Shown here one piece after another: positions 1-59,948 of a DNA stretch of 59,948 bases. The DNA lies in contig JAUVXD010000011.1 of assembly GCA_030603805.1 (NCBI GenBank), positions 1-59,948 on the forward strand. The letters are read 5' to 3'. The notes beneath the pieces were generated by a model, which searched no databases, was not told where the DNA came from, and was given only the letters and a program-made list of their open reading frames with translations. Position numbers and translations under genes: made by a program. Numbering within the stretch: position 1 is the stretch's first letter; each line of letters begins with the position of its first letter. The DNA is from Acholeplasmataceae bacterium (GTDB lineage Bacteria > Bacillota_I > Bacilli_A > Acholeplasmatales > Acholeplasmataceae).

Positions 1-81
1 AAAGGTATACAAGTTTTTACGAACTCGAGGTTCAAATCATTTAACTACGCCTTCGCTCTTATTTTACTACCATTCATATAA
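1..81 (+). CDS. Possible C-terminal end of an upstream gene
   Basis: The first reading frame is open from base 1 to a TAA at 79-81, giving 26 residues that end in a hydrophobic run (YAFALILLPFI). An imperfect hairpin follows (ACTAAG at 91-96 with CTTAGT at 113-118), then a bidirectional terminator. This is what the tail of a plus-strand gene converging on lysS would look like. The fragment is too short to identify, and chance openness cannot be excluded. Confidence 0.25.
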   Translation, partial: KGIQVFTNSRFKSFNYAFALILLPFI

Positions 82-127
82 ATATAAAAGACTAAGAGAA
101 TAGCTCCTAGCCTTAGTATACGAAAAA

Positions 128-167
128 TATGCCAATTGGATGATGTTTCCAGTTGGCATTTTTATTT
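128..167. terminator. Bidirectional intrinsic terminator
   Basis: An 11-bp stem (ATGCCAATTGG at 129-139 with CCAGTTGGCAT at 149-159, one wobble) encloses a 9-nt loop. T-rich tails lie on both sides: TTTTTATTT on the plus strand and ATTTTTCG on the minus strand. It sits directly downstream of the lysS stop and probably ends lysS, and perhaps the converging gene as well. Confidence 0.7.
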
Positions 168-177
168 ATTTTAGGTT

Positions 178-1662
178 TTATCTGTGCTTATGATGTGGGA
201 ATAAAATCACATCACGAATGCTTGGTGTATTGGTCAGTAACATAATCAGACGGTCAATGCCAATACCGATGCCTCCTGTAGGTGGCATCCCGTATTCTAA
301 GGATTCAACAAAATCCACATCCATTTCAACAGCTTCATCATTGCCAAGTGCTTTTTCTTTCACTTGGTTTTCAAAACGCTCTCTTTGATCAATGGGATCA
401 TTTAATTCAGTAAATGCATTCGCATATTCTGCTTTATTGATGAAAAGTTCAAAACGGTCCGTAAATCTTGGGTCATCTTGATTCTTTTTAGCAAGTGGTG
501 AGATTTCGATTGGGTGACCGTAGACAATGGTTGGTTGGATGATCACATCTTCACAATACTTTTCAAAGAATGCTTCAACAATATGACCATAGCCATAATG
601 TTTTTCAACATGAATGTCATGAGCTTTCGCATGTTTTTTCGCATCTTCTAAAGACATATGTTGCCAGAAGTCGACACCAGACATTTCTTTAACAGCATCA
701 ACCATGTGCCATCTCTTCCAAGGGCGCCCCATGTTAATCGCAACCCCATTGAATTCGATTTCGTATGTGCCTCGAATTTGATAAGTAACGGTCGATAAGC
801 ATTCTTCAACTAAGTTCATCATACCTTCCATATCTGAATAAGCAAGGTACGCTTCAATGGTTGTAAATTCTGGATTATGTGTGGAATCCATACCTTCATT
901 TCTAAAGAGTCTTCCAATTTCATAAACAGCTTCAAGTCCACCAACAATCAGTCTTTTAAGTGGAAGTTCGGTTGCAATTCTTAAGTAGAAGTCCATATCA
1001 AGGGCATTATGATGCGTCACGAATGGACGTGCAGCTGCACCACCTAAAATACCGTGAAGGACAGGTGTTTCAACTTCGATGAAACCCTTGCTGTCAAAGA
1101 AGTTTTGAATTGCACGAATAATTCTTGGGCGTGTCATCGCGACTTTTTTAGCGTCATCATTTACAATTAAATCGACATAACGACGACGTCTAGCTTCTTC
1201 CTTGTCTTGTAGACCATGAAACTTATCAGGCAGGGGTCTTAATGCTTTAGATAAATGGGTGTACGTGGTTGCTTTAATGGTCAGTTCATTGGTTTTCGTT
1301 CTAAAAACAAATCCTTTAATTCCAACGATATCCCCTAAATCACCTTTTTTGTAGATGTCATAAGCTTCTTCACCAATCATATCGGATCTGACATAAATTT
1401 GAATTTGTCCATCGCGATCTTGAATGTTTAAAAAGCCTGCTTTACCTTGTCCACGCTTAAGCATGATACGGCCTGCAACAGAGACTTCATAATGGTTGGT
1501 TTCAAAGTGATCATGATCAAATTGATCATAAGCTTCAAAAACTGTTTTTGATGTATGTGTTCTTTCGTATTTATGACCAAAAGGGTCAATACCTTTTTCT
1601 CTAAGTTCTTGTGCTTTTTCTCTACGCACAATCTGTTGTTCTTTTAAGTCCTCTGGATACAT
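178..1662 (-). CDS. lysS: Lysyl-tRNA synthetase, class II
   Basis: This enzyme charges tRNA-Lys with lysine in the cytoplasm. At 494 residues it is full length for bacterial LysRS. An N-terminal OB-fold anticodon-binding domain covers roughly residues 57-150. The class II catalytic core follows, with motif 2 visible as [15 protein letters not shown] and motif 3 as GIGIGIDRL near the C-terminus. The ATG is preceded by a consensus AGGAGG on the minus strand with good spacing. The gene has its own extended -10 promoter and lies 55 bases downstream of rqcP, separated from it by a terminator. No T-box leader fits in that gap. Confidence 0.97.
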
Positions 1663-1686
1663 GTGTAAATCCTCCTAATCCATGAT

Positions 1687-1695
1687 ATTATATCA
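1687..1695 (-). promoter_or_regulatory. Extended -10 promoter of lysS
   Basis: Read on the minus strand this is TGATATAAT, a perfect -10 hexamer with an upstream TG. No clear -35 is visible. It lies 25-33 bases upstream of the lysS ATG and directly follows the rqcP terminator. Confidence 0.6.
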
Positions 1696-1696
1696 T

Positions 1697-1724
1697 AAGA
1701 AAAGCCATAATTATAGATTATGGC
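1697..1724 (-). terminator. Terminator of the tilS-hpt-ftsH-rqcP operon
   Basis: On the minus strand a perfect 8-bp stem (GCCATAAT/ATTATGGC, loop of 5) is followed by TTTTCTT. It overlaps the last codons of rqcP, so the operon ends here. Confidence 0.7.
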
Positions 1725-1963
1725 CGTTTTTCTTCTGTTAAAAGCTCATACATCAATTCATCTTTCTTTGGTGTTAGACTGGTAATTTTAACCTTAATAA
1801 TCTTGAGTCCAAGATAAAGAGTTAAAATATCATTTTCTTTAACCAAAGAAGAGGGTTTTGCAATTTTGCCATTGATTTCTACTTTTTCTTTTTCAGCAGC
1901 TTCTTTGGCAATCGTGCGTCTTTTGATGATGCGCGCAACTTTCAAGTATTTATCAAGCCGCAT
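1718..1963 (-). CDS. rqcP: RqcP-like S4-domain RNA-binding protein
   Basis: An 81-residue protein that is almost entirely an S4 RNA-binding domain ([16 protein letters not shown] at the N-terminus, then the beta-hairpin VEINGKIAKPSS). The family includes Hsp15 and Bacillus RqcP (YabO), which binds stalled 50S subunits carrying peptidyl-tRNA and assists C-terminal tailing during ribosome quality control. The Bacillus gene lies in the same tilS/hprT/ftsH region, which supports the assignment. The start overlaps the end of ftsH by 11 bases, so translation is probably coupled. No RqcH is visible in this window. Confidence 0.8.
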   Translation of the reverse strand: MRLDKYLKVARIIKRRTIAKEAAEKEKVEINGKIAKPSSLVKENDILTLYLGLKIIKVKITSLTPKKDELMYELLTEEKRP

Positions 1964-3866
1964 TGCCGTCTAATGTTTTCTTCTCGTTCCACCAGGAAAG
2001 TTTTCCGGTTTCAACGATTTCATCAATGTCTGCTTTAGTGAGTGTTTCCACTTCAATTAAGTAGTTAGCAATCAGGTCTAATAAACTGCGGTTGGTGGTA
2101 ATAATTTCTCTTGCTTTTTCAAAACATGTGGTAATGATGTGACGTACTTCTTTATCGATTTCGTGAGCGACTTGGTCAGAGAAGTTCTTTTCTTTGAAGT
2201 AATCTCTACCTAAGAAGACGTTACCACCTGAGGTTTCATATTGGATCGGTCCTAAATCAGACATCCCGTATTCAGTCACCATAGCTCTTGCAATTGCTGT
2301 TGCATTCTGAAAGTCATTATATGCACCAGTCGTTACGGTATCAAAGACGATTTCTTCAGCAACGCGTCCACCAAGATAAGATGTGATTTTAGCTACTAAA
2401 GTTGCTTTGGTTTCAAGATATTTTTCTTCTTGAGGCGTCATGAGGTTATAACCGCCTGCACGACCTCTAGGAATAATGGTGACTTTTTGAACGATATTCG
2501 CATCTTTAAGTTTAAGTCCAATCACAGCATGTCCTGCTTCATGATAAGCCACAGTTTTCTTTTCAGAAACTGAGTATTTTCTAGATTTCTTTGCAGGTCC
2601 CATCATTACACGGTCAATCGCTTCATCCATATCTTGTTCAGAAATGAGTGTTCTGTTATCTCTAGCAGCAAGGAGTGCAGCCTCATTAAGTAAGTTTTCA
2701 ATATCGGCACCAGAGAATCCTGGAATACGATGTGCAAAATCATCAAGCTTAATTTTTGGATCGAGTTTTTTATTTCTAGCGTGTACTTTTAGGATTGCTG
2801 CACGTCCTCTCACATCAGGTAGACTAATTGTGATTTGACGGTCAAAACGACCTGGTCTTAGCAACGCTGGGTCTAAAACGTCAGGACGGTTGGTTGCTGC
2901 CATAATGATAATACCCATATTGGTAGTAAACCCATCCATCTCAACTAAAAGTTGGTTTAAGGTTTGCTCTCTTTCATCATGTCCGCCACCTAGACCAGCA
3001 CCACGCTGACGACCGACGGCATCAATTTCATCGATAAAGATGATACAAGGCGAATTTTCTTTAGCAACTTTAAATAAATCTCTAACTCTGGAGGCACCAA
3101 CACCAACAAACATTTCAACGAAATCAGATCCTGAAATAGAGAAGAAGGGGACATTTGCTTCACCTGCAACAGCTCTTGCAAGCAAGGTCTTACCTGTACC
3201 AGGTGAACCTACAAGCAGAACGCCTTTAGGAATACGAGCACCCATATCTACGTATTTTTTAGGTGTCTTCAGGAAGTCAATCAGTTCTTCCATTTCTTGT
3301 TTTTCTTCGTCACATCCAGCAACATCCTTAAATGTTACGGTTTTTTCACGATTTAATTTTGCTCTATTTTTGGCGAAATCAAATGCTTTAGAGTTTTGAT
3401 TGTTTGCGTTTCTAAAGATGATAAATAAAATCACAAGCACTAAAATCATTGGAACCAAGTTAATCAGCACTGTCCAAATGGTGACACCTGAACGAGGGAC
3501 AATCGAAGTTTGTCCACCATTAGCTTCAACTTCAAGTAAGATGTTTTGAGCAAATTCTAGAGGCATGATGGCTTCAAAATTAACGGCACCATAATATGTT
3601 GCAGAACCGCTTGTTCTAAGGAAGGTTCCCTTGATTTGAACTAAGCTAATATTATCTCCACCAACTGGCGTATATTCAATTTTTTCAATATGACCTGCTT
3701 CAGCAGCAGCGGTAAGTTCAGTAACATTCAGTGTTGCAACATCACCTTGAAGTGCATCTCTTAAGAATAAGAAGACCCCAATGACTATCACAAGCGTAAA
3801 AAGCATGATCAGATAATCAGGCTTTTTTCTGAATTCCTTTTTTCTTTGATTTGGATTTTGATTCAT
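1953..3866 (-). CDS. ftsH: ATP-dependent membrane zinc metalloprotease FtsH
   Basis: This membrane-bound AAA+ protease degrades damaged or unassembled membrane proteins and regulatory proteins. Two membrane segments (about residues 19-37 and 131-151) flank the extracytoplasmic domain. The AAA module has Walker A GSPGTGKT (220-227), pore motif FVGVGA (253-258), Walker B IIFIDE (275-280) and a second region of homology with arginine fingers (RPGRFDR, 337-343). The zinc-protease motif HEAGH lies at 442-446. Its 637 residues match the family. A strong AGGGGG site precedes the ATG, 12 bases after the hpt stop. It is the third gene of a four-gene operon. Confidence 0.97.
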
Positions 3867-3878
3867 AGATGAGCCCCC

Positions 3879-4418
3879 TTAAGTGCTATAAACTTCTGGT
3901 TTCAGGACGCCAACGTAAGGTAGATTACGATAGTATTCGTTATAATCTAGACCATAACCGACGACAAATGCTTTGGGAATAACTTTGCCAACATAATCTG
4001 GCTGATAAGGTCTAACTCTGCCTTCAGGTTTATCCAGTAATGTGACCATTTTGACAGAACTTGCCCCACGATGTTTAAAGAGTTCGATGATCGTAACAAT
4101 CGTATTTGCGGTATCGACAATGTCTTCAACAATAATAACATCACGACCCTTGATGGAAATATCTAAATCAAGTTTGATTTTGACATCACCAGAAGATGCA
4201 ATCCCACCATGGTAAGAAGATACAGACATGTAAGCCATGTCAAATTTGAGATCAATATGTCTTGAGATATCTGCCATAAAAGGTACACAACCTTTAAGAA
4301 GCCCGACTAAAATGGGAGACTTATCTTGGTAATCTTTGGTGACTTCTTTGCCAAGTCTTTGGCAGATTTCTTGAATTTCTTGTTCAGATACTAAAATCTC
4401 TGAAATATCATTATGCAT
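3879..4418 (-). CDS. hpt: Hypoxanthine(-guanine) phosphoribosyltransferase
   Basis: A purine-salvage enzyme that joins hypoxanthine or guanine to PRPP, giving IMP or GMP. The 179-residue length is typical. The PRPP-binding loop is visible as VIIVEDIVDTANT, and LVGLLKGCVPFMADL-type sequence near residue 40 matches the N-terminal family pattern. The start overlaps the end of tilS by 8 bases. The tilS-hpt-ftsH order is conserved in Firmicutes. Organisms with reduced purine synthesis depend on this route. Confidence 0.93.
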   Translation of the reverse strand: MHNDISEILVSEQEIQEICQRLGKEVTKDYQDKSPILVGLLKGCVPFMADISRHIDLKFDMAYMSVSSYHGGIASSGDVKIKLDLDISIKGRDVIIVEDIVDTANTIVTIIELFKHRGASSVKMVTLLDKPEGRVRPYQPDYVGKVIPKAFVVGYGLDYNEYYRNLPYVGVLKPEVYST

Positions 4419-5703
4419 GTTGATTTACCTCTTCAAGTTTGAAATAGCATGTATGGGTATCGCCTAAGGTTTGATTGGTATAAAGGTTTTCTACCCATAA
4501 AACTTGATTGTTGTTATCTGTTAAGACCCAAAGACGATTGCGCGTATCCATTGGGATTTTTTTATCAATCAAGAGTTTCTTTAGCTTCTTATGACCATAA
4601 TCATAAGTTAACAAATCGCCTTCCTCACGATGGCGAAGCCATAGTGGAAATGCTAATTTATTATAACATAATTTTATGTATTGTGCAGTATTGAGGTCGG
4701 TTTTGGACAAAAATGTGAAAATAGCCACATTTAATATTTGTTGCTTACCTTCTTTGATTTTGATTTTAGTCATCTTTGGCTTTGTCATGAGTTCGACTTT
4801 AGCACTGTTATATGCTTTTATAAAGGCATAATCTCGACTCAGCTTATAAGATTGATTTGGTTTTTTTGATAAAAGCATACGTTTAATTTTGGAAATAATT
4901 TCATAAGAAACATTAAGCTTATAATACTCAATCAAGTAGGCAATCATATCATCTTGAAGTGCTTCATCTGAGGATACAAAAAGATCAATTGGAATCGTGA
5001 GTGTTTCTTTTAAATAAGTTTTTGTAATATTTCTAATCAGTCTAAATGCACTAGTCATTTGATGATGATACTGTTTGATTTGTTCTAATAAATCAGGATT
5101 CTCTTGTTTCATTAAAGGAACAACTGCATGACGATATCTATTTCTTAAATAATAGTTATCCTCATTTGAATCATCTGTTAAATAAGGGACATTGTGCTTA
5201 TGAACATATTCCGTGATCTCATGTTTCGAGAAATATAAAAGAGGTTTGATATAGGTATAGGTTTCATCGGAGTGCATCATTTGCATCCCTGCATACCCTA
5301 ATAGATTGGATCCTCGCGTTAATTTGATTAAGACGTTTTCTAAAAGATCATCTAAGTGATGAGCGGTTAAAATATAAGGTGTTTTATAAAGATCAGCAAC
5401 CTCTCTTAAGTAATGGGCTCTTAAATGATGTGCTTGATGGTGAAAGTTACCTTCAGAAACTTTAATCGTGTAATAGTGAAAGGGAAGTTCATGTGCTTTA
5501 CAGTAAGACTCGACTAAATCTTTTTCGATGATGGAGGCCTCTCTTTTTAAATGATTAAAATGAACAACAACTAAAGAAAGTTGAGTTTCTTGAAGCATCG
5601 ATAAAAGTGCCATAGAGTCTATACCGCCACTGACGGAGACAATCAATGGAAGCTTTGTATTGATTTTTAATTCAGTTTTTAATAAAGACTGAAGTGACTT
5701 CAT
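4411..5703 (-). CDS. tilS: tRNA(Ile)-lysidine synthase
   Basis: TilS converts C34 of the CAU-anticodon tRNA-Ile to lysidine using ATP and lysine, so that AUA is read correctly. The PP-loop motif SVSGGIDSM lies near residue 25. The HHLDDLLENVLIKLTRG region that follows is typical of TilS, and C-terminal substrate-binding domains complete the 430 residues. A longer reading from a GTG at 5718 is possible, but that GTG lies inside the probable SD (GTGAGGT), so I chose the ATG at 5703. It is the first gene of the minus-strand operon, behind an extended -10 promoter. Confidence 0.92.
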   Translation of the reverse strand: MKSLQSLLKTELKINTKLPLIVSVSGGIDSMALLSMLQETQLSLVVVHFNHLKREASIIEKDLVESYCKAHELPFHYYTIKVSEGNFHHQAHHLRAHYLREVADLYKTPYILTAHHLDDLLENVLIKLTRGSNLLGYAGMQMMHSDETYTYIKPLLYFSKHEITEYVHKHNVPYLTDDSNEDNYYLRNRYRHAVVPLMKQENPDLLEQIKQYHHQMTSAFRLIRNITKTYLKETLTIPIDLFVSSDEALQDDMIAYLIEYYKLNVSYEIISKIKRMLLSKKPNQSYKLSRDYAFIKAYNSAKVELMTKPKMTKIKIKEGKQQILNVAIFTFLSKTDLNTAQYIKLCYNKLAFPLWLRHREEGDLLTYDYGHKKLKKLLIDKKIPMDTRNRLWVLTDNNNQVLWVENLYTNQTLGDTHTCYFKLEEVNQHA

Positions 5704-5731
5704 CAGATATAACCTCACTTTCTATAGTTTT

Positions 5732-5740
5732 ATTATATCA
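5732..5740 (-). promoter_or_regulatory. Extended -10 promoter of the tilS operon
   Basis: The minus strand reads TGATATAAT 29-37 bases before the tilS ATG. It is divergent from, and close to, the maf promoter. Confidence 0.6.
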
Positions 5741-5761
5741 TGCATGCTATAAATATTATGG

Positions 5762-5788
5762 TTTACAAACCGATATCTATGTTATAAT
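5762..5788 (+). promoter_or_regulatory. Promoter of maf
   Basis: A perfect TATAAT at 5783-5788 is preceded by TTTACA at 5762-5767, with a short 15-base spacer. AAGGAGG follows just before the chosen ATG. Confidence 0.55.
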
Positions 5789-5813
5789 AAAGAGCGATAA
5801 AGGAGGCCAAGAT

Positions 5814-6368
5814 ATGTTAATTTTGGCAAGTAGTTCACCCAGAAGAGCAAAGCTTATGAAGGATGCAGGTCTTGATTTTATTGTTGAACCCAGTCATGTG
5901 GATGAAGATATTCATGACGAAAAAATGAAACCTGAAGAATTTGTTTGTGAGCTTGCAAAACTTAAGGCTGTCCATGTGGCAGGCAAGTATCCAAACGATA
6001 TCGTGATTGGTGCGGATACCATTGTTGTCTATGAAGATCAAATCTTAGGTAAACCTAAAGATGAAGAAGATGCGTATCGCATGCTTAAGCTTTTATCTGA
6101 TGATAAACATGTAGTTTATACAGCTGTCGCACTTGTTCAAGGTGAGAAAATTAAAACTTTCGTTTCAGCAACCGATGTTTGGATGAAAAATTTAAGCGAT
6201 TTAGAAATTAGAAACTATATTAAGACAGGCGAACCGATGGATAAAGCAGGTGCTTATGGTATCCAAGGTGAAGGTGGCGCTTTAGTGGACCATTATAAAG
6301 GAGACTTTTTCACCATTGTAGGGTTACCGCTTAAAGAATTGCTTGAAGCACTTAAAGCATTTAAGTAG
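5814..6368 (+). CDS. maf: Maf-family nucleotide pyrophosphatase
   Basis: Maf proteins hydrolyse dTTP, UTP or modified nucleoside triphosphates to monophosphates, keeping non-canonical nucleotides out of nucleic acids. The N-terminal signature LASSSPRR and the GADTIV motif are clear. An upstream in-frame start at 5694 would add 40 residues that run through the divergent promoter region. The ATG at 5814, behind AAGGAGG, gives the normal 184-residue length and the canonical N-terminus. It is monocistronic, with its own promoter and terminator. Confidence 0.92.
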   Translation: MLILASSSPRRAKLMKDAGLDFIVEPSHVDEDIHDEKMKPEEFVCELAKLKAVHVAGKYPNDIVIGADTIVVYEDQILGKPKDEEDAYRMLKLLSDDKHVVYTAVALVQGEKIKTFVSATDVWMKNLSDLEIRNYIKTGEPMDKAGAYGIQGEGGALVDHYKGDFFTIVGLPLKELLEALKAFK

Positions 6369-6370
6369 AC

Positions 6371-6401
6371 AAGGTTATTTCACAGAAATAGCCTTTTTGT
6401 T
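6371..6401 (+). terminator. Terminator after maf
   Basis: A 10-bp stem (AAGGTTATTT/AAATAGCCTT, one wobble) with a 5-nt loop, followed by TTTGTTT, begins two bases after the maf stop. Confidence 0.75.
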
Positions 6402-6432
6402 TAATTTTAGTCGATGAAGCATGAGATTATTA

Positions 6433-6462
6433 TATAATAATAAGTAATCAAAGACGTTTTCA
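6433..6462 (+). promoter_or_regulatory. -10 element and possible cre-like site of the glycosidase operon
   Basis: TATAAT at 6433-6438 precedes the first gene of the operon; the -35 is weak. CAAAGACGTTTTCA at 6449-6462 matches the right half of a CcpA cre consensus (CG.T..WCA) but mismatches three positions in the left half. Its place just downstream of the -10 suits a roadblock repressor site. The -10 is fairly secure; the cre reading is tentative. Confidence 0.35.
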
Positions 6463-6472
6463 GGAGAAAACT

Positions 6473-8089
6473 ATGAACACAAAGTCAGATACTTGGAAAA
6501 AAGGTATTGTGTATCAAATCTATCCCAGAAGCTTTATGGACAGCAATGCTGATGGCATCGGAGATATCCCTGGAATCATTTCAAAATTGGATTATGTGCA
6601 AAACTTAGGCGTAGACATGATTTGGCTATCGCCTGTTTATGGTTCTCCAAATGATGATAATGGTTATGATGTGAGTAATTATGTTGGGATAAACAAAGAA
6701 TATGGAACCATGGAAGAAATGGAGTTACTCATTAAAGAAGCAAAACTTAGAAATATTAAGATTGTCATGGATTTAGTGGTTAATCATACATCTGATGAGC
6801 ATCCTTGGTTTATTGAATCTAAGAACCCTTTAAGTCCCTATAGAGATTATTATATTTGGGCTAAAAAACCTAATAATTGGACAAGCTTTTTTGGAGGTTC
6901 TGCTTGGGACCAAGTAGGAGATGAGTATTACCTACATTTATTTTCTAAGAAGCAACCAGATCTCAATTGGAACAATCCTAAAATCATGGAAGAAATTCAA
7001 AAGATTATGAGATTTTGGCTTGATAAAGGGATTTATGGGTTTAGATGTGATGTCATTAATATCATCTATAAAACGTCACTTGAAAACGGAAAGAAGAGAT
7101 TCGTATTAACAGGAAAAGAACACTATCACTCTCAAGAAGGATGCCATGATATCTTAAGAAGATTAAGAAGTGAAGTCTTAAATGATTATGATTGTTTTAC
7201 TGTAGGTGAAACTGTGATGGTTACACCTAAAGAAGCGAACGATCTTATCCTTCCAGAACGCAAAGAACTCGATATGGTCTTTGGTTTTGAGCATATGGAA
7301 ACCGATCAAATCAACAATAAATGGTTTAAAACTAAATTTAATCCGAACAAATTCATGAAAACGATTGCGACATGGCAACAAGAAGTCCATTGGAATGCCA
7401 ATTATTTAGAAAATCATGATCAACCGAGATCCGTATCTAGATTTGGTGATGATAAGAAGTATCATTATGAGAGTGCAACGATGCTTGCAACACTCAATTT
7501 GACACTTAAAGGGACACCCTTTATTTATCAAGGTCAAGAAATTGGTATGACCAATGGTGACTTTAAGTCATTAGAGGATTACCAAGATGTTGAAACGCAT
7601 CGTATATATCAGATTGCACGAAGCCTACATTTTCCCAAATGGTATATCAAAAAGATGATTGAAAGAACCTCTAGAGATAATGCTAGACAACCGATGCAAT
7701 GGAATGATTCTAATGGTTTTTCAAAGGGGAAACCTTGGCTTAAAATCAATGCCAATCAGTCTGTCATCAATGTTGAAACACAAGAGCGCGAAGATCACTC
7801 TATTTTAAGTTACTATAAGACACTCATTCGTTTAAGAAAATCATCAGAGACACTAATAAGTGGCTCATTTAAGCCATTATACATGAAGTGTGGTGTATTC
7901 ATTTATCAAAGATATGATGACAATAAGACCTATAGTATTGTTTTAAATATGACAAGAAAACCTAAAAAAGTTCCTGTTAAGTTCAAGGGAAGTATCATCA
8001 TATCCAATTATGGAATAACAGAACTTTCATCGACATCATTAAAGCCTTTTGAAGCACTGATGATTCTGGAGGATATGAAAAATGATTAA
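6473..8089 (+). CDS. GH13 alpha-glucosidase (oligo-1,6-glucosidase type)
   Basis: A cytoplasmic retaining alpha-glucosidase of 538 residues, the normal size for oligo-1,6-glucosidase or trehalose-6-phosphate hydrolase relatives. The GH13 regions are all present: DLVVNHT (I), FRCDV with nucleophile D193 (II), VGET with acid/base E246 (III) and NHDQPR with D316 (IV). A C-terminal beta domain follows. There is no signal peptide, so the substrate must be imported. It is the first gene of a five-gene operon and overlaps the next gene by 8 bases. The exact linkage preference cannot be read from sequence alone. Start: ATG behind CAGGAG. Confidence 0.92.
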   Translation: MNTKSDTWKKGIVYQIYPRSFMDSNADGIGDIPGIISKLDYVQNLGVDMIWLSPVYGSPNDDNGYDVSNYVGINKEYGTMEEMELLIKEAKLRNIKIVMDLVVNHTSDEHPWFIESKNPLSPYRDYYIWAKKPNNWTSFFGGSAWDQVGDEYYLHLFSKKQPDLNWNNPKIMEEIQKIMRFWLDKGIYGFRCDVINIIYKTSLENGKKRFVLTGKEHYHSQEGCHDILRRLRSEVLNDYDCFTVGETVMVTPKEANDLILPERKELDMVFGFEHMETDQINNKWFKTKFNPNKFMKTIATWQQEVHWNANYLENHDQPRSVSRFGDDKKYHYESATMLATLNLTLKGTPFIYQGQEIGMTNGDFKSLEDYQDVETHRIYQIARSLHFPKWYIKKMIERTSRDNARQPMQWNDSNGFSKGKPWLKINANQSVINVETQEREDHSILSYYKTLIRLRKSSETLISGSFKPLYMKCGVFIYQRYDDNKTYSIVLNMTRKPKKVPVKFKGSIIISNYGITELSSTSLKPFEALMILEDMKND

Positions 8090-10436
8090 ATATAAACACC
8101 CTTATTTCATTCTAGAGACCAAAGATTTAAGCTATCTTTTTTCAGTGATGCCTACAGGTCAACTTGAGCATCTCTATTTTGGAGAGAAGCTTAAAGACCA
8201 AACCTATGAAGCGCTTCACACGAAGCTTGATGCAGGTATGGGTTCAACGATTGAATATGTCAATAAACAGGGTAAAGTCTTTTTAGAACTCATGCCATTA
8301 GAATACTCAGGTATTGGTAAAGGAGATTTCAGATTATCGCCTTTAGAAATAAAAATGCCGGATCAAACCTTTGTGAGTGACTTTATCTATGATCATCACG
8401 AAATTATTTCTGGGATTGTTAAAAGTGAGATTCTCCCTTATGCAGATGCAAATCTTGATGAAGCTTTTAGTTTGATTGTGACTTTGAAAGATCACCATGC
8501 AAATCTAGAACTTAAACTCATTTATCAAACCTTTGATCAAACCAATGTGTTTACACGTAAAGCAATCTTAATCAATCATCATGAACAGGCAGTTGAAGTG
8601 AGAAAGATCATGAGCATGATGATAGATCTTCCTGAAACCGATTACGATCTATTAACCTTTGATGGCGGATGGATAAAAGAAGCACACATCCATAAAAGAA
8701 GTTTAAGTTACGGCATCTATATTAATGATTCAAAAACAGGTGCATCCTCAAATAAACATAATCCCGGAATCATCCTTTCGAAAAAAGATGCGAATCAAGA
8801 CTATGGTGTGTGTATTGGGATTAACTTAATTTATAGCGGAAACCATTATGAGGCCGTTGAGATCAGCGGTCATGGTTCACTACGTGTGATGACAGGCATT
8901 AATCCGTATCTATTTGAGTGGACATTAAAGACAGGAGAAACGTTTGAGACCCCTGAAGCTGTCTTAACTTATTCTAATACAGGCTTTAATACACTATCTT
9001 ATCATTTTCATGAGTTTATCAATCGTCATATCATTCCTAAACCTTTTATTAAAAAACTAAGACCTGTGGTTTTAAACAGTTGGGAAGCTTTTTACTTTGA
9101 TTTTAATCAAAGAAAACTCCTCCATTTAGCAAAGGAAGCTCAAAAGTTAGGTGTGGAGCTTTTTGTATTAGATGATGGATGGTTTGGAGCAAGAAATGAT
9201 GATCATCAATCTTTAGGTGACTATGATGTTAATCAAAAGAAACTACCTCAAGGTATTGATGGCTTAGCAAAGAAAATCAATCGTTTGGGATTAGATTTTG
9301 GGCTTTGGTTTGAACCTGAGATGGTCAATCCGAGAAGTAGACTTTATGAGATGCATCCTGAGTTTGCCATTCAAATTCCAGGAAGAATGCCATCCTTAGG
9401 TAGAAATCAGCTTGTTTTAGATTTATGTAATCAAAAAGTCATAGACTATATCTTAAATGAGCTTTCAAAAATCATTGAACACGCACCAATTTCATATATC
9501 AAATGGGACATGAACCGTCATATCACGGATATGTATTCATCTTCTATCGATTCACAAGGTAAGTTTTTCCACACGTATATCTTAGGTCTTTATCAGATTT
9601 TAAATACACTCAAATCAAAATATCCGAATATCTTAATAGAAACATGTTCAAGTGGTGGTAACCGGTTTGATTTAGGGATGCTTTGTTATGGGGCTCAAAT
9701 TTGGTCATCTGATAATACAGACCCCATTGAACGTTTAAAAATCCAAGAAGGATTAAGCTATCTTTATCCCCTTTCAACCATTAGTGCGCACGTTTCTATG
9801 GCACCACACGCTCAAACTCTAAGAAAAACACCACTTTCGACACGCTTTAATGTCGCTAGTTTTGGTGTTTTAGGTTATGAACTTGATTTAAAGTATTTAT
9901 CCCCTGTGGAAAAGAAAGAAATAAAAAAACAAATTGATTTTTATAAGAACTACCGAGAACTTTTTCAGTTTGGTAGATTTTATCGCTTCGATCAAGGAAA
10001 AGATAATCAAAAGATATGGCAAGTCTCTTTCGAACATAAGCATATCCTTGGAAACTATCAAATCTTGCAGAAGCCTTCACCAGAACTTGATACTCTGAAA
10101 CTCAAGAGTTTAGATGAAGAATTTATTTATGATATCAAATCCTTAAATCAAGGACTTGCAATCGAGCGTTTTGGTCATTTGATTGCACATGCACTCCCCA
10201 TGAAACTAAATCCAGAAGGTTTTGTGATGAGACAAATTAAAAAACATAAAATGCTCGATAATGCAACCGAATCTTATCAAGCTAGTGGTCGAATGCTTCA
10301 ACACGGTATAAAAATTAAACAGCAATTCTCAGGCACTTACTATAATTCAAACACAAGAATTTTAGGTGATTTTGGTTCTCAACTTTATGTTGTTGAACCA
10401 ACCAATATGAAGGAGGTTGCACATGAAAGAGATTAG
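8082..10436 (+). CDS. GH36 alpha-galactosidase
   Basis: This enzyme hydrolyses terminal alpha-galactosides such as melibiose and raffinose-type sugars. The 784-residue protein has the GH36 layout: an N-terminal beta-sandwich, a TIM barrel and a C-terminal beta domain. The catalytic nucleophile lies in KWDMNR (D476), and the acid/base residue in WSSDNTD (D544) after the conserved CSSGGNRFD. It is slightly longer than typical 720-740 residue members. There is no signal peptide. The SD GGAGG lies inside the end of the preceding GH13 gene, and both ends overlap neighbours, indicating translational coupling. Confidence 0.93.
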   Translation: MIKYKHPYFILETKDLSYLFSVMPTGQLEHLYFGEKLKDQTYEALHTKLDAGMGSTIEYVNKQGKVFLELMPLEYSGIGKGDFRLSPLEIKMPDQTFVSDFIYDHHEIISGIVKSEILPYADANLDEAFSLIVTLKDHHANLELKLIYQTFDQTNVFTRKAILINHHEQAVEVRKIMSMMIDLPETDYDLLTFDGGWIKEAHIHKRSLSYGIYINDSKTGASSNKHNPGIILSKKDANQDYGVCIGINLIYSGNHYEAVEISGHGSLRVMTGINPYLFEWTLKTGETFETPEAVLTYSNTGFNTLSYHFHEFINRHIIPKPFIKKLRPVVLNSWEAFYFDFNQRKLLHLAKEAQKLGVELFVLDDGWFGARNDDHQSLGDYDVNQKKLPQGIDGLAKKINRLGLDFGLWFEPEMVNPRSRLYEMHPEFAIQIPGRMPSLGRNQLVLDLCNQKVIDYILNELSKIIEHAPISYIKWDMNRHITDMYSSSIDSQGKFFHTYILGLYQILNTLKSKYPNILIETCSSGGNRFDLGMLCYGAQIWSSDNTDPIERLKIQEGLSYLYPLSTISAHVSMAPHAQTLRKTPLSTRFNVASFGVLGYELDLKYLSPVEKKEIKKQIDFYKNYRELFQFGRFYRFDQGKDNQKIWQVSFEHKHILGNYQILQKPSPELDTLKLKSLDEEFIYDIKSLNQGLAIERFGHLIAHALPMKLNPEGFVMRQIKKHKMLDNATESYQASGRMLQHGIKIKQQFSGTYYNSNTRILGDFGSQLYVVEPTNMKEVAHERD

Positions 10437-12765
10437 ATCATTAAATTTTGATTGGAAATTTGGAGCATATCAAGAAGAACATTTAAGGGGTTTAGGTCTA
10501 GAGAAATTTGAACGTGTAGATTTGCCTCATCATGCGGTTTTAACACCCTTTAACCACTTTGATGAAAAGATTCTTCTAGGTGTTTTTACCTACTATAAAG
10601 AGTTTTTTGCAGAACCATCATGGAAAGATAAAACGATTAAACTTTATTTTGAAGGTGTGCTCCACCGCGCACATGTTTATGTTAATGGACACCTTGTAAG
10701 TATTCATAATGGTGGCTATACCCCTTTTGAAGTTGATATCAAAGATTATCTAAATTTTGGAGAAATTAATCCTATTTTAGTTGTTGCTGATAGTGATGAA
10801 CATCAAGAGATTCCACCCTTTGGTGGACTCATGGATTATTTAGGCTATGCAGGAATCTACCGCGAAGTTGAATTAAGAATATTAGATGCGCACCATATTA
10901 TCGATGCCTATGTTGAATCCTATGGAGAAGGTGATTTCAAACTTCATGTGAAAACCTCACATCACCAAGGCATCTTAGATGTCAAAATATTATCACAGGG
11001 CTCACAAGTTTATCATATGCCACATGAAATTAAATCGAGCACAAACACACTTTATATCACGCTGGATCATCCTATTTTATGGGATGTCAACCATCCTCAT
11101 CTATATGATATAGAGATTACCTATAAATCGATTGAAACAGTCGATATATACAGATTTAAGTTTGGCATTAGAAAAGCTGAATTTAAAACAGATGGATTCT
11201 ACTTAAATGGTCAAAAAATTAAACTGATGGGTCTTAATAGACATCAAAGCTATCCTTATGTAGGCTATGCGATGCCAAAACATGCTCAAGTGGAAGATGC
11301 AAACATCTTAAAATATCAACTAGGACTCAATATCGTTAGAACCTCACATTACCCACAATCTAAACACTTCTTAGATCGTTGTGATGAAATTGGACTACTC
11401 GTTTTTGAAGAAATACCTGGATGGCAACATATTGGTGATGAAGCGTGGCAAAATCAAACACTTGCCACCTTAAAGGAAATGATTGAAAGAGACCGTAATC
11501 ATCCATCGATTATTTTATGGGGAACGCGCATTAATGAATCTGCGGACCACCATGACTTTTACTTAAAAACAAGTGCACTCGCTAAACAACTAGACCCTAC
11601 AAGACAAAGAGGGGGTGTGAGAAATTTACAGCAAAGTGAGTTCTTAGAAGATGTCTACACTTATAATGATTTCTCACACACAGGAAAAACTCCGGGTTTA
11701 GCGAAAAGAAAGTCCATTACAAAGAATGTACCTTACTTAGTGACTGAGTATAATGGACATATGTTTCCAACCAAGCGTTATGATGATGAACTCAAACGGA
11801 TTGAACACATGAAAAGGCACTTAAATGTGATTGATAACATGATGGGTTCTAAAGAAATCAGTGGTGCCATTGGATGGTGCATGAATGATTATAATACCCA
11901 TCAAGAATTTGGTAGTGGGGATAGAGTCTGTTATCACGGCGTTTTAGATATGTATCGTATCCCTAAACTTGCAAGTCTTGCTTATAGTATTCAACAAGAA
12001 GAGATTCCGATATTAGAAGTCACGTCAACGATGAATATTGGAGAATATCCTTCTGGCCATATCAAAGAAATCTATGTCATGACGAATTTAGATGAAGTTA
12101 AGCTCTATAAAAATGATGTTTATATCGGAACTTATTTTAAAGATACAAAGAAATATCCACATCTTAAACATGCACCCATCGTAATTACAGATCTCATTGG
12201 TGAGACCTTAGAAAAAAATGAACAGATGACTAAGCGTGATGCTGAGGCTACAAAAAAAGTATTAAAGGCAGTCACTGAGTATGGTAATAAACTACCCCTT
12301 AAATATAAATTAAGAATGCTTTTCTTACTTAAAAAGTATAAACTTGGCATGGAAGATGGGGTAAGACTATTTTACACCTATATGGGGGGATGGGGAACCA
12401 AAGGTGTTATCTACAGATTTGAAGGATATAAAAACAAAGAACTTGTGAAGGTTGTCACAAAAGAAAACAATCACGATTATGATTTCATCTTAGAATCTGA
12501 TGAACACACCTTAACGATTAATGAAACTTATGATGTTAAACGCTATGTCATTAAAAAGGTTAATCAACATCAAGAAATAGCAGAATATGCCTTTGATCCC
12601 CTTGACATTAAAGTACATGGTGCCATCGAATTGATTGGACCATCCCTCATCACTTTAACTAGTGGGGTTGCAGCATTTTGGGTTAAAACGAAACATCAAG
12701 GTGAAGGACAAATCATCATTGAGTCTTCCACCCATACACTCATTGAGGAGGTAGAGGTTTTATGA
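10423..12765 (+). CDS. GH2 beta-galactosidase/beta-glucuronidase family enzyme
   Basis: A retaining exo-beta-glycosidase of 780 residues. It has an N-terminal jelly-roll (residues 1-160), an immunoglobulin-like domain (about 160-255) and a TIM barrel (from about 260). The catalytic pair is E372 in RINES (acid/base) and E442 in TEYNGH (nucleophile). The upstream TTG at 10417 sits directly against the SD AAGGAGG, so the ATG at 10423 is the likely start. The acid/base context is RINES rather than the usual LGNE, so beta-galactoside versus beta-glucuronide specificity is unsettled. It has no signal peptide and overlaps both neighbours. Confidence 0.88.
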   Translation: MKEIRSLNFDWKFGAYQEEHLRGLGLEKFERVDLPHHAVLTPFNHFDEKILLGVFTYYKEFFAEPSWKDKTIKLYFEGVLHRAHVYVNGHLVSIHNGGYTPFEVDIKDYLNFGEINPILVVADSDEHQEIPPFGGLMDYLGYAGIYREVELRILDAHHIIDAYVESYGEGDFKLHVKTSHHQGILDVKILSQGSQVYHMPHEIKSSTNTLYITLDHPILWDVNHPHLYDIEITYKSIETVDIYRFKFGIRKAEFKTDGFYLNGQKIKLMGLNRHQSYPYVGYAMPKHAQVEDANILKYQLGLNIVRTSHYPQSKHFLDRCDEIGLLVFEEIPGWQHIGDEAWQNQTLATLKEMIERDRNHPSIILWGTRINESADHHDFYLKTSALAKQLDPTRQRGGVRNLQQSEFLEDVYTYNDFSHTGKTPGLAKRKSITKNVPYLVTEYNGHMFPTKRYDDELKRIEHMKRHLNVIDNMMGSKEISGAIGWCMNDYNTHQEFGSGDRVCYHGVLDMYRIPKLASLAYSIQQEEIPILEVTSTMNIGEYPSGHIKEIYVMTNLDEVKLYKNDVYIGTYFKDTKKYPHLKHAPIVITDLIGETLEKNEQMTKRDAEATKKVLKAVTEYGNKLPLKYKLRMLFLLKKYKLGMEDGVRLFYTYMGGWGTKGVIYRFEGYKNKELVKVVTKENNHDYDFILESDEHTLTINETYDVKRYVIKKVNQHQEIAEYAFDPLDIKVHGAIELIGPSLITLTSGVAAFWVKTKHQGEGQIIIESSTHTLIEEVEVL

Positions 12766-15089
12766 AACTCTCCATTGAAGAAAAAGTTGACTTACTAGAC
12801 GGTTTAGATGTTTGGCATACAAAGCCTATTGGAGGCATCCCATCCATCATGATGGCTGATGGTCCTCATGGGCTTAGAAAGCAATACGAGTCAAAAGATA
12901 ACTTAGGGGTCATGGGCGCAATGCCTGCCACCTGTTTTCCAACAGCATCTCTAACCGCGTGTAGTTTTGATAAAAACTTGCTTTACCAAATGGGCAAACT
13001 GATTGCTAAAGAAGCACAAGAACTTGGAGTCAACATTGTTTTAGGTCCAGGCATTAATATGAAAAGATCACCACTTTGTGGTAGAAATTTCGAATACTTC
13101 TCAGAAGACCCTTATCTCACAGGAGAACTCGCAGCGTTTTTTGTGAGAGCCATTGAATCTGAAGGTGTGGGGACATCAGTTAAGCATTTTTTCGCAAATA
13201 ACCAAGAAAAAAATAGATTCACCATCGATAGCATTGTGGACGAAAGAGCCTTAAGAGAAATCTATTTAAGAGCCTTTGAACGTGTTGTTAAGGAAAACCC
13301 AGCAACAGTGATGGCAAGCTACAATAAGATTAACGGCTATTACGCCACCGAACACCCGATGATTTCTAAAGTCTTAAGAAAAGAGTGGGGATTTAAAGGT
13401 GTTGTTGTGAGTGACTGGGGTGCAGTTCATAATCGCGTGGAATCGATTAAAGCTGGCACTGATCTTGAAATGCCATCTTCTATGGGCTATCGTGCGAAAC
13501 AAGTATTAAAAGAAGTGAATAAAGATGAGCAGCTTAGAACAGCGATAACAAAATCGAGTGAACGTATCATTGAGATGGTTAAAAAATATAAGAATAGTCC
13601 AGAAGTCACCTTTGATCGTGAAAAACACCATCAAGAAGCGAAACGTATCGCATCTGAATCAATGGTACTACTTAAAAATCAAGACATTCTACCACTCAAA
13701 GCTAAAGATCAAGTCTTAATGGTGGGTGCCTTTTTATCCCAAATGAGATATCAAGGTGGAGGCTCATCACACATCAACCCAACAAAACTCGTTCAAATCA
13801 AAGATATTTATTCCAACTACTCCAAGCAAATTAAACTTGCGAAGGGCTATCATATCGATCATTATGATATCGATGAGGACTTAGTTTTTGAAACACTTGA
13901 GCTTGCAAAAACAGCTCAAAAAGTAGTTTATATCTTAGGTCTACCAGATCAAGAAGAAACTGAAGGTTTTGATCGTAAGACTTTAGAAATACCAAGAAAT
14001 CAAATTCATTTATTAGAGGAACTCATTAAAGTCAATCCTAATGTTGTCACAGTAATCCTTAGTGGGTCTGTGGTTAACCTATCTTTCGAACCAAAAGTTA
14101 AAGGCATGCTTATGGCGTATTTAGGTGGACAAGGTTCTAGTGAAGCGATTATGGATATCTTATATGGTAAGGTAAACCCATCAGGAAGACTTGCAGAAAC
14201 ATTTATTGATGACATCAAAGAATGTAATGTACAACTCACTGAAGATAACAATGCCATCCACTATGAAGAGTCAATCTTTATTGGATATCGCTATTATCAA
14301 ACCTTCAATAAACGTGTGAGATTTCCATTTGGCTATGGTCTATCTTATACCCAGTTTGACTATAAGACAATCTTAGTTTCCGAACAAAAAAATCATTTTG
14401 ATATCGATATCACTTTAGAAAATATCGGAGATGTAAAGGGAAAAGAAGTCATCCAAGTTTATATTGAAAATAATGAGTCTACAGTCTATAAAGCAAGAAG
14501 AGAACTCAAAGCATTTGAGAAAGTAGAACTTAAAGCAGGGGAAGAAAAAAATATTCATATAGAACTTCCAAAATCCGCTTTTGAATATTTTGATTACTTT
14601 AAGAAAAAATGGGTTTTAGAAAAAGGTGATTATCAGATTGTCATTGCAAAAAACGTGGAAGATGAAATTGATGCGATTGATGTCCACCTTGATGGTGAAG
14701 AAATTCATCAACCATCCTTAAGTTATCAAAAATATATCTATGACTGCACAGAGTTTAATAAAATCTGTCAAAGAAAGCTTCCTGAAAAATCAGTGGTTCG
14801 AAAAAGACCTTACTCCCTATCTTCGACACTTGAGGATGCAAGAAACACATGGATGGGAAGAGTTGTATCAGGAATCATCATTAAAGAGGGTTTAAAGACA
14901 GCCAAAGAAATGAAAAGTGAGTGGATGGTTGAAGTCGCTAAAAAGACGATGTTAGAAACACCGATCCACATGCTTGCGATATTTAGTTCAGGTAAGTTTA
15001 CCTTTGAACAAGCTGAAGGACTTGTAGATATCATGAATCTTAAACTATTTAAAGGCATAAAAAAACTTAGAAAAGGTGCAAAACGATGA
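12762..15089 (+). CDS. GH3 beta-glucosidase family enzyme
   Basis: A retaining beta-glycosidase of 775 residues. The GH3 N-terminal barrel carries the nucleophile in VSDWG (D218), after the KHFFANNQE substrate-site motif. The second alpha/beta sandwich domain and a fibronectin type III-like domain (ending near residue 640) follow. About 130 further residues at the C-terminus form an extension without an obvious domain. It is cytoplasmic, with no signal peptide. A 4-base ATGA overlap links it to the GH2 gene and another links it to the transporter, so the whole run is one translational unit. Confidence 0.92.
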   Translation: MKLSIEEKVDLLDGLDVWHTKPIGGIPSIMMADGPHGLRKQYESKDNLGVMGAMPATCFPTASLTACSFDKNLLYQMGKLIAKEAQELGVNIVLGPGINMKRSPLCGRNFEYFSEDPYLTGELAAFFVRAIESEGVGTSVKHFFANNQEKNRFTIDSIVDERALREIYLRAFERVVKENPATVMASYNKINGYYATEHPMISKVLRKEWGFKGVVVSDWGAVHNRVESIKAGTDLEMPSSMGYRAKQVLKEVNKDEQLRTAITKSSERIIEMVKKYKNSPEVTFDREKHHQEAKRIASESMVLLKNQDILPLKAKDQVLMVGAFLSQMRYQGGGSSHINPTKLVQIKDIYSNYSKQIKLAKGYHIDHYDIDEDLVFETLELAKTAQKVVYILGLPDQEETEGFDRKTLEIPRNQIHLLEELIKVNPNVVTVILSGSVVNLSFEPKVKGMLMAYLGGQGSSEAIMDILYGKVNPSGRLAETFIDDIKECNVQLTEDNNAIHYEESIFIGYRYYQTFNKRVRFPFGYGLSYTQFDYKTILVSEQKNHFDIDITLENIGDVKGKEVIQVYIENNESTVYKARRELKAFEKVELKAGEEKNIHIELPKSAFEYFDYFKKKWVLEKGDYQIVIAKNVEDEIDAIDVHLDGEEIHQPSLSYQKYIYDCTEFNKICQRKLPEKSVVRKRPYSLSSTLEDARNTWMGRVVSGIIIKEGLKTAKEMKSEWMVEVAKKTMLETPIHMLAIFSSGKFTFEQAEGLVDIMNLKLFKGIKKLRKGAKR

Positions 15090-16558
15090 ATGAAACCATG
15101 AAGGTTCCAAGAAAAACGAAGTTAACGTATTCAATGAGCGGCATTGGTCGCGATATGATGTATGCGCTCTATAGCACATATTTAATTGTCTTTTTCACAG
15201 ATGCCTTAGGACTACCGAACTGGCAGCTTGTCTCTGTAGGGATTATTATTGCTGTTGCTAGAATATGGGATGCCATCAATGATCCCATTATGGGCACTAT
15301 TGTGGATAATACCAAAACAAGATATGGAAAATTTAAACCCTGGGTCTTAATTGGTGCATTATCCTCAGCGGTTATCTTCTTTTTACTCTTTCAAGATTTA
15401 GGATTAAGTGGCACTGCCTTTGTTGTTGTTTTTGGATTTTTATATGTGCTATCAGGCATGACCTTTACAATGAATGATATTGCGTATTGGTCGATGTATC
15501 CATCCTTTTCATCAGATCCTAAAGAAAGAGAAAGTATTGGATCCCTTGCAAGAATTTTCGCGAGTCTCGGTATGTTTTTAACAATCGCACTTGTTCCAAT
15601 CATTTATCAGAATTTTGCAGGCGGACCCAAACAAGCCTTTTCGATTATCGCCTTAGTTATCTGTTTAATCTTTGTCATCTCTCAAGTTGTCTTATTTATT
15701 TTTGTTAAGCAACCTAAAAATAAACTTGCAGAAGTAAAACAAGAAAAGACAAGTCTCAAAGGTATGATTAAAGTTATATCTAAAAATGATCAACTCTTAG
15801 TCATTATCATCGCGATTTTCCTATTTAACACAGGATACTTTATTACAACCGCTTTAGGTATTTATTTCTTCAACTATGACTTTAATAAATATGGTGGTGC
15901 AGAATTTACGATGTTTTCTGCAATCCTTGCGGTGAGTCAACTGACTGCACTATCCTTATTTCCTTTGATAGCGAAAAAGATGAAACGTGCAAGTATTTTT
16001 AAAATGGCGATTGGTTTAATTGTCTTAGGATATATTGTCTTTATGAGTGTCGGTTATGTGCTTCCAATGAATATGCTTTTTATTGGTTTTGCAGGATTAG
16101 TCCTTTTTAGTGGACAAGGATTTATTCAAGTGCTTGTTTTAGTTATGCTTGCAGATACCATTGAATATGGCCAGTGGAAACTAGGCACAAGAAATGAAAG
16201 TATCGTGTTTGCGATTAACCCATTTGTAACAAAGCTTGCAACCTCGATGCAAGTTTTAGTTGTGACACTTACGCTTGCATTATCAGGTTTAAATGAAGGA
16301 GTGATTGAACCTCTAACATCAGCTAAAGATCAAGCAGCACTATCAGGAACACCACTTTCAACAGAACAAGCGAGAGCACTGATTGCATCAAATGTTGATT
16401 CAAGTATGCTCCTTGGACTGAGATTATCCATGATTGTTATTCCACTTATTTTGATTTTGGCATGTTATATCATTTATCGGAAGAAATTCATTATAGATGA
16501 TGTTTTTTATAAGAAAATTACAGATGAACTCAGTGAAAAGATTGAGTCCACAAAGTAG
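15086..16558 (+). CDS. GPH-family sugar:cation symporter (MelB/XylP-like)
   Basis: A 12-helix major facilitator of the glycoside-pentoside-hexuronide group, which imports glycosides with Na+ or H+. The GPH signature is visible as DAINDPIMGTIVDNT followed by RYGKFKPW near residues 60-90. The many hydrophobic helices and the 490-residue length fit. It has no EIIA-like tail. As the only transporter in the operon it is the probable entry route for the substrates of the four glycosidases. Start: ATG overlapping the GH3 stop, behind AAGGTG. Confidence 0.92.
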   Translation: MNETMKVPRKTKLTYSMSGIGRDMMYALYSTYLIVFFTDALGLPNWQLVSVGIIIAVARIWDAINDPIMGTIVDNTKTRYGKFKPWVLIGALSSAVIFFLLFQDLGLSGTAFVVVFGFLYVLSGMTFTMNDIAYWSMYPSFSSDPKERESIGSLARIFASLGMFLTIALVPIIYQNFAGGPKQAFSIIALVICLIFVISQVVLFIFVKQPKNKLAEVKQEKTSLKGMIKVISKNDQLLVIIIAIFLFNTGYFITTALGIYFFNYDFNKYGGAEFTMFSAILAVSQLTALSLFPLIAKKMKRASIFKMAIGLIVLGYIVFMSVGYVLPMNMLFIGFAGLVLFSGQGFIQVLVLVMLADTIEYGQWKLGTRNESIVFAINPFVTKLATSMQVLVVTLTLALSGLNEGVIEPLTSAKDQAALSGTPLSTEQARALIASNVDSSMLLGLRLSMIVIPLILILACYIIYRKKFIIDDVFYKKITDELSEKIESTK

Positions 16559-16610
16559 TTGGAATCAATCCTATAAGAGACTAAATTAGTTTTATCTAAA
16601 AAATAAGTAT

Positions 16611-16661
16611 CCCCAATATGAGATGATTGTGATAAAATGAAGCCAATCATACATATTGGGG
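16611..16661 (+). promoter_or_regulatory. 17-bp inverted repeat with a promoter in its loop
   Basis: CCCCAATATG (16611-16620) pairs with CATATTGGGG (16652-16661), and ATGATTG (16623-16629) pairs with CAATCAT (16644-16650). The loop contains TGATAAAAT (16630-16638), an extended -10. The 3' arm contains the GGGGG Shine-Dalgarno of the next gene, and TTTTATT follows. In RNA reading through from the sugar operon, the arm would act as a terminator-like hairpin and mask the SD. RNA started from the loop promoter lacks the 5' arm and would be free. Structure seen directly; function inferred. Confidence 0.55.
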
Positions 16662-16669
16662 GTTTTATT

Positions 16670-19450
16670 ATGAAACGATGCTTTTCATTGTTGGTTGTTT
16701 TTTTCATTTTATTTTTTTTAAGTTCATGTATTGTTGAATCCATACCAAGTACACCTTCTCTACCTAATGATGATACTCAACCGACAGAACCATTTGAATA
16801 TCAACTAACAGCGGCTACTTTTGAGTCCTTTTTTAGTGTTCAAGCAACACTCAAACTTAATCAGGCTTCCTATTCACTTGAACTTAAGATGAGTGCACTC
16901 AAATCTGTTAGTGATATGGATATCGATTTTGGAATCATTGTTTATTTTACCTATTTAGATGGAGGAACCAAAAAGCTTTGGTTGCACCATATGAGTGATT
17001 CAATGAATGGTGCATACTATCAGGATATCGTCCCAATGATCAGCTTTCATCCAACCATGGAACCAGAAGTTCATTATGTCGTCGTGAGTCAGGCACAAGG
17101 CTATTTTAAAACATATCAACAGGTAACAGTAGAAGAAAAAGTCTATCAAGTTCCACTTCTTGATGACCATCAAGTTTTAATTAATGATGTCGTTGAAAAC
17201 AAAAGAGTGATGGACCTATGGCATCTTGAAATGAATAAAATCGAACAAAAGGCTGATTTACCCTATATTCTTGATCAAGCAGCTCGAGTTAGGATTACTG
17301 GAAGTTCAGGAAGTTTTGATGTCACAGTAACAAGCATGTTAAGAGTTAAGCCATTAGAACAATACATGGAACATACCATCGAGAATCAAACGACGATTTA
17401 TCAAGTGATTGACCAAAGACTTTTTGGATTTCCACTCAATGATTATCGAATCTTTGAACAAAGATATTATATTAATCCTTATGTTGCACAGCATGAACTC
17501 GATATGATTTATGAAGATACACTCTTTTCTCAAGATAGTATGCTTTACTCTGTGAGTTATTTACTTCACAAGTTTACAGAAACAGAACAAGGCTTTTTAG
17601 TTGAAGGCTATCTTAAAGATTTTTTTAGTTCGAGCGAGTATCATATGCTTAAAGCCGTTTATAGTGAAATCGGCGTCAGTGCACAAGCACTCGATCAAAC
17701 GATTGTTAGAATCACTTATAAGTTTCTTGAAGACCAGATTGATGTATTGATTAGATATGTGATTGAAGGAGGAAGTGGTGATCTTCAATCGATAGTGAGT
17801 GAAACAAGACAAATCCTTACATTTACAGATTTTACAAGTCACGATTTAAGTAATACAGCCAAATATTATATCTATCCACCGAGTGATTTTGATGAAATCA
17901 CTGAACTCACGAATGTCTTAGAAGATGTTTCTCAACCTTATTCACCGCAACCAGATTTCTATATCACCTATTTTGAAACAGGCCAGTATGTCTATGTACC
18001 TAAAGATCAAAGTACCAGAGTAGAAATTTATACGATTGATCGTCTTAAAGTCATTTCAAATCAAGCCTATATCATGGATGAAACAGGCAATAGTTTCTAT
18101 CTTGAAGCAGGATATTATTTCATTAAGATTATCAGTGTATCTTCAAAGACAAGTTATGGCTATCAATTTAAGTTTGAATATTTAGATTATGAAACATCTG
18201 GATTTTTAGATAAACCAATTGAAATTAAGGAAGGCATCAATGCCATTTTAATTGAAGGACCTTATGATTTTGTGTCAATGAAGCTTGAATTAGATGAGGC
18301 TGTTGTCCTTAAAATCCATTATTTAAATCAAAATACGGAACTGCAAATGAACTATCAAAAACCAGATTATTCTGTTCAAAGAGAATGGTGGCAAAAAGAT
18401 TCCATTTTTTATCGAGATTTTCATGGACAATCAGTGACGTTTTATTTTAGAGCACAAATGCCCGGTGTTTATCAATTTGAAGTGACAATTTTAAAAGGTG
18501 TTGAAGTGCAAGAAGAACCTTATCCTGAGGTGACGCATGAGTTTTATGGACCAGAGATATTATTAAGTGAGCATTTCCCACCTTATTTAATGACACTTGA
18601 AATTGTTGAAAAATCATTTGTTGAGTTTTACTTTGAAAAAATAGAGCATGTTTCAAATTTTGCTATGGTTTATGTTATCGATCACCTACATCAAAATTTA
18701 ACACCTCAAGGTCTTTATGGGTCCAATGCGAAAATTACATTACATCCTGGTACATACACCATTCATGTCATGTCATTAAATCTATCAATGACGAGAGTTA
18801 GAGCTGATATTACACCCTACCTTAGTCTTGAAATCAAATATTTTGATATTGAGTCTTCAGAGACACAAAATCCTCACAGTGAAGGATTTCCCACACTAGA
18901 ACTTTTTCATTTTGATAATGGACATTTCATCCAAGCGTGGTTTACACTTAACGAAGATTCAACAATCTTTATTGGAAACACGAAATCTTATACGCTTCAT
19001 CATGCATCAGGTGAGCATATCTCCTTTTATAGACTGACGATGACAAGAGTTAATGGTAATTATTACCAATTAGAAGCAGGAACTTACTATATTCACCACA
19101 TCAACGATTGGGTGAATCAACCAAGACTTTATACCCTGTTGGTTGCAGTCATATTGGAAGAAGTTATCGATGATAATTTATTCGGTAGTCAAGTACCCTT
19201 GGTAGATGTAGGTACTTACACATATCAAAAAGATATGTATTATGATGAAGAAATGGTTAAATTTGTCGTTACAGAAACTCAAAGCTACAGAGTAACAACC
19301 AATCAGTTTGCGTATATTTATAAAGCAGATGGTACCTACGTCACTTCAGGTAATACTTTATTTAATGCGACATTAGGACCAGGCACTTATTATATTTGGA
19401 TGCCGGGCTATAGTAGTGATACCTGGACATTCACTTTACAAAAAAATTAG
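16670..19450 (+). CDS. Large surface lipoprotein with beta-sandwich-like repeats
   Basis: I do not recognise this as a characterised protein. A signal peptide ends in the lipobox LSSC at about residues 17-20, so after processing by Lgt (encoded at 50137) it would be anchored outside the membrane. Four copies of a G-(T/Y)-Y motif occur (LEAGYYFIKI at 478, LHPGTYTIHV at 691, LEAGTYYIHH at 801, LGPGTYYIWM at 902). They recall pre-peptidase C-terminal-like beta-sandwich domains spaced by about 105 residues. The ATG at 16670 follows GGGGG; a longer frame from 16637 would start inside the promoter hairpin. Its place after a glycosidase operon might suggest carbohydrate binding, but nothing proves that. 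Confidence 0.75.
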   Translation: MKRCFSLLVVFFILFFLSSCIVESIPSTPSLPNDDTQPTEPFEYQLTAATFESFFSVQATLKLNQASYSLELKMSALKSVSDMDIDFGIIVYFTYLDGGTKKLWLHHMSDSMNGAYYQDIVPMISFHPTMEPEVHYVVVSQAQGYFKTYQQVTVEEKVYQVPLLDDHQVLINDVVENKRVMDLWHLEMNKIEQKADLPYILDQAARVRITGSSGSFDVTVTSMLRVKPLEQYMEHTIENQTTIYQVIDQRLFGFPLNDYRIFEQRYYINPYVAQHELDMIYEDTLFSQDSMLYSVSYLLHKFTETEQGFLVEGYLKDFFSSSEYHMLKAVYSEIGVSAQALDQTIVRITYKFLEDQIDVLIRYVIEGGSGDLQSIVSETRQILTFTDFTSHDLSNTAKYYIYPPSDFDEITELTNVLEDVSQPYSPQPDFYITYFETGQYVYVPKDQSTRVEIYTIDRLKVISNQAYIMDETGNSFYLEAGYYFIKIISVSSKTSYGYQFKFEYLDYETSGFLDKPIEIKEGINAILIEGPYDFVSMKLELDEAVVLKIHYLNQNTELQMNYQKPDYSVQREWWQKDSIFYRDFHGQSVTFYFRAQMPGVYQFEVTILKGVEVQEEPYPEVTHEFYGPEILLSEHFPPYLMTLEIVEKSFVEFYFEKIEHVSNFAMVYVIDHLHQNLTPQGLYGSNAKITLHPGTYTIHVMSLNLSMTRVRADITPYLSLEIKYFDIESSETQNPHSEGFPTLELFHFDNGHFIQAWFTLNEDSTIFIGNTKSYTLHHASGEHISFYRLTMTRVNGNYYQLEAGTYYIHHINDWVNQPRLYTLLVAVILEEVIDDNLFGSQVPLVDVGTYTYQKDMYYDEEMVKFVVTETQSYRVTTNQFAYIYKADGTYVTSGNTLFNATLGPGTYYIWMPGYSSDTWTFTLQKN

Positions 19451-19476
19451 GAGTTCCACGGAACTCCTTTATTTTC
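19449..19476. terminator. Shared terminator between convergent genes
   Basis: AGGAGTTC (19449-19456) and GAACTCCT (19461-19468) form a perfect 8-bp stem with a 4-nt loop. The plus strand continues TTATTTT and the minus strand AATTTTTTT, so it can serve both the lipoprotein gene and hslO. Confidence 0.8.
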
Positions 19477-20350
19477 GAGTGATTTTAATTTCTTCTAGTT
19501 CTTTTTTATCAAAAACGTATTGTTTCTTGCAGAAATGACATTCAATTTCTGCTTTCCCATCCTCATGGATTAAGGAATCTAAGGTTGGATCATCTAAAGC
19601 AGAAAGTGATCTTGCAAAACCATCTTTCGAACAATGACAGGTATAACTGATTTCGTGTTTACTTAAGATTTGTTCTGTACCATTGGCCAGTAGGTTTAAG
19701 ATCTCTTCAGGTGTCTTACCTTCTTGGATGAGTGTGGACATGGGTGGAAGTTTTGGAATTAAGGATTCTAAGAAAACAAGCGTTTCTTCTTGGCATTCTG
19801 GCATCACCTGAAGGATATAACCACCAGAGGCTAAAACAGTTTGGTCTATGTCCACTAAGACCCCAACTCCGACAGAGGAAGGGATTTGTTCTGATAATGC
19901 AAAGTAGTATGTGAAGTCATCACCAATTTCACCTGTTTGAAGCTCTGATGATGAGGTAAAATAATCTTTCATGCCTAGGTCTTTGGTGACATGAAGAAAA
20001 CCAGAACCGACGGCTGCACCAACATTGAGTTTTCCTTTTTTAGGACCCTCCTCATATTTGAGATATACATTTGGATTTAATATTTCACCCCGAACTTCAC
20101 CTAAAGTGTTCGCTTCAACAAGCATCGATCCTATTGGACCATCGCCTTTGATGCGTAAGGTGATTTTTTCATCATCCTTATACATGAGACCCATCATTGC
20201 AGAAACGGTTAAAAATCTACCAAATGCAGCGGTTGCTGTTGGCCAGGTTTGATGAATTCTTCTCGCTTCTTCAACTAAATGTGTTGAAGAGGCTACATAA
20301 ATTCGAATGGTTTTATTGTAAGCATAACTAATTAGTGCATAATCATTCAT
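19469..20350 (-). CDS. hslO: Hsp33 redox-regulated chaperonin
   Basis: Hsp33 is a holdase activated by oxidative unfolding of its zinc-binding C-terminal switch. The 293-residue protein has the expected N-terminal chaperone domain and all four switch cysteines: TCHC (C238, C240) and CHFC (C271, C274). The ATG is preceded by AGGAG 10 bases upstream. It is a single gene with an extended -10 promoter divergent from, and overlapping, that of the tRNA-dihydrouridine synthase. Confidence 0.95.
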   Translation of the reverse strand: MNDYALISYAYNKTIRIYVASSTHLVEEARRIHQTWPTATAAFGRFLTVSAMMGLMYKDDEKITLRIKGDGPIGSMLVEANTLGEVRGEILNPNVYLKYEEGPKKGKLNVGAAVGSGFLHVTKDLGMKDYFTSSSELQTGEIGDDFTYYFALSEQIPSSVGVGVLVDIDQTVLASGGYILQVMPECQEETLVFLESLIPKLPPMSTLIQEGKTPEEILNLLANGTEQILSKHEISYTCHCSKDGFARSLSALDDPTLDSLIHEDGKAEIECHFCKKQYVFDKKELEEIKITRK

Positions 20351-20372
20351 AGTTTATTATCTCCTAAACAGT

Positions 20373-20398
20373 ATTGTACCATAATTGAAAGTTCACAA
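20373..20398 (-). promoter_or_regulatory. Promoter of hslO
   Basis: The minus strand reads TTGTGA, 14 bases, then TGG-TACAAT arranged as an extended -10 (TGgTACAAT). It overlaps the divergent promoter of the dus gene, so the two may compete. Confidence 0.45.
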
Positions 20399-20413
20399 AC
20401 TCTATGATACAAT
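20385..20413 (+). promoter_or_regulatory. Promoter of the dus gene
   Basis: TTGAAA (20385-20390), a 17-base spacer, then TACAAT (20408-20413) with an upstream TG. The TTG that would begin a longer reading of the next gene is the -35 box itself, which decides in favour of the ATG at 20430. Confidence 0.7.
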
Positions 20414-20429
20414 GAATCGGGTGAAATTC

Positions 20430-21404
20430 ATGTCATTTAAAATTGGAAATCTTGAAATTGAAAACAAAATCATTTTAGCACCGATGGCTGGTGTATCGAA
20501 TAGCCCTTTTCGACTACTTACGAGAACTTATGGTGCAGGTCTTGTTTTTGCAGAGATGGTTTCTGATAAAGGACTTTTATATAATAACGAAAAAACGATT
20601 AAACTCCTTTATATGACAGATGCTGAAAAACCGATGGCACAACAAATCTTTGGTTCTGATTTAAAAACGATGGTTGAAGCAGCGCTTTATATCGATCAAC
20701 ACAGCAACTGCGATATCATTGATATTAATATGGGGTGTCCTGTTCCTAAGGTTGCCATTAAGGCACAAGCAGGTGCATCACTGATGAAAAACCCAGATTT
20801 GATTTATGATATTGTCAAAGAAATCGTTAAAAGAGTTAAAAAACCAGTCACAGTCAAAATTAGAAGTGGTTGGGATCATCAAAGCATTAATGCAGTTGAA
20901 GTTGCAAAAAAAATCGAAGCTGCAGGTGCAAGTGCAATTACTGTACATGCCAGAACCAGATCACAAGGCTATAGTGGATTTGCCGATTTAGAGGTCATTA
21001 AAGCAGTGAAAGAAAACGTAAGTATTCCTGTGATTGGTAATGGCGATATCGTCGATGGTCCATCTGCAAAACGCATGTTAGACTATACGAAGTGTGATGC
21101 AGTCATGATTGGTAGAGCAGCTTTAGGAAATCCTTGGATTTTTAGAGAAATTGATGCGTATCTCAAAGATGGTACCATTTTAGAAAGACCTTCACTTCAT
21201 GAAATCAAAGACATGATGGTTGCGCATTTAGAAAGCTTAATTGATCTTAAAGGCGAGCATACTGCAATTCTAGAAATGAGAAGTCATGGACCATGGTATT
21301 TAAAGGGGATTGAGCATGCATCCAATTTGAGAAAACAGCTATCTCAAACGCGAACTAAAGATGAGTTCATCACACATCTAGATGCATTCTTTAATAAAAA
21401 ATAA
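20430..21404 (+). CDS. dusB: tRNA-dihydrouridine synthase (DusB-like)
   Basis: A flavoenzyme that reduces uridine to dihydrouridine in the D-loop of tRNA with NADPH. The FMN barrel starts with LAPMAGVSNSPFR. The catalytic cysteine lies in NMGCPVPKV, and GNGDIV plus the IGRAALGNPW phosphate-binding motif follow. The 324 residues from the ATG at 20430 fit the family. The SD (GGGTG) is modest and the predicted leader is only about ten bases. The DusB subgroup is inferred from overall similarity. Confidence 0.9.
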   Translation: MSFKIGNLEIENKIILAPMAGVSNSPFRLLTRTYGAGLVFAEMVSDKGLLYNNEKTIKLLYMTDAEKPMAQQIFGSDLKTMVEAALYIDQHSNCDIIDINMGCPVPKVAIKAQAGASLMKNPDLIYDIVKEIVKRVKKPVTVKIRSGWDHQSINAVEVAKKIEAAGASAITVHARTRSQGYSGFADLEVIKAVKENVSIPVIGNGDIVDGPSAKRMLDYTKCDAVMIGRAALGNPWIFREIDAYLKDGTILERPSLHEIKDMMVAHLESLIDLKGEHTAILEMRSHGPWYLKGIEHASNLRKQLSQTRTKDEFITHLDAFFNKK

Positions 21405-21408
21405 GGGA

Positions 21409-21437
21409 AAAAGTCACAGGAAAACTGTGACTTTTTT
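21409..21437 (+). terminator. Terminator after the dus gene
   Basis: An 11-bp perfect stem (AAAAGTCACAG/CTGTGACTTTT) with a 5-nt loop runs into a T tract. Confidence 0.85.
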
Positions 21438-21497
21438 GTATCTTATCCTTAAGTTTTGCTATTTGATAAAGTCTCTATAGGAGATTTTCAACTGAAA

Positions 21498-21506
21498 TGA
21501 TAAGAT
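21498..21506 (+). promoter_or_regulatory. Extended -10 promoter
   Basis: TGATAAGAT lies 26 bases before the ATG of the beta-lactamase-like/GNAT gene. No clear -35 is visible. Confidence 0.4.
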
Positions 21507-21531
21507 AAACTTAAAGAAACGAGGCGATGAT

Positions 21532-23004
21532 ATGTTTAATCAACTAAAAATCAATCAAAGAATTCATGAGGCTGCCAAAACTTGGGATATTTCTGGTGCT
21601 GCAATTCTCATGCACAAAAATCAAATCCTTCATGAGGGCTATTATGGATATCAAGACCGAGTATCTGGTATCCCAATTTCCAAACATGATACCTATTTAT
21701 TAAATCCAAGATCACCTTTTTTCTTAGGATTATCTTTAATGATCTTAATTGATCAAGAGAAGCTTAAATTAGAAGATGATTTAAGTCTTTATATCCCTGA
21801 ATATAAACACGCACACCTAATTAAAATCATTCATCTTATTAAGCATCAATCCGGGATCATCGATTATTTCTATGAAAAATTAATGGTAGAAAAAAGAAAA
21901 GATCAAAATCATTTAGCATTATCGGAAGAGGATACCTATCGGATTGAAAGAATGCTTTACAATCAAGGCATGCCATTTCATGAATTTTTTGATTTAATCA
22001 AGGATGAAGATTTATATTATGAACCCGGTGTTAAAGATGAGGAGTTTAGTGCATCAAACATCATGTTACTTAAAGAAGTAGTTGAAAGAATCTCTGGTAT
22101 GACGATTACTGATTTTCAGCTTCACTATATCTTTCAACCAGTGGGTATGAAAGAGACAGTCATCGGATCCAAGGCAACAACAGTTTCTTATGGTATTCTC
22201 AAAGGTGAGCATTTGGTTAGAATTCCAGTAACTCATGAGATTAAAGAATCTTTTGTAACAACGATTGGTGACATGATGCATTTAATGCAAGCCTGTGCTG
22301 AAGGTAAGATTCTATCTAAAAAGGCTTGGCGTATTGGTCTTAAATATAATAAAGAAGGTTATTCCATTCTCACTGAAAACTCCAACGGGATTCACTGCGG
22401 TGAAGGCATGATGCTTGGATATGATTTTAATCTATACTTTGATCAACATTCAAAGATTTCATATCTTCATTTTGGTAATGAAGTTCAAAAGTCAAAGGTT
22501 ATTGGAGGCGATTGGAAGTATTTTAGGAAAGATATGCGTCAAATCATTGAAGAAGAAACAACCTTCCCAAGTAAGTTTACAAAACTTGTTTTCTATCACC
22601 CATCAAACATGTGGGAAGCGATGGAACTTGAGGTGGCATCCGATCAAAAATTATTTGTTTTAGATGCAAAAAAATCCATTTGTCTTGCTGCAGCCTATCC
22701 ATCTAAGAAAGCTTATGTGCTCATGGAAGGTTTAAGAGCGGTTGGATTACTGGTCTTAGATATTGATCCTAAGAAATCTATTTATTTTGTTGATATTGTC
22801 TTAATTGATCAAAGATATCAACATCGTGGCTATGGAAAAATCATGGTTTCAAAAGCTCTTGAGATTCTCAAAAACAAAGGGGCTAAAAAAATTGAAATTG
22901 GTGTCAATAGATTCAATATTCCAGCTCAAAAACTTTATTTATCTCTTGGATTTGAAGTTGTTGCTGTATATCCAGAAGGTATGGCACTGAGAATCAATTT
23001 CTAG
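21532..23004 (+). CDS. Beta-lactamase-like domain fused to a GNAT acetyltransferase domain
   Basis: Residues 1 to about 340 follow the class C beta-lactamase/penicillin-binding fold: LIKHQSGI matches the usual LLTHTSG segment, and LHFGNE lies at the third motif. The SxxK site reads S61-P-F-F64 with no lysine, and the YSN motif reads F172-S-A174, so hydrolase activity is unlikely. Residues from about 350 form a GNAT domain with the acetyl-CoA motif QHRGYGK and ending LYLSLGFEVV, which looks intact. There is no signal peptide, so it is cytoplasmic. The hydrolase-fold part may now bind a ligand or the acceptor. Start: ATG behind GAGG. Confidence 0.75.
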   Translation: MFNQLKINQRIHEAAKTWDISGAAILMHKNQILHEGYYGYQDRVSGIPISKHDTYLLNPRSPFFLGLSLMILIDQEKLKLEDDLSLYIPEYKHAHLIKIIHLIKHQSGIIDYFYEKLMVEKRKDQNHLALSEEDTYRIERMLYNQGMPFHEFFDLIKDEDLYYEPGVKDEEFSASNIMLLKEVVERISGMTITDFQLHYIFQPVGMKETVIGSKATTVSYGILKGEHLVRIPVTHEIKESFVTTIGDMMHLMQACAEGKILSKKAWRIGLKYNKEGYSILTENSNGIHCGEGMMLGYDFNLYFDQHSKISYLHFGNEVQKSKVIGGDWKYFRKDMRQIIEEETTFPSKFTKLVFYHPSNMWEAMELEVASDQKLFVLDAKKSICLAAAYPSKKAYVLMEGLRAVGLLVLDIDPKKSIYFVDIVLIDQRYQHRGYGKIMVSKALEILKNKGAKKIEIGVNRFNIPAQKLYLSLGFEVVAVYPEGMALRINF

Positions 23005-23036
23005 TTCAATATAACTTCTTAAATTTCATTATGAAG

Positions 23037-23045
23037 TGATATAAT
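23037..23045 (+). promoter_or_regulatory. Extended -10 promoter of the DUF4349 lipoprotein gene
   Basis: TGATATAAT lies 33 bases before the start codon, the same motif seen before lysS, tilS and cdaA. Confidence 0.55.
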
Positions 23046-23078
23046 GAGGTTAACACGATTTTTAATTAGGGGGTTCAC

Positions 23079-23891
23079 ATGAAAAAACTAGTCTTATCTT
23101 TCCTTTTCGTCCTACTATTAGGTGTTCTTTTTGCATGTAGTTCAAATGAACCATATGAAGAAGACCCTACAGACAATCAAACCATTTTAACAGATGCTGT
23201 TCCACAAAGAAAAATGATTTATACCGTCAATAGTAGTTATGATGTGACAAATATCTTAGAAAGTGTCGATACACTTAAGGATCTACTTGCTGCTGATGAA
23301 TGGTTTGATTACGAGAGTATTCGATCAAACTCTGCAAGATTTACAGTTAGAGTCAAGACAGAGCGTTTAGATGCATTTACGGATGCACTTAAAGCAAATT
23401 TTCAGGTTCGAGATTTTGTTAAAGAAGGTAAGGATGTATCACTTCAGTATTTAGATAAAACTGCAAAAATCACTTCGATTAATCTTCAAATTACAAGACT
23501 TCAAAATCTTTATGCATCTGCAAGTCTATCTGAAATGATTACCATCAACACTCAAATGGCAAACTTAGAAGTTGAACTGATGAAGCTTCAAGGTGAGTTA
23601 AATGTTTTTGATAGTTTAATTGAATATAGTGAAGTTCATATTACACTTTATGGTAGTACGATTGTGACACGTTCTCCATTCATTAACCGTTTTGGTAATG
23701 GTTTCTTAAATGGATTTAGAGCCGTATTTTCTGTTTTAGATGCCATTGGTATTGTGATAGCAAACTTAATTCCATTTGCCTTAGTCTTTGGACCCATAGG
23801 TCTGGGTATTCATTTTGGATATAAAAAGTATCAGGTTAGAAAAAAACTTAAAAAAGAGAAAATAGAAGCGGCTAAACCTAAGGGAGAGTAA
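23079..23891 (+). CDS. DUF4349-family lipoprotein
   Basis: A 270-residue exported protein with a lipobox (VLFAC, cysteine about residue 20). It has a predicted coiled-coil middle (LQITRLQNLYASAS through MANLEVELMKLQGEL) and a C-terminal membrane helix (about 222-245) with a basic cytoplasmic tail. This order is that of the DUF4349 family, whose role is not settled. The protein would be held at both ends, by lipid and by the helix. Start: ATG behind AGGGGG. It is monocistronic, with its own promoter and terminator. Confidence 0.8.
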   Translation: MKKLVLSFLFVLLLGVLFACSSNEPYEEDPTDNQTILTDAVPQRKMIYTVNSSYDVTNILESVDTLKDLLAADEWFDYESIRSNSARFTVRVKTERLDAFTDALKANFQVRDFVKEGKDVSLQYLDKTAKITSINLQITRLQNLYASASLSEMITINTQMANLEVELMKLQGELNVFDSLIEYSEVHITLYGSTIVTRSPFINRFGNGFLNGFRAVFSVLDAIGIVIANLIPFALVFGPIGLGIHFGYKKYQVRKKLKKEKIEAAKPKGE

Positions 23892-23904
23892 TCCTCCCTT
23901 TTTT
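23880..23904 (+). terminator. Terminator overlapping the DUF4349 gene stop
   Basis: AAGGGAG/CTCCCTT forms a 7-bp stem with a 7-nt loop that includes the stop codon, followed by TTTT. Confidence 0.7.
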
Positions 23905-23918
23905 AGTGGATCAACTCG

Positions 23919-23927
23919 TGATAAAAT
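23919..23927 (+). promoter_or_regulatory. Extended -10 promoter of the Nudix gene
   Basis: TGATAAAAT lies 20 bases before the start codon and directly follows a terminator. Confidence 0.45.
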
Positions 23928-23947
23928 AAAAGAGATCAAAAGAGGTT

Positions 23948-24472
23948 ATGATGAGACGACTTGAAAGCTTCGATAAAAAAGATTATGATGATTGCACAGG
24001 ACATTTTAAGAGAACTGCCGTGAGAGCGATTATTTTTAAGGATCAAAAGCTTGCGATGATTCAAAGCGCTAAATTTGGTGAGTATAAATTTCCTGGAGGT
24101 GGTGTCCTGGATGGAGAACCCATGGAAGATGCACTCATTCGAGAAACCAAAGAAGAAACAGGTTTAGTCATCAAAAGGGATTCGATTAAACCTTATGGAT
24201 ATATGATAGAAAAGAGAAGATCCATCTTTAATCCAAATGATCTTTTTGAAATGGATTCATATTACTATCTGTGTGAGATTTTAGATGAAATCCATCAACC
24301 AAAAATGGATGACTATGAAATTGAGTATGGCTATCAGCTTAAGTTTGTATCATTAGACGAAGCTATTTTAAATAATCAAAACCAATCCATTCATCAGCAT
24401 GTTGCCACTTGGATTGAAAGAGAACTTAAGGTTTTAGAGATCTTAAAGAAGGAATCATATGACACTATTTGA
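23948..24472 (+). CDS. Nudix hydrolase
   Basis: The Nudix box is complete: GGVLDGEPMEDALIRETKEE continuing into TGL (GX5EX7REUXEEXGU). Such enzymes hydrolyse nucleoside diphosphates linked to another group; the substrate cannot be told from sequence. It has 174 residues and an N-terminal beta strand, GHFKRTAVRAIIF. Two ATG codons stand in tandem after an AGAGG site, and I used the first. The end overlaps the next gene by 14 bases, so the two are co-translated. Confidence 0.88.
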   Translation: MMRRLESFDKKDYDDCTGHFKRTAVRAIIFKDQKLAMIQSAKFGEYKFPGGGVLDGEPMEDALIRETKEETGLVIKRDSIKPYGYMIEKRRSIFNPNDLFEMDSYYYLCEILDEIHQPKMDDYEIEYGYQLKFVSLDEAILNNQNQSIHQHVATWIERELKVLEILKKESYDTI

Positions 24473-25301
24473 GATGTATCAATCATTTTTAAACACACAT
24501 CCTATACAAAAGAAATTATACAACGGTCAAGAGATTAAGTATCGTCTTTTTGGGCATGGAAATCAAATGATTTTAGCATTACTTAGTGGCAGCATGCTTA
24601 AAACAAATGCTTATTTTAAAATGCTTTCATCATTTGAAGTAGAGTATCAAGTTATGACCCTAGAGATGCCTTCGGAACTTATAAAGATGGATCATCTGGC
24701 GGATGTGATTCATTATGTTTTAAAATCTTTAGAAATTGATCAAGTCTATTTGCTAGGTGCATCTTTTGGCGGCAGCATAGCCCAAGTGTTTGCTAAAAAA
24801 TATCCTAGTTTTGTTCAAGGGATGATTCTATATAACACACTCACTCAAACAAATTTGATGAATGAACACTCCAAATGGGTCATCAGCCAAGTCCTAGAAG
24901 CCATCCATCAAATTAAAGAACTTAGAAAACTCATGCCATTATCTGCCATTAAAGATGCACTTATCAATCAGATTAGTGAAGCACTCAGTAACCCAAGGGA
25001 CTTAGATGTCTTTGAAGCATTAATTCATGAATATACAGAACATGACGAAAAGGTTCAAATGGCTTTAATCTTAGATTTACTGACTAACTATCACTTCAAG
25101 AAAGAAGACTTTTCATTTTTAAAACAAAGGGTTTTAGTCCTTTATGGGCATGATGATGATCCTTTTGGTGGCACAGAACTCATCGAGACTTTGGCGGATG
25201 TTTTGACAGAACCGATACTTAAATTCATTGAAGCAGATAAACTCAGTTTAGTGATCGATCCTAATCCATTAATCAAAGAAGTTAAAACATTCATTAAATA
25301 A
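24459..25301 (+). CDS. Alpha/beta-fold hydrolase
   Basis: A cytoplasmic serine hydrolase-fold protein of 280 residues. The nucleophile elbow is GASFGG (S102), the likely acid lies in YGHDDDPFG, and the final histidine position is not clear (the C-terminal region reads IEADKLSLVID where many relatives carry GH). The catalytic triad may therefore be incomplete. It is coupled to the upstream Nudix gene by a 14-base overlap, which suggests a shared pathway of unknown nature. Confidence 0.75.
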   Translation: MTLFEMYQSFLNTHPIQKKLYNGQEIKYRLFGHGNQMILALLSGSMLKTNAYFKMLSSFEVEYQVMTLEMPSELIKMDHLADVIHYVLKSLEIDQVYLLGASFGGSIAQVFAKKYPSFVQGMILYNTLTQTNLMNEHSKWVISQVLEAIHQIKELRKLMPLSAIKDALINQISEALSNPRDLDVFEALIHEYTEHDEKVQMALILDLLTNYHFKKEDFSFLKQRVLVLYGHDDDPFGGTELIETLADVLTEPILKFIEADKLSLVIDPNPLIKEVKTFIK

Positions 25302-25304
25302 CAA

Positions 25305-25328
25305 AAAACCGCTTAATTAAGCGGTTTT
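25305..25328. terminator. Perfect palindromic terminator between convergent genes
   Basis: AAAACCGCTTAA/TTAAGCGGTTTT is a perfect 24-base palindrome covering the end of hflX. It can work for both the hydrolase gene and hflX. Confidence 0.8.
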
Positions 25329-26576
25329 ATTGTTCTTATCAATGAGATAATTCTTATAAAGCTCTGTTTGATCAGGTGTTAATATCACCTTAACATACGT
25401 ACCATCTTCTTCATATCTAGTTTCAAGCACTGTATTGTTTTCTTTAATCTTAGAAAATATTTGTCCTTGATCAAATGGAATTCTGAGTAACTGAATCCTA
25501 TTTTGTTTGTAGAGATGTCCATAAATGGCATCAACTAACACATCAATGTTTTCATTGGTTCGATTGGATACAAAAATATAATCTTCATGAACAGGGGGTT
25601 GCATCAATGCAATCTCCTTTTTTGTAAGGACTAATAATCTTTCAATATGATCGGCACCAATTTCGGTGAGTACCGCTCTTGTTGTATCAATTTGAAGGGG
25701 ATTAAAATAAGCTCCATCAACCACATGAATGAGTAAGTCTGCTTGAACGACATCACTTAAGGTAGACTCAAATGAGCGAATCAGTTCATGAGGTAGCTTG
25801 CTGACAAATCCAACGGTATCAATTAAGATAAAGGGTGGATGATTTTCTTTTTGTAATCTTTTCGCTTTCGTATCGAGTGTAGCAAAAAGCATATCTTTTT
25901 CTAAAACAGGTTCTGAATCGTGATGTAAATATCTAGAAAGTGAATTCATTAAAGACGATTTACCTGCATTGGTGTAACCCACTAAGGCAACCACTGGTAT
26001 TTGATTTTTCATTCTTTTTTGTCTAGAAATTTGTCTTTCGGATTTGATCTTTTCAAGCTCTTTTTTGATGAAACTAATTTCATTAACAAGTTTTCTTCGA
26101 TCGAGTTCTAGTTTGGTTTCACCAGGTCCCTTCGCATTGTATGAACCTCCACCTTGTCTAGAAAGTGAGTTACCCATACCAACAAGTCTGGGTAGTAAAT
26201 ACATTTTTTGAGCAAGTGAGACTTCTAAGACGGCTTCTCTACTTTGTGCTCTTTCTGCGAAAATCGATAAGATGAGAAAGCTGCGATCGATGATCTGAAC
26301 TTCAAGTTCTTTTTCTAAGTTTTTGATTTGTGCAGGAGATAGTGTATCATCAAAAATAACGATATCGATATCTAAAACTGCAATCATGGTTTTAATCTCT
26401 TGAACTTTACCCGAACCAATATAAAATCTGGGTGTAATTTGTTTGGCGTTTTGGACGACTTTGTCCTTTGTTTTAATACCTAGAGCATCTGCCAAATGCT
26501 CGAGTTCGATGAGTGAGTTCATCGTTTCCTCAGTGGTCTCTTTATAACTGAGTCCGACTAATATTGCTTGATCCAT
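25317..26576 (-). CDS. hflX: Ribosome-associated GTPase HflX
   Basis: HflX binds the 50S subunit and splits stalled ribosomes; the HflXr branch gives macrolide/lincosamide resistance in Listeria. This 419-residue protein has the N-terminal HflX domain with the glycine-rich GNSLSRQGGGSYNAKGPGE linker, G1 GYTNAGKSS and G3 DTVGF. G4 reads TKKE instead of the usual NKxD, a visible departure. A longer frame begins at a TTG (26615) inside a leader hairpin. The ATG at 26576 has AGAGG five bases upstream and the standard MDQAILVGL start. A long structured leader with a small ORF precedes it. Confidence 0.93.
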   Translation of the reverse strand: MDQAILVGLSYKETTEETMNSLIELEHLADALGIKTKDKVVQNAKQITPRFYIGSGKVQEIKTMIAVLDIDIVIFDDTLSPAQIKNLEKELEVQIIDRSFLILSIFAERAQSREAVLEVSLAQKMYLLPRLVGMGNSLSRQGGGSYNAKGPGETKLELDRRKLVNEISFIKKELEKIKSERQISRQKRMKNQIPVVALVGYTNAGKSSLMNSLSRYLHHDSEPVLEKDMLFATLDTKAKRLQKENHPPFILIDTVGFVSKLPHELIRSFESTLSDVVQADLLIHVVDGAYFNPLQIDTTRAVLTEIGADHIERLLVLTKKEIALMQPPVHEDYIFVSNRTNENIDVLVDAIYGHLYKQNRIQLLRIPFDQGQIFSKIKENNTVLETRYEEDGTYVKVILTPDQTELYKNYLIDKNNKTA

Positions 26577-26785
26577 ATATACCTCTTTATGTGCAACCAA
26601 AATGGTTGAGGACAATCCTAAGTTGTCTTAAATATATGCACAAACGTGCAACGTCTCGTCAAATGACCATAAGATGTTGCCACTGGATCATTAAAATGAT
26701 TTGGGCAACTTAAGCTTGGTTTAAATGTCTAAGTTTAATATACATGATGAACCCTCCTTGAGTTGCTGAAGTAGTAGTTATCAGC
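26577..26785 (-). promoter_or_regulatory. Structured hflX leader, candidate ribosome-stalling switch
   Basis: About 210 bases separate the predicted transcription start from the hflX ATG. In transcript order: a TGCTGA/TCAGCA hairpin, an 11-codon ORF (26745-26710), then five segments that can pair alternately. They are 1 GTTGCC (26709-26704), 2 GGCAAC (26681-26676), 3 GTTGCAC (26652-26646), 4 GTGCA (26641-26637) and 5 TGCAC (26595-26591). Pairings 1:2, 3:4 and 4:5 exclude 2:3 or each other. Helices GACAA/TTGTC and CAACC/GGTTG lie between 4 and 5. CCTC at 26611-26608 can pair with GAGG of the hflX SD. There is no strong U tract, so control of translation seems likelier than termination. Confidence 0.6.
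26710..26745 (-). CDS. hflX leader peptide, 11 residues
   Basis: ATG to TAA encodes MYIKLRHLNQA. AAGGAGG lies 7 bases from the ATG, the best ribosome-binding site in this stretch. The peptide has a K-L-R (+X+) motif at residues 4-6, the type that arrests ribosomes in the presence of macrolides in Erm-type leaders (ErmDL, as I recall it, also has R-L-R and ends LNQ). The first switch segment begins one base after the stop codon. Confidence 0.6.
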   Translation of the reverse strand: MYIKLRHLNQA

Positions 26786-26791
26786 AGTTCT

Positions 26792-26820
26792 ATTATAGAC
26801 TTTATCTCTCTTTTATACAA
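26792..26820 (-). promoter_or_regulatory. Promoter of the hflX leader
   Basis: The minus strand reads TTGTAT (26820-26815), 17 bases, TATAAT (26797-26792). The predicted start is near 26785, about 40 bases before the leader ORF. Confidence 0.65.
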
Positions 26821-26893
26821 TAAGAAACCACTTAAGATGCTAAAATCGTGCGTTGAATTACATATTTGATTTTACTTCTTGAGTCCTGTATTA

Positions 26894-26902
26894 TGATATA
26901 AT
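26894..26902 (+). promoter_or_regulatory. Extended -10 promoter of cdaA
   Basis: TGATATAAT lies 29 bases before the cdaA ATG, and GGGGTG precedes the ATG. It is divergent from the hflX promoter. Confidence 0.6.
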
Positions 26903-26930
26903 AGGGTTAGTCAAAAAGGGGTGCGATGAT

Positions 26931-27677
26931 ATGATTTATAATATACCAATCTGGAAGTTTATCGTTGATCTTTATATCGTATGGGTCTTAGTCTTTTTCT
27001 TAGTCAAATTTTTACTATCGAATAAGAGAATGCTTTCGATTGCCACATCTTTTTTATTTGTTTATTTATTAAGTTATGTGGCCAATCTTTTTGAGTTCCC
27101 CATTACATCCCCTATATTAACTTATGTCGTTGAATGGATGCCTATTTTAATCATTATCATCATGGCCCCCGATATTAGAAGATCACTTGAGATGGTTTGG
27201 AAAGCAGATACGAGAAACGAATTGGTTGTCATGGGTAGCGAGAAAACTAAACAAGCGATTGTTGATGCTGCTATGTATTTATCAAGCCAACAAATTGGTG
27301 CACTGATGACCATTGAAAAGCATAACACTTTAGATCAATACGCTGAACGTGCGATTACGATGAATAGTGAAGTCTCTAAAGAGATTTTGATTAATATTTT
27401 TACCCCAAATACACCACTTCATGATGGTGCAGTCATTATCCGCGGGGATTCGATTTTATGTGCTGGTGCTTATTTTGTGTTATCCGATAACCAAAACTTT
27501 GATAAGACGATGGGTTCTAGACATCGTGCAGGACTTGGTATTAGTGAAATTACAGATAGCTTAACCATCATTGTTTCAGAAGAAACAGGTAGTGTGTCTA
27601 TTGCTGTTGAAGGTATTATGCTTAAGATTAATGATCGAGACAAGTTAATGGAATACATTAACATGTTCATGAAGTGA
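26931..27677 (+). CDS. cdaA: Diadenylate cyclase CdaA
   Basis: CdaA joins two ATP molecules into the second messenger c-di-AMP, which controls potassium and osmolyte balance in Firmicutes and Mollicutes. Three N-terminal membrane helices (within residues 1-75) precede the DAC domain. DAC signature residues are present: D165-G-A167 in LHDGAVII and R197-H-R199 in SRHRAGLGISE. The 248 residues fit the short CdaA class. The usual Firmicutes partners cdaR and glmM do not follow; instead a 59-residue membrane protein and a PAS/GGDEF-like protein do. Confidence 0.95.
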   Translation: MIYNIPIWKFIVDLYIVWVLVFFLVKFLLSNKRMLSIATSFLFVYLLSYVANLFEFPITSPILTYVVEWMPILIIIIMAPDIRRSLEMVWKADTRNELVVMGSEKTKQAIVDAAMYLSSQQIGALMTIEKHNTLDQYAERAITMNSEVSKEILINIFTPNTPLHDGAVIIRGDSILCAGAYFVLSDNQNFDKTMGSRHRAGLGISEITDSLTIIVSEETGSVSIAVEGIMLKINDRDKLMEYINMFMK

Positions 27678-27687
27678 GGTTACCGAT

Positions 27688-27867
27688 ATGTTCAAGAAAT
27701 TTTTAACCCTAATCTTCGAACCGCTTAAAGCTTTTTCCAATCGAAATATTGCAGAAAAAACATCTAATTATTTTAATAAAAACAAATGGCTTGCCTATGT
27801 GATTTCATTTTTAATCACACTAGCAATCATGCTTTTTAAGTATGTCATACCCGGGCTTGCGTGGTGA
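27688..27867 (+). CDS. Small single-helix membrane protein next to cdaA
   Basis: A 59-codon ORF starts 11 bases after the cdaA stop, behind GTGAGG. It has an amphipathic basic N-terminus (MFKKFLTLIFEPLKAF), a polar middle and one hydrophobic helix (LAYVISFLITLAIMLF, about residues 35-50). Its stop lies just before the next start. Codon use and spacing look genuine. I do not recognise it. Its position is where cdaR, a membrane partner of CdaA, stands in other Firmicutes, so a shortened CdaA partner is possible but unproven. Confidence 0.65.
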   Translation: MFKKFLTLIFEPLKAFSNRNIAEKTSNYFNKNKWLAYVISFLITLAIMLFKYVIPGLAW

Positions 27868-27872
27868 TTTCA

Positions 27873-29450
27873 ATGCTTCAACATCCTATTTATCCGCTCA
27901 TCATTACATTTTTCACTTTGTTTCTAGTCATCATTCAAAGCATTCAGTCTGAAAAAGTATTAAAGAACAGACTGATTTTAGCGTTTTTAAATATGACCAT
28001 CGCAGTGATGGTTTTTGTGATGTATAACACACTCATTTTAGGGGTTTCCGTGTATGAGGATGCCTATATCATCTTTAATTTCTTTGTCTATTTCGTCTTT
28101 ATCCTTGTCTTATTTTCAACCTTTAAGACGGCAATTTTAAAAGCGAACCATTATCAACTTTTCGTTAAATCGATTAAAAACTCTAAATGGAATGCGTATT
28201 ATGTTGTTGATGCTAAGGAAAAAATTAGAGATATGTCTTCAAGTTTACTCCATGAACTCAACTTAGAAAAAGAAGATATTATTGGTAAAAAGTTTTTCAG
28301 TGTTTTAAATAAAACGATTCGTTTCACGAAGCTTAATGGCCAAGAAATTAATAATCGTTCTTTAGAAACTTATTTTTTAAACTATAAAGAGCATGCTAAA
28401 CCTGGAGACTCTGAAGTTCAAGAACTCACGTTCTTAAACTTTGATGGAAACCCAGTGATTCTTCATATGGTGATGCAGCCAGTTTATGTTTTAGGGAAGT
28501 ATAAGGGTAGAATTTGTGTGGGTGAAAAGAAAACAGATTTCGATTTACTTGCTGTTGAAAAAGAGCTTAATGAACGTAGCACTGAGCTTGAAAGTATTCG
28601 TCATAAGTTTATTGCAACCCTAGAGATTTCTGAGGAAGGACTTTTTTATATCGATTTAGATGAACGCACCATTTGGGCATCAGATGCCTTAGTATCCATG
28701 CTTCAACTTCCAGGAAACACATTAGACTTAACCGATTTTAGACGCATGATTGAGCCTGAGGATTTAAAGAAGTATTTAGCCCTCTTAGGCGATTTGACAG
28801 TGAACAAAAAACAATATTCAACTTCTTATCGCATCAATGTATCAGGTAGATATCTTTGGTTTAAAGAAAGAGGAAAAAGACTTTTTGAAGATACACACGC
28901 TGCAGTCATCATGGGTACATTAAACCCTATGAAGACAAAGCATTTCTTAGCATCAAATATTGATGAACTCGACAGGCTTAAAGATCACCATGATATGCTC
29001 GTTTCAATGAATAAGCTGTTTAAAGATAACAGATATTTCCAGCTTCTTTTAATTAGACTTAAGAATATTCCTAAAATCAATGAAACCCATGGCAGAGAAG
29101 TAGGCAATATGTTGATGGCTGAATATATTAAAAAACTGAGAACAACCTTTGTTTCTGAATCAGGAGACATTTTTAGAGTGTCTGGTATTGAGTTTGCAGT
29201 AACGATTACAGATCCTAGAAAAATGGATGTTTTAGCTCAAGGCATTAAATCCAATAAGACATTCTTAAATCTTGTGATGCAGTATGGTTCGATTTCTGCT
29301 GAGCTCGAAGTCTTTGCAGGAATTGCTGTTGGCGGCTCAGATGCACATGATGAACATAAACTTTACCAAGCAAGCCTTCAAGCATTAAAGATTGCTGAAA
29401 ACCCACAATTTGCAGCACATGGCTGTTACTATAAGGATATTGTTTCATGA
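27873..29450 (+). CDS. Membrane PAS protein with degenerate GGDEF domain
   Basis: Two or three N-terminal membrane helices (to about residue 85) are followed by two PAS-like regions (about 95-225 and 245-355) and a GGDEF-like domain (about 370-520). The signature loop reads S437-G-I-E-F441 in place of GGDEF, so diguanylate cyclase activity is unlikely. The layout recalls GdpP, a c-di-AMP phosphodiesterase with a degenerate GGDEF, but no DHH/DHHA1 domain follows. The position after cdaA suggests a c-di-AMP signalling role. I chose the ATG at 27873; a GTG at 27861 overlaps the upstream stop. Confidence 0.75.
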   Translation: MLQHPIYPLIITFFTLFLVIIQSIQSEKVLKNRLILAFLNMTIAVMVFVMYNTLILGVSVYEDAYIIFNFFVYFVFILVLFSTFKTAILKANHYQLFVKSIKNSKWNAYYVVDAKEKIRDMSSSLLHELNLEKEDIIGKKFFSVLNKTIRFTKLNGQEINNRSLETYFLNYKEHAKPGDSEVQELTFLNFDGNPVILHMVMQPVYVLGKYKGRICVGEKKTDFDLLAVEKELNERSTELESIRHKFIATLEISEEGLFYIDLDERTIWASDALVSMLQLPGNTLDLTDFRRMIEPEDLKKYLALLGDLTVNKKQYSTSYRINVSGRYLWFKERGKRLFEDTHAAVIMGTLNPMKTKHFLASNIDELDRLKDHHDMLVSMNKLFKDNRYFQLLLIRLKNIPKINETHGREVGNMLMAEYIKKLRTTFVSESGDIFRVSGIEFAVTITDPRKMDVLAQGIKSNKTFLNLVMQYGSISAELEVFAGIAVGGSDAHDEHKLYQASLQALKIAENPQFAAHGCYYKDIVS

Positions 29451-29971
29451 ACAAAAAAGAATTGAGATCTTTAATGCTCATGGAAAGAAACATAAGAGAT
29501 CCATTAGAATTAAATCTTAAGAATCAAAAGATTATTAGAGATATTAAAAATGATCCTTTATATATGAAGGCATCTTGTGTTTCTATCTTTTACCCCATGA
29601 AGGGTGAAATCAATTTACTATCACTCATTAACGATCAAAAAACATTTTGTTTTCCAAAGATTGAATCTTCAGAAATGAGATTTTATAAGTATGAACCGCT
29701 GCAAGAATTTGCACCTTCTAAATTTGGTGTCATGGAACCTATCTTTGGTGAGATCTGTGATTTAGAAATCGATTATATGCTTGTTCCTGCGCTTGCAATA
29801 TCAAAGGATTGCTACCGGATTGGATATGGAAAAGGATATTATGATCAGTTTTTATCCAAACATAGACCCAAGCATGTATTTGGTGTCATCTATGATTTTC
29901 AAGAGTTTGATGAACTACCACACGAAACATACGATCAAAAGTTAGATGGCTATTTTAAGGGGACTTTATGA
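29447..29971 (+). CDS. 5-formyltetrahydrofolate cyclo-ligase
   Basis: This enzyme converts 5-formyl-THF to 5,10-methenyl-THF with ATP, returning stored folate to one-carbon metabolism. The family motif GYGKGYYDQFL is clear near residue 128, and the N-terminal KKELRSLMLMER-type helix is normal. It has 174 residues, slightly short but complete. A 4-base ATGA overlap links it to the PAS/GGDEF gene, and another links it to ispDF. Confidence 0.92.
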   Translation: MNKKELRSLMLMERNIRDPLELNLKNQKIIRDIKNDPLYMKASCVSIFYPMKGEINLLSLINDQKTFCFPKIESSEMRFYKYEPLQEFAPSKFGVMEPIFGEICDLEIDYMLVPALAISKDCYRIGYGKGYYDQFLSKHRPKHVFGVIYDFQEFDELPHETYDQKLDGYFKGTL

Positions 29972-31095
29972 ATACAGCATTAATTGTTGCTGCTGGTGCA
30001 GGAACAAGAGCACAAACGAGTCAATCAAAAATTTTATATCCCATTTTTGGTAAACCAGTCTTCATGTATAGTGTTGATCTCTTTTTGTCCTTAGGATTTG
30101 ATATTGTTTTGGTTGTTGCAAAAACAGATTTAAATGAGATTCGAAAGTATATATTTGATGAAAGTATTAAAATCGTTTTAGGTGGAAAAACTAGAAGTGA
30201 ATCGGTGATGCTTGGATTAAAAGAAGTTGAGACTCCTTACGTCTTTATTCATGATGCAGCAAGACCGTTAGTTTCAAAGGATGCAATCTTAGAAATAGAA
30301 AAAGCACTGGCTTATCATGATGCTGTTTTACTTTCTGAGAAACTGACATCTGCGCTTAAAAGATATCAACAAGGATCCATATCTTCTCTATCCAGAAATG
30401 ATTATGTGCTTGCACAAACACCTCAAGCATTCTTAACTGAAAAGATTAGATATGCCTATTTAAGAAATGATCAAACTTATGATGATGATATTTCACTTTA
30501 TCAAGCATTTTATCCAGATGAAACGGTGAGTGTTGTAATCAATGAAACACCCAATATAAAAATTACTTATCCAGATGATTTTAAAATCGCACAATTATTT
30601 TTAGGTGAAAGGGATGAACCCATGCGTATTGGACATAGTTTTGATATTCACCAACTTGTCTTTGATAGACCACTCATTTTAGGGGGCATTACTATCCCTC
30701 ATGAAAAAGGATTACTTGGGCATAGTGATGCCGATGTTTTACTTCATGCAATTGCAGAAGCAATGCTTGGTGCGCTATCACTTGGAGACCTTGGAACCTT
30801 TTATCCAGATACAGATCCTACCTATAAGGATATATCATCAGGAAGAATATTAAAGGAAGTTTATGCTAAAATCAAAGAGAAAGGCTATGAAGTAGGCAAT
30901 ATCGATGCAACCGTTTATGCAGAACTCCCTAAGCTTAACCCTCATATCTTAAGTATCAGAGAAAGCATTGCCAAGATGATAAGCATTCCAATAGATTTAG
31001 TTAGTATTAAAGCAACCACGTATGAAAAACTTGATGCGATTGGAGAGAAAAAAGCAATTGCTGCAGAAGCAGTTGTCTTATTGAAGAGGATATAG
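29968..31095 (+). CDS. ispDF: Bifunctional IspD-IspF of the MEP isoprenoid pathway
   Basis: Residues 1 to about 215 are IspD (2-C-methyl-D-erythritol 4-phosphate cytidylyltransferase), with the nucleotide motif AAGAGTRAQTSQSK and FIHDAARPLV. Residues from about 219 are IspF (cyclodiphosphate synthase), with the zinc site FDIH, GHSDADVLLHA and LGDLGTFYPDTD. Together they catalyse two non-adjacent MEP steps leading to isopentenyl diphosphate. Such fusions are known in several bacteria. Isoprenoids would be needed for undecaprenyl-type carriers, carotenoids or tRNA modification. Start: ATG overlapping the previous stop. Confidence 0.95.
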   Translation: MNTALIVAAGAGTRAQTSQSKILYPIFGKPVFMYSVDLFLSLGFDIVLVVAKTDLNEIRKYIFDESIKIVLGGKTRSESVMLGLKEVETPYVFIHDAARPLVSKDAILEIEKALAYHDAVLLSEKLTSALKRYQQGSISSLSRNDYVLAQTPQAFLTEKIRYAYLRNDQTYDDDISLYQAFYPDETVSVVINETPNIKITYPDDFKIAQLFLGERDEPMRIGHSFDIHQLVFDRPLILGGITIPHEKGLLGHSDADVLLHAIAEAMLGALSLGDLGTFYPDTDPTYKDISSGRILKEVYAKIKEKGYEVGNIDATVYAELPKLNPHILSIRESIAKMISIPIDLVSIKATTYEKLDAIGEKKAIAAEAVVLLKRI

Positions 31096-31097
31096 AA

Positions 31098-31376
31098 ATG
31101 ATTATTGATACACCTTTTGGACAATTTGAATTAATTAAACAGCATAGAGAAGGCTTTGATCTTCTCAAATTTCAAGAGCGATATGTGGATGTCGCTTTTG
31201 ATCGTTACACCTATTTAGTTGGAGATATGTCTTCAGGTATTTTAAGATTAAAAGGATTTAATTCTGATCCTAAAAGTCCTAATGGCTATAAACGAATTCC
31301 TGATTATTTAAACGAATCATGCAATATGAATTGCGCTCATTATGTATTAAAGCGGATGAAACCTTCGAATGATTAA
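31098..31376 (+). CDS. YutD-family protein
   Basis: A 92-residue protein matching the DUF1027/YutD family by the patterns YLVGDMSSGILRLKGF and a C-terminal NCAHYVLKRM with conserved cysteines (C82 and a CNMNC-like pair). The family is small and widespread in Firmicutes, with no firmly established role. It starts 2 bases after ispDF behind GAAGAGG, so it is the last gene of the cdaA transcription unit. Confidence 0.75.
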   Translation: MIIDTPFGQFELIKQHREGFDLLKFQERYVDVAFDRYTYLVGDMSSGILRLKGFNSDPKSPNGYKRIPDYLNESCNMNCAHYVLKRMKPSND

Positions 31377-31380
31377 TAAA

Positions 31381-31413
31381 TCATTTGAACTAATCACTCA
31401 AATGAGATATACT
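31381..31413 (+). promoter_or_regulatory. Promoter of the NifU-like gene with overlapping palindrome
   Basis: TTGAAC (31385-31390), a 17-base spacer, then TATACT (31408-31413). An exact 8-bp inverted repeat, TCATTTGA (31381-31388) and TCAAATGA (31398-31405), covers the -35 and most of the spacer, which suits an operator. It could also be the weak tail hairpin of the upstream gene, but no T tract follows. Confidence 0.5.
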
Positions 31414-31437
31414 TAATATGCAAAGAAGGTGAATGTA

Positions 31438-31668
31438 ATGGATAACACAAAACAACAAGTTTTAGACTTGATTCATAAGGTTAGACCCTATCTTCAAAGA
31501 GATGGTGGCGACATTGAAGTATTAAATGTTGAAGACGGCATTGTTTATGTCAAAATGTTAGGTGCGTGTGATGGATGCATGGCGCTTGATGTCACCCTCA
31601 AGCAAGGTATTGAAACCATGTTACTTGAAAATGTTCCTGGCGTTATTGCAGTTGTAACTGTTGACTAA
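31438..31668 (+). CDS. NifU-like iron-sulfur scaffold domain protein
   Basis: A 76-residue stand-alone NifU C-terminal domain with the cluster-binding GACDGCMA (CxxC) and the leading VRPYLQRDGGDIE. Proteins of this type carry and transfer [4Fe-4S] clusters. The ATG at 31438 has AAGG eight bases upstream; the in-frame GTG at 31429 overlaps that site. It is a single gene with its own promoter and terminator. Confidence 0.9.
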   Translation: MDNTKQQVLDLIHKVRPYLQRDGGDIEVLNVEDGIVYVKMLGACDGCMALDVTLKQGIETMLLENVPGVIAVVTVD

Positions 31669-31690
31669 AGACGAGATGTCGTCTTTTTTT
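31667..31690 (+). terminator. Terminator after the NifU-like gene
   Basis: AAAGACGA/TCGTCTTT stem with GATG loop and TTTTATT tail, overlapping the stop codon. Confidence 0.8.
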
Positions 31691-31722
31691 ATTAAGAAAC
31701 ATAGGATTATTTATCTTATTTT

Positions 31723-31750
31723 TTGAAAAGAATTAAAAGTTTGATACAAT
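31723..31750 (+). promoter_or_regulatory. Promoter of the degV-family gene
   Basis: TTGAAA (31723-31728), 16 bases, TACAAT (31745-31750) with upstream TG, nearly identical in layout to the dus promoter. Confidence 0.7.
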
Positions 31751-31800
31751 GAAATTGAACAATTGGTTTGAACATCAAAAAATATAAAAAAGAGGTCGCT

Positions 31801-32646
31801 ATGAAAAGAAAAGTAGGTATTGTCGTAGATTCCACATTTGGTATTCAAAAGGAATTTGCAAAAGCAAATAACATCACAGTCGTTACACTCAAAGTTATCA
31901 TTGATGGAAAGGAATATGTGGATGGCACCTTTGATCCAGATTTAGTGGTCAAGGCACTTCATGAGAAGAAAAATATCACCACATCTCAACCCACCCCAGA
32001 TCAGTTTTTAGATGCTTATCAAAAGCAGTTGGAAACATTTGAAGAGGTCATTTGTTTGACGCTTTCTAAATCATTATCAGGAACTAACAACTCTGCTAAT
32101 TTAGCACTTACGATTCATGAAAAAGATAATGTGAAAATTGTGGATTCAGAATCAACCATTGTTGGCGGCATGTATATGACTGAAAGACTCCTAGATTTTT
32201 TAAATGAAGGTCATTCTGCAGCTGAAGGGGTTTTGTTTCTTGAAAGACTTAAAGATGATGGATCACTCCTCTTTACAGTAGATAATCTACACTCCTTAGT
32301 TAAAAGCGGACGTATTGGCAAAGTTCAAGCATTTATTGGTAATGCGTTAAAGGTTAAGCCTATTTTAAGATTTAAACGTGGTGTTCTTGAATTAGAACAT
32401 AAGGTCAGAAGCTTTAATAATGTGTTACTCTACTTAAAAGAACAAGCGACAAAGCTTGTGGACCAAGGCAAGAAAATTATTATTCGAATTGCCTATGTGG
32501 ATCGCTCTGTAGAAGCCAAAGAGTTACAACATGTCATGGTTTCCGTTGCAGAAAACTTAGATGTGCAAATTAGAGGGGTCATCAGTCCTGTTGTATCTGC
32601 ACACGTTGGACTTGGTGGTTTAGGTATTTATTTAGGTGTTGAATAA
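31801..32646 (+). CDS. DegV-family fatty acid-binding protein
   Basis: DegV/FakB proteins bind a fatty acid and present it to the kinase FakA for phosphorylation. The lipid-binding signatures are visible: VDSTFGI near the N-terminus, TSQPTP, and LSKSLSGTNNSA. The ATG at 31801 is preceded by AGAGG five bases upstream and gives 281 residues, as expected. An 11-residue longer frame has no SD. No fakA gene is in the window, so the partner would lie elsewhere. Confidence 0.9.
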   Translation: MKRKVGIVVDSTFGIQKEFAKANNITVVTLKVIIDGKEYVDGTFDPDLVVKALHEKKNITTSQPTPDQFLDAYQKQLETFEEVICLTLSKSLSGTNNSANLALTIHEKDNVKIVDSESTIVGGMYMTERLLDFLNEGHSAAEGVLFLERLKDDGSLLFTVDNLHSLVKSGRIGKVQAFIGNALKVKPILRFKRGVLELEHKVRSFNNVLLYLKEQATKLVDQGKKIIIRIAYVDRSVEAKELQHVMVSVAENLDVQIRGVISPVVSAHVGLGGLGIYLGVE

Positions 32647-32667
32647 CGAGGGCAACCTCGTTTTTTC
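32645..32667 (+). terminator. Terminator after the degV-family gene
   Basis: AACGAGG/CCTCGTT stem with a GCAA tetraloop and T6 tail. Confidence 0.85.
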
Positions 32668-32693
32668 TTTCTCTATACGCTTCATATAAAATA

Positions 32694-32702
32694 TGATATA
32701 AT
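32694..32702 (+). promoter_or_regulatory. Extended -10 promoter of the S1 gene and pgi
   Basis: TGATATAAT lies 19 bases before the S1-domain gene. No clear -35. Confidence 0.55.
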
Positions 32703-32720
32703 GTTTTCGAGGTTTTTGAT

Positions 32721-33044
32721 ATGAACATTAATGATCAGATTGTATGTAAGATTACAGGCATTCAGCCTTACGGTGTTTTTGTCACTTATGAAGATTATAC
32801 CGGACTCATTCACATCTCTGAACTCTCCGATCAGTTCGTCCCATCGATTGAAGATATGCTATCAGTTGGGGATGATATTGAGGTCGTTGTTTTAGAAGTT
32901 GATGAAGACCATAAGCGACTTAAATTAAGTTATAAGAGAGCCAATCCAATCCATCCTAAAATTCAAAAAATGGTGAGAATCAAGATTGGATTTCACTCTT
33001 TAGCTAAGGCTTTGCCACACTGGATTGAAAAAACGAAGAAATAG
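32721..33044 (+). CDS. S1-domain RNA-binding protein (YugI/CvfD-like)
   Basis: A 107-residue protein with one S1 domain (residues 1-72: [20 protein letters not shown], then [23 protein letters not shown]) and a basic C-terminal tail. The Firmicutes relatives YugI (general stress protein 13) and CvfD associate with the ribosome or regulate gene expression after transcription. It stands 11 bases upstream of pgi, a neighbourhood also seen in Bacillus. Start: ATG behind GAGG. Confidence 0.82.
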
Positions 33045-33055
33045 AGGATAAAATC

Positions 33056-34360
33056 ATGTCACACATTCAACTCAACATCAATGAAGTACGTCCATTTTTA
33101 ACAGAACAACCCGAAAGTCTCCAAAAGAAAGTGAGTGAAATTCATAAAGTCATTCACGAAAAAACAGGTCAAGGCAGTGATTATTTAGGCTGGCTTGATT
33201 TGCCAAAAACCTATGATAAAGAAGAATATGCACGCGTTTTAGCTGCAGCTAAAAAAATTAGAAAGCAAAGTCAAGTCTTAGTCGTCATTGGGATTGGTGG
33301 ATCTTATCTTGGGTCAAAAGCAGGTCTAGAGTTTTTAAGTGAACCCTTTAAAAAAGGAAAACTAGAAATCATTTTTGCTGGACACCATATGTCAGGTAAA
33401 TACTTAGCCAATCTTTTAGAATATTTAAGCAATAAGAAATTTTCAATCAATGTCATTTCTAAATCAGGAACAACGACAGAACCTGCCATTGCATTTCGTG
33501 TATTAAAGCGCGCACTTGAAGAAAAGTTTGGAAAAGAAGAAGCAAAAGAAAGAATTTATGCAACCACTGATAAAAAAAGAGGTGCACTTTATACCGTTGC
33601 AAAACAAAACGGATATGAAATGTTTATCATTCCTGATGATGTAGGCGGCAGATATTCTGTCTTAACACCTGTTGGACTCCTACCACTTTCTGCAGCAGGC
33701 ATCAACACCAAGTTGATGCTTAAAGGTGCAAAAGATGCGATGGTCCGTTTCTCAAAGCCTAAATTAGAAAGTAATGAAGCTTATCTATATGCAGCTACCC
33801 GTTATCTTTTATACACATCAGGTAAAAAAATTGAAATGCTTGTCGGCTATGAACCAAGCCTACTTTATTTAAATGAATGGTGGAAACAACTCTTTGGTGA
33901 ATCTGAAGGTAAAGATCATAAAGGTTTATTTGTTGCTTCTGCAGGCTTTTCAACAGATCTACACTCGCTTGGACAATACATTCAAGAAGGAGAAAGAGAT
34001 TTATTTGAAACAGTGATTCATGTTGAAGATTCTGGTAAAGATGTCTTAATTCCTGAAGAATCCAATGACTTAGATGAACTTAATTATTTAAAGGGTAAAC
34101 CCATCTCTTATGTCAACCTTCAAGCACTTAAAGGGACCATGATGGCACACAAGGATGGACTTGTACCTAATATATTATTAACCATTCCAGGATTTGATCC
34201 TTATACATTTGGATATATGGTCTACTTCTTTGAAAAAGCATGCGCAATGTCTGCTTATTTAATTGATGTAAATCCATTTAATCAACCAGGTGTTGAGGCG
34301 TATAAGAAAAACATGTTTGCTCTTTTAGGTAAAAAGGGCTATGAGCATATATTAAAGTAG
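33056..34360 (+). CDS. pgi: Glucose-6-phosphate isomerase
   Basis: Pgi interconverts glucose 6-phosphate and fructose 6-phosphate. Signatures present are [23 protein letters not shown] and [15 protein letters not shown]. The 434 residues are close to the 450 of Firmicutes enzymes. Start: ATG behind AGAGG. It lies in one unit with the S1-domain gene, and the t6A cluster follows after 9 bases. Confidence 0.95.
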
Positions 34361-34369
34361 GGATTAAGA

Positions 34370-34831
34370 TTGAAACACAAAAAAACATATTCTGAATATG
34401 AAACCGAAGCTCTGGGCTATGAGCTCGGTTTATTGCTTAAAGATGAACCTAAGGTTGTGATCTTGTTGGACGGAGAACTTGGTTCAGGCAAAACAACATT
34501 TACTAAAGGATTAGCAAGGGCTTTAGGGATTACCCAAGTCGTGAATAGTCCTACTTTTACGATTCTAAAAAAATACGTGACAAAAGATCATCATCACAGG
34601 GTTTTATACCATCTTGATTTATATCGATTAGATGGGTTAAATGATGATTTTGATTTAGAGGAATATATCGATGGATTGGGCATGGTTGTCATTGAGTGGC
34701 CCTTTAAGGTTGAAGCACTCTTGCCTAAAGATTACTTGTTAGTAAAAATTGAAAAGTTATCCGATAACGAAAGAAATTTCGTGATGACTTGTGTGGGCAT
34801 TCCATGCAAAAGGGCGGTGCAATATATATGA
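34370..34831 (+). CDS. tsaE: t6A biosynthesis ATPase TsaE
   Basis: TsaE supplies ATP hydrolysis to the TsaBDE complex that places threonylcarbamoyl on A37 of ANN-decoding tRNAs. The P-loop GELGSGKTTFTKGLARALG lies at about residues 35-50, followed by VNSPTFTILKKY and HLDLYRL. No upstream ATG fits, so the start is a TTG at 34370, giving the normal 153 residues. Its stop overlaps the tsaB start as ATGA. Confidence 0.92.
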   Translation: MKHKKTYSEYETEALGYELGLLLKDEPKVVILLDGELGSGKTTFTKGLARALGITQVVNSPTFTILKKYVTKDHHHRVLYHLDLYRLDGLNDDFDLEEYIDGLGMVVIEWPFKVEALLPKDYLLVKIEKLSDNERNFVMTCVGIPCKRAVQYI

Positions 34832-35427
34832 AAACATTACTATTTGATGTCTCAACCAATGTCATGTATGTTGGGCTTGCTAAAGATTCTATTTTGATCG
34901 ATTATTCGATTCGAATTGCGCATAAGGATCATGCCAAATATTTAGTGGATCGCATTGAACAAGTTTTAAAGAGAAATAAAACAAAATTAGAAGATTTAAG
35001 AGAAATCGTGATTGGTTATGGTCCTGGATCTTATACAGGGATACGAATTGCAGTGATGGTGGGAAAGATGCTTGGGTACACCAAAGCCATTAAGGTAAAG
35101 ACCATTAGTTCACTCTATTTTATGACAAGCGGTTATGAAGGCAAGATTGCAGCACTCATTGATGCTAGAAGAGGCTATGTTTTTTCCATGATTCATGAAA
35201 ATGGAAAAATCATATTAGAAGATGGATATCGTAAACTCGCTGACCTTCATTTAGATCCAAGATACAAAGAGGCACAAACCATTTTTATTGATCATCAAGG
35301 GTACGAGGTCAATGTGAAGCGGATTTTAGAACATGCTACCTTAGTCGAAGATATCCATAGTCTTGTTCCTAATTATCTAAGAAAGACAGAAGCGGAAAAC
35401 GCACATGATCAGAAAAGCAACGATTGA
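34828..35427 (+). CDS. tsaB: t6A biosynthesis protein TsaB
   Basis: TsaB is the ASKHA-fold partner of TsaD in t6A formation. The 199-residue protein has LLFDVSTNVM at the N-terminus and the conserved GYGPGSYTGIRIAVMVGK. A longer frame from 34789 runs back through the tsaE coding sequence; the ATG at 34828 overlaps the tsaE stop by 4 bases and gives the canonical N-terminus. It overlaps rimI by 23 bases at the other end. Confidence 0.92.
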   Translation: MKTLLFDVSTNVMYVGLAKDSILIDYSIRIAHKDHAKYLVDRIEQVLKRNKTKLEDLREIVIGYGPGSYTGIRIAVMVGKMLGYTKAIKVKTISSLYFMTSGYEGKIAALIDARRGYVFSMIHENGKIILEDGYRKLADLHLDPRYKEAQTIFIDHQGYEVNVKRILEHATLVEDIHSLVPNYLRKTEAENAHDQKSND

Positions 35428-35836
35428 AGATATTTTAAGTATTGTAAAACTTGAGGAAAGTGTTTTTAATGTGAGCCTTGGAGAAACTTTCTTATATGAT
35501 GAACTGATGCTTAATCCTTTTGCACATTATTTTGTCTATGAAATAGATAGTGAAGTTTTAGGATACATCGGATTTCGTGCAACAGATGAGACTTCAGAAA
35601 TGATGAATTTTGCAGTGAGTCCCAAAGCTCAAGGCATGAAGATTGGTTCCAATCTTTTAGCATATTCCCTAGCTTATTTAAAACAAATCGGCGTAAAAAA
35701 GATTATGTTAGAGGTTAGAAAAAGTAATACAAGAGCTCAACATATATATGAAAAGTTTGGATTTATCCAATCCTATATTAGAAAAAACTATTATGAAACA
35801 GAAGATGCATATGTCTATATGAAGGAGGTGTCATGA
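35405..35836 (+). CDS. rimI: Ribosomal protein N-acetyltransferase RimI-like
   Basis: A single-domain GNAT of 143 residues. The acetyl-CoA motif region reads [18 protein letters not shown], and IYEKFGF lies near the end, both typical of RimI. RimI acetylates the N-terminus of S18 and is often encoded between tsaB and tsaD in Firmicutes, as here. The actual acceptor in this organism is inferred. It overlaps both neighbours. Confidence 0.85.
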
Positions 35837-36840
35837 TGATTATCTTAGCGGTTGAATCGAGTTGCGATGAAAGTAGTGTTGCACTGGTTAAAGATGGAAA
35901 AGAAGTCTTATCGCATGTTGTTTTATCACAAATGGATATTCATGCCATCTATGGAGGCGTCGTTCCTGAAATCGCATCAAGAAACCATGTTGTCCATATG
36001 ACACGCGTCTTTGAACAGGCACTTAAAGAAGCACATATGACACCTAAAGAGATTGATTTAGTTGCTGTCACAAGAGGACCTGGATTAATTGGATCACTAC
36101 TTGTAGGCATTAATGCAGCAACCGCATTTGCGTTTGCTCATGGAAAGCCTTTATTAGGGGTCAATCATTTACATGGTCATATTTATGCAGCAGGGCTTGA
36201 TCACGAACTTAAATTCCCAGCACTTGCACTCTTGATAAGTGGTGGACACACAGAGCTCATCTATATGAAAGAACATATGAGTTTTGAACTTTTAGGCACT
36301 ACGTTGGATGATGCAGTCGGTGAAGCCTATGATAAAGTTGCAAGAACTTTAGGCTTAGAATATCCAGGCGGACCTATATTAGATAAGCTTGCCTTACTTG
36401 GATCAGATACCTATCATCTACCAAGACCCTATTTGGATAAAACAGCATTTAACTTTAGTTTTTCAGGATTAAAAAGTGCAGTCATCAATATCGTTCATAA
36501 CAGTGCACAACGAAATGAAAAGATTAGAGTTGAAGATATGTGCGCATCCTTTCAAGCAAGCGTCTTAGATGTTATCATTGAAAAGACAAAATTAGCAAGT
36601 GAGAAATATTTAGTCAAACAAGTGATTGTTGCTGGTGGTGTAGCAGCAAATCAAGGACTTAGAAAACGAATTTATGAAGAGATTAAAGATCAGGAAATCA
36701 TCTTTCCTAAAATGGCTTATTGTACAGATAATGCAGCCATGATTGGTGCAGCTGCTTATTATCAGTATTTAAAAAAAGGCGCACTTAAAAACTATCTTTT
36801 AGGTGGGGAATCAACATTAGGTATTGAAGACGAGAGATAA
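35833..36840 (+). CDS. tsaD: tRNA threonylcarbamoyladenosine synthase TsaD
   Basis: TsaD transfers the threonylcarbamoyl group from TC-AMP to A37 of tRNA. The 335-residue protein begins [11 protein letters not shown], and has the metal-binding VNHLHGH and the GGHTELIYM and GPGLIGSLL segments. Two ATG codons stand in tandem behind AAGGAGGTG; the second (35836) has the better spacing, the first overlaps the rimI stop. It is the last gene of the tsaE-tsaB-rimI-tsaD cluster and is followed by a strong terminator. Confidence 0.96.
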
Positions 36841-36856
36841 GACTCTCGTTTTTTAT
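36830..36856 (+). terminator. Terminator after tsaD
   Basis: ACGAGAG/CTCTCGT stem with a 6-nt loop that includes the stop codon, then TTTTT. Confidence 0.85.
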
Positions 36857-36948
36857 TAATCATTCTAGAAAAAATAGACGAAATCATCTTGAAATTATTC
36901 AATTATCACCAAATACTTACATCTTTGATGTTTTCTATTGCTAAATTG

Positions 36949-36977
36949 TTGTATTTTATTTATCAAAAGAATAATAT
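36949..36977 (+). promoter_or_regulatory. Promoter of the gene at 37005
   Basis: TTGTAT (36949-36954), 17 bases, TAATAT (36972-36977). The region 36857-36948 shows nothing else recognisable. Confidence 0.5.
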
Positions 36978-37004
36978 AAGATTAAAGAAAAGGAAGTGAT
37001 TTCT

Positions 37005-38669
37005 ATGAAGTTTTTATTCAAGCTGATTGTTCTTCCAATCATCACTATTTTGGCGATTCCAGCCATTTTTTTAGCCTTAACCTATAAGAGTGTTGTCATA
37101 CCTGTTGAAGATTTTGAAGGCACCACGGCTATGCCACTCTCACAAATGATTAATGAAGAGTTTGATGCATTCTTAACAGATAATGATTCTGAGTCTACTG
37201 TGGGCATTAATATTGCTCAAGCGGATGCTAATGGATTACTTAAAGCACAGTTTTTAGGAATGAATCCAAATTATCTTGATGAAAATGCAACCGATGATCA
37301 AAGATACTATGTCATTAAAGAAGATTTCTTTGGATATCAAGGATCTTGGGTAAGATTTAAAGATAAAACCGTTGAAATTGAATCCGGTCTTCATGTCTTT
37401 GTTGGAGGATTCACCTTTAAGACAAGACTTTTAATTGCATTTGAAATTGAGATTTCTACAGATGAAGTCGTTTTAAAATTAGATAAATTAACTGTAGGGA
37501 ACCTCCCACTTGCTTGGACATTTTCAACAGTAAGCTGGGCTGCTGAGCAAATTACAGGAAATAGCATTAAAGATTTAATTGATGATCAACTCGGTGGTAT
37601 TGCTGAATTCGATATGACCAAGAGAGAAATTAGACTAAATGTCGATAATTTACTAGAAGAATCGATGTCAGAGGATCCACAAACACTTGGACTCGTTCGT
37701 TCACTCCTAGCTTTTATCGAAGAAAATGATTTATTAGATATTGGATTTACAGATGGCGAATTTAGAGCAAGATTTGCATTAGGTAAGACCAGAGATGTCA
37801 CAACACCTATTGTTGCAATTCCAGTCCAAGATCGCATTTTAAATGATGCCCAACTTCAAGCTATTTTAGCATCTAGAGTCAATGCTTTAGTCTTAACAAG
37901 TATTTATAGCCCTAATCCATTTATTGAACTTGATGCCTATACCTTGAATCGTGTCTTTGAGTACTTCATGAGAAATACCGAGTTTGGTGCAGGTATTATC
38001 CATGAAGCAGAACTATTTGAAGGCGTTAATTTAAAGGCACTTACACCATTTGTTTCCATGACTGCTGAAACTTTTGTGGTCAATATTCCACTCATTATAG
38101 AAGATGCTACAGATCCAAGCAAATCTTTTAGAACGGTCATCATCATTGATGCGACCCCATCAGTTGAAGGTAATGACTTATTGATTACATTAAATACACT
38201 GGTTGCAGGTGAAGTTGAATTATCTAATGAACATATTTCAACACTCCTTTCTGCACTTGGTGAAAATGATATTATTCGTGATGGCGCATTCGTCTTAGAA
38301 AACTTTGATGAACAAATGAATCAAGCAGGTATGGGTATTCAAAGTGTTGCAGTTGTTGGTGGAAAACTTAGACTCTATATTTCACTTAATGAATCCATTC
38401 CATTTGCTGATATCCAACAAGCAGTTCAAGATGTTTTAGATAATATTGCAAATAATCCAAATTATCCACCAGAATTAAATGATGCCATCAATGATGTTCT
38501 CTCAAGCTTAGTTGACCCAGAAGCTGATCCTGAAGAAGCGGTCGCAAATCTTTTAGAAGTTCTAGAAGGTTTATCTGATGAAGAACAAGAACAACTCTTA
38601 AATGATTTACTTGATGAATTCCAAAACACAGATTTAGACTTTAGTGAAATTTTCAATTTACTCCCATAA
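37005..38669 (+). CDS. Membrane-anchored protein of unknown function
   Basis: I do not recognise this 554-residue protein. An N-terminal hydrophobic segment (FLFKLIVLPIITILAIPAIFLAL) would anchor it, with the rest outside. A stretch near residue 155 (LDKLTVGNLPLAWTF) faintly recalls the DUF2140/YpmS pattern around NLPLP, so a lipid-binding-like fold is possible but weak. The last 60 residues are very acidic (PEADPEEAV, SDEEQEQLL, and an Asp/Leu-rich end). The ATG at 37005 has AGGAAG eight bases upstream; an in-frame GTG at 36996 overlaps that site. It is a single gene with its own promoter and terminator. Confidence 0.7.
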   Translation: MKFLFKLIVLPIITILAIPAIFLALTYKSVVIPVEDFEGTTAMPLSQMINEEFDAFLTDNDSESTVGINIAQADANGLLKAQFLGMNPNYLDENATDDQRYYVIKEDFFGYQGSWVRFKDKTVEIESGLHVFVGGFTFKTRLLIAFEIEISTDEVVLKLDKLTVGNLPLAWTFSTVSWAAEQITGNSIKDLIDDQLGGIAEFDMTKREIRLNVDNLLEESMSEDPQTLGLVRSLLAFIEENDLLDIGFTDGEFRARFALGKTRDVTTPIVAIPVQDRILNDAQLQAILASRVNALVLTSIYSPNPFIELDAYTLNRVFEYFMRNTEFGAGIIHEAELFEGVNLKALTPFVSMTAETFVVNIPLIIEDATDPSKSFRTVIIIDATPSVEGNDLLITLNTLVAGEVELSNEHISTLLSALGENDIIRDGAFVLENFDEQMNQAGMGIQSVAVVGGKLRLYISLNESIPFADIQQAVQDVLDNIANNPNYPPELNDAINDVLSSLVDPEADPEEAVANLLEVLEGLSDEEQEQLLNDLLDEFQNTDLDFSEIFNLLP

Positions 38670-38689
38670 TCTAAATCATAGATTAAATC

Positions 38690-38722
38690 AACACTTTAGG
38701 GCATCCTAAGGTGTTTTTTTTA
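38690..38722 (+). terminator. Terminator before glnS
   Basis: AACACTTTAGG/CCTAAGGTGTT (11 bp, one wobble) with a GCAT loop and a long T tract. Confidence 0.85.
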
Positions 38723-38732
38723 GCCCCCTAAC

Positions 38733-38761
38733 TTGTAGTTTGAAGCATTATCTTATATAAT
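38733..38761 (+). promoter_or_regulatory. Promoter of glnS
   Basis: TTGTAG (38733-38738), 17 bases, TATAAT (38756-38761). No T-box element is present in the 26-base leader. Confidence 0.65.
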
Positions 38762-38786
38762 AAATAAGACAATAAGAGGTGATACC

Positions 38787-40418
38787 ATGGAAAATACTTC
38801 CAACTTTATTAAAACCATTATCGAAGCTGATTTAGCAAGCGGTAAACACGATGAAATTATTACAAGATTCCCACCCGAACCCAACGGGTTTTTACACATT
38901 GGCCATGCAAGAGCCATCATTACTGACTTTGAATCTGCCATCCAATATGGCGGATATACCAATCTTCGTTATGATGATACCAATCCTAGTAAGGAAGATG
39001 ATGTCTATGTCAAAGCGATTTTAGAAGATATTCGTTGGTTAGGCTATGAACCTAAAAACGTCTATTTTGCTTCAGATTACTTTGAAGAAATGTATGATCG
39101 TGCAGTTCTACTTATTAAAAAAGGTCTTGCTTATGTGGATCATTCGACACCAGAAGAAATGGCTAAGGACCGTGGTAATGTAACAACACCTGGTAAGCCA
39201 TCAAAGTATAGATTGCGCTCTGTTGAAGAAAACTTAAAGCTTTTTGAAGAGATGAGAGCAGGTAAGTTTAAAGAAGGAGAATGCGTCTTAAGAGCTAAGA
39301 TCGATATGGCATCTCCTAATATGAACTTAAGAGACCCAGCACTTTATCGTATCAGTTATGCAGAGCATCACAATACAGGTAAGAAATGGTGCATCTATCC
39401 AATGTATGATTATGCACATCCTTTAGAAGATGCCATTGAAGGCATTACGCATTCGTTATGTTCTTTAGAATTTGAAGATCATCGTCCCCTTTATGACTGG
39501 GTTGTTAGAGAAACTGAAATGCCTAAAGTTCCAAGACAAATCGAGTTTGGACGCCTTAACATTGAAAACACAGTCATGAGTAAAAGATTCTTAAGAGAAC
39601 TTGTCGAATCAGGCAAAGTTAAGGGTTGGGATGATCCAAGAATGCCAACACTTTCTGGAATGAGAAGACGTGGATATACCCCTGAGGCGATCCGTAATTT
39701 CGTCATTTCAACAGGCTTATCTAAGGTGAATTCTACAGCAGGCATCGATATGCTAGAAGCTGCAGTTAGAGATGACTTGCAAAACCATGCACGTCGTGCA
39801 ATGGCTGTCATTAATCCTTTAAAGGTAACCCTGACCAATTATGATGAAAATAAGATTGAGTATGTCGAAGTCCCTTATCATCCTGAAGATGAATCCTTAG
39901 GGACAAGATCAGTTCCATTTTCTAGACATCTTTATATCGAACAAGATGATTTTGTTGTTACTAAGCCAAATAACAAGTATAAAAGATTATCTTTAGGCGA
40001 TGAAGTTAGACTCTTTAACACCTACTTTATTACAGCACATGATGTCATTTATAACGAAAAAGGTGAAGTGATTGAAGTGCTTGCAACCTATGACCCTGAA
40101 ACCAAAAGTGGTAGTGGGTTTAGTTTGAGAAAACCCAATGGAACCATCCACTTTGTTGAAGCAAGTAAAGCTGTCAAAGCAACCTTTAACTTCTTTGGTC
40201 CAATGATTATCGGTGATGATTCCATGGATTTAAAAGACCGATTTAATGAAGACTCATGGCATGTTAAAAAAGGCTTTATTGAAGAAGCACTTAAAGATGC
40301 GAAACCACAAGATAAGTTCCAATTCTTAAGAAATGGATACTTCAACATTGATCAAGATTCAAAAGAAGATGATATCATTTTAAATGAGATTGTCCCACTC
40401 AAGAGTTCATATAAATAG
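38787..40418 (+). CDS. glnS: Glutaminyl-tRNA synthetase
   Basis: GlnRS charges tRNA-Gln directly. The class I signature is [13 protein letters not shown], the GlnRS form, not the GluRS form, and the KMSKS loop reads VMSKR. The 543 residues include the beta-barrel anticodon-binding domains. Most Firmicutes instead use GluRS plus the GatCAB amidotransferase, so glnS is notable here. Start: ATG behind AGAGG. It sits 14 bases upstream of pcrA, probably on one transcript with the repair genes. Confidence 0.95.
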
Positions 40419-40432
40419 AAAGTTGGTGGGCT

Positions 40433-42511
40433 ATGAACTTTCTAGCTACCCTAAATGAATCCCAATTAAAGGCGGTCATCCATCCAGGTGGCCCTCTTTT
40501 TGTTGTCGCAGGTGCAGGCACCGGGAAAACAAAAACACTCACCTCAAGAATTGCATATTTGATTATGAATGGGGTTAATCCTTCGCATATCTTAGCGGTG
40601 ACGTTTACCAATAAAGCAGCTAGAGAAATGAAACAACGCGTCGTTGACATGACAGGACCTCACGCGATGAGTGTTTGGTTATATACCTTTCATGCTTTTG
40701 GTTTGCAAATTTTAAGAAGACATATTGCAGAACTTTCCTATGGATATCGTCCTAATTTTAATGTCATTGATGAAGATGATGGGAAAAAGATTATTCAAGA
40801 TCAAATTAAAGATTTAGGTCTTGATGTGAAGATGTTTTCAACGAAGCTCCTTAAAAATCTCTTTTCTTTATATAAGTCTAGAAGGTTAGAAAAATTTGAG
40901 AGAACTGATGAAGAAAAGATTTTTAAGAAGTATCAATCCTATTTAAGAGAAAATCAATTACTAGACTTTGATGATCTACTCTTATATACCCTAGAACTTT
41001 TAGAAGATTACCCACGCATTAGAGACCATTATCAAACCTATTTTGAGCATGTCTTAGTCGATGAATTTCAAGATACGGATTCAATCCAATATAAAGTACT
41101 CCATCTTTTAGGTGCAAGACACAAAAATGTGTTTGTTGTTGGAGACCCTGACCAAAGTATTTATGCTTTTAGAGGGGCGAACTACGAAAATGCCCGTAAG
41201 TTTATGAAAGACTTTGGTGCAACCCAAATTCTCCTTGAACAAAACTATCGATCAACCAATAAAATCTTACAAGCAGCCAATCAACTGATTAATTATAATT
41301 TTGATCGCCCAGCAGCAAAAAATTTAGAGTCAGATAAAGGCGATGGCGAAGCACCCTTTTATCATCATACACAAAATGATATTAGAGAATCCTTTTTTGT
41401 AGTCAATGAAATCAAAAGACTTCATAGTTTAGGATATCCTTATGAAGAAATGGCAGTCTTATACCGAAATAATGCTTTATCTAGACTTTTTGAAGAAGCG
41501 ATGATTAAAGAAGGTATTCCTTATATCATTTATGGTGGGATCTCATTTTATGAACGTAAGGAAATTAAAGATGCACTTGCCTATATTCGAGTTGTTTTAG
41601 ATCCTACCTTAGACTTTTATTTTAAGCGAATTGTCAATGTCCCCAAACGTTCGATTGGCTTAGTCAGTATTCAAAAGCTTGAGACAAAAGCTAAAGAATT
41701 AGGTATTTCCATGTTTGAAGCCATTGATTATGTCGATCTTACGCCAGCTGCTAAACAAAGCTTAATCGACTTTAAAAAACTTGTCATTGAAATGGACAAG
41801 GGATTTTCTGAGATGGAAGAACTCGGTCAAATCATGCCTTATCTGATGGGTAAGACCGGATATATCGATATGCTTCGTGCTGAAAATGATGATATCGCTG
41901 ATGATCGAATTCAAAACCTAAAAGAACTTCAAAACGTTTTTGTCAGAGGAGATCAATACTATGAAGGCAGCTTCTTAGAAAAACTCACCGAACAGCTCGA
42001 TCAAATTGCTTTATACACAGATCAAGATCAAGAGGTTGATGAGTTTGATCATGTCAAACTCTCCACATACCACCAGGTTAAAGGATTAGAGTTTAGAGTC
42101 GTCTTTATGGTGGTGATGGAAGAAAACATTTTCCCAAGTGACCGTTCTTTAATGAATCCTTTAGAACTTGAAGAAGAAAGACGTATTGCGTATGTGGGTA
42201 TCACGAGAGCTAAAGAAAAGCTTTATATGAGCTATGCGGATGAACGCTTAGTCTATGGTTCAAAAAGATATAGTTACCCTTCGAGATTTATTAATGAATC
42301 CAGAATTAAGACAGAAGAACCCAAACTGATCGATCATCAAGATTCGAGTTCACGCTTCTTAAAAACAGGGGATCATGTTGAACACAATGTTTTTGGTACA
42401 GGGGTTGTCATTAGGGTTGATGATGATATTGCAACCATCGCGTTTGCAATGCCTCATGGGATTAAAAAAATCTTGGAAAGTCATCCAGCATTAAAGAAAA
42501 CAAGAAAATAA
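40433..42511 (+). CDS. pcrA: ATP-dependent DNA helicase PcrA
   Basis: A superfamily 1A 3'-5' helicase acting in repair and in removing RecA or RNA polymerase from DNA. Motif I is AGAGTGKTKT, motif II VDEFQDTD, motif III GDPDQSIYAFRGA, and motifs V-VI are TYHQVKGLEFRVVF and EERRIAYVGITRAK. At 692 residues it is slightly shorter than Bacillus PcrA but has a C-terminal tail (FGTGVVIRVDDD) like the UvrD/PcrA Tudor-like RNA polymerase-binding domain. Start: ATG behind GGTGGG. Confidence 0.95.
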   Translation: MNFLATLNESQLKAVIHPGGPLFVVAGAGTGKTKTLTSRIAYLIMNGVNPSHILAVTFTNKAAREMKQRVVDMTGPHAMSVWLYTFHAFGLQILRRHIAELSYGYRPNFNVIDEDDGKKIIQDQIKDLGLDVKMFSTKLLKNLFSLYKSRRLEKFERTDEEKIFKKYQSYLRENQLLDFDDLLLYTLELLEDYPRIRDHYQTYFEHVLVDEFQDTDSIQYKVLHLLGARHKNVFVVGDPDQSIYAFRGANYENARKFMKDFGATQILLEQNYRSTNKILQAANQLINYNFDRPAAKNLESDKGDGEAPFYHHTQNDIRESFFVVNEIKRLHSLGYPYEEMAVLYRNNALSRLFEEAMIKEGIPYIIYGGISFYERKEIKDALAYIRVVLDPTLDFYFKRIVNVPKRSIGLVSIQKLETKAKELGISMFEAIDYVDLTPAAKQSLIDFKKLVIEMDKGFSEMEELGQIMPYLMGKTGYIDMLRAENDDIADDRIQNLKELQNVFVRGDQYYEGSFLEKLTEQLDQIALYTDQDQEVDEFDHVKLSTYHQVKGLEFRVVFMVVMEENIFPSDRSLMNPLELEEERRIAYVGITRAKEKLYMSYADERLVYGSKRYSYPSRFINESRIKTEEPKLIDHQDSSSRFLKTGDHVEHNVFGTGVVIRVDDDIATIAFAMPHGIKKILESHPALKKTRK

Positions 42512-42546
42512 AGGTTAAGTTTACTATCATCATATGGGGTGATGGT

Positions 42547-48620
<6,074 letters not shown>

Positions 48621-48638
48621 ATGAAAAGGTTTGAAGTT

Positions 48639-48647
48639 TGTTATAAT
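48639..48647 (+). promoter_or_regulatory. Extended -10 promoter of the hprK operon
   Basis: TG-T-TATAAT just after uvrA, 23 bases before the ATG at 48670. It may start the unit running through to acpS. Confidence 0.5.
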
Positions 48648-48669
48648 ACTACATGTCGGGGGACGTGCT

Positions 48670-49209
48670 ATGAACGATCACAATAATCATGATAAAGATC
48701 CGAACAAACTTTCTGAAGAAGAACTTATAGCTCTGCTAGAAGAACTTAAAAAAAGAAAGAAACCCAGAGGGGTTTCGGTATCCCTAGGTTTTCTCTTGCA
48801 TAAAAACTATATTGTGCATATGTCTTTATCGCTATTAATTAATGCACTCTTATCTGTAGTAGTTGTTGGACTAGCCATTGGTTTAGGACAACCCATCATT
48901 CAATTTACGATTATTGGATTTATCTTGGCTATTATGCTATTAACGGTGATTGAAAATTTTGTTAAGTTATTACTCTTTCAGTATTTTGCAAGAGCGATGA
49001 TTTTATCGATGGGCTTACTTTCGGTCTTTGTTCAAATCATCATCTTGTTTGCTATTGATTTACTAATGGCAGAAAGCTTTCATTTCATCACGATTGAAGG
49101 CTTAATCATCTTCTCATTTGTGTTTTCACTCTTTAGACTAGTGACATCGACTTATTTAAGACGTTGGATCTATAAAGAACATATTGTCTTTTTTGGAGGT
49201 AAGAAATGA
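48670..49209 (+). CDS. Four-helix membrane protein upstream of hprK
   Basis: A charged N-terminus (about 40 residues, NDHNNHDKDP and EELKKRKK) is followed by four hydrophobic helices in 179 residues. I do not recognise a named family; YvlD-type holin-like proteins occupy this place next to hprK-lgt in Bacillus, so it may be an analogue. The ATG at 48670 follows GGGGGA; a longer frame from 48631 would begin before the promoter. It overlaps hprK by 4 bases. Confidence 0.7.
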   Translation: MNDHNNHDKDPNKLSEEELIALLEELKKRKKPRGVSVSLGFLLHKNYIVHMSLSLLINALLSVVVVGLAIGLGQPIIQFTIIGFILAIMLLTVIENFVKLLLFQYFARAMILSMGLLSVFVQIIILFAIDLLMAESFHFITIEGLIIFSFVFSLFRLVTSTYLRRWIYKEHIVFFGGKK

Positions 49210-50144
49210 AGTTAAAAATTAAACATTTGATCAGGGATCTAGAATTAGAACTTCTAACCAACATCAAATCTCTCGAAAGAGAAGTCAAATCTGAAATGTT
49301 ATCTAGACCAGGTGTTGAACTTGCTGGGTTCTTAGATTTCTTTGATGCAGAAAGACTGATTTTAATTGGTTCTAAAGAATCACACTTTTTAAGACTCCTC
49401 CCTTATGATATTAGAAGACAACGTGTTGAAGATATGTTTATGAAAAATCCTCCAGGCGTTATCTTTTCAATTAATGTCGATATTGAAGATTTATTTTATG
49501 AGCTTGGCAACATGTATAATGTCGCAATCTTAAGAAGTAAATCTAGAACAACCCCATTATCTGGACAGTTATATCAGTATTTACATAGTAAGCTTGCACC
49601 TAGAACATCTCTTCATGGGGTCTTACTAGATATTCATGGTATGGGAACTTTAATTACGGGGAAATCTGGGATTGGTAAAAGTGAAACCGCACTAGAACTG
49701 ATTAAAAGAGGACACCTTTTAATCAGTGATGACCGTGTGGATATCTTCGAAGCAGCACCTGGTGTCTTAATTGGCAGTGCACCTAAAATTTTAGAGAAGT
49801 TTATTGAAATTCGAGGGATTGGGATTGTGGATGTTGTTTCCATGTTTGGGGCAGGGGCTTATCGTGAAAATAAAAAGATAAGACTCGTGATTGAACTTGA
49901 ACATTGGAAAAAAGGAAAACAATATGACCGTTTAGGTATTGAAACTGAGACCACTAAAATCTTTAATACAGAAATCGCAAAAATTACAATCCCCATTTTA
50001 CCGGGACGTAATGTAGCAACACTCGTTGAAAGTGCTGCAATGAATCAAAAACTGAAATATTTAGGCTATAATGCGGCCTATGAACTGACTCAAGCAGTTA
50101 AGCTCAAAGCATCAGGTATGGGAAGGGATGAAGACGATGAATGA
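49206..50144 (+). CDS. hprK: HPr kinase/phosphorylase
   Basis: HprK phosphorylates and dephosphorylates Ser46 of HPr according to the energy state, producing the CcpA corepressor. The 312-residue protein has the Walker A GKSGIGKSET (residues about 155), ISDDRVD, and the HprK signature EIRGIGIVDV. Its presence argues for carbon catabolite control in this organism and makes the sugar operon at 6473 a plausible target. Order hprK-lgt-ppaX is the classic Firmicutes one. Confidence 0.95.
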   Translation: MKLKIKHLIRDLELELLTNIKSLEREVKSEMLSRPGVELAGFLDFFDAERLILIGSKESHFLRLLPYDIRRQRVEDMFMKNPPGVIFSINVDIEDLFYELGNMYNVAILRSKSRTTPLSGQLYQYLHSKLAPRTSLHGVLLDIHGMGTLITGKSGIGKSETALELIKRGHLLISDDRVDIFEAAPGVLIGSAPKILEKFIEIRGIGIVDVVSMFGAGAYRENKKIRLVIELEHWKKGKQYDRLGIETETTKIFNTEIAKITIPILPGRNVATLVESAAMNQKLKYLGYNAAYELTQAVKLKASGMGRDEDDE

Positions 50145-51075
50145 ATTGATAAAAAAACATAAGAAGGTTTTATTAGGATACGGGTTACCCCTATTGATTT
50201 TTTTTGTGATGATATTTCTTGCAGTGGTGCCACAAAGTGGCGTGCCTTATAACAATATCGCAGTCGATTTGGGGTTTGCACAAATCGCCTGGTATGCTGT
50301 ATTTATTTTAACTGGGATTTCTCTAGCCGCTTATTTAACCTATAATGAGTTTAAAAGAGTCGGTTGGGATACAGAAGTCTTATTTGATGGCTTACTATAT
50401 GCAGTACCCTTATCCATTGTAGGATCTAGACTTTACTATGTCTTATTTGATCCAGTCGATCGTTATGATTCTTTTATTGATGTCATTAATGTCACCAATG
50501 GCGGTCTATCGATTCATGGGGCAGTCATTACGGCATTCATCTTTGTTGTTATTTTTACACGTATTAAAAAGATTAATTTCTGGTTACTTGCAGATATGCT
50601 CGCGATTGGCTTTTTAGTCGGTCAAATTGTGGGTCGTTGGGGCAATTTTATGAATCAGGAAGCTTATGGTCCTGTGATTCAGTCACAGTGGATCATCGAT
50701 ATCCTTCCTGGATTTATTCGTAACCAAATGATGATTTCAGGGTTTTATCACCATCCCACATTCTTATATGAAGGCTTATGGAATTTCTTAGGTCTTGTCC
50801 TACTCTTAGTTGCAAGACGTAAGCGTTGGTTTAAAGTTGGAGATACGATGGGTTTATACTTAATTTGGTATGGACTAGGTCGTGGTGCCATTATTGAACC
50901 GCTCCGCGTTGGAGGTCATCCAACGGATGCTTTAAGAATGTTTGGTCTACCAGCGAATATCATTTTATCTTTAGGTCTATTTATGCTCGGTGGGATTTTA
51001 CTGATTGTTATTAAGCATTATCTCATTAAAGACCAAAAATATTATGTCGATATGTTGGTCGAAACGCATGATTAA
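50137..51075 (+). CDS. lgt: Prolipoprotein diacylglyceryl transferase
   Basis: Lgt attaches diacylglycerol to the lipobox cysteine of prolipoproteins, here including those encoded at 16670 and 23079. The 312-residue membrane protein has about seven helices, the catalytic HGA in SIHGAVI, the signature GRWGNFMNQEAYG and HPTFLYEGLWN. A start at 50128 would sit on the SD GGAAGGG, so the ATG at 50137 is chosen. It overlaps hprK by 8 bases and ppaX by 8. Confidence 0.95.
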   Translation: MNELIKKHKKVLLGYGLPLLIFFVMIFLAVVPQSGVPYNNIAVDLGFAQIAWYAVFILTGISLAAYLTYNEFKRVGWDTEVLFDGLLYAVPLSIVGSRLYYVLFDPVDRYDSFIDVINVTNGGLSIHGAVITAFIFVVIFTRIKKINFWLLADMLAIGFLVGQIVGRWGNFMNQEAYGPVIQSQWIIDILPGFIRNQMMISGFYHHPTFLYEGLWNFLGLVLLLVARRKRWFKVGDTMGLYLIWYGLGRGAIIEPLRVGGHPTDALRMFGLPANIILSLGLFMLGGILLIVIKHYLIKDQKYYVDMLVETHD

Positions 51076-51703
51076 AACGGTACTACTCGACTTAGATGGT
51101 ACGTTAATTGATACCACAGGCATTATTATCGATGCCTTCATTAAAACATTTGAGAAATTCTTTCCTCAAGTGGTTTTATCTGATGAAGAGTTATCCAACC
51201 TCTTAGGACAAACACTGTTTAAAACATTTGGATTTTATGCTGACTCTAAAGAACAAGTCGATGATATCGTTAAATACTATCGAGAAGTCTCTAACCAAAT
51301 GATTGAAAACGGTCTTGAAGCATTTCCTAAAGCAAAAGAAACACTCGCCTTTTTAAAGAAAAAGGGGATTAAAGTGGGTATTGTGACATCGAAGATGCGC
51401 ACAGTTGCAACATATCATTTAGAACTTACAGGATTAATCAGCTATATTGATGGGATTATTGGTTATGAAGATGTCGTTAGACACAAACCCGATCAAGAAC
51501 CAATTATTAAAGCACTAGACTTGCTTCATGCTAAAAAGAGACAAACCGTTTATGTAGGTGATCACGAAAATGATATCAAAGCTGCAAAAAGTGCAGGCAT
51601 TTATGCATGCGCAGTCACTTATAGCAGAAGACTTAAAGAAATGCTTTTTGAACAACCAGACTATGTCATTGATGAACTAGAAAATTTGAAAGATTTGATT
51701 TAA
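51068..51703 (+). CDS. ppaX: HAD phosphatase, PpaX-like pyrophosphatase
   Basis: A 211-residue HAD-superfamily enzyme. Motif I is DLDGTLIDT with the catalytic aspartates, motif II GIVTSKM, and motif III/IV VGDHENDIKAAKSAG. In Firmicutes PpaX hydrolyses the pyrophosphate made by HprK during HPr dephosphorylation and is encoded beside hprK and lgt, as here; a phosphoglycolate phosphatase-type activity is the alternative. A longer frame from 51005 overlaps lgt and lacks the HAD N-terminus. Confidence 0.85.
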   Translation: MIKTVLLDLDGTLIDTTGIIIDAFIKTFEKFFPQVVLSDEELSNLLGQTLFKTFGFYADSKEQVDDIVKYYREVSNQMIENGLEAFPKAKETLAFLKKKGIKVGIVTSKMRTVATYHLELTGLISYIDGIIGYEDVVRHKPDQEPIIKALDLLHAKKRQTVYVGDHENDIKAAKSAGIYACAVTYSRRLKEMLFEQPDYVIDELENLKDLI

Positions 51704-51719
51704 AAGGAGAATGAAAAAC

Positions 51720-52631
51720 ATGATTTATGACGTCTTAATTATTGGTGCTGGTCCAGCAGGGATTACCGCAGCCATTTACGCAAAACGAGCAAACTTGAAG
51801 GTTGCGATGTTCGAAAAGGACACGCCTGGCGGTCAACTTTCAAAATATAATGAAATTGAAAACTATACAGGGGCAAAAAAAGTTGCAGGCTATGAGCTTG
51901 CAACCATGATGATTGATCATGCTTATGAACTGGATATTGAAGTCATCTATGATGAAGTCTTAGAAGTCAAACTTGAAGGTAATTTAAAGAAACTCATCAC
52001 ACCAAATCAAACCTATGAAGCAAAGACCGTCATTATTGCATCAGGTAATGTACCTAGAAGACTTGGTGTTGAAAATGAAGATAAACTTGCTATGAATGGG
52101 ATTAGCTGGTGTGCCATTTGTGATGGACCACTTTATAAAGAAAGAAAAGTTGTGGTGATTGGTGGCGGCAATAGTGCTGTTGAAGAAGCATCCTACCTTG
52201 CAACGCTTGCAACGCATGTGACTTTAGTTCAAAACCTTGATTTCTTAACTGCGGATAAGAAAGCTCAAGATATTTTACTCAAACATCAAAATGTGGATAT
52301 CTATTATGGGTCTACTGTTAATAAATTTCTCATGAATGACCAAGGTTTAACCGGTGTTGAAATTAAGACCAAAGAAGGACTTAAGACCATAGATGCCGAT
52401 GGCGTCTTCGAATATGTTGGATTAATTCCAGTTACTGATTTTGTCAAAGACTTAGGCATCACCGACAAATGGGGCTATATTAAGGCCAATGAAAAAATGG
52501 AAACAGACGTCCCTGGCATTTATGCAGCAGGTGATGTCATCGTTAAACAAATTAGACAAGTGGTCACTGCAGCTGCAGATGGTGCGATTGCTGCACAAAA
52601 TGCTTTAAAATATATCGAAACCTGGGAGTAA
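51720..52631 (+). CDS. trxB: Thioredoxin reductase
   Basis: A flavoprotein that reduces thioredoxin with NADPH. FAD-binding GAGPAG lies at the N-terminus. The redox-active pair C131-A-I-C134 is in WCAICDG, the NADPH motif reads GGGNSAVEEA, and the C-terminal YAAGDV binds FAD. The ATG at 51711 touches the SD AAAGGAGA, so 51720 is the better start, giving 303 residues. It lies 16 bases after ppaX. Confidence 0.94.
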   Translation: MIYDVLIIGAGPAGITAAIYAKRANLKVAMFEKDTPGGQLSKYNEIENYTGAKKVAGYELATMMIDHAYELDIEVIYDEVLEVKLEGNLKKLITPNQTYEAKTVIIASGNVPRRLGVENEDKLAMNGISWCAICDGPLYKERKVVVIGGGNSAVEEASYLATLATHVTLVQNLDFLTADKKAQDILLKHQNVDIYYGSTVNKFLMNDQGLTGVEIKTKEGLKTIDADGVFEYVGLIPVTDFVKDLGITDKWGYIKANEKMETDVPGIYAAGDVIVKQIRQVVTAAADGAIAAQNALKYIETWE

Positions 52632-52634
52632 CAT

Positions 52635-53573
52635 TTGAGCTTTGCACGTACAGTCAAAGAGGAATTGGTCACAATTCCGGTTGAGCTTGAAGAACAGCTT
52701 GCAGAATTTTCTGCATTCATCAATCTCAATGGAGAATTTCATATTCAAGAGAAGAAGAAAATGCTCGACTTCAAAAGTAATAATCCAACCGTTGCCAAAC
52801 GGTTTTTACAGCTTGTTAGAACGCTTTATCAAGCGGAAACGAGTCTCATTACCCAAAAGCTTAATAAACTCAAACAAAGACAAGCCATCATCATTAGAAT
52901 TCAATCTAGGGTCGAAGATATTATCAATGAACATGGACTTTTAGATAAACCGATTGAAAATCAAGAATTGATGTGTGCAACTCCTGAAGCAAAAAAATCT
53001 TTCTTAAGAGCAGCCTTTTTATCTGGTGGGTCCATTAACCACCCCAAAACTGCAGAATATCATTTAGAGATTTTTTCAAGAGATCCTAATCAAATTGTCT
53101 TCATTCAATCTTTATTAACATTTTTTGATTTGAATGCAAAAATAACAAAGCGAAGAAATGGCTATATTTGCTATTTGAAGGATGCTGAAGGTATTAGTGA
53201 TTTCTTGCAGATTGTCGGTGCTCAAAATTCGCTTTTCCAATTTGAAGATATTAGAATCAAACGGGATTTTAATAATTCAATTAATCGCGTGATGAATTGT
53301 GAAATCGCCAATGAAAAGAAAGCTTTTCAAGCAGCGATGGATCAAATAAGAGATATTGAACTGATAGAAACCTATGTGCCAAGGCATACCATCGATCAAA
53401 AGATTATGATGGTTATGGATTTAAGAAAAGCATATCCGGAATCCACCTTAATGGAACTTGTAGCAGCTTACGAAGAAACATTTCATGAAACCATTAGTAA
53501 ATCTGGACTCAATCATCGTTTAGTTAAAATTAGACAAATGGCAGATGTCATTCGAGAAGGGAAAACATCATGA
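52635..53573 (+). CDS. whiA: WhiA-family regulator
   Basis: WhiA has an N-terminal LAGLIDADG-like fold and a C-terminal helix-turn-helix; in Firmicutes it affects cell division and chromosome segregation. The family start MSFARTVKEEL is seen from a TTG at 52635, behind GGGAG. The 312 residues contain RAAFLSGGSINHP and a C-terminal HTH (LMELVAAYEETFHETISKSGLNH region). The trxB-whiA neighbourhood is conserved, but yvcJ and yvcK, which usually stand between, are absent. Confidence 0.92.
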   Translation: MSFARTVKEELVTIPVELEEQLAEFSAFINLNGEFHIQEKKKMLDFKSNNPTVAKRFLQLVRTLYQAETSLITQKLNKLKQRQAIIIRIQSRVEDIINEHGLLDKPIENQELMCATPEAKKSFLRAAFLSGGSINHPKTAEYHLEIFSRDPNQIVFIQSLLTFFDLNAKITKRRNGYICYLKDAEGISDFLQIVGAQNSLFQFEDIRIKRDFNNSINRVMNCEIANEKKAFQAAMDQIRDIELIETYVPRHTIDQKIMMVMDLRKAYPESTLMELVAAYEETFHETISKSGLNHRLVKIRQMADVIREGKTS

Positions 53574-53926
53574 TTATCGGTATTGGTATTGATTTAGTCG
53601 ATTTAAATCGGATTAAAGAATTGATGGATGATCGTTTCATCAATCGAATTTTATCAAGTGACGAAAAAAAGATGTTTGAAAATATCGCGGCTGAAAATAC
53701 AAAACTTTCCTTTTTAGGCGGAAGATTTGCAGCTAAAGAAGCCTTATTTAAAGCAATCTCTAAAGGACACGGAAAAACCTATTACACGGACTTCTCCATA
53801 TTAAATCATGAAAATGGAAGCCCATATGTTTTAACAGATTTCTTTAAAGATGATGAAATCATACACATTTCCATCACCCATACAGATGACCATGCCATCG
53901 CGTATGTGATGATTGAAAAACTTTAA
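53570..53926 (+). CDS. acpS: Holo-[acyl-carrier-protein] synthase
   Basis: AcpS transfers phosphopantetheine from CoA to ACP. The 118-residue protein has GIGIDLVDLNRI with the metal-binding aspartate, GRFAAKEALFKA, and the C-terminal HISITHTDDHAIA. It overlaps whiA by ATGA. It is the last gene of the hprK-to-acpS unit, and the next promoter lies 18 bases after its stop. Confidence 0.95.
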   Translation: MIIGIGIDLVDLNRIKELMDDRFINRILSSDEKKMFENIAAENTKLSFLGGRFAAKEALFKAISKGHGKTYYTDFSILNHENGSPYVLTDFFKDDEIIHISITHTDDHAIAYVMIEKL

Positions 53927-53943
53927 CATAATTACTCATAAAG

Positions 53944-53972
53944 TTGTATTTTTAAGGGTAATTCGGTATAAT
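53944..53972 (+). promoter_or_regulatory. Promoter of the gene at 53996
   Basis: TTGTAT (53944-53949), 17 bases, TATAAT (53967-53972). Confidence 0.65.
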
Positions 53973-53995
53973 TCAAATGAATAGGATGTGACATT

Positions 53996-54649
53996 ATGGC
54001 GAGAGTTCAACAACCTCAAAAAAATAGTAAACCAGTCGCTAAGACTCAAGCTTCAAAAAATCCAAAAAGCAAGCAAGAGTTAGCGAAGACAAACCCCAAA
54101 AGAGAACCATCAAAAAACGAGATTTTATTTTTCCGTATTGGATTGATGGTCATTGCGTTAACCATCATTACAGTCACCATTATCTTCATCATTCAATACT
54201 TCATGGATAAAGAAGAAGAAAAGGGTATTTTTGATGATTATACACACATTACAGCATCAGATTTAAGATATCTAACTTATAATCATGGCGATAGTACGTA
54301 TGGCATGTTTGATTTCTTTATGGGCAAAGAAGAGTATGAAGATTTATATCAAGCCATTACCGATAACAATTATATCTATGTGTATTTCTATAGAGCATCC
54401 GATTTAAATGATACAATCGTTGAGCAGATTAAAGCGATGGATTTAGAAGGTAAGGCATTCTTCTTGATTAATTTAGATACAGCGGATGGTCAATCTGTTT
54501 TTACAAACGGTGAACTTAGTCATTTAAATTTAGATCAATCAAGACAACAAATGCTTCTAACCTTTGATGTTGATGGTGCAAACCCTCAAACATTTAGATT
54601 AGATTCAGTAGCCAATCAAATTAGAATTACCTTAAATACAATCAACTAA
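53996..54649 (+). CDS. Anchored protein, possibly a cysteine-free thioredoxin fold
   Basis: A 217-residue protein with a Lys/Gln-rich cytoplasmic start (about 40 residues), one membrane helix (about 45-67) and an extracytoplasmic domain. Within that domain IYVYFYRASDLNDTIVEQIKAMD and then FFLINLDTADG recall the first strands and helix of thioredoxin-like proteins, but the CxxC position carries no cysteine. That reading is inference. Start: ATG behind AGGA. Confidence 0.7.
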   Translation: MARVQQPQKNSKPVAKTQASKNPKSKQELAKTNPKREPSKNEILFFRIGLMVIALTIITVTIIFIIQYFMDKEEEKGIFDDYTHITASDLRYLTYNHGDSTYGMFDFFMGKEEYEDLYQAITDNNYIYVYFYRASDLNDTIVEQIKAMDLEGKAFFLINLDTADGQSVFTNGELSHLNLDQSRQQMLLTFDVDGANPQTFRLDSVANQIRITLNTIN

Positions 54650-54653
54650 TATG

Positions 54654-54675
54654 AAAGGGCTCAGCCCTTTTGTGC
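54654..54675 (+). terminator. Weak terminator before tex
   Basis: AAAGGGC/GCCCTTT stem with a 3-nt loop, but only a short T tail, so read-through into tex is possible. Confidence 0.45.
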
Positions 54676-54692
54676 TATAAGGGAGACTTTAT

Positions 54693-56870
54693 ATGAATGA
54701 ACAAATTATTAAAGAAATTAAAAAAACTTTAGGTGTTGCTGAGGAAAAAATCGTTACAGTTTTAAATTTGCTGAATGAAGGTAATACCATTCCCTTCATC
54801 GCAAGATACCGTAAAGAAGCAACCGGCGGTCTTGATGAAGAACAAATTAATGAAATTTATAAGTCCTGGGAATACGCAAATAACCTACTAGAGAGAAAAG
54901 AACAAGTCATTCGCTTAATCGATGAAAAAGGCATGCTTACAGAAGAGTTAAAAGCAGAGATTTTAAAAGCTCAAAAGCTTGTTGAAGTTGAAGATTTATA
55001 TCGTCCCTTTAAGGAAAAGAAAAAGACCAAAGCAACCGAAGCGATTGCTAAGGGTCTTGAACCACTGGCTAATTTTTTACTGATGTTTCCATCTAGTGAT
55101 GTTTTAGAAGAAGCGAAGAAATTTTTAAACGATCAAGTTAAATCCGTCGATGAAGCATTAGAAGGTGCGAAGTACATTATAGCAGAATTTATTTCAGATG
55201 ATGCCAATTATAGAAAATCGCTTCGTGAAGAGATGGTCAAGCATGGCGTTGTTGTCACACAACTTAAGAAAAATGCTGTAGACGAAAGAAAAGTCTATGA
55301 GATTTATTATGATTATAATGAACCTGTTTCTAAGATTAAGCCTCACCGAATTTTAGCGATTAACCGCGCTGAAAATGAAAAGATTATTAATGTTAAAATT
55401 GAGCTTGACCGTGAGCGTATGTTAAGTTATTTGGAGCGAAAAATTATTAAAAAGGAAGAATCAACTGCAACCCCTTATCTTAAGGAAGCGATTGAAGATT
55501 CTTTAAAGCGTTTAGTTTATCCTTCATTAGAAAGAGAAGTGCGCTCAGAACTCACTGAAAAAGGTGAAGAACAAGCGATTGACATCTTCTCAATGAACTT
55601 AAACAAACTGCTTTTACAACCACCGATGAAAGGTAAAGTCGTTTTAGGCATTGACCCAGCCTTTAGAACAGGATGTAAATTATCTGTTGTTAATGAACAA
55701 GGTAAGGTCTTAGAAAAAGGTGTGATTTATCCTCATGAGAAAACACTCGGTGGCACAATTTCAGATCAACAAATTAAAGATTCTCAAATTAAATTATTAC
55801 AACTCATTAAAAAGCATAAGGTTGAACTGATTGCGATCGGCAACGGGACAGCATCAAGAGAAACAGAAAGCTTTGTTGCAGATCTTATTCGTTCTGTTGG
55901 AATGAAGGTTTCTTATGTGATTGTTAATGAGGCCGGGGCTTCTGTTTATTCTGCATCTGAACTTGCAAGAGAAGAGTTTCCTGATTTTTCAGTGGAAGAA
56001 AGATCTGCAGCCTCCATTGCAAGAAGATTACAAGACCCTCTATCAGAACTTGTTAAAATTGATCCTAAATCGATTGGTGTAGGTCAATATCAACATGATG
56101 TGACGCCCAAGAAATTAAATGATTCATTAAACTTCGTGGTCACTCAAGCGGTGAACCAAGTTGGAGTCAATATCAATACAGCAAGTAAAGCACTTTTAAT
56201 GTATGTATCAGGCTTAAATAAATCCAGTGCTGAAAATATTGTAAAATATAGAGATTCAGTGGGTAAGTTTAATAATAGACAAGAAATCTTGAAAGTCCCC
56301 AAGCTTGGAGCAAAGAGCTTTGAGCAATCTGTAGGATTCTTAAGAATTCCAGATGGCAATGAAGCACTCGATATGACTGCAGTTCACCCAGAGTCTTATG
56401 GGATTGCTAAAAAGATTATGAAGATGTATAACATCACCGGTGAAATGTTTGGAAGAGATATCGTAAAGGATGCAGTGGCATCCCTTGACCGTAAGAAGAT
56501 TCAAGAAGAACTTGGCGTAGATAAGTATACACTTGATGATATTTTAGATGCGTTTGTTGCACCTCTTAGAGACCCACGTGATCAATTTGCTCAACCGATT
56601 TTAAGAAGTGATATTTTAAAGTTAGAAGACTTATCGGTTGGTATGGAGTTAGAGGGTACCGTGAGAAACGTGGTAGACTTTGGTGCATTTATTGATGTTG
56701 GGCTAAAAGAAGATGGATTACTTCATATTTCTAAGATTGCTAAACATTATATTAAGCATCCTAAGGATGTCTTAAATGTTGGGGATATCGTAAAGGTTTT
56801 TGTCTTAAATATTGACTTAAATAAAGGCAAAGTTGGTTTAACTATGCTTAAGGATACACTACCAAAATAA
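54693..56870 (+). CDS. tex: Tex-family RNA-binding protein
   Basis: Tex proteins bind nucleic acid and influence transcription; the exact role is unsettled. The 725 residues show the N-terminal helical domain (ATGGLDEEQINEIY), a YqgF/RNase H-like domain (VLGIDPAFRTGCKL), tandem HhH (VNINTASKALLMYVSGL and VPKLGAKSFEQ) and a C-terminal S1 domain (VRNVVDFGAFIDVG). Start: ATG behind GGGAG. Full length. Confidence 0.95.
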   Translation: MNEQIIKEIKKTLGVAEEKIVTVLNLLNEGNTIPFIARYRKEATGGLDEEQINEIYKSWEYANNLLERKEQVIRLIDEKGMLTEELKAEILKAQKLVEVEDLYRPFKEKKKTKATEAIAKGLEPLANFLLMFPSSDVLEEAKKFLNDQVKSVDEALEGAKYIIAEFISDDANYRKSLREEMVKHGVVVTQLKKNAVDERKVYEIYYDYNEPVSKIKPHRILAINRAENEKIINVKIELDRERMLSYLERKIIKKEESTATPYLKEAIEDSLKRLVYPSLEREVRSELTEKGEEQAIDIFSMNLNKLLLQPPMKGKVVLGIDPAFRTGCKLSVVNEQGKVLEKGVIYPHEKTLGGTISDQQIKDSQIKLLQLIKKHKVELIAIGNGTASRETESFVADLIRSVGMKVSYVIVNEAGASVYSASELAREEFPDFSVEERSAASIARRLQDPLSELVKIDPKSIGVGQYQHDVTPKKLNDSLNFVVTQAVNQVGVNINTASKALLMYVSGLNKSSAENIVKYRDSVGKFNNRQEILKVPKLGAKSFEQSVGFLRIPDGNEALDMTAVHPESYGIAKKIMKMYNITGEMFGRDIVKDAVASLDRKKIQEELGVDKYTLDDILDAFVAPLRDPRDQFAQPILRSDILKLEDLSVGMELEGTVRNVVDFGAFIDVGLKEDGLLHISKIAKHYIKHPKDVLNVGDIVKVFVLNIDLNKGKVGLTMLKDTLPK

Positions 56871-56880
56871 TTGACCGATG

Positions 56881-56906
56881 GAACGTGATGAACTCACGTT
56901 CTTTTT
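56881..56906 (+). terminator. Terminator after tex
   Basis: GAACGTGA/TCACGTTC stem with a 5-nt loop and T5 tail. Confidence 0.85.
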
Positions 56907-56925
56907 GTTTAAAAATGGAGGTTGG

Positions 56926-56954
56926 TTGCAATTTTTGATAGATAAGGCTAAAAT
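56926..56954 (+). promoter_or_regulatory. Promoter of the DUF2500-like gene
   Basis: TTGCAA (56926-56931), 17 bases, TAAAAT (56949-56954). Confidence 0.45.
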
Positions 56955-57009
56955 CAAGATAAGAACATTCATCTTTGAAAGGCATTGATAGTTTTAGTGG
57001 AGGGTTCAA

Positions 57010-57666
57010 ATGGAAACTTTTATCATTTCAGGATTGATTGTTATGGCAGTAACAATTGTGGGGATTGCAGCTGCGATTTATGTGATGTCTGATCAAAAAA
57101 AGAGAAATGAACTTTCTCCGATCAACAGCACAACAGCAACCCTCTTATCTAAAGATATTTACCATAAAGATGATGAAAAACAGTATGTAATTGATTTGAA
57201 GTTAAGATCTGGAAAGAAGAGATCTTTCGAGGTTGTTAAAAAGATGTGGCTTCATCTTCATGAAGGTGATCAAGGGATTTTGACTCATAAGGGATCTGAG
57301 CTGATTGATTTTGTCGTTAAGAAATCCTTATATCATGAGCATAAATCATTTTTTAAGAATAATATTAAAACAGAACCCATATTATATTTTTATGGAGAAG
57401 CTAAAGAGTTAGGGTTAAATATCTTTAGTGATCGAAAAATAGAAATAGATTTAAACGATGTATCATATTTAATCAAAGAGATTAAAGAGGATCAAACAGA
57501 CTGGTTTTTTTCAGTGACAACTCAGGATAATCGAACACTCCAAATTGAACGTTTTAGTCCAACAGAAGTTAAGGTAAGTTCTTGGATTAAAACTGAGGAA
57601 TCCTTCCATATTATCCCTATAGATTCATTGTTTAAAGAAATTGAATTGTTTGCAGGTAAATCTTAA
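57010..57666 (+). CDS. DUF2500-like membrane-anchored protein
   Basis: One N-terminal helix (about residues 4-26) is followed by a short beta-rich domain in which KKRSFEVVKKMW and LHEGDQGILTHKG match the DUF2500 pattern (about residues 40-105). About 110 further residues of unknown type form the C-terminus. No function is established. Start: ATG behind TGGAGGG. It is a single gene with its own promoter. Confidence 0.65.
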   Translation: METFIISGLIVMAVTIVGIAAAIYVMSDQKKRNELSPINSTTATLLSKDIYHKDDEKQYVIDLKLRSGKKRSFEVVKKMWLHLHEGDQGILTHKGSELIDFVVKKSLYHEHKSFFKNNIKTEPILYFYGEAKELGLNIFSDRKIEIDLNDVSYLIKEIKEDQTDWFFSVTTQDNRTLQIERFSPTEVKVSSWIKTEESFHIIPIDSLFKEIELFAGKS

Positions 57667-57698
57667 GATTCATAAGATTCTAAATGTTGATAAATAGG

Positions 57699-57727
57699 TT
57701 GACAAATGAGTTAAAATACGCTATTCT
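57699..57727 (+). promoter_or_regulatory. Promoter of the tRNA pair
   Basis: Consensus TTGACA (57699-57704), 17 bases, TATTCT (57722-57727). A GCGC/GCGC hairpin (57733-57744) lies in the precursor leader. Confidence 0.75.
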
Positions 57728-57759
57728 ATAAGGGCGCAAAAGCGCAGGATAAATCAGGT

Positions 57760-57850
57760 GGAGTAGTACTCAAGTGGCTAAAGAGGCACCCCTGCTAAGG
57801 GTGTAGGCTGGGAAACTGGTGCGAGGGTTCAAATCCCTCCTGCTCCGCCA
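57760..57850 (+). tRNA. tRNA-Ser (anticodon GCU)
   Basis: A 91-base class II tRNA. Acceptor GGAGTAG pairs with CTGCTCC, the anticodon loop is CTGCTAA (GCT, reads AGC/AGU), a long variable arm (TAGGCTGGGAAACTGGTGC) is present, the T arm is GAGGG/CCCTC, and CCA is encoded. Confidence 0.96.
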
Positions 57851-57856
57851 CCTGTT

Positions 57857-57932
57857 GGCCCGTTGGAGAAACGGTTAACTCACATGCCTTTCACGCATGC
57901 ATTCACGGGTTCGAATCCCGTACGGGTCACCA
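57857..57932 (+). tRNA. tRNA-Glu (anticodon UUC)
   Basis: A 76-base tRNA. Acceptor GGCCCGT pairs with ACGGGTC, anticodon stem CATGC/GCATG holds loop CTTTCAC (TTC), T arm CGGG/CCCG with TTCGAAT loop, CCA encoded. It is co-transcribed with tRNA-Ser, 6 bases apart. Confidence 0.96.
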
Positions 57933-57947
57933 ATATGATTATGAAAC

Positions 57948-57977
57948 GCTCTTCTCACCCGTGGGAAGGGCTTTTTA
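57948..57977 (+). terminator. Terminator of the tRNA pair
   Basis: GCTCTTCTCAC pairs with GTGGGAAGGGC (GU wobbles included), followed by TTTTT. Confidence 0.75.
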
Positions 57978-58264
57978 TATTTATATTCATAGGGAGTTTT
58001 AATTTCTTTGAAAGTACAAAAGTTAGAAAACTTGTTGGTTTGATTGCTTTTAATGAAAAAGACTCAATCAATCAAAACTTATATCAACATAAGCATAATT
58101 ACAGCCAAAAAAAGTCTTTTCATGTTTATTTTTTAAATTTATCCGAAAAAACCAACTTATGTTGGTGTAAGTTTTGTAGTTTTTGTTAATGAGTCACGAC
58201 TCGTGATATAATTGTTATAAATAATACGAGATAAACAACACAATTGTACTTTGGAGGGGAATAT
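57978..58264. other. Non-coding gap with small inverted repeats
   Basis: No convincing gene is seen here. Inverted repeats are TTGATTG/CAATCAA near 58035-58075 and ACCAAC/GTTGGT at 58151-58166. The composition is more AT-rich than the core genes, and this marks the start of the accessory part of the window. Confidence 0.5.
58194..58212 (+). promoter_or_regulatory. Palindrome abutting an extended -10
   Basis: TCACGA-C-TCGTGA (58194-58206) directly touches TATAAT (58207-58212); the TGA of the palindrome supplies the extended -10. TTGTTA at 58183-58188 is a possible -35. This geometry would let a dimeric repressor block the promoter of the gene at 58265. Confidence 0.45.
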
Positions 58265-58468
58265 ATGTTTTGGGATTATGTAACTTTTGTTATAGTCTTA
58301 ATAATTGGACTAGTAAATATCATTTGGCCACAAGAAACTGTTTATATTGTTTGGGCAGTTAGGCACGGTATTGATGATGAAAGTAGAAGGAGTTTTGAAC
58401 ACCTCATGAGATTTATAGGTATAGCAATTGTCATCGGTTGTGGTATTTGGCTATATTCACAATTTTGA
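58265..58468 (+). CDS. Small two-helix membrane protein
   Basis: A 67-residue protein with two hydrophobic helices (about 4-22 and 47-65) joined by a charged loop (RHGIDDESRRSFEHLMR). I do not recognise it with certainty; small membrane proteins of this shape are common. The ATG at 58265 follows TTGGAGGGG, and a longer frame from 58244 runs back over that SD. Confidence 0.65.
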   Translation: MFWDYVTFVIVLIIGLVNIIWPQETVYIVWAVRHGIDDESRRSFEHLMRFIGIAIVIGCGIWLYSQF

Positions 58469-58520
58469 TTAATAAATAGCGAAGTTAGTTTTTTATGAAG
58501 TTTGAGGGGAGTCATTCTTA

Positions 58521-58688
58521 ATGATTAGAAACAAAGAGAAATTTCTAGTTAATCATTTGAAATCAATTTTTCAACATGGATTTAAGATTTCTACCAAATT
58601 TAATCAAGAGTATTACAGTCAGATTCCACATAAATACTATAAATATAGAGAAGTTAACGAGAATAACCTAAGAGCAGTTTGCTTTTAA
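58521..58688 (+). CDS. Small orphan ORF, possibly truncated
   Basis: A 55-codon ORF behind GAGGGGAG encodes a basic, aromatic-rich peptide (FKISTKFNQEYYSQI, PHKYYKYREV). No family is recognised. Its stop codon lies eight bases before a 21-base repeat that also occurs at the insertion sequence end near 59839, and the reading frame beyond the stop stays open into the next ORF. It may be the 5' part of a gene broken by an insertion. Confidence 0.45.
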   Translation: MIRNKEKFLVNHLKSIFQHGFKISTKFNQEYYSQIPHKYYKYREVNENNLRAVCF

Positions 58689-58696
58689 GTCAATAA

Positions 58697-58717
58697 AGTA
58701 GACACAAAGAGTAAGAA
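58697..58717 (+). repeat. 21-base direct repeat, copy 1 (solo insertion-sequence end?)
   Basis: Exact copy, same orientation, of 59839-59859 (core TAGACACAAAGAGTAAG). Similarity stops sharply on both sides. Copy 2 begins what looks like an insertion sequence, so copy 1 may be the remnant of an earlier element. Confidence 0.75.
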
Positions 58718-58721
58718 AGAT

Positions 58722-58994
58722 TTGAATAATATAACTGTTATTTACATACTATTAAATGCAACAGATGAAGTTAGCCCATTTTTTCAAAACATCTACTCAT
58801 TGAAAGAAACAGAAGAAGATGCTATTAGCAATGTAATGAAATTCACATCACTTTCTGGTTATAAGATTGTTACTATTGAAGGAATCGAAGTTATAAATGT
58901 AGATGATCTCGATAATATAGAAGAACTCATAGAAGATGAGAATTTTTGTGGTTTTATACAAAATATTAAAGAAGCATACCCAGACGAAGAATAG
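58722..58994 (+). CDS. Acidic orphan protein, possibly 5'-truncated
   Basis: A 90-residue ORF starting at a TTG with no good SD; the frame is open back to the TAA at 58686. The product begins with a beta strand (ITVIYILLN), contains EEDAISNVMKFTSLSGYKIV and ends very acidic. No family is recognised. Because the frame continues through the solo repeat, the true 5' end may have been lost. Confidence 0.4.
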   Translation: MNNITVIYILLNATDEVSPFFQNIYSLKETEEDAISNVMKFTSLSGYKIVTIEGIEVINVDDLDNIEELIEDENFCGFIQNIKEAYPDEE

Positions 58995-59041
58995 AATGGA
59001 TGAAAATTACTCATTGAAAAATATGTATTATTAAGTTGGAG

Positions 59042-59070
59042 TTGAATAGGAAACATAAGCGTGGTATAAT
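59042..59070 (+). promoter_or_regulatory. Promoter of the antitoxin-rhuM unit
   Basis: TTGAAT (59042-59047), 17 bases, TATAAT (59065-59070) with upstream TG. Confidence 0.7.
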
Positions 59071-59095
59071 TGTGGCATAAAAAGGAGACTTGATT

Positions 59096-59365
59096 ATGCC
59101 GAAAATTATACCAATCAGAGAACTTAAGAATACTGCATCTATTTCTAAGTATGTAGAAGAAACCAATGAACCTGTTTTTGTTACTAAAAATGGATACGGA
59201 TCAATGGTTATCATGAGTTTAGAAGTTTATGAGAGAGAAATTTCTAAGAGACAAATGCTTGATCTCATTAATGATTCCCTTGAAGACAAAAATCAATCTA
59301 ATCAGAAAGTTGATGGAGCACTTTTCTTAAATGAAATGAAAGTTAAATATGGTAAAAAAGAGTGA
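59096..59365 (+). CDS. Phd/YefM-family antitoxin
   Basis: An 89-residue antitoxin-type protein. The N-terminal Phd/YefM fold is seen as PIRELKNTASISKYVEETNEPVF followed by VTKNGYGSMVIMSLEVYE. The C-terminal part is charged and probably disordered until bound to a toxin. Such proteins bind their own promoter. The ATG at 59096 has AAGGAG at good spacing; a TTG at 59090 is closer to the SD. The stop overlaps the next start as GTGA, the usual coupling of a toxin-antitoxin pair. Confidence 0.85.
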   Translation: MPKIIPIRELKNTASISKYVEETNEPVFVTKNGYGSMVIMSLEVYEREISKRQMLDLINDSLEDKNQSNQKVDGALFLNEMKVKYGKKE

Positions 59366-59835
59366 AGCATAAACCTGAAGAAAGAAGTATAATTGAATTT
59401 ATAGATGGTGATCTTGAAATAGATGTCAGAGTTGATTCTGAAAAAGATACCGTATGGTTAACTCAAAAACAAATGAGTGAACTTTTTGATGTTAGTGTTG
59501 ACAATATTAGTCTCCATATTAATAATATATTTAAAGAAAATGAGTTGGATATCAATTCAACTACCGAGGAATCCTCGGAAGTTCGATTAGAAGGAAAAAG
59601 AAGTGTTACAAGAAGAATAAAAGTCTATAACCTTGATGTCATCATATCTACGGGGTATAGAGTGAAGTCAAAACGAGGAATCATTTTTAGAAAATGGGCA
59701 AATCAAATTCTTAAAGAATATATGTACAAAGGTTATGCGATTGACGAAGAAAGACTTATCAAACATCAAGAATATTATAAAACATTTACAACATCTGTAA
59801 AACTCATCGCTGATTTAATTGTGGTGTTAGTATAG
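59362..59835 (+). CDS. RhuM-family protein, truncated at the C-terminus
   Basis: The product matches the N-terminal half of RhuM-like proteins: TVWLTQKQMSELFDVSVDNISLHI (a helix-turn-helix-like region), then YNLDVIISTGYRVKSKRG and FRKWANQILKEYMYKGYAID. Family members usually run to more than 300 residues; this one stops at 157 after KLIADLIV, four bases before the insertion sequence repeat. It starts at GTG, overlapping the antitoxin stop. The likely cause is interruption by the element. Whether the remainder is functional is unknown. Confidence 0.75.
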   Translation: MKHKPEERSIIEFIDGDLEIDVRVDSEKDTVWLTQKQMSELFDVSVDNISLHINNIFKENELDINSTTEESSEVRLEGKRSVTRRIKVYNLDVIISTGYRVKSKRGIIFRKWANQILKEYMYKGYAIDEERLIKHQEYYKTFTTSVKLIADLIVVLV

Positions 59836-59838
59836 TTT

Positions 59839-59948
59839 AGTAGACACAAAGAGTAAGAATCCTTCTTATGATAAGATATAAGGAAGGAGGCGATACTAAT
59901 GTCTAACAGCAAAAAAGGCAATCGTTATTCAGAAGATTTTAAAAAGCA
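59839..59948 (+). mobile_element. Start of an insertion sequence (IS3-like), running off the window
   Basis: The 21-base repeat copy 2 (59839-59859) is followed by TGATAAGAT (a promoter-like extended -10 at about 59870), AAGGAAGGAGG and an ORF typical of IS3-family OrfA. The right end is outside the window, so family and target duplication cannot be confirmed. Confidence 0.65.
59899..59948 (+). CDS. Transposase OrfA, N-terminal fragment
   Basis: Sixteen codons before the window ends encode MSNSKKGNRYSEDFKK, the start typical of IS3-family OrfA proteins (basic residues then RYS-E-FK). A strong SD (AAGGAGG) precedes the ATG. Nothing more can be said from the fragment. Confidence 0.65.
   Translation, partial: MSNSKKGNRYSEDFKK

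Follow-up and report, generated by a model that had tools for sequence, protein, structure and literature searches.

The closest characterised leader upstream of an hflX-family gene is rli80 of Listeria monocytogenes, which precedes hflXr (lmo0762), encodes a 14-residue peptide with an RLR motif and acts by transcription attenuation, with a demonstrated response to lincomycin and erythromycin (PMC6310831). A second family, uORFC-6-1, is found upstream of hflX mostly in Bacillales and has a conserved Arg-Leu-Arg and co-varying structure, and control of transcription has been suggested for it (PMC8632094). Thus, +X+ hflX leaders are already known outside the Mollicutes (PMC6310831, PMC8632094). 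In Acholeplasma, a leader ORF upstream of aroF, uORFC-13-1, has been described as having a terminator stem and as acting on aroF in a manner resembling attenuation (PMC8632094). Our search of the literature, for which most subscription journals lay outside coverage, found no description of an hflX leader from Acholeplasma or Mollicutes.

The locus examined here lies in a window of 59,948 nucleotides from an Acholeplasmataceae bacterium, and combines features of these systems. As in rli80, a short +X+ leader ORF precedes an hflX-family gene and is followed by what appear to be mutually exclusive RNA structures; but where Listeria has a terminator and an additional copy of hflX, we find no terminator shared among leaders, a single hflX copy and predicted sequestration of the start codon, and K-L-R is confined to part of the leaders, whose peptides are variable. 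The combination of a leader ORF with co-varying structure before hflX is likewise that of uORFC-6-1, although its conserved Arg-Leu-Arg has no counterpart across our set, in which K-L-R occurs in 10 of 25 leaders and other sequences in the remaining 15. With Erm-type +X+ attenuators (e.g., ErmDL) the locus shares a +X+ peptide and, by prediction, start-site sequestration; it differs in that the stall site is clear of the first arm and that loss of the first helix (P1, see below) is predicted to close the gene. The aroF element is a leader-ORF attenuator candidate from the same bacterial group, and differs in the gene that it precedes. What we describe is therefore the same gene as in the known hflX leaders, with partly the same kind of leader peptide and a different switch layout. 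We interpret it as a translation attenuator, in which ribosomes on the short leader ORF set hflX output, and put the probability of this reading at roughly one half, or slightly above (about 0.52).

The regulated gene, hflX (25317-26576, minus strand), encodes a 419-residue ribosome-splitting GTPase matching TIGR03156 at 386 bits (cut-off 216.75), and since this is the one match above the cut-off in the 2.06-Mb source genome, there is no second copy. Its divergent neighbour (26931-27677, plus strand) resembles, by eye, a membrane diadenylate cyclase of the CdaA type. Among relatives, the hflX match at G016:C132:4404-5496 (leaders L024 and L033) is split into residues 1-247 and 316-416, possibly through a frameshift, a deletion or an assembly error. 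The gene seems to have been lost in genus g21, whose genomes are reduced (0.3-0.9 Mb): no hflX match was found in 28 of its 29 genomes, and the remaining one has only a weak GTPase-like match.

All elements of the window's leader lie on the minus strand. The first of them is a promoter (26792-26820), read directly from the sequence: TTGTAT (26820-26815) is separated by 17 nt from a perfect TATAAT (26797-26792). The 17-spaced promoter of the initial annotation holds as regards the -10 box, whose distance to the ORF recurs in all leaders, but its -35 box is weak, with just 3 of 6 positions matching the consensus, which is why the promoter is missing from the promoter-scan list. A 5' hairpin, GCTGA...TCAGC (26765-26785), precedes the leader Shine-Dalgarno sequence (SD), and inspection by eye showed similar hairpins in most of the other leaders. 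The SD itself, AAGGAGGG (26752-26759), was read directly, and is of the GGAGG type in 25 of 25 leaders. It precedes an 11-codon ORF that looks translated, MYIKLRHLNQA* (26710-26745), in which K-L-R occupies codons 4-6 (26736-26728). Immediately 3' of the stop codon lies strand 1, GTTGCC (26704-26709), and beyond it strand 2, TGATCCAGTGGCAAC (26676-26690), which contains GGCAAC (26681-26676) and can partner either strand 1 (forming P1) or the hflX start region (forming helix S). A GTTGCAC segment at 26652-26646 overlaps a middle hairpin, TTGCACGTTTGTGCA (26637-26651), which is weakly terminator-like and contains GTGCA (26641-26637). The 5' portion of the start region is another GTTGCAC (26591-26597), predicted to pair with GGCAAC in the closed state (the fold of lowest energy when a ribosome occupies the leader stop); its TGCAC (26595-26591) sits just upstream of the hflX SD, AAAGAGG (26582-26588, read directly). 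Finally, TGGATCA (26569-26575) spans the start codon and codons 2-3 of hflX and is the complement of TGATCCA in strand 2. Every element that the initial annotation had named, i.e., a leader ORF with a strong SD and segments for alternative helices upstream of hflX, is thus present.

Folded alone, the window's leader has only a modest advantage over its shuffles (z -1.5), and because such a value from a single leader is weak evidence, our case rests on comparison with relatives. For this leader, strand 1 is also predicted to pair, in competition with strand 2, with bases of the 5' region (26766-26758), a point against the switch proposed below. Searching the window against Rfam at E up to 5 returned no match of note, only a chance match on the opposite strand.

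The genus sample comprised 20 genomes, 19 with hflX, and yielded 18 full-length leaders, in all of which a -10 box of the TATAAT type and an SD of the GGAGG type accompany an ORF 11-16 codons long. A family survey revealed the same layout in two sister genera, g23 (L066 MSNQLFNLNH, L067 MSNQLYNLFD) and g20 (L068-L072: MNINLILSNL, MNISKLRKILSI, MNINPLGLNI, MNISKLRITLSI and MNINKLRLTQ), which rules out a leader restricted to the source genus. In total, an SD and a leader ORF of 10-16 codons, with a TATAAT-type -10 box upstream, occur in 25 of 25 full-length leaders from three genera (18 from the source genus, two from g23 and five from g20). The initial annotation had named absence of the small ORF and pairing from relatives as grounds for abandoning its proposal; both are kept. 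About 30-45 nt upstream of hflX, 3' of the leader hairpin, the g20 and g23 leaders (L066-L072) also have in common GCAGTTTG (GCAGATTG in L071).

Beyond these three, the genera examined by eye and by scan across the family, order and class had no such leader except at two loci, L020, with a possible short leader ORF (MINKTVSNI), and L117, with MRLRR. The latter (around 1368-1482 of G232:C77) belongs to another family of the same class, in a genome with two hflX copies, one of which has the MRLRR leader, with a GGAGG SD, 112 nt upstream. This ORF is followed by complementary stretches, ACGCGGATCA and TGATTCCGTG, and by TCCTTTAA, which is complementary to the start region TTTAAAGGA. We regard MRLRR as a separate +X+ hflX leader.

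In a MAFFT alignment of all leaders, the groups could not be aligned downstream of the ORF, and pairing was therefore evaluated by comparing cognate with permuted partners. Taking one leader per group, since leaders within groups are non-independent, cognate pairing of strands 1 and 2 came to -11.74 kcal/mol as against -8.20 +/- 0.67 for permuted partners, and none of 20,000 permutations was as good. In duplex searches, strand 1 (stop codon to +14) and the hflX start region proved to share a partner, the best antisense to the latter lying in the segment that pairs with the former: strand 2 is common to both pairings in 15 of 18 leaders, whereas 4.07 are expected from dinucleotide-keeping shuffles, a count that includes several non-independent leaders per group. 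A control stretch of hflX, from +10 to +31, had no such enrichment (mean z of +0.2 vs. -1.0). Strand 1 changes completely among leaders, and the GATCC of strand 2 is near-invariant, being almost the sole conserved sequence past the ORF. This core faces ATGGATC of hflX, with variants GATTC (L015), AATCC (L024), GTACC (L006) and TTGGTT (L010); in L006, where GATCC is altered, hflX begins with ATGGACC. The g23 leaders have GATCCAT opposite ATGGATC. Those of g20 have a GCTC/GAGC stem 3' of the stop codon and no clear antisense of the start region, and our mechanism may therefore not extend to them. The shared strand 2, the co-variation and the predicted pairing together argue for the mutually exclusive helices that had been proposed to control the hflX start.

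The conserved complementarity to the start codon also bears on whether the leader might work by transcription attenuation, as in rli80, with stalled ribosomes preventing an intrinsic terminator from forming. This is how the closest characterised hflX leader operates (PMC6310831), and hairpins with U stretches occur in L006 and L007 (GGGAGACC..GGGTCTTTTTATTTT) and in L008 and L009, with a weak hairpin and U residues in the window (TGCACGTTTGTGCA TATATTTAAG). Such an explanation is nevertheless unlikely: a transcription switch has no need of the part that is conserved, and no terminator-like hairpin is common to all leaders, the window offering only the weak hairpin with its tail. In L006 and L007, GGGAGACCATACAAGGGTCTTTTTATTTT resembles an intrinsic terminator followed by an anti-terminator arm, a feature that the other groups lack.

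The leading edge of a ribosome lies 15-16 nt beyond its P site. With Leu5 in the P site, this edge falls near nucleotide 28 of the ORF, which is 36 nt long, and stops about 7 nt short of strand 1, whose first base is nucleotide 37. That is the position anticipated for +X+ arrest, which places X (here Leu) in the P site (PMC8298421). The initial annotation had proposed Erm-type attenuation, in which the stalled ribosome occupies the first arm, so that the first hairpin is broken and the hflX start freed. K-L-R is indeed a +X+ motif, and alternative helices exist; but the stalled ribosome would not mask the first arm, the footprint with Leu in the P site ending upstream of strand 1 in ten of ten K-L-R leaders, and breaking P1 favours closing of the start region, not opening. 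We regard this version of the switch as improbable. 

We propose instead that strand 1 would pair with strand 2 (P1), leaving the hflX start free. A ribosome arriving at the leader stop codon would cover strand 1 and block P1, and the freed strand 2 would then engage the hflX start region, with GATCC pairing to GGAUC alongside an anti-SD part, and close hflX. A ribosome held early, be it by a macrolide or ketolide at K-L-R or, where K-L-R is lacking, at some other early codon, would bar later ribosomes from the stop codon, such that P1 would persist and hflX be made; because the ribosome stalled at K-L-R stops short of strand 1, P1 could form alongside it. Since P1 may reform fast once a ribosome leaves, the closed state would require frequent leader translation or slow refolding. 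We infer this direction, with stop-codon arrival closing and early stalling opening hflX, from thermodynamics, in a model where ribosomes are represented as masks at equilibrium and co-transcriptional folding plays no part, all structures being predicted. When the stop-codon footprint is masked in this model, mean P1 falls from 0.48 to 0.01 and S rises from 0.14 to 0.34. On average, a ribosome at the stop codon makes the start region 1.12 kcal/mol dearer to open than one held early does (0.32 +/- 0.19 in post-ORF shuffles), in a comparison that again takes in several non-independent leaders per group.

Comparison among relatives supports the translation attenuator, in that the ORF is conserved, strand 2 is common to both pairings, strands 1 and 2 co-vary and K-L-R is retained as peptide; counting against it, the free-energy effect is small and uneven among leaders. 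For the window's own leader, the opening cost changes by +0.8 to +1.1 kcal/mol when the ribosome is at the stop codon instead of stalled early. The effect is strong in L014, L015, L016, L017, L066 and L067, close to zero or of opposite sign in group A (L003, L005, L019), L006, L010 and L018, and absent in g20, where the start region is mostly open. The mean unpaired fraction of the start region barely differs between the two states (0.51 vs. 0.48). Presumably the leader responds to drugs and acts on translation rather than on transcription or mRNA stability. Were its main action on stability, the message would be protected by a ribosome stalled close to the 5' end, together with the 5' hairpin. 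Most leaders have both a 5' hairpin and a 5'-proximal ORF, and there is a precedent in erm, whose expression can reportedly follow mRNA stability (PMC5118997); but this would leave the complementarity between strand 2 and the hflX start, and the co-variation of strands 1 and 2, unexplained, and we consider it the most doubtful of the alternatives.

The reading of K-L-R as a +X+ motif in the initial annotation is supported by its conservation in 10 of the 25 leaders. The motif occurs in two genera, in three of the five g20 leaders (L069, L071, L072) and in the source genus in L002, L003, L004, L005, L019, L008 and L009, i.e., 7 of 18 leaders, so that it is not genus-wide; the comparison of relatives thus bears out the compensatory pairs, with strands 1 and 2 co-varying, but finds K-L-R in part of the leaders only. 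Among carriers, Leu-Arg is spelled in seven ways (CTT AGA, TTG CGT, CTG CGT, CTA CGA, TTA AGA, CTA AGA and CTG AGA), although these leaders were picked for having K-L-R and the count of synonymous changes alone is no test. Because residues downstream vary freely while K-L-R is retained through these spellings, the motif looks to be selected at the level of the peptide. Pooled over close pairs, leader ORFs have a pS of 0.32 and a pN of 0.20, a weak sign of coding constraint. The HflX tree is poorly resolved as to a single or multiple origin of K-L-R, and scanning the genus for additional leader ORFs with K-L-R yielded none among the 12 matches checked, all of which were starts of long proteins.

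The other 15 leaders encode unrelated peptides, several of them rich in Ser and Thr (L012 MSTTLSYSGNR, L015 MSIDLSNSYTH, L016 MSTSNTTSDNR, L024 MSTKETTLSTSVVH). A Ser/Thr-rich nascent peptide context favours arrest by chloramphenicol, and the peptide of L016 resembles the phenicol leader of cmlA, which we take to be MSTSKNADK. With so many leaders lacking K-L-R, the element could be a general sensor of slow or failed translation (e.g., starvation, heat or low ribosome supply), with no particular antibiotic as its signal and K-L-R as one hold among several. HflX is a general rescue factor, and a switch governed by arrival at the stop codon works with any early block; but two genera keep K-L-R despite synonymous changes, a sign that the signal in those lineages is specific to the peptide, and we hold this explanation only tentatively. 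Equally tentative is a reading of the leader as responsive to both drugs and stress, working by arrival instead of by stalling at a set place, so that a ribosome at the stop codon closes hflX and any early block opens it. Such a design would explain why leader length, stop position and strand 2 are kept despite drift of the peptide among K-L-R, Ser/Thr-rich and other forms, and, if it is correct, the same RNA frame could be adapted to different inhibitors.

If the translation attenuator is real, ribosome-controlled hflX leaders would extend to the Mollicutes. The 25 related leaders form a natural series in which the peptide changes and much of the RNA logic is kept, making them useful for studying the evolution of arrest peptides. 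And since HflX is here a single-copy housekeeping protein, its control in this manner would suggest that the stall itself tunes the rescue of stalled ribosomes.
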